Notes under the pieces: model-generated
Databases searched by the model: none
Told to the model about the DNA's origin: nothing
The model's input: the letters and a program-made list of their open reading frames with translations, nothing else
Shown: positions 1 through 23,031 of the stretch, piece after piece
Layout of the letters: every line of letters begins with the position of its first letter
Position numbering within the stretch: the first letter of the stretch is position 1
Made by a program: the position numbers and the translations under genes
Virus record (IMG/VR): IMGVR_UViG_3300037468_000381
Coordinates: 1-23,031 of that record
DNA from: a virus
Length of the DNA: 23,031 nt
Reading direction: 5' to 3' (one strand)

Positions 1-3000
1 TGACCCTACAACCGTGCTTGAACAAGGCATATCAGAAAATAATAATACGCCGCCATTTTCTGCTAATTCAACATGAGATAATAGAACATTATCAGAAGGA
101 TCTCTAAGATATACTGTGGTTGTATCTGTGCTTACATCCCATAAAGAATCACCTATAGTCCCACCGCTCACTTCAAGATAACCTATATCCCAATAAAAAT
201 CTGTGCCTAATGATGCATTAGGGACAAAAATATTACGTGCATCTATTGTATCATTTAAAGAAGCATCTAATCTTTCAATTGAAGCATCTTGAGATATGTT
301 CCAATCATATAAATAATTTATTGATCCATCATTGTTTATTCCTTGAATACCTTGTGTACCTTGAGCACCTTGTACACCTTGTATTCCTTGAAGTCCTTGT
401 GCAGGTCCTTGAATACCTTGTTCACCCATAAGACCCTGAATACCTTGAAGTCCTTGAGCTGGACCTTGAGTTCCTTGTCCACCTTGAATTCCTTGAATAC
501 TTTGTATACCTTGTTGTCCTTGAATACCTTGCGTTCCTTGTAAACCAAATGTTCCACTTACTTCAAGTAAACCACTATTCCATACAAAATATGAATCATT
601 TAAACATACATCTAAAATATATCCTGATAATAATGTACTAAAATCAATAGTATTATTAAGAGATGCTTCTATTGCATCAAGTCTACCATCTCTTACTGCC
701 AGACTTCCATCAACATATATTTTACTTACACCTCCTGTTCCACCACTTACTTCAAGATAACCTATATCCCAATAAAAATCTGTACCTAAAGAAGCATTAG
801 GAACAAATATACTATATGCATCTATTGTATCATTTAAAGAAGCATCTAATCTTTCAATTGAAGCATCTTGAGATATGTTCCAATTTATTAAATAATTTAA
901 TGAACCATCAACATAATCTTGACTTACACCTTCTCCTTGAATTCCTTGAATCCCTTGAGTTCCTTGAACCCCCTGTATTCCTTGAAGTCCTTGTGCAGGA
1001 CCTTGAATTCCTTGTTCACCTGTAAGACCTTGAATACCTTGAAGTCCTTGTGCAGGACCTTGTGTTCCTTGTCCACCTTGAATCCCTTGAACACTTTGTA
1101 TACCTTGTTGGCCTTGAATACCTTGATCACCTTGAATTCCTTGAGCTCCTTGAGTACTTTGATTACCTTGGATACCTTGAAAACCTTGTGTTCCTTGAGC
1201 ACTTTGAGATCCTTGAATACCTTGAATACCTTGATCACCTTGTTGTCCTTGGATACCTTGTGAACCCATTATACCTTGAGCACTTTGAGATCCTTGAATA
1301 CCTTGAATACCTTGAATACCTTGATCACCTTGTTGTCCTTGGATACCTTGTGAACCCATTATACCTTGAGCACTTTGAGATCCTTGAATACCTTGAATAC
1401 CTTGATCACCTTGTTGTCCTTGGATACCTTGATCTCCTTGTATACCAACAGCACCTTGAAATCCTGTTACACCTTGTTGGCCTTGTATTCCTTGAAGTCC
1501 TTGTGCAGGACCTTGAATTCCTTGTTCACCTGTAAGACCTTGAATACCTTGAAGTCCTTGTGCAGGACCTTGTGTTCCTTGTCCACCTTGAATCCCTTGA
1601 ACACTTTGTATACCTTGTTGGCCTTGAATACCTTGATCACCTTGAATTCCTTGAGCTCCTTGAGTACTTTGATTACCTTGGATACCTTGAAAACCTTGTG
1701 TTCCTTGAGCACTTTGAGATCCTTGAATACCTTGAATACCTTGATCACCTTGTTGTCCTTGGATACCTTGTGAACCCATTATACCTTGAGCACTTTGAGA
1801 TCCTTGAATACCTTGAATACCTTGAATACCTTGATCACCTTGTTGTCCTTGGATACCTTGTGAACCCATTATACCTTGAGCACTTTGAGATCCTTGAATA
1901 CCTTGAATACCTTGATCACCTTGTTGTCCTTGGATACCTTGATCTCCTTGTATACCAACAGCACCTTGAAATCCTGTTACACCTTGTTGGCCTTGTATTC
2001 CTTGAAGTCCTTGTGCAGGACCTTGAATTCCTTGTTCACCTGTAAGACCTTGAATACCTTGAAGTCCTTGTGCAGGACCTTGTGTTCCTTGTCCACCTTG
2101 AATTCCTTGAACACTTTGTATACCTTGTTGGCCTTGAATACCTTGATCACCTTGAATTCCTTGAGCTCCTTGAAGACCTTGTTGTCCTTGAATACCTTGA
2201 TATCCTTGAATACCTTGGGTTCCTTGAGCACTTTGATTACCTTGAACACCTTGAAAACCTTGAGAACCTTGTGTTCCTTGAGCGCCTTGTGTTCCTTGAG
2301 TACCTTGTCGTCCTTGAATACCTTGAACACCTTGAAAACCTTGAGAACCTTGTGTGCCTTGAACACCTTGAGTTCCTTGAATACCTTGAGTTCCTTGAGT
2401 ACCTTGTCGTCCCTGAACACCTTGAATACCTTGAGCACCTTGAGTTCCTTGAGCACCTTGAGTACCCTGAGTACCTTGTCTTCCCTGAACACCTTGAATA
2501 CCTTGAGTACCTTGTGTTCCTTGAGCACCTTGTGTTCCTTGAGCACCTTGTCGTCCTTGAACACCTTGTGTTCCTTGAGTACCTTGAGTACCTTGTGTTC
2601 CTTGAGCACCTTGTGTTCCTTGAGCACCTTGTCGTCCTTGAACGCCTTGCGTACCTTGAGTACCTTGTGTTCCTTGAGCACCTTGTGTTCCTTGAGTACC
2701 TTGTGTTCCTTGAGTACCTTGTCGGCCTTGAACGCCTTGAATACCTTGAGTTCCTTGAATACCTTGGCGTCCTTGAATACCTTGAAGCCCTTGAGCAGGC
2801 CCTTGTGTTCCTTGTCCACCTTGAAGTCCTTGAAAACTTTGTATACCTTGTTGGCCTTGAATACCTTGATCACCTTGAATTCCTTGAGTTCCTTGATTAC
2901 CTTGAATACCTTGAGCTCCTTGGATACCTTGATCTCCTTGAGTTCCTTGAATACCTTGAAGCCCTTGAGCAGGCCCTTGTGTTCCTTGTCCACCTTGAAG

Positions 3001-4854
3001 TCCTTGAAAACTTTGTATACCTTGTTGGCCTTGAATACCTTGATCACCTTGAATTCCTTGAGTTCCTTGATCACCTTTAATTCCTTGAGTTCCTTGGATA
3101 CCTTGATCTCCCTGAGCTCCCTGAGCACCTTCAGCACCTTGAAGTCCTATACTTCCATATGTTCCTTGAAGACCTTCATCTCCTTGAAATCCTTGAATTC
3201 CTTGTGCACCATCTACACCTTGAAATCCTGTTATACCTTGTTCACCTTGTGTTCCTTGAGTACCTTGAAATCCTTGAATTCCTTGTGTACCATCTACACC
3301 TTGAAATCCTGTTATACCTTGTTCACCCTGAAGTCCTTGTTCACCTTGAAGTCCTTGAGTTCCTTGTGTACCATCTACACCTTGAAATCCTGTTATACCT
3401 TGTTCACCCTGAAGTCCTTGTTCACCTTGAAGTCCTTGAGTTCCTTGTGTACCATCTACACCCTGAAATCCTGTTATACCCTGTTCACCCTGAATTCCTT
3501 GTAATCCTTGTGCTGGACCTTGAATACCTTGAAATCCCATTATACCTTGAGCTCCTTGAAGACCTTGAGCAGGACCTTGTGTTCCTTGTCCACCTTGTAA
3601 ACCTTGATGACTTTGTATTCCTTGTTCACCTTGAATACCTTGAACTCCTTGTGAACCTTCAATTCCCTGAATACCTTGAATACTTTGAATTCCTTGAATT
3701 CCTTGAAAACCTAATATTCCCTGAATTCCTTGAATACCTTGAACACTTTGAATTCCTTGAATTCCTTGAATTCCTTGAAAACCTAATATTCCCTGAATTC
3801 CTTGAATACCTTGAACACTTTGAATACCTTGAATTCCTTGAATTCCTTGAAAACCTAATATTCCCTGAATTCCTTGAATACCTTGAACACTTTGAATACC
3901 TTGAATTCCTTGAATTCCTTGATTACCAGTAATACCTTGTCTTCCTTGAGTTCCTTGAGTTCCTTGTGTTCCTTGAGAACCTTGAATTCCTTGAGTACCT
4001 TGAATTCCTAATACACCTTGTTGTCCTTGAATTCCTTGAATCCCTTGTCTACTTTGAATACCCTGTACACCCTGTACACCTTGAAATCCAGTTATACCTT
4101 GTATACCTTGAGTACCACTACCAGTGCCACCACTTACTTCAAGTAAACCTAAACTCCAATAAAAATCTGGTCCTAATGATGTTTCTTTTACGTAACCAGA
4201 AACTACATAATTTATTGATGCATTTATTCCTGCACCACTTTCAATACTATATTTATACTGTTCCCAAGTAGCACCCAATGATGCATTATACGCAACAGCA
4301 ATAAATTCTACATATGCAGTACCTGCATTACTTGGATCTACTAAATAAACTAAACCTGTTGATGGATTTAATAAAATTTGAAATGGATTTGATCCTATTA
4401 AAGAAGAATCAAAATAAATACCTACGACTTGAGAAAGATTATTATTATTAAGAATAACAGGATATTCATTACTTATTTTGTAATACGGTTTATTTATATC
4501 GATAACTTTATATCCTGGATAATTTTCAAATGGCCAAAATGTTGATGCTGTACAAGGATCTCTTAATATAGTAGTAGTATCAATAATCATTTTATACCAA
4601 TTGTAGTCTGCAGTAGTATTATTATCATACAAATTTGTATATTGATTTTTTACTGTTAAATTATCTACTACTACATTAACAAATTCTCCAGAACTTGCTT
4701 TAACTTTACCGGTCGTATTAACAGGAACTATAATTACGCCCCGTGACTCATTATAAATAACATCAAAATAGCGATGAATTTCTTGATTATTAAAATTTAT
4801 AATTCCAGGAACTTCGGGCCATGATGTTGTTAAATAGATATTTTTTAAATCCAT
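1..4854 (-). CDS. Giant collagen-like (Gly-X-Gln) phage fibre protein, C-terminus beyond the window
   Basis: Reading the minus strand from the ATG at 4854-4852, the frame stays open for 1618 codons to the left edge; I checked every codon. The next in-frame stop upstream is at 4998-4996 and no other ATG lies between, so this start is preferred. Layout: residues 1-240 form a globular, probably virion-attaching domain. Residues about 245-1310 are collagen-like triplets, nearly all Gly-X-Gln with X = I, T, A, V, L, S or E. Residues about 1311-1437 are a non-collagen segment with coiled-coil-like heptads (NISQDASIERLDASL). A second short collagen block covers about 1437-1505, and another copy of the coiled-coil module follows to the edge. 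Phage collagen-like proteins are usually trimeric tail or capsid fibres; that role here is inferred from family and location. Proline is almost absent except in twelve identical GPAQG interruptions. Transcribed divergently from the S1-domain gene. Confidence 0.9.
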   Translation of the reverse strand, partial: MDLKNIYLTTSWPEVPGIINFNNQEIHRYFDVIYNESRGVIIVPVNTTGKVKASSGEFVNVVVDNLTVKNQYTNLYDNNTTADYNWYKMIIDTTTILRDPCTASTFWPFENYPGYKVIDINKPYYKISNEYPVILNNNNLSQVVGIYFDSSLIGSNPFQILLNPSTGLVYLVDPSNAGTAYVEFIAVAYNASLGATWEQYKYSIESGAGINASINYVVSGYVKETSLGPDFYWSLGLLEVSGGTGSGTQGIQGITGFQGVQGVQGIQSRQGIQGIQGQQGVLGIQGTQGIQGSQGTQGTQGTQGRQGITGNQGIQGIQGIQSVQGIQGIQGILGFQGIQGIQGIQSVQGIQGIQGILGFQGIQGIQGIQSVQGIQGIQGILGFQGIQGIQSIQGIQGIEGSQGVQGIQGEQGIQSHQGLQGGQGTQGPAQGLQGAQGIMGFQGIQGPAQGLQGIQGEQGITGFQGVDGTQGTQGLQGEQGLQGEQGITGFQGVDGTQGTQGLQGEQGLQGEQGITGFQGVDGTQGIQGFQGTQGTQGEQGITGFQGVDGAQGIQGFQGDEGLQGTYGSIGLQGAEGAQGAQGDQGIQGTQGIKGDQGTQGIQGDQGIQGQQGIQSFQGLQGGQGTQGPAQGLQGIQGTQGDQGIQGAQGIQGNQGTQGIQGDQGIQGQQGIQSFQGLQGGQGTQGPAQGLQGIQGRQGIQGTQGIQGVQGRQGTQGTQGTQGTQGAQGTQGTQGTQGVQGRQGAQGTQGAQGTQGTQGTQGTQGVQGRQGAQGTQGAQGTQGTQGIQGVQGRQGTQGTQGAQGTQGAQGIQGVQGRQGTQGTQGIQGTQGVQGTQGSQGFQGVQGIQGRQGTQGTQGAQGTQGSQGFQGVQGNQSAQGTQGIQGYQGIQGQQGLQGAQGIQGDQGIQGQQGIQSVQGIQGGQGTQGPAQGLQGIQGLTGEQGIQGPAQGLQGIQGQQGVTGFQGAVGIQGDQGIQGQQGDQGIQGIQGSQSAQGIMGSQGIQGQQGDQGIQGIQGIQGSQSAQGIMGSQGIQGQQGDQGIQGIQGSQSAQGTQGFQGIQGNQSTQGAQGIQGDQGIQGQQGIQSVQGIQGGQGTQGPAQGLQGIQGLTGEQGIQGPAQGLQGIQGQQGVTGFQGAVGIQGDQGIQGQQGDQGIQGIQGSQSAQGIMGSQGIQGQQGDQGIQGIQGIQGSQSAQGIMGSQGIQGQQGDQGIQGIQGSQSAQGTQGFQGIQGNQSTQGAQGIQGDQGIQGQQGIQSVQGIQGGQGTQGPAQGLQGIQGLTGEQGIQGPAQGLQGIQGVQGTQGIQGIQGEGVSQDYVDGSLNYLINWNISQDASIERLDASLNDTIDAYSIFVPNASLGTDFYWDIGYLEVSGGTGGVSKIYVDGSLAVRDGRLDAIEASLNNTIDFSTLLSGYILDVCLNDSYFVWNSGLLEVSGTFGLQGTQGIQGQQGIQSIQGIQGGQGTQGPAQGLQGIQGLMGEQGIQGPAQGLQGIQGVQGAQGTQGIQGINNDGSINYLYDWNISQDASIERLDASLNDTIDARNIFVPNASLGTDFYWDIGYLEVSGGTIGDSLWDVSTDTTTVYLRDPSDNVLLSHVELAENGGVLLFSDMPCSSTVVGS
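172..335. repeat. Fibre-module repeat, copy A (coiled coil plus LEVSGG cap)
   Basis: About 165 bp, closely similar to 751-914 at an offset of 579 bp, with scattered substitutions. On the coding strand both copies give a DGS-NYL start, the heptad-like NISQDASIERLDASLNDT segment, IFVPNASLGTDFYWDIGYLEVSGG and a break. This is an older duplication of a non-collagen module inside the same fibre gene. Confidence 0.85.
751..914. repeat. Fibre-module repeat, copy B
   Basis: Partner of the copy at 172-335 (offset 579 bp). It lies just C-terminal of the long collagen block, so the module order is collagen, module, cap, collagen, module, cap. The cap motif (FYW-x-x-G-x-LEVSGG) also appears at about 4125-4185 and 545-600, each time immediately before a collagen block. 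Confidence 0.85.
974..2103. repeat. Exact 510-bp tandem duplication within the collagen-like gene (two copies plus 110 bp)
   Basis: Bases 974-1483 and 1484-1993 are identical at every position I compared. The identity continues into a third partial copy at 1994-2103, where the first difference from copy 2 is at 2104 (T against C at 1594). The unit is 170 codons, so reading frame and triplet register are kept. It contains shorter repeats of about 81-90 bp that include the GIMGSQG segment. The lack of any difference implies a very recent duplication, active homogenisation or an assembly artefact. Confidence 0.95.
2770..3071. repeat. 174-bp-spaced direct repeat in the collagen-like gene
   Basis: Bases 2770-2897 recur exactly at 2944-3071, an offset of 174 bp or 58 codons. 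Each copy begins with a GPAQGLQG interruption. This duplication is independent of the 510-bp unit and shows that the triplet region grew by repeated in-frame copying. Confidence 0.85.
3208..3500. repeat. 81-bp tandem repeat (27-residue collagen unit), about 3.5 copies
   Basis: The string ACCATCTACACC recurs at 3208, 3289, 3370 and 3451, exactly 81 bp apart. On the coding strand it gives GVDG, the only Asp-containing collagen triplet in this stretch. The surrounding unit is nine triplets long. Confidence 0.85.
3706..3921. repeat. 72-bp tandem repeat (24-residue collagen unit), three copies
   Basis: The string AAAACCTAATATTCC recurs at 3706, 3778 and 3850, exactly 72 bp apart. The encoded unit is eight triplets. 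It carries one Gly-to-Ser replacement (GIQSVQG) and one GILGFQG element per copy. Confidence 0.85.
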
Positions 4855-4864
4855 GACAAATGAT

Positions 4865-4880
4865 TTTATTTTATATATCT
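4865..4880 (-). promoter_or_regulatory. Putative late promoter of the collagen-like gene
   Basis: On the minus strand this reads AGATATATAAAATAAA, identical over 16 bases to the element before the gp25-like gene (9265-9280). It ends 10 bases before the ATG at 4854. It resembles the T4 late-promoter type of TATAAATA box in composition. Assignment as a promoter is inference from recurrence at the heads of transcription units. Confidence 0.55.
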
Positions 4881-4947
4881 TTTTGATTTTTGCGAGTGGT
4901 ATGTTTTCATTAAAATATAAAAATCGCTTTTTTTTAAAAAATATATA

Positions 4948-4961
4948 AGATATAAAATAAA
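4948..4961 (+). promoter_or_regulatory. Putative promoter of the S1-domain gene
   Basis: Reads AGATATAAAATAAA, the same element with one TA step missing. It ends 28 bases before the ATG at 4990, a longer leader than at the other sites. Together with the minus-strand copy at 4865-4880 it makes the 135-bp intergenic region a divergent control region. Confidence 0.45.
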
Positions 4962-4989
4962 GTTTTTTAACCTTTAAACTAAAATAAAA

Positions 4990-6219
4990 ATGGATTTAAA
5001 TAATCATGATAACTTCAACTGGTCAATGTATGAAGATGGGTACAACGGAAGTACTAAATTAACCCCCAATAAAGCTATCAATGGCAATTCCGAAAAAAAT
5101 AAATGTTTTTCACGTGAAATTTATGCTCAAAAACTTTTTGATATTTATACTAATCAAAATTCAGATCTAATTAAAAAAGATTTAAATAAAGGTGATGTTG
5201 TTTTTGTCACTGATATATTAAATATAAATGATACATTTATTGATATTGAAATATCAGGAGGTTTAACAGTAACAATTGATTTATTAAGAGAGAAAAAATT
5301 TATTCAAGTATTTGGATATAATACAGTTAATGAATTTATTGACTCATTACGTGAAAAAAATACAGTAAAAAAATTAATAGATAAAGGATTAAATGCATAT
5401 ATCATAGAATCTACACCTTCTGTAAAAATATCTTTATGGCAAGGACATCTCAAATCTGTAAGAGATGAATTTATGTTACAAATAGAAAATCCTACACAAG
5501 CTTATAAAGCTAAAATAATAGAAGCTAACAAAGGTGGATTTTTTGTTGAAGTTCAAGGTATAGAAGCGTTTATGCCAGGTTCATTAGCAGCACCCAATAA
5601 AATTATAGATTTTCAATCTTATATAGGGAAAGAAGTTATAGTAATGATAGAAGATTTTCTTAAAGAAATGAATTCATTTATAGTTTCACATAAAAAATAT
5701 CTTGCACATATACTTCCTATAAAAATACAAGAATTGGATACAAATAAAAAATATACAGGATTAGTTACAGGATGTTCTAAATACGGTATATTTGTAGAAT
5801 TTGAAGAATTATTTACAGGATTATTGCATACATCAAAAATGGATATAGAAACTAAAACACAATTTAATACAAGAAATGTTAAGGCAGGAGATCCTATAGA
5901 TTTTTATATCTCAGAAATAACCAAAGATAACAGAATAATACTCACTAAAGAAAGTCCTGAAGATAAATTAAGTAAAATACAAAATTTTATAATTTCTTCT
6001 AAAGATAAAGTATTAGAATCAAGTGTTGCAGCAGTAATGAATTTCGGGGTGATTGTATCTATTAGTGATAATAATTTAAACGGACTTATACCAATTTCTG
6101 AATTTAAAAAAAATAAAATAATGGTAAATAATTTTATCAACGGTGATAAAATAAATGTAATGTTTGATCAATATAAAGATGATAAAATAGTTTTTCGTTT
6201 AAGTATAGATAAAAGATAA
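4990..6219 (+). CDS. Phage protein with three S1-type RNA-binding domains
   Basis: A 409-residue protein. Three S1/OB-fold repeats are visible at about residues 168-234 (KAKIIEANKGGFFVEVQGIEAF, shortened here: GGFFVEV then AFMPGS), 252-320 (YTGLVTG-x5-GIFVEFE then GLLHTSKM) and 340-406 (VMNFGVIVSI then GLIPISEF). Residues 66-100 may be a degenerate fourth OB domain. The spacing GxV/I-x-GxFVE followed by G-x-(I/M)-(P/H)-x-S is the S1 signature. Cellular ribosomal protein S1 delivers mRNA to the 30S subunit, and S1-like genes have been reported in some very large phages. A role in favouring phage mRNAs, which here lack Shine-Dalgarno sites, is inference. It is the only gene between the divergent control region and a terminator. 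The first 60 residues are Asn-rich and unassigned. Confidence 0.85.
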   Translation: MDLNNHDNFNWSMYEDGYNGSTKLTPNKAINGNSEKNKCFSREIYAQKLFDIYTNQNSDLIKKDLNKGDVVFVTDILNINDTFIDIEISGGLTVTIDLLREKKFIQVFGYNTVNEFIDSLREKNTVKKLIDKGLNAYIIESTPSVKISLWQGHLKSVRDEFMLQIENPTQAYKAKIIEANKGGFFVEVQGIEAFMPGSLAAPNKIIDFQSYIGKEVIVMIEDFLKEMNSFIVSHKKYLAHILPIKIQELDTNKKYTGLVTGCSKYGIFVEFEELFTGLLHTSKMDIETKTQFNTRNVKAGDPIDFYISEITKDNRIILTKESPEDKLSKIQNFIISSKDKVLESSVAAVMNFGVIVSISDNNLNGLIPISEFKKNKIMVNNFINGDKINVMFDQYKDDKIVFRLSIDKR

Positions 6220-6224
6220 TTTTT

Positions 6225-6246
6225 AAAGGAGCCGAGAAGCTCCTTT
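6225..6246 (+). terminator. Rho-independent terminator after the S1-domain gene
   Basis: An 8-bp perfect stem, AAAGGAGC with GCTCCTTT, closes a 6-base loop (CGAGAA) and is followed by TTTTATTT. It starts 5 bases after the stop codon. Confidence 0.85.
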
Positions 6247-6253
6247 TTTATTT

Positions 6254-6269
6254 GAATATATAAAATAAA
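6254..6269 (+). promoter_or_regulatory. Putative promoter of the 6284-9229 unit
   Basis: Contains ATATATAAAATAAA (6256-6269), sharing 14 bases with the elements at 4865-4880 and 9265-9280. It lies directly after a terminator and 14 bases before the ATG at 6284, so it is placed where a new transcript would start. Confidence 0.5.
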
Positions 6270-6283
6270 TCTTTAATATTACA

Positions 6284-7714
6284 ATGAATAATAGAAAACC
6301 TCGTTCATACTCAGTACAAGAAGTACTAAATTTTTCAGACATTGGTATTGTATTCGAATTTTACTCAACAAAAGAATCAAATTTTATTGTGTCTGATCTT
6401 TCAAATCGCACATCTAAGAACATTATACTTACTAATGAAAAGAATTATGTTCCAACATATTCAAATGCTATACTTTTAAAAGAATATGAAGCAAAAAAAT
6501 CTCGCTATCAATTTTTGATAGCTTCTCAAAGTTATTATTCTATACTTCCTATTATAGATAGTGTTACTCAATGGTTATCTGAAAGTGCTGAAACTACACA
6601 TGACACAAAATTAAAAATGTCTTTGTCTTTTAATCATCGTCATCTTGAAACACTTTCATCCATTTCATTAATGAACCCTACTAGATTAGTTTTAAAATTT
6701 GATGAAAATTTTGTATACTCAAGATTTCCTGAACAAAAACATTCACCTTATGCATTATCAATTAAATCACTTACGCCAGTTGCAACTTATATAAATGAAA
6801 AAGAAATTGCAAAAAATATAGATAACATTTTAACTATGCCATCTGCCGGATATTATGGAATAGATTTTACAAATTATTCAAGGGGCATACTTGAATGTAA
6901 TTATATTGGCGGGAAAGAATATCCGAAAAAGACAAAAGAAATAAAAGAAATACTCGAATATTTCATTATTAAATCATATCAAAGTTTGAATGAAGAAAAT
7001 TATTCATTATTTGAAATTAATGAAATGAAAAGAATCACTGAAGATTTTGGAAAAATTCAAATGTCTTATATTGATCCTGAAATTTTCTTAAGAGAATTTC
7101 CTGAATTAAAAGTATATGTAGATTTAAAAACATCAACTCAAACTTTAAAAACATATTGGAGTGTTTTAAGAAAACCTTTATTTGAAATGATTTTAAATGG
7201 AAATTTAAGAAAAGGTCAATTTAATTATGATGCGCAATATGGTAGATTTCAATTAAGAAAAGCAGGAATAGGCGGAACTTTATTGAAAAATTTAGATTTT
7301 GTTAAATGTGAAATTACAGGTGTATTAGAAGGGTGTATATTTCAAGATTGCAATGTTGTTAATTCAAGAGTATATAATTCAAAATTTGTTCAAGGGAATA
7401 AAATAATAAATTCATATCTTGAAGGTGCAAGCATCAATAAACAAAATGAAGTTATTAAATCATATATAGTTAATAATGAAGAGGTTGTTAATTGTCCTGT
7501 AACAGAAAGTGTAATAAAATTTGCAACACCAGGAAAAGATCTTACATTAGATGAAAACAGTACATTGGTTGTAGGAAAACAATTACTACCAAAGAAAAGT
7601 GATGCAATCCAGATAGAAGAAATACGGGATTACACATTTATTAAAAAAATGAATAAAAAATCTGATGATACAGGATACGGAAATCTATATGATCGAAATA
7701 AATATTTAAAATAA
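6284..7714 (+). CDS. Uncharacterised 476-aa phage protein with a C-terminal beta-helix-like segment
   Basis: I do not recognise a firm family. The first 330 residues look like a mixed alpha/beta globular domain; around residue 203 the segment RGILECNYIGGKEYPKK stands out. That segment loosely recalls the strand-plus-glycine pattern of amidoligase-type (glutamine-synthetase-fold) enzymes, but no catalytic set can be confirmed by eye. Residues about 334-400 change character to short repeating strands (LDFVKCEITG, LEGCIFQDCN, VVNSRVYNS, INSYLEGAS) typical of pentapeptide-like or right-handed beta-helix structures. The basic tail ends in NLYDRNKYLK. It is the first gene after a terminator and putative promoter, and 11 bases upstream of the next gene, so it is probably co-transcribed with virion genes. 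It could be a virion protein or a modifying enzyme. Confidence 0.75.
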   Translation: MNNRKPRSYSVQEVLNFSDIGIVFEFYSTKESNFIVSDLSNRTSKNIILTNEKNYVPTYSNAILLKEYEAKKSRYQFLIASQSYYSILPIIDSVTQWLSESAETTHDTKLKMSLSFNHRHLETLSSISLMNPTRLVLKFDENFVYSRFPEQKHSPYALSIKSLTPVATYINEKEIAKNIDNILTMPSAGYYGIDFTNYSRGILECNYIGGKEYPKKTKEIKEILEYFIIKSYQSLNEENYSLFEINEMKRITEDFGKIQMSYIDPEIFLREFPELKVYVDLKTSTQTLKTYWSVLRKPLFEMILNGNLRKGQFNYDAQYGRFQLRKAGIGGTLLKNLDFVKCEITGVLEGCIFQDCNVVNSRVYNSKFVQGNKIINSYLEGASINKQNEVIKSYIVNNEEVVNCPVTESVIKFATPGKDLTLDENSTLVVGKQLLPKKSDAIQIEEIRDYTFIKKMNKKSDDTGYGNLYDRNKYLK

Positions 7715-7725
7715 TTAATACGGTA

Positions 7726-8019
7726 ATGAGAGCAAAATTAATAAATGAGAAGTTTGCTGAAGAATCTGATCCTATAAAAGATATGGGAATAGGTACGCAT
7801 AAGAATACTTTTTCTTCGCGTCCTCACATAATACCTTGGAATTCAAGAGTTGCATATTTAGGCAATGATGGAAAGGTTCATTGTGGAACATATATAAGAG
7901 ATACTATGTTTAGAGGTGAATGGTCAGCATTATCATTGTTTTTAGATCCGATATCTATAATTAATGATGATGAGCTTGGAAGAATAAAGGTAAATAAAAA
8001 TATATTAAACATATTATGA
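7726..8019 (+). CDS. Small 97-aa protein with N-terminal NEKF/SDPI tag
   Basis: The N-terminus (residues 6-23, INEKFAEESDPIKDMGIG) matches two segments of the ankyrin protein at 18944-19702. The rest (about 70 residues, including AYLGNDGKVHCGTYIRDTMF and a region rich in hydrophobic residues) has no family I recognise. The ATG at 7726 follows the previous stop by 11 bases and there is no Shine-Dalgarno sequence. The stop (TGA 8017-8019) overlaps the next start in ATGA, so translation of the two genes is probably coupled. The tag resembles a T4 capsid-targeting sequence with a possible prohead-protease cut after Glu8; this is a hypothesis. Confidence 0.8.
   Translation: MRAKLINEKFAEESDPIKDMGIGTHKNTFSSRPHIIPWNSRVAYLGNDGKVHCGTYIRDTMFRGEWSALSLFLDPISIINDDELGRIKVNKNILNIL
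7741..7794 (+). repeat. Coding DNA of the NEKF/SDPI tag in the 97-aa gene
   Basis: Encodes residues 6-23 of the 97-aa protein. It is similar at DNA level to the two minus-strand copies at 19241-19294 and 19628-19681, for example GAGAAGTT at the Glu-Lys-Phe codons and GATATGGGAAT at Asp-Met-Gly-Ile. This points to common descent rather than chance peptide similarity. Confidence 0.75.
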
Positions 8020-8750
8020 CTAGACAAGAATTAATATCGTATGTGAATGGAGAAATAACTGCAAGTTGTAGTATACCCTTTTCACTTCCAGATAAAGAAC
8101 TAGAAAGAATAATAAATTTAGAAGAAAAATGGATTTTTCGCGAATATCGAGATGCTGTTCAAAACGCATATTATGTTTTAGATAAATCTTATTATAGAAC
8201 ACAAGAATGGAGAAGTACAAGAACTTTTCAAATGCCCGAATGTGTTATGGCAATCAAATATATTTTTGAAATGACTTCAGGACAAAGAGTTTTTGGTATT
8301 CATGATCCAGATTTAACATTTGATAGATTGATGGCTGCAGATCTTTATTTAACTCCATTATCTTCAGATCAGATTACTTATCGTACAATTCAATGGAGTT
8401 TTTGGGATTTAGCAAAACAATTCAATTTAAAAGATATACAACACGGATTCAACATTAACACAAAAAGATTGATTATTTTAGGTAGAGACCCGGTTGAATC
8501 ACTTTGGGTTACAACATTAAATCAAGTTCCTAAAGAAGATTTATATGAAGATCCTGTTTTTATTAAATGGGTTATAGCAAAGGCAAAAATACAATTGGCA
8601 AGAATTATAGGTACATTTAACTATACACTTATAGGTGGAGTTCAAATAAATTACAGTGACATTAGAGCTGAAGGGCAAGAAGAATTAAAAGAACTTAAAG
8701 AAAAGATTAGAACAGATTCCCCTGCGGATTTTTTTATAATGTTTAACTAA
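8016..8750 (+). CDS. T4-like virion structural protein, possibly a neck or head-completion protein
   Basis: A 244-residue protein with no signal peptide or membrane segment. The start is fixed by the ATGA overlap with the preceding gene. Its ending has an acidic helix followed by a Gly-Gly turn and more helix: WVIAKAKIQLARIIGTF, then LIGGVQINYSDIRAEGQEEL. This recalls the GG-V-x-(L/I)-N-(G/Y) segment near the C-terminus of virion structural proteins in T4-like marine phages. The aromatic middle (RTIQWSFWDLAKQFN) has no motif I can name. The match is from memory of family style rather than a search, so neck or head-completion is a suggestion. The operon position, ahead of the baseplate genes, is compatible with a head-tail joining component. 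Confidence 0.75.
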   Translation: MTRQELISYVNGEITASCSIPFSLPDKELERIINLEEKWIFREYRDAVQNAYYVLDKSYYRTQEWRSTRTFQMPECVMAIKYIFEMTSGQRVFGIHDPDLTFDRLMAADLYLTPLSSDQITYRTIQWSFWDLAKQFNLKDIQHGFNINTKRLIILGRDPVESLWVTTLNQVPKEDLYEDPVFIKWVIAKAKIQLARIIGTFNYTLIGGVQINYSDIRAEGQEELKELKEKIRTDSPADFFIMFN

Positions 8751-8767
8751 CTGATTAATAATTATTT

Positions 8768-9229
8768 ATGAAAAGAGTTAAAGAATCTTTATACAATAAT
8801 ATAATTGATGAGTCTTTTGATAAAAGAAAAGAAGCTGAAAAAAATGCTACATATATATCTGATGATAAAAATATAGGTTTAAATAAAAAGATAATTGGTA
8901 TTGTTAATGATTCACAGGGAAATAAAGTTAAACTTTGTTTAGTTAATGGTAGTTATGTAAAATCAACTGAACCCGGTCTTGGGTTTAAAGAATTTGTAGA
9001 AGGTGGGCATCATTATGTTGATAGTTATCCAGGATATAAGAAATTTATTCCTGAAAATGAAATTTGGGTAGATGATGCATTTAAATCAAAACCTGAAGAA
9101 ATTAAAGAAATAATAGAACACGAATTCATAGAAAGAAATTTGATGAAATATAAAAACTGGAGTTATGACAAAGCACATGAATACGCAAATAAAAAAGAAG
9201 GAGAACTTCGAAAAAGATCACCAAAATAA
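8768..9229 (+). CDS. 153-aa protein with HExxER motif and tag-like N-terminus
   Basis: Residues 114-145 read IIEHEFIERNLM followed by NWSYDKAHEYANKKE. This is a His-Glu-x-x-Glu-Arg helix, then a Tyr-Asp-x-Ala-His-x-x-Ala-x-x-x-Glu helix. I recall this pair from small phage and prophage proteins of unknown function. The spaced His and Glu residues suggest a metal site of zincin type, but the classic HExxH is not present. GGHHYVDSYPG at 79-89 adds two more His. The N-terminus (MKRVKESLYNNIIDESF) is basic and amphipathic, with an I-D-E step at 13-15 loosely like the NEKF tags in neighbouring proteins. Last gene of its unit: the stop precedes a hairpin by 3 bases. The function is unproven; a protease-like role is one option. 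Confidence 0.78.
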   Translation: MKRVKESLYNNIIDESFDKRKEAEKNATYISDDKNIGLNKKIIGIVNDSQGNKVKLCLVNGSYVKSTEPGLGFKEFVEGGHHYVDSYPGYKKFIPENEIWVDDAFKSKPEEIKEIIEHEFIERNLMKYKNWSYDKAHEYANKKEGELRKRSPK

Positions 9230-9232
9230 ATT

Positions 9233-9253
9233 AAAGGGAGAATGTCTCCCTTT
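9233..9253 (+). terminator. Hairpin terminator at the end of the 6284-9229 unit
   Basis: A 9-bp stem, AAAGGGAGA with TCTCCCTTT, has a 3-base loop (ATG) and is followed by CGTTTTA. The stem is strong but the U-tract is short and interrupted, so termination may be partial. It lies 3 bases after the stop at 9229. Confidence 0.75.
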
Positions 9254-9264
9254 CGTTTTACAAA

Positions 9265-9280
9265 AGATATATAAAATAAA
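9265..9280 (+). promoter_or_regulatory. Putative late promoter of the baseplate/fibre operon
   Basis: AGATATATAAAATAAA, identical over 16 bases to the minus-strand element at 4865-4880. It lies directly after the terminator at 9233-9253 and ends 7 bases before the ATG at 9288. If it is a -10-type box, the leader would be only a few bases long. Confidence 0.55.
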
Positions 9281-9287
9281 AAAGTAG

Positions 9288-9650
9288 ATGATAAAGGAAC
9301 TATACACACGCGCGCCAGAAGATCCAAATTTTAAATATGGACTTTTAGAACATTCTAATACAATAGAATCTATTATTACAAAGGTTAAAATGATATTAGG
9401 AACTAGACAAGGCGCAGTTATAGGTGATCTAAATTTTGGTGTAGGCATTGAAGATTTAATTTTTGAAACAAAAATAAACAAAATGCAATTAGAAGAGAAA
9501 ATTAAAATGCAATTTAATCAATACATATCTGAAACCGCAGATTTCAAAATTACACCGCAAGTTTCATTTGGAAAAGCAGAAGGGTACGATTATGCCGTCA
9601 TAGATATTTTCATAAACGACGAGCGTGCTATAGGAATTTTAATAAAATAA
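9288..9650 (+). CDS. gp25: gp25/GpW-like baseplate wedge protein
   Basis: A 120-residue protein, close to the size of T4 gp25 (132 aa). The family hallmark is visible at residues about 28-60: a helix ending in ILGTRQGAVIGDLNFGVGIEDLIFE. This matches the usual (L/I)-x-T-x-x-G-E/A followed by DFG-x-G-(L/I)-xx-(L/Y)-(I/L)-F pattern. A second helix and a final beta hairpin (YDYAVIDIFINDERAIGILI) follow, as in the family. gp25 forms part of the inner baseplate wedge and contacts gp6 and the sheath start; it has no demonstrated lysozyme activity in most phages despite old naming. It is the first gene of the 9288-18941 operon and lies 10 bases before the gp6-like gene, the order conserved between P2 (W-J) and T4-type systems. 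Confidence 0.93.
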   Translation: MIKELYTRAPEDPNFKYGLLEHSNTIESIITKVKMILGTRQGAVIGDLNFGVGIEDLIFETKINKMQLEEKIKMQFNQYISETADFKITPQVSFGKAEGYDYAVIDIFINDERAIGILIK

Positions 9651-9660
9651 AAAATATAAA

Positions 9661-11556
9661 ATGAAAATATTTGATAATACACGTATACGGTTTGCAGAAC
9701 TTTATTATGATGCAATACAATTTATAAAAAACACATACGGAGAACTTGGACAATATTTTTCTATGGCATCTCCAATGGGTCAATTGCTTCAAGTAATGTT
9801 GCAATATGGACGTATGATACTTTTTTATATTGAAGATTCAATAACAGAATTAAATATAAAAACTGCATCTAGACCACAAAGCATAAAAGGATTAGCTACA
9901 TTAACAGGGCACAATCCTTCACGAGCAATGGCAGCAAGAGGAACTTTAAAATTTATATACAATGGCAAAAATCGACCAGCATATGCTAATGTTGTTACAA
10001 TTCCTAATTATACAAAGCTTACATGTAATCAAAATGGACTAACATATTCTATAGTTTTGCCAGGTGAAGAAGTAAGGTTAGATTTAACAAGCACAACCAA
10101 TTATATAGATGTAAATATAGTGCAAGGAACAATAGAATATCAACAAGCTACCGGAACAGGAGACCCACTTCAATCATTTAATTTTCAAAACAAAAAAGGT
10201 GCATCAATAGATAATTATTTTATTAATGTTTTTGTTGACGGGGCTAAATGGTCAATTGTTGATTCCATTTTAGATATGGGTTTCAATGAACCATCTGTAA
10301 TGATTAAAACCGGACAAACTGGTGGTATTGATGTTTTCTTTGGAAATGGATATAATGGTCAAGCACCGCGTCTTGGATCAATAATTTTAGTTGAATATCT
10401 TATTACTGATGGAGATTCTGGAAATTTAAATGTTATGAATGCTAATTTAGAAAATTCATGGAAATTTATAACAAGTGGAACAACATTAAGTGGAGAAGAA
10501 ATAGATCTTAATAATTATATTAACATAATAGTTAAAAATGAAATAATGTTTGGCGCTATTGAAGAACCACTTTATTTAACAAGATTATTAGCACCTCAAA
10601 TGTCAAGAAGTTTTGTTCTTGCTAATGAAAATAATTATATTTATTTTTTAAGAAAACTTAATATGTTTACTATTATAGATGCTATTCCTGGTTTTGCAAC
10701 ATTTGAAGATCAATATGCATTGGACAAATATAATCAAGCTAAAACAACATATGAACAAGTAAGTACTGAATATAGACAATTAGTTTCAACATATGGAGTT
10801 GCTTCAGTTACTGCAACAGCTAAAAAAACACAATTAGATAATGCTCAACAACAACTTTATTATTATCAAACATTAATTGAAGAACAAAAAAAGGATGATA
10901 ATACCGTTTATTTATTTTTAGTTCCGGATATTAATAAAAGATTACCATCAGGTGAAAATTATTATACATGCAGTACATCTATATTTTCATTATCAAATAG
11001 TGAAAAACTTGCAATATTGGATCTAATAGAGCAAAGTGGGCAAAGAATATTGACTGTTGATAATGTTATACTTGATTTACAATTTCCAAGATTTACAATG
11101 AATATTTCTTTAATACTTTGGGAAGGAACAAGTTATGATACAGCTAGACAAGATATTATTTCAAAAACATCACAATATTTTACACAAAATACACGTAGAG
11201 ATAGGATTCCTGTTTCTGATTTAATAAAATTAATTGAAAATATTGATGGAGTTGATTCAGTTAACATTTGGTTTGACGCATCTAAAGAAAATTTAAAAAT
11301 CTATAAAACACATTACGGAATTGATGATTATGGAGATATTATTCTTGAAAGATTTGTTAAAGATGCCTTTGGTAATGAAGTTTCTGTTAAAGATGTTTAT
11401 CCATTGATTCGTGGTGGATTTGAAAATGAATCTGGAACTTATTATGAAGATAGTTTAATTAAAAATAAATTATCTACATTAAATATTCAAGTTAGAGGGT
11501 ATACAAATAAAAACTTAAACTCTGAAAATAATGTGGTTGTTTTAAATAATTTATAA
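9661..11556 (+). CDS. gp6: gp6/J-like baseplate wedge protein
   Basis: A 631-residue protein, close to the size of T4 gp6 (660 aa). The N-terminus is helical (AELYYDAIQFIKNTYG and the ASRPQSIKGLATLTGHNPSR segment). Residues about 217-258 have the J-family core with GGIDVFFGNGYNGQAPRLGS, then VEYLITDGDSGN. A Gln-rich coiled coil lies at about 355-410 (QLDNAQQQLYYYQTLIEEQ), and the C-terminal domain carries DLIKLIENIDGVDSVNIWF, the usual end-region motif. In contractile phages two gp6 copies pair with one gp7 to form the wedge core around the hub. Only 10 bases separate it from the gp25-like gene, and the leader AAAATATAAAATG is A/T-rich without a Shine-Dalgarno site. The downstream gene starts 2 bases after the stop. 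Confidence 0.92.
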   Translation: MKIFDNTRIRFAELYYDAIQFIKNTYGELGQYFSMASPMGQLLQVMLQYGRMILFYIEDSITELNIKTASRPQSIKGLATLTGHNPSRAMAARGTLKFIYNGKNRPAYANVVTIPNYTKLTCNQNGLTYSIVLPGEEVRLDLTSTTNYIDVNIVQGTIEYQQATGTGDPLQSFNFQNKKGASIDNYFINVFVDGAKWSIVDSILDMGFNEPSVMIKTGQTGGIDVFFGNGYNGQAPRLGSIILVEYLITDGDSGNLNVMNANLENSWKFITSGTTLSGEEIDLNNYINIIVKNEIMFGAIEEPLYLTRLLAPQMSRSFVLANENNYIYFLRKLNMFTIIDAIPGFATFEDQYALDKYNQAKTTYEQVSTEYRQLVSTYGVASVTATAKKTQLDNAQQQLYYYQTLIEEQKKDDNTVYLFLVPDINKRLPSGENYYTCSTSIFSLSNSEKLAILDLIEQSGQRILTVDNVILDLQFPRFTMNISLILWEGTSYDTARQDIISKTSQYFTQNTRRDRIPVSDLIKLIENIDGVDSVNIWFDASKENLKIYKTHYGIDDYGDIILERFVKDAFGNEVSVKDVYPLIRGGFENESGTYYEDSLIKNKLSTLNIQVRGYTNKNLNSENNVVVLNNL

Positions 11557-11558
11557 TT

Positions 11559-11822
11559 ATGGGAAAAAGAAAATTATACACGGTTCGTCCATCATATAGA
11601 TACCAAACTAGACATATAAATGATGTATTTAAAAATCTTGGATATGATTATAGAGGAAAAATACTTAAAAATGGAACATCACCAGAATTATGGGCAAATC
11701 CATTACAAAATTCTGGATATTCAGTTTTAGAAGGAATGGTAACTTTTATATTAGAACAGGCAAAATATATTAAAAAGTGGTTTAGTATATCACATGATTA
11801 TCGCACAACAAACATAAATTAA
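11559..11822 (+). CDS. Small 87-aa protein between the gp6-like and gp7-like genes
   Basis: Not recognised. It starts 2 bases after the gp6-like stop and ends 2 bases before the next ATG, so it is firmly part of the operon and expressed with the wedge. It is basic and aromatic at the N-terminus (KRKLYTVRPSYRYQTRH) and has one predicted helix near the end (LEGMVTFILEQAKYIKKWF). No signal peptide or membrane anchor. A small wedge or assembly factor such as a gp53-like subunit is possible from position only; no sequence evidence supports that name. Confidence 0.75.
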   Translation: MGKRKLYTVRPSYRYQTRHINDVFKNLGYDYRGKILKNGTSPELWANPLQNSGYSVLEGMVTFILEQAKYIKKWFSISHDYRTTNIN

Positions 11823-11824
11823 TT

Positions 11825-14800
11825 ATGAATATATCGCACTGGAAAATATTTAATAAAGCAGGGAGCCAAATAAACTGGACGCCAGATCCTTATATTTTAT
11901 TAGAATTTACATCTACATTTGGTGTTGATGCGAAAGGTTATTTAATATCAGATCCAAGTGGTTATATTTCAGGTGCGGAAATAATTAATGGTGGATTTTA
12001 TTATACACCATCTGATACTGTATCATATACATATTTGTTGGGTGATAACGGAACATTTACATCTGTTGATGTATCTTTAAAAGATGTATCTATATTTAAT
12101 CCTGAAGCATCTACAACACAAAGTATTAGTGGTCTATATAATATTGCACTAGACGCAAGTGGTTTTATATACCCATCAACAACTTTTGCAAGTGCAATTT
12201 TTCTAGAACCAGTTTCACAAGGTTTAGTAGAAACTGAACATCTTTTCATTTTAGAAGAAACATTATTAGGTGATTATATAAGACCTTATGATGCTAGTAA
12301 CTCTATGTTAGTATTTAGAATGATTGGTGATGATTCTCAGATTGCTTTTTTTAATGTTAATGAAACAACAACTGAAATAACTTGGACAGATGAATTAATA
12401 TTTGATGTATCTTTATATGTCGATGGTGTTCCTTTATCTATTAATATTGGATTCAGATCTGAAGAAGAAGGTGTTTTTGAAAGAACAATTAGAATATATC
12501 ATTTAGTTGGTAATCAATTATATACAATGGCCGATATTGTAGTTAATGCTGAGGCCATTGGAGAAGATGAAAGATTTAGAACACTTTTATCAAATTTTGG
12601 TTCGCCAGACCCTAAAGACTTTCCAAAAATATTTAAAGAGATAGACATAAATGAAGATCTTCCGGATTGGGAAGTACTTAATGCAAAATCAAAACACATG
12701 ATATTAGAGCATGATAAGATTATGCCTTATGTGGGAACTTATAAAGCTCTTATAAATGCGTTAAAATGGTTAGGTTATGATGATATTTATGTTCGTGAAT
12801 GGTTTAAAGATGTTAAAGAAAATAAAAAATTATCATTTATCGTTCCATTTGATGCTAAAGATCGAATGCAAACAATTTTAATGTTTGATCTTGATAGAAG
12901 AAAAACACTTAAAAAACTTAATCAATTAACTTTAGTATATTGTCTAACACGAGAAACAGGTGAAATAGATGTATGGGGAACACCTTTAACCGAGAATTGT
13001 TATTCATATAATATTAGAGAAGTTTTCATTAAATTACTTGCGTTAAAACAGTGGTTAGAAAGATACATCATCGGAATAAATTGTAGAATAACTGATATCA
13101 CAGGAGAGGGCGTCTATTTTGAAAGAGTTCAAAATCTCATTTATGAAACAGATAACATTGGTTATGGATATGAAGTTGAACATAGTTTATCACCTTATAG
13201 TCCTGATCACGATTCAGAATTAATACGTGGTGATGCAAGTATACGTTTAACATTTCTTGAATTAACAAATGGTACAGTTGGAAATATGCCATTTAGATTT
13301 ATAGATACAGTTTCATATGCATGGACTCCGTATGATCCTTTAAAATATTATGCATTAGATGATCCATCTTATTTAGCAGATCCAAGTCATTTTGTGCTTA
13401 TAGGCCCTAATTTTCAATATCCTTTGGTTAATTTCTCAGATGTGATGTGGAAATTATCAGTAGAGAAAACTGATGCAGGCACAATTGAAGAAAATTTAGT
13501 TACAAATCCCTTATTCATTTATGAAAATGATATAAGATATTATAACATATTTGATACATCATCTATATTTTATGATGTTTCAACTCATTTAACTATATTA
13601 TTAGAGAAAGCATTTTTAAGAGATCCAAGTATAGATGAATGGGAACATGCTATATCATATAGCATTTATCCTGATCCATGTGATAATGGTTCTTATACCA
13701 TGGAATCATCAGCAGGAACAATTACTAAATTTGATGGTTATGTAATGTTTAGACCAGATACAAGTAGCAGACTTCAATATGCAGTAGATGCAAACTTTAG
13801 AGTGCCGCTTTTAACTATGTTAAATTACAAATACACTGATGATTATGGTGTTACAGGTAATTTTGCCGGAAAAGATTATATTTTAGATATCGTTGATGGC
13901 AAGATTGCAATGGATGCTGGTTATTACACAAGCACATCTGATAATGTTACGTTTTATATAAATTGGAATTATGATACATCATTAGATGAACAAAAAATAA
14001 CAGTTAATGTTGTTTATCAATCCCCGCGTTTAAGATTATTTCAAACAGATCCATGTACTTATTATTGGGCAGATCCTTCTGGTTTAACAGGCGGAAATGA
14101 TCCAAATGTTATGTCATTTGATAATAGTATTTATACAATGCATGTACATCACACGGGTGATTATGTAATTGAACTTTATGCATGGGATGAATATAATACT
14201 ATGTTTTATAATGATGCTAAAGAATTATATCCTGTGTGGACAAAACGTCCAACAGTTCACATATTAGTTGATAACCCAAGATTATTAGGATATGAAGTTA
14301 GTACATATATGACAGCTCTTGAAGTATATTATTTAACTTTAGATAATTTGCGTCCAATTTATGATAGATATATTCCTCTTCAAGATTTATCTGTAGAGAA
14401 AGATGCTAACGGTAATGTTTATATTTCTGTTCCATCAATAACATATTTTCAAGATGTTCCAGAACCTAATTCAATTAATAGGTTTTTCAACATGACCGAA
14501 AGAGTTGTAAATATTAATCATGCTGCACCAACTAATGATATTATATCTATTGATCAAGATTATCAAGTATTTACAGCTGGTGATACTGTAAGAATAATTA
14601 ATTTTAATCTTGGTGAATATGATATAATTCAAGAAGTAAGTGCATTTGCAAATGGTTCTTATGATAATCCTGATGGAACACGAGCATTAGCAATAGATAT
14701 AGTACTTCCTCCTAGTTTTGTTATAAACGCATCTTCATCTATATATGTTTTAAACGACACATATAGAAACACGTATAATATCATTAATGATTCATCATCT

Positions 14801-15466
14801 CATTTATCATTAGAAATTGAAGGTTATCAATTTGAAGTGGGACAAATTATTGGTATTATAGTTACAAGTTCATATATGCCTAATCATACATACGAATGGG
14901 GTGCATCATACAAAGTTATAAGTGTTGATGGAAGTATTCACACATTTGATAATAAACTTCCTGAATTTTTACTTGATAGTTCAGTATATACTATTAAAGC
15001 AAAACATGCATTTTCATCATATACCGATTTTAATACTAAAACACTTAGTGCAACTGAAGTGGCAACAAATCAAGGAAATACTTTTCAAGTATATCTAAAA
15101 GATTCTTATTGTCATGAATATTATACAGATAATACTCTTGTTTTTATGAACATATTATTTGATCATGATATAATAAATTATTTATGGTACGACCCATCAT
15201 CAGATGCAATAAGTCCAAAATTTTATTATTATCCACGTTATGTTAATATAGATACAAGTACATTCGTAATATTAAAAACAGAATACAATCCAATTGATTA
15301 TATGTTAAATCAAAAAAACATTTGGACAGTAAGATGGCATGATACTAAAGAAGTTTATTTTAGAGTATTTAATTATTCTGTACCTTTTGTTTTTTATCCA
15401 AGTGGGCATTATATTCTTGAATCTGAAAGTTATGATAAACATGGAAATTTAATTAAATCTGAATAA
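11825..15466 (+). CDS. Large gp7/GpI-like baseplate wedge protein with fibre-like C-terminal region
   Basis: A 1213-residue protein, near the size of T4 gp7 (1032 aa). Around residues 289-320 the sequence HMILEHDKIMPYVGTYKALI, then NALKWLGYDDIYVREW, resembles the P2 GpI/tail-protein-I signature, in which a (K/V)GT-x-x-A-x-x-x-x-x-x-LGY helix follows a chain that places the wedge arm. The gene order gp25, gp6, gp7 supports the same identity (W, J, I in P2). Residues 1-280 are a beta-rich domain with many D-x-S turns. The region after about 480 is a series of beta-sandwich-like stretches (for example TDPCTYYWADPSGL and a TFNIxN-like FNMTERVVNINHAA segment) with no named fold. The product probably forms the arm linking the inner wedge to outer fibres. 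No Shine-Dalgarno site; the next gene begins 1 base after the stop. Confidence 0.8.
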   Translation: MNISHWKIFNKAGSQINWTPDPYILLEFTSTFGVDAKGYLISDPSGYISGAEIINGGFYYTPSDTVSYTYLLGDNGTFTSVDVSLKDVSIFNPEASTTQSISGLYNIALDASGFIYPSTTFASAIFLEPVSQGLVETEHLFILEETLLGDYIRPYDASNSMLVFRMIGDDSQIAFFNVNETTTEITWTDELIFDVSLYVDGVPLSINIGFRSEEEGVFERTIRIYHLVGNQLYTMADIVVNAEAIGEDERFRTLLSNFGSPDPKDFPKIFKEIDINEDLPDWEVLNAKSKHMILEHDKIMPYVGTYKALINALKWLGYDDIYVREWFKDVKENKKLSFIVPFDAKDRMQTILMFDLDRRKTLKKLNQLTLVYCLTRETGEIDVWGTPLTENCYSYNIREVFIKLLALKQWLERYIIGINCRITDITGEGVYFERVQNLIYETDNIGYGYEVEHSLSPYSPDHDSELIRGDASIRLTFLELTNGTVGNMPFRFIDTVSYAWTPYDPLKYYALDDPSYLADPSHFVLIGPNFQYPLVNFSDVMWKLSVEKTDAGTIEENLVTNPLFIYENDIRYYNIFDTSSIFYDVSTHLTILLEKAFLRDPSIDEWEHAISYSIYPDPCDNGSYTMESSAGTITKFDGYVMFRPDTSSRLQYAVDANFRVPLLTMLNYKYTDDYGVTGNFAGKDYILDIVDGKIAMDAGYYTSTSDNVTFYINWNYDTSLDEQKITVNVVYQSPRLRLFQTDPCTYYWADPSGLTGGNDPNVMSFDNSIYTMHVHHTGDYVIELYAWDEYNTMFYNDAKELYPVWTKRPTVHILVDNPRLLGYEVSTYMTALEVYYLTLDNLRPIYDRYIPLQDLSVEKDANGNVYISVPSITYFQDVPEPNSINRFFNMTERVVNINHAAPTNDIISIDQDYQVFTAGDTVRIINFNLGEYDIIQEVSAFANGSYDNPDGTRALAIDIVLPPSFVINASSSIYVLNDTYRNTYNIINDSSSHLSLEIEGYQFEVGQIIGIIVTSSYMPNHTYEWGASYKVISVDGSIHTFDNKLPEFLLDSSVYTIKAKHAFSSYTDFNTKTLSATEVATNQGNTFQVYLKDSYCHEYYTDNTLVFMNILFDHDIINYLWYDPSSDAISPKFYYYPRYVNIDTSTFVILKTEYNPIDYMLNQKNIWTVRWHDTKEVYFRVFNYSVPFVFYPSGHYILESESYDKHGNLIKSE

Positions 15467-15467
15467 A

Positions 15468-18400
15468 ATGATAATAAAAATAAATAATACTGTAACAGAT
15501 CGTCCACGAGTAATAGCAGATGCATTACCACCTATACCGCCACCATCATTGCCGCCTATTGCTCTTCCTGCTACTGATATTACTATACGATCATTTTTCT
15601 CTAATTGGTATTCACCAGTTCCCGTGAATGGATATTTTCTTGATGTTGCAAGTGATTCTAGTTTTTCATCATTCCTTTCAGGTTTTAATAATTTAGATGT
15701 TTTAAATGTATCAACTTATCAAATACCAGGATTAGATTGTTCTGTCCCATATTATTATCGTGTACGTTCATATGATGTTCCATGGGTACCAAGTGTTAAT
15801 TCTAATATTATTACTGCAATAACTATATCTTTAGAACCCCCTGTTATTACAGATGCAACTAACATAACTCCAAATACATTTACTGCTAATTGGTTACCAT
15901 CAATAGATGCAAGTGGTTATTATCTTGATGTTGATGATGACCCAGATTTTACTTCGCCTATACCACCTTATAATGATTTAGATATAGGAAATGTATCTAC
16001 ATACATGGTGATAGGTTTAGCACCTGATACTTCATATTATTATCAGCTTAATGCATATAATGGTGCATGCAGAAGTAATGATTCTAGTATTGTTCATACA
16101 TTAAGAACAGTTCCTATGCCTTTACCTGTTGCTCTTCCTGCAACCAATATAGATTTTATTTGGTTTGATGCTAATTGGGAAAATGCTCCGGCAGATGCAT
16201 CTGGTTATTATCTTGATGTTGCAACAGATCCTGATTTTGGTTTATTTTCATTTGTTCCGGGTTATTATAATTTAAATGTAGGAAACGTATCAACATATAC
16301 CGTAATTCCTTTATTCCCTTCAACAAATTATTATTATAGAATTAGATATTATGATTCTTATTATACAAGTGGTAACTCTAATGTTATTGATTTAACTACA
16401 AAATTTTTAGAAGCACCTGTTGCAACACCAGCAACTGATGTGAGTGTTGATGCATTTATGGCCAATTGGAACACTGTAGTAGATGCAATGGGATATGTTC
16501 TTTATGTAGATGATAGTAGTGACTTTTTAACTCCACTTTTAATAACAGATGTTGGTGATGTTTCAACATATCCAGTAATTGGATTAATTGGAAATACTGC
16601 ATATTATTATCGTTTAATCGCATATAACATTTATATGAATAGTGCGTATTCAAATATAATAGATCTTGTAACTTTAGTTGATACATATTATGGGTGCGCT
16701 ATTTATGAACCATATTTTGATGCATCATTTATTTCAACTGGATTCTTAAATGCAGGTAATTTAGTATCTGATATAAGTACAATAGGAAATTATTTAATAG
16801 AATGGAGATTAAATTCATCTATAGGAACTACAGTTTTCATTTCTGGTGAAGGTGGCGACCCATCGATTCAATCAACACATCCTATTACAAATGAAGTTGT
16901 ATTAGCAGGAACTCTCTATCCTATAATTGACTATGCTTACATAGATGGGTATAAATATACATCATATTATGAAGTAGGATCTCGTTATAGTCCTGATTTT
17001 GCAACTTGTTTAGACCCAGTTATAGTTCAACCAATAACATGTAATACTTCATTAGGAACCGACACATTATATCCATATTATCTTAATTATAATAATACAA
17101 CAGATTATGGATTAAATAAATCAAGACAACTTAAATTTAATTTATCTGCAAGTACAAACTATTTAGCATTTTCTTTTGATGCTGAAACCGTGGCAGAACA
17201 ATTAAAGATCTATTATTGTACATCAACAAATGAATCTGGAACACTATTAGATAACTTCATACATGGAGTAAACTATGTTTCATCCAATATGAATCCTATT
17301 GATTACCCAAATAATCCAATAATATACTGGAGATATCAAGCCGGTACTATTGTGAGATATATTACAAATTTAGTAGATATATCACGTAATACGGGAGATT
17401 ATGTAAAAATAGAAATTATAGGTAGTGTATATGAGCCAAGCAACAATAATACTAACTGGCATTTAAAATTAAAATGTTTCAGCGATATTGATATAAGTTG
17501 TGCATTTGCCGATAGTAGTATTTCTAAAGTAAATCTAAGTATTGATCCTTGTGTATATTATTTATCAGATCCTACATGTAGATATGATGTATCTTATAAT
17601 ACATTAACTGCTCCGGGTAATCCTCCATCTAGAAGTAGTGCAAGCTCTCCATTCTTGTGGAAATATTTAGATATGAATTATACATTTGCAAATAATACTG
17701 GTGTATTATCATTTAACAATCCTATTAATATTGGTTTAAGATGGTCATCTACATATACTTCATACACTATGTGGAGTGGTGCAATAACATGTCAAAATTT
17801 AAATACTGGTGATACCATTATAGTATCAAGAGAAACAGGAGATGTATCTACATATACAATTACATGTACTAATGTTTCTGATTATAACGTATTTTTATCA
17901 AATATTACATCAATAAGATCATCAGTATTATATGCAGATTGGTTAACTCGTGATAACACCAACATAAGATACTTTGGTTATTACCAATTATATTTACCTG
18001 AAGCAAGTACATGCGGAGATACATTAATCAGTAAGTATTTATATTTTCATCTTGATTCTGATATTAGTTGGAATAATACCAATAGAACTATTACGTTCCC
18101 TTGTTTCATACCAGATAATAGTATTATAGATACTTCATGTAATTATGACCATGAAGCAGCTGATGGAAATATCAGTATAGTCCGTAACACTAAAAATAAT
18201 ACTAATAATTATGCATTTCCATATACAACTAAAGTAAGAGCACTAAATCCAGTTGCAGGTATTCAATATCGTTCTGTACTTACAAATGAAAGATCTACAG
18301 AATCATTCCTTGCATACTATATAAATGATAATATGTTAAATGATATATGTGATTTAAGTTCTAAAGGATTTATGTATGAAGTATCAACTGCATCATATGC

Positions 18401-18590
18401 TACTACTTTTAAAAATTCATGGGTATTACCAAGATATTGGGATAAATTTAGTTTTACTTCTGATGCTTCAACACATGAAAACCGAATGAATAACTGGAGA
18501 TTAGAAAGAAGAGGATTCGTAAGAACAGATAATCATTCTGATACTGCATGGGAAATAGTATATGATATGAGTAATGGAATTTTGCTTTAA
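15468..18590 (+). CDS. Tail fibre/adhesin-type protein with four fibronectin type III repeats
   Basis: A 1040-residue protein. A short N-terminal leader holds a proline-rich linker (residues 20-34, PPIPPPSLPPIALP). Four FN3 repeats follow at about 32-119, 123-212, 219-311 and 316-401. Each has the pattern ATxI-x5-F-x-ANW, then GYYLDV-x-x-DPDF, NVSTY-x-V-x-GL and YYYR-x-x-AY. The four copies differ from each other, so they are not recent duplications. Residues 402-1040 are beta-rich and unassigned, with segments such as SIDPCVYYLSDPTCRYD. FN3 domains in phage tail proteins are often thought to bind surface carbohydrate; this repeat style is common in secreted Bacteroidota proteins, which suggests host-derived domains (inference). 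It starts 1 base after the gp7-like stop and is probably a distal fibre or receptor-binding component. Confidence 0.85.
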   Translation: MIIKINNTVTDRPRVIADALPPIPPPSLPPIALPATDITIRSFFSNWYSPVPVNGYFLDVASDSSFSSFLSGFNNLDVLNVSTYQIPGLDCSVPYYYRVRSYDVPWVPSVNSNIITAITISLEPPVITDATNITPNTFTANWLPSIDASGYYLDVDDDPDFTSPIPPYNDLDIGNVSTYMVIGLAPDTSYYYQLNAYNGACRSNDSSIVHTLRTVPMPLPVALPATNIDFIWFDANWENAPADASGYYLDVATDPDFGLFSFVPGYYNLNVGNVSTYTVIPLFPSTNYYYRIRYYDSYYTSGNSNVIDLTTKFLEAPVATPATDVSVDAFMANWNTVVDAMGYVLYVDDSSDFLTPLLITDVGDVSTYPVIGLIGNTAYYYRLIAYNIYMNSAYSNIIDLVTLVDTYYGCAIYEPYFDASFISTGFLNAGNLVSDISTIGNYLIEWRLNSSIGTTVFISGEGGDPSIQSTHPITNEVVLAGTLYPIIDYAYIDGYKYTSYYEVGSRYSPDFATCLDPVIVQPITCNTSLGTDTLYPYYLNYNNTTDYGLNKSRQLKFNLSASTNYLAFSFDAETVAEQLKIYYCTSTNESGTLLDNFIHGVNYVSSNMNPIDYPNNPIIYWRYQAGTIVRYITNLVDISRNTGDYVKIEIIGSVYEPSNNNTNWHLKLKCFSDIDISCAFADSSISKVNLSIDPCVYYLSDPTCRYDVSYNTLTAPGNPPSRSSASSPFLWKYLDMNYTFANNTGVLSFNNPINIGLRWSSTYTSYTMWSGAITCQNLNTGDTIIVSRETGDVSTYTITCTNVSDYNVFLSNITSIRSSVLYADWLTRDNTNIRYFGYYQLYLPEASTCGDTLISKYLYFHLDSDISWNNTNRTITFPCFIPDNSIIDTSCNYDHEAADGNISIVRNTKNNTNNYAFPYTTKVRALNPVAGIQYRSVLTNERSTESFLAYYINDNMLNDICDLSSKGFMYEVSTASYATTFKNSWVLPRYWDKFSFTSDASTHENRMNNWRLERRGFVRTDNHSDTAWEIVYDMSNGILL

Positions 18591-18596
18591 ATAATC

Positions 18597-18941
18597 ATGG
18601 AAAGTTTAAACAAATTACGAGTAATTAATGTTAAAGATATCGATAAATCAACAGTGTTTATTGAGGTTGATTCAGTTTCATGGAGAACTCCAAATAAAAT
18701 ATCTATACAAAATTTACTAGATAGTGTAATTATAGATCCATGCACATTGAAAATAGAAGTGCATGAACATTATATTGCACCGAGTGTTTTTAGTGAACCT
18801 TATGTAAATCAAAATATATCTTATAATTCGCTTCCTAAAAATGCATCAGAACTTTCTGCAATGCATCTAGCTGTTGATGATAATTACTTATATGTGTGGT
18901 CGGGAAATCGCTGGAAACGAGCGTCGTTATTAACGTGGTAA
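18597..18941 (+). CDS. 114-aa fibre-associated protein with YVW-GNRWKR ending
   Basis: Begins 6 bases after the FN3 gene and is the last gene of the operon. The C-terminus (AVDDNYLYVWSGNRWKRASL) matches a short motif I recall at the ends of many phage tail-fibre and tip proteins: (D)-x-x-YLY-(V/I)-x-x-x-x-x-WKR. The N-terminal half contains SWRTPNKISIQNLLDSVIIDPCTL, with an IDPC element also present in the preceding fibre gene. No signal peptide or membrane helix. A small tip, adaptor or collar component of the fibre is inferred from position and motif. Confidence 0.8.
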   Translation: MESLNKLRVINVKDIDKSTVFIEVDSVSWRTPNKISIQNLLDSVIIDPCTLKIEVHEHYIAPSVFSEPYVNQNISYNSLPKNASELSAMHLAVDDNYLYVWSGNRWKRASLLTW

Positions 18942-18949
18942 ATTTACCA
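18936..18949. other. Perfect palindrome shared by two convergent stop codons
   Basis: TGGTAAATTTACCA is a 14-bp perfect inverted repeat. On the plus strand it encodes Trp-stop for the 114-aa protein, and on the minus strand it encodes Trp-stop for the ankyrin protein, with 2 bases between the two stops. No typical U-tract follows, so it is a weak terminator at best. Confidence 0.7.
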
Positions 18950-19702
18950 AGATGACTTAAATGTTTTATATCCTTTTTGTTTTAATAAATTACATAATTC
19001 ATTATGTAATGGGCCTGTCTTAGTATTCATACTATCTTTTTTAATTGGAATTTCTCTTATACTTATATAATTATAAAGATAATTATCTAATTGTTCATGA
19101 TATTTTTGTGTAATATAATAGTTATTATTATTAAAAATTATATCTTTTGGTATTTTTTTCAATTCAAGAATATCTGGTAAAAATTCTAATATAAATTTTG
19201 CCATATCTGTATAACTATCAAAATTACGATTTATATATAAACCAATTCCCATATCATGAATGGGATCTGAATCTTGAGTGAACTTCTCGTTTACGTTTTC
19301 CGTAACTTTCTTTTCTTTAGTGATATGATCTTTAATAACTTTAACTACTTCAGTGTGTCCATTATTACTTGCCCACCGTAAAGCTGCATCATTATCAGCA
19401 TGTACATCTGCACCTGCAGCTAACAATACTTTAACCACTTCAAGGTGCTCATTATTACTTGCCCATTGTAAAGGATAATCATCTCTAGTATGTACATCTG
19501 CTCCTGTAGTTAACAAGCATTCAACAAAATCTAGTTTTCCATATTTAGCACTATGAATTAAAGCATTATCTTTATCTATATACGGTTCACCTATAGATTT
19601 CATCCATAATTTTATCTGATGCATCATACCAATGTTCATATCAGCTATAGGATCTGAATCTTCAGTGAACTTCTCGTTAATATGTTCGCGTATTATTTTC
19701 AT
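18944..19702 (-). CDS. Ankyrin-repeat protein with two NEKF/SDPI tags
   Basis: A 252-residue protein. Two and a half ankyrin repeats are clear at residues about 45-127: ALIHSAKYGKLDFVECLLTTGADVH in part, PLQWASNNEHLEVVKVLLAAG and AALRWASNNGHTEVVKVI. Tag 1 lies at residues 8-25 (INEKFTEDSDPIADMNIG). Tag 2 lies in the middle at 137-154 (VNEKFTQDSDPIHDMGIG), followed by a second, unrelated 98-residue domain with helices and an Asn run. This layout looks like two tagged proteins fused head to tail. Ankyrin domains bind proteins; in phages they are rare and suggest a factor acting on host proteins (inference). It is transcribed opposite to the baseplate operon and its start is the ATG at 19702. 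Upstream, ATCATATAAAAACTAAAA is at most a weak relative of the putative late promoter. Confidence 0.85.
   Translation of the reverse strand: MKIIREHINEKFTEDSDPIADMNIGMMHQIKLWMKSIGEPYIDKDNALIHSAKYGKLDFVECLLTTGADVHTRDDYPLQWASNNEHLEVVKVLLAAGADVHADNDAALRWASNNGHTEVVKVIKDHITKEKKVTENVNEKFTQDSDPIHDMGIGLYINRNFDSYTDMAKFILEFLPDILELKKIPKDIIFNNNNYYITQKYHEQLDNYLYNYISIREIPIKKDSMNTKTGPLHNELCNLLKQKGYKTFKSSW
19241..19294 (-). repeat. Internal copy of the NEKF/SDPI tag coding DNA
   Basis: Encodes residues 137-154 of the ankyrin protein. On the plus strand, GATCTGAATCTT then AGTGAACTTCTCGTT is shared with the N-terminal copy at 19628-19681 except for a single base between the two blocks, which points to duplication within or between genes rather than convergence. 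Confidence 0.85.
19628..19681 (-). repeat. N-terminal copy of the NEKF/SDPI tag coding DNA
   Basis: Encodes residues 8-25 of the ankyrin protein and pairs with the internal copy at 19241-19294. The two are nearly identical over the Glu-Lys-Phe-Thr to Ser-Asp-Pro codons and diverge at the flanks. Confidence 0.85.
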
Positions 19703-19787
19703 ATATGTTATATATTTTAGTTTTTATATGATAATTTAACATTAAAAATTTAACAAATAAAAAACAATCACTGTCAGGTCATATAAG

Positions 19788-19809
19788 AAGAGGAACTTTA
19801 GTTCCTCTT
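19788..19809 (-). terminator. Hairpin terminator downstream of the large minus-strand gene
   Basis: A 9-bp perfect stem, AAGAGGAAC with GTTCCTCTT, has a 4-base loop. It lies 7 bases beyond the stop at 19816. On the minus strand the tail is CTTATAT, short of a clean U-run, while on the plus strand it is TTATTTTTATAT. It may therefore work in both directions, although no plus-strand gene approaches it. Confidence 0.75.
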
Positions 19810-19815
19810 TTATTT

Positions 19816-22800
19816 TTATATAGGTAACGGAAGTCCTCCGGGCCAACCATATGTTCGTGCACCTTGGGCTACGAAATCTCGATATAAAAATGTTACCCAG
19901 GGAATATTTGTAGGTTTCAATAATGAATAATGTGGGAATGCATCTTTAATTACAATCGAAGACATCGCACTTGATAATGCTTGTTTATATGATTTATTGT
20001 TAATTACCGTATTAACAAGTGTTTCTGGATAATTTGTTGACATCATATAACCATTTTTTAATTCAAATTTTTGTGTTATTTTATCTAACACTGGTATATT
20101 TACCATATCATCTAAATTTTCAGCGATTTTAATAACAGGTTTAGGATTTTTAATAGTTATACCAAAATTTGCAGTTTCAGGATGTAAAGCAGTTGGTAAC
20201 ACTGATATTATCTTATCTGCATTATCTACAATAGCGATTAATTTATCTACTTGTTTATCAATTAATTTTTGTGATTCATCTATAGCGTCTGTGATTGGTG
20301 AAACACCCTTAACTGATTTTCCGTCATCATGTATTTTTTGTAAAGTTTTTACTATTATTTGTTGTTTCCACAGTTTTACTTTTAATGTGGCAATTGCTTC
20401 TGTAAGTTCAGCATTTCTTTTATTCCATTCTACATATTCATTTAGATAATTTAAATTTTGTTGAACCCCGTTTTTTATATCTGATATTACATAACCAGTA
20501 TTTTCTTGAATTACAATTTTTTTAGGTTTTGATTCTTTATTTTTTGCAAGTTGTTGTTTCAACATTTTTATTTCATCTTTTATACTTTTAATATCCTGTT
20601 TTGTTTTATCTATAAGAGGTTTTATCCTATCTTTTTTAAGTTTCATTGATTGATCAGAAATAGATCTTTTAAGAGCATCCATTTCTCTTTTTAGCATTAC
20701 AGTAGGATCTCCTATTGGTACAACATATTTAGGTGATAAATTGGCCATTAAAATCCAAGGAAATATATACATACCACAAATTGAAATTCCTGTAACTATA
20801 AATCCATAATTTGTATATATTGGCTTAACTGGAATATACACAACTGGAAATAATATAGGTGCCGGAAAAATTATTCCTGTTGACCATCCAAGAGCTGGAT
20901 TAGTAACACTTGCTAATGTAGCAAATGCACAATATTTTAGCCAATATTGAATATCACCATATCCGTATTCAGATTTAGGATTTAAATAAGGATCAGTTTC
21001 TACAGATTCACATTTAGGTTTATCAGAAATAGTATACAATCTTGCTTGATAACCATTCCAGTTTATAATTGAATATGTTTGAAACAATGATAAACTATCA
21101 ATAACTTTTTGAATTTCATCTATCTCTTTAGGTAATGTTTTATATTGCTTCCATAGATCTTGTGTAAATGAAAAAATCCAGTTTCCTTCTTTTACCGTTT
21201 CTTTTTTGGATGTTGTTTCTTTTTCAAGTATATTATATTTTTTAGATATTTGATCTATGTTTAAATAAAATTCAATTAAAAACATTACTCTATTTACAGC
21301 TTGAGTTTTTTCAATTCCTTCTAATTTTTTATTTTTATTTGCTAATCCAGTTAACCAACTTTTTACATCACTTAATTTTTTAGCAGGTCTATAAATATCC
21401 ATTGCTTTATGAAACCAATTTCCTACACTTATTCCTTTTTCTATATCTTTTATAAGATCATTTATTTTATTTTCAAGTTTACTTTTTTTATACCCGTCAA
21501 CAAACATTCTTCTTCGTATAAATTCGTTTATCTGATCTCTAAATATTAATTCAAGATCATTGGGATAATCCAATTGGTTAAAGGCTGCACCCAAATCCAA
21601 TAGATAAAATTCAAATAGTTCATATTCATTTGTTTTTGCTTTTGTTTTCTTTGATTCATTTATAGCAACGTCTCTTAATAAATTTAAATGCTTATAATAT
21701 ATTTCTTCTTGTTTTTCTACTTCTTCTTTTATTTGATTTAATGTTTCATTTTTTGCATGTTTTTCTACATTATTTTTTCCAGTTATTTTTTTAATTTCTT
21801 TGTTATATACTTCATCAAATCTAAAATACTCTTCTTTAATACCCTTCCATATTTTTTCTATTCCCGATTGTGTGTTATGTGTTGATGTATCATCTACAAT
21901 TGCAATTGCAAGCATAGAAGGATAAAGTGTTCCTACATAATAGTATTTTAAAAATGATTTTATATTATTTAATTTTTCATATTTTTCGTTTAATAAACTT
22001 ATTTGTGTTGTTAAAAAATTTTCATTTGGATCTGAAATTTCTCTTAAAACAATTTCATTAGGATTTAATTGTTCTATGTATCCATTAACTGGTGAATAAA
22101 CAACTTGACCAGATAAATTTGCAATTGGTAATTGTGGAGTTAAATATGCATCTTTAGATACTACAGAATTTAACATTTTTTGTGTTGAATTTCTTATTAC
22201 TGCATGTGTTACAAGATCAGGTTTTTCATTAATATCTTCAATAATTTCTTCATTTTCAACTATTTCACAAGAGATATCTTTTAATTTTTCTTCTATAGGA
22301 ATATGTGGCACGATTACATCATCTGTGATGACAGGACAGTTTAAATTGATCTCAAATTGTATCTTATTAATAGAAACATCGAAGGACTCAGGAACACCCG
22401 TGCATATTATATCTCTTGAAATTACTTGTAAAGTTTCTGTTGATTTTTGTTGAAGTTTTTTTCTATTGAAAAGATAAATAGCAGTTGCAATACCTACTGC
22501 TATTAAAATGTTATCAATTTGCTTAAGTGAAGAAAGAATTTTTTCATACTTATCTTTAATAGCATCTTGTGTTTCATTTACAGTTTTCTTAGCACCTTCT
22601 TTAAGTGCAAAAAATTCTTGATTTTTATCAATCTTCATTACTTCTAAATTGGTTTTTATTAAACCATACACATTACGTGTAAGTCTTTGAATGTATTTAA
22701 GCCTATATTTAGAAGGATAATCAGTTTTAGTCAAAAGATCTTTTGATTGATGGACAATATGATTAATTAAAAATGTAAATGTTAAAAATAATTCAGTAGT

Positions 22801-23031
22801 ATATTTTATATTACCTAATAAACTTTTAAATTTTTTAGAGTCTACTTTACTATCTATATCATTATTTTTATCTGCATATGAAATAAAATCTTCTGGAATT
22901 GTAGCATTTTGAATTTCTGGAATTACAACTTCACTTCCGTATAAGCATTTTAATAAAATATCATTAAGCGAGTCATCATTTAATTCTTGTTGTGTATAAC
23001 TAATAATTATTTTTGATGCTGTATCTTTTTG
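19816..23031 (-). CDS. Large protein with hydrophobic and coiled-coil segments, N-terminus beyond the window
   Basis: The minus-strand frame is open from the right edge to the stop at 19818-19816, giving at least 1071 codons. The first in-frame start-type codon is a TTG at 22734, but coding-like sequence continues upstream (for example SLNDILLKCLYGSEVVIPEI), so the true start lies outside. Features: a hydrophobic helix at 22465-22512 (NILIAVGIATAIYLFN), then PVNGYIEQLNPNEIVL at about 22045-22090, reminiscent of lipoyl-like hairpins. Lys/Glu-rich helices cover the centre. A strongly hydrophobic block lies at about 20735-20880 (IIFPAPILFPVVYIPV and GISICGMYIFPWIL), followed by a long coiled coil (DALKRSISDQSMKLKK and on). 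It ends in a Pro/Gly-rich tail (YGWPGGLPLPI). Size, coiled coils and membrane-like helices fit a tape-measure, hub or ejection protein, but nothing decides between them. Confidence 0.8.
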   Translation of the reverse strand, partial: QKDTASKIIISYTQQELNDDSLNDILLKCLYGSEVVIPEIQNATIPEDFISYADKNNDIDSKVDSKKFKSLLGNIKYTTELFLTFTFLINHIVHQSKDLLTKTDYPSKYRLKYIQRLTRNVYGLIKTNLEVMKIDKNQEFFALKEGAKKTVNETQDAIKDKYEKILSSLKQIDNILIAVGIATAIYLFNRKKLQQKSTETLQVISRDIICTGVPESFDVSINKIQFEINLNCPVITDDVIVPHIPIEEKLKDISCEIVENEEIIEDINEKPDLVTHAVIRNSTQKMLNSVVSKDAYLTPQLPIANLSGQVVYSPVNGYIEQLNPNEIVLREISDPNENFLTTQISLLNEKYEKLNNIKSFLKYYYVGTLYPSMLAIAIVDDTSTHNTQSGIEKIWKGIKEEYFRFDEVYNKEIKKITGKNNVEKHAKNETLNQIKEEVEKQEEIYYKHLNLLRDVAINESKKTKAKTNEYELFEFYLLDLGAAFNQLDYPNDLELIFRDQINEFIRRRMFVDGYKKSKLENKINDLIKDIEKGISVGNWFHKAMDIYRPAKKLSDVKSWLTGLANKNKKLEGIEKTQAVNRVMFLIEFYLNIDQISKKYNILEKETTSKKETVKEGNWIFSFTQDLWKQYKTLPKEIDEIQKVIDSLSLFQTYSIINWNGYQARLYTISDKPKCESVETDPYLNPKSEYGYGDIQYWLKYCAFATLASVTNPALGWSTGIIFPAPILFPVVYIPVKPIYTNYGFIVTGISICGMYIFPWILMANLSPKYVVPIGDPTVMLKREMDALKRSISDQSMKLKKDRIKPLIDKTKQDIKSIKDEIKMLKQQLAKNKESKPKKIVIQENTGYVISDIKNGVQQNLNYLNEYVEWNKRNAELTEAIATLKVKLWKQQIIVKTLQKIHDDGKSVKGVSPITDAIDESQKLIDKQVDKLIAIVDNADKIISVLPTALHPETANFGITIKNPKPVIKIAENLDDMVNIPVLDKITQKFELKNGYMMSTNYPETLVNTVINNKSYKQALSSAMSSIVIKDAFPHYSLLKPTNIPWVTFLYRDFVAQGARTYGWPGGLPLPI

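Follow-up and report, generated by a model that had tools for sequence, protein, structure and literature searches.

The window, by which we mean the whole stretch of 23,031 nucleotides analysed here, is a 23 kb IMG/VR virus fragment carrying a T4-like head-tail adaptor, gp25 and a gp6-like wedge protein. It contains three copies of a short peptide tag in two open reading frames (ORFs), and the features of interest are as follows (a slash marks a predicted cut site here and below):

7700–7714, + strand: promoter-like 15-mer AAATATTTAAAATAA, differing from GAATATATAAAATAA at two positions, 11 bases ahead of the tagged start at 7726
7726–8019, + strand: 97-aa tagged protein starting MRAKL-INEKFAEESDPIKDMGIG, with a body 80% identical to one relative (L114)
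7726–7749, + strand: putative cleavable leader MRAKLINE, of the 8-residue M[KR]A type, with a predicted cut after INE
7741–7794, + strand: tag copy 1, INEKFAEESDPIKDMGIG
8016–8750, + strand: untagged head-tail adaptor (T4-like neck), 244 aa (PHROG 211, E 8.5e-09)
8768–9229, + strand: 153-aa leader-only protein, MKRVKE/SLYNN..., without the DPI element
18944–19702, − strand: 252-aa two-tag, two-domain protein (ankyrin plus second domain) starting MKIIREH-INEKFTEDSDPIADMNIG
19673–19702, − strand: putative cleavable leader MKIIREHINE, of the 10-residue type
19628–19681, − strand: tag copy 2, INEKFTEDSDPIADMNIG
19325–19561, − strand: ankyrin-repeat body behind tag copy 2 (Pfam Ank_2, E 1.3e-22)
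19241–19294, − strand: internal tag copy 3, VNEKFTQDSDPIHDMGIG, in the same ORF, a predicted polyprotein cut site VNE/KF
18947–19240, − strand: second body domain, of a family seen behind tags in many relatives

The three copies are 18 residues long and 12 of these positions (N, E, K, F, S, D, P, I, D, M, I and G) are invariant across all of them, as the initial annotation had described with correct coordinates and sequences, and two of the three sit in one gene, ORF 18944–19702 (−), where copy 3 is placed between the ankyrin repeats and the C-terminal domain. Both ORF starts also read as had been claimed, with a tag near the initiator Met behind MRAKL or MKIIREH, and the bodies behind the tags are indeed unrelated, as the three window bodies do not co-cluster by BLAST. 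A chance origin of the copies is ruled out by the DNA pattern for DPIxDMxIG, which has three matches in the window and none in 100 dinucleotide shuffles. The body of the 97-aa protein had no Pfam or PHROG match, no orthologue without the tag was found, and AlphaFold2 returned a pLDDT of 35 from an alignment of two sequences only. The second domain of the two-tag protein was modelled confidently (81.6) and had no structural match in PDB or BFVD, and for this reason it may be a new fold. Relatives of the leader-only protein at 8768–9229 are either leader-only proteins themselves or the C-terminal domain of longer ORFs, and in several of them an [ILV]xE-type site lies at the border of this domain.

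We found 46 relatives by means of the window head-tail adaptor. Among the matches listed in a tag scan of viral contigs, the best genome is the 405,016-base IMGVR_UViG_3300027899_000001 (hereafter G001), whose adaptor is 81% identical to that of the window and which is therefore close kin. The tag is not local to the window because G001 carries about 60 tagged ORFs, which make up some 10% of its predicted protein-coding length, and at least 118 tag-bearing stretches occur in viral contigs, nearly all on unrelated ORFs. Taken together, G001 and the window have 63 tagged ORFs with 87 tag copies, 26 of them internal, and the tagged bodies fall into 47 BLAST clusters including 37 singletons, in agreement with the expectation in the initial annotation that many otherwise unrelated proteins would be tagged. 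Three body families are repeated in this pair (15 LRR-like, 10 ankyrin-like and 10 YxxRxF, the last related to the second window domain at 18947–19240), and across the whole set we counted 203 distinct N-terminal tag copies on otherwise unrelated proteins.

The same annotation had considered that the tag might occur mainly in non-phage proteins. None were seen in 257 Gb of GTDB prokaryote genomes, which gave no match to the strict pattern (variant spellings would escape it). A tblastn search of INPHARED with two tag queries also gave no match, while a T4 IPIII control of equal length matched 486 records. From these searches the tag appears to be restricted to phages rather than being a general protein motif. 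We discarded as chance a set of gp53-like matches (NPNTIKDPIFDMKIG) in which DPIxDMxIG is found without INEKF at around residue 75 of a 100-aa ORF. Our searches of the open-access literature yielded no report of these tags.

In phage T4 the capsid-targeting sequences (CTS) of IPI, IPII, IPIII and Alt are removed by gp21. The initial annotation had noted that INE/K and VNE/K fit the T4 cleavage rule, and this holds widely, with [ILVM]-x-E preceding KF in 298 of 309 distinct copies (96%) against a background of 1.76%. The P1 Glu is never replaced by Asp in the 309 copies, unlike the pair of acidic residues immediately preceding S-DP, where E and D interchange freely, and some copies have insertions between the E and F of the tag. 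In T4, incorporation needs no more than the first 10 residues of IPIII. Targeting depends on residues 4 and 7 (Y and F in IPIII) and processing on residues 8 and 10; it fails when position 10 is Asp (PMC9026906). The equivalent of position 7 is aromatic or His in 135 of 186 N-terminal copies but in just 12 of 100 internal ones (p 4.5e-24), and in G001 alone in 38/53 and 1/23, respectively (p 2.4e-8), although these p-values overstate independence because tag copies are related by descent. The equivalents of positions 8 and 10 are retained in N-terminal and internal copies alike; the pattern used in the position-7 comparison itself included P1 and P3, and unselected counts gave Glu at P1 in 95–98% and I, L or V at P3 in 94–95%. 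As internal copies lose the position-7 residue and keep the processing residues, the multi-tag ORFs look like head-imported polyproteins, and this contrast would be expected, by analogy with T4, if the leader imports the chain and internal copies are only cut.

Several kinds of leader stand before the common second element, namely a 10-residue kind (e.g. MKLVREHINE), an 8-residue kind (e.g. MRAKFINE) and a T4 style (MTKFSAYRKWINE). An uncut tagged N-terminus reads MKLVREHINEKF, with a predicted mature start of KFxEESDPI under our model, and a full tag with leader and second element reads MKLVREHINEKFTEESDPIHDMGIG. MKIIREHINE is equal in length to the T4 IPIII leader MKTYQEFIAE and has M1, K2, E6, I8 and E10 in common with it. 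The exact cut in the 10-residue leaders is uncertain because they hold an additional [ILV]xE (V-R-E) four residues upstream. The T4-style leaders, YxxW[IL]NE before the tag in 7–8 distinct copies, have Y-x-x-W-[IL]-x-E where T4 has Y-Q-E-F-I-A-E, and so carry residues of the T4 kind at positions 4, 7, 8 and 10 (Y, W, I/L and E).

The tag therefore resembles the T4 CTS in being a short N-terminal leader on otherwise unrelated proteins (8–13 residues here compared with 10–19 in T4), with I or L at P3, Glu at P1 and an S77 protease in the close relative G001. In contrast to T4, about 60 ORFs are tagged rather than a handful, there is a conserved second element behind the cut which T4 does not need, and tags are repeated inside ORFs at domain borders. 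Most of the testable defining features of the T4 CTS thus appear in these sequences, with the exception of residue 4, where most leaders lack an aromatic residue (the equivalent position is aromatic or His in just 10 of 186 N-terminal copies). The scale, the apparent polyprotein organisation and the lineage-specific second element behind the cut go beyond T4 and are new.

A gp21-like protease gene, which the initial annotation had proposed looking for, is present in G001 as a gp21-type S77 head protease within a 781-aa ORF (306658–309003; PHROG 207, E 6e-40), the remainder of which looks like scaffold. Among 400 untagged G001 proteins this ORF is the richest in [ILV]NE (10 sites, Poisson p 1.8e-7), and two tagged ORFs (309694–310515 and 310515–310871) lie close upstream of the gene on a common strand. 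The window, as a 23 kb fragment, encodes no S77 protease itself; S77 is present in G001, G002, G012 and the window kin G029 and G037, and among the fragmentary contigs in some only. The G001 capsid protein (PHROG 138) has a candidate site, HALNE/AAMGG, near its N-terminus, and ORF 145622–146779 of G001 (L131:5622-6779, −) ends MKARTVSE/MMGAG...ASMAATTGAQMTGTSSTGSGD, so that directly behind MKARTVSE, a leader of like type, comes a repeat of the sequence with which the mature capsid protein begins (AAMGG...ASVAATTGAQFTGTTVKGSGD). We note that this tagged polyprotein turns strongly basic at its end (KKKRKTVAKKRPKK), and the product is a candidate DNA-binding core protein.

We consider it probable that the tag is a two-part address of Lak-related jumbo phages, consisting of a cleavable CTS-like leader and a retained element, by which cargo is imported, cut, packed and injected. 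In this model the leader ending [ILV]-x-E would draw the new protein into the prohead core as the T4 CTS does, the S77 (gp21-type) prohead protease would remove the leader after Glu, and the second part (KFxEESDPIxDMGIG) would remain on the mature N-terminus. In multi-tag ORFs, a single N-terminal leader would import the chain and the protease would split the domains at VNE/KF-type sites. Mature cargo would then be packaged alongside the DNA and injected; going by T4, its roles in the host would be to counter defences or to take over the cell. Of these steps, prohead entry by way of the leader and cleavage by S77 are the most likely, given the sequence data and the analogy with T4, and from the same analogy we infer the packaging and injection of the tagged proteins. 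The capsid-targeting tag suggested in the initial annotation is thus upheld as regards a T4-type cleavable leader, and is refined by the lineage-specific second element and by reading the internal copies as probable polyprotein cut sites.

The second element differs between lineages. In that of the window and G001 the element behind the cut is KFxEESDPIxDMGIG, and in G036–G038 the same slot holds S-[IL]-NFERG-x-DPK-x-[AS]M-x-IG, which keeps the spacing of F to DP and of M-x-I-G and also occurs at internal positions. In G034 the slot is occupied by D-[IV]-L-[KV]-PK-[ST]-x-EE-I in about 25 ORFs within 180 kb; the N-terminal form is [IV]YE-S[IL]xD-ILKPK[ST]xEE[IV] (L251-L259), and here too there are internal copies after [ILV]xE. 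Other genomes have leaders only, including G029 (322,902 bases, S77 present) which has leaders like MKLVKESLNE and no repeated second element, and LR756500 (an uncultured phage of 462 kb; L267-L271) which has many T4-like leaders MKYIKEYEEFILE/A without a second element. The T4-type N-termini MKYIKEYEEFILE/A were found 11 times in LR756500 compared with about 1.4 expected (p 3e-7), and several of these leaders are on LRR-like proteins. As the lineages differ in their element and some have the leader only, the leader appears to be the more widely shared and is probably the older of the two parts, with the second element as a lineage-specific addition. Our best guess for the latter is that it acts as a further signal for sorting or retention, recognised in the head or as the contents are ejected.

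The conservation of the second element might instead point to a docking tag in which the whole 25-residue N-terminus binds a phage or host receptor, such as a component of the tail, scaffold or an intracellular compartment, with no proteolysis and with multi-tag ORFs acting as multivalent ligands. We regard this as unlikely, even though F-x4-DP-x3-M-x-I-G is conserved at least as well as the leader, a ligand-like spacing is retained in the divergent lineage (NFERGxDPKxxMxIG), and AlphaFold2 gave low confidence (53–66) to the tag ahead of the well-folded second window domain, as would be seen for an exposed peptide. A docking tag leaves unexplained the retention of [ILV]xE with the exclusion of Asp, the E–F insertions, the occurrence of that same [ILV]xE ahead of dissimilar elements in lineages B and C, and the loss from internal copies of only the match to T4 residue 7. 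A docking role for the second part can, in any case, be compatible with the two-part address.

Conservation drops sharply after the I-G of the tag, and on this ground the M-G-I-G end could mark a double-glycine-like export leader, with a C39-type or other peptidase cutting behind the last Gly. This is hardly credible, as the −2 residue is Ile and not Gly or Ala, the conservation of [ILV]xE would be unexplained, and the tag is known solely from phages with T4-type heads. Within the tag itself, most synonymous positions vary at about the background level while the peptide motif is fixed, and because of this we conclude that the peptide is under selection. This synonymous variation, together with the copies inside ORFs, led us to reject a DNA-level element such as a promoter or recombination site as the main cause.

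The same observations bear on whether the tag is a genetic relic lacking any address function, either a 5' cassette of start codon and tag spread by recombination or one old family with diverged bodies. Duplication and shuffling clearly occur, because the LRR-like, ankyrin and YxxRxF families each recur many times behind tags, and the codons for P, S and the P1 E depart from background usage in a manner that fits common ancestry. However, a relic does not account for a fixed peptide motif over mostly free synonymous positions, for copies at internal domain borders, for three lineages that fill the slot with different elements, or for T4-type and other leaders that alternate on one element, and we think it very unlikely. 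The two-part address remains our preferred explanation, and it can be extended by supposing that the retained part is itself a lineage-specific code (DPIxDMGIG, NFERGxDPKxxMxIG, ILKPKSxEEI or SLFDDDD) which sorts cargo in the head or during ejection and lets strings of effectors enter as one polyprotein, to be cut in the prohead with dozens injected; for this extension we would put the chances at slightly short of even.

Links to other phage systems were also considered. One likeness is to the Lak megaphages of Prevotella, as the G001 capsid protein is 48.5% identical to that of Lak-A2 over 98% of its length, and Lak-A2 (L260-L266) repeats an [LI]xE-ending leader with SLFDDDD in about nine genes, which start MNKxIKxLLE-SLFDDDD-like when read with code 15. 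This N-terminus is a candidate Lak head-targeting tag. Neither Lak nor any record of INPHARED gave a match to DPIxDMGIG. The jumbo phages phiKZ and SPN3US are known to have head proteins in large sets, some with propeptides that a gp245-like prohead protease removes, and in SPN3US only eight head substrates were found to have N-terminal propeptides, these being mostly long (111–254 residues) (PMC5694885, PMC10052503). In contrast, our leaders are short and vary little among the many proteins, with head proteins of the T4/Lak-like type. According to a published report, the DarB targeting sequence of phage P1 can send a heterologous reporter into the head (PMC9024508); this is one described system and we found no link between it and the motif.

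Searches of family libraries with the tagged bodies returned ankyrin repeats and single weak matches only, and so no direct support for a function in host defence; ankyrin matches to bacterial effector models were set aside as generic repeat matches. Injected T4 IPs act as specific inhibitors against GmrSD restriction enzymes and have only the leader in common, and this common signal sequence has led to new IPs in T-even phages (PMC12373910). By analogy, and because T4 IPs inhibit GmrSD enzymes, a role against host defence is our first guess for the cargo. We also note that G001 167659–169563 (L132:7659-9563, −) combines a T4-type leader, a probable nicotinamide- or pantetheine-type adenylyltransferase (a call based on weak NCBIfam matches to one tagged member) and an internal tag, and that the product is a candidate injected metabolic enzyme.

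Giant phages thus appear to mark dozens of unrelated proteins with one cleavable head address label. If the tags act as in T4, the proteins that uncultured megaphages deliver can be listed from genome sequence, and the roughly 60 tagged ORFs of G001, almost all without an annotated function, become a list of candidate anti-defence or take-over proteins. If true, the tag would also be a peptide with which very large heads might be loaded with cargo, and the multi-tag ORFs an example of polyproteins processed in the head of a tailed phage.

The 15-mer GAATATATAAAATAA that is matched ahead of the 97-aa protein may be a late promoter or other 5' signal of this phage group. There are 21 exact copies in G001 compared with none in simulated sequence, mostly 2–30 bases upstream of the start codon of a tail, tagged or HNH gene, and it precedes 11 of 22 first-in-operon tagged genes but 48 of 201 untagged ones. 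The window has an exact copy at 6254–6268 and a second two-mismatch copy before gp25, the count at 2–3 mismatches being not above chance in the window, and no enrichment before tagged genes was seen for TATAAATA. Two further groups of G001 ORFs share an N-terminal word of their own, the HNH homing-endonuclease-like ORFs (YYENHHI, 11 ORFs) and the zinc-finger ORFs (ICEEC, nine ORFs), and several of these ORFs have the 15-mer upstream. Elsewhere in the window, the tail genes are adjoined by a ribosomal-protein-S1-like protein of 409 aa with three S1 RNA-binding domains (4990–6219, +; Pfam S1, E 1.3e-25), and a fibre-like ORF of more than 1,600 aa at 1–4854 (−) consists largely of collagen-like GIQG/GTQG repeats and has a counterpart of 1,751 aa in G001 at 213301.
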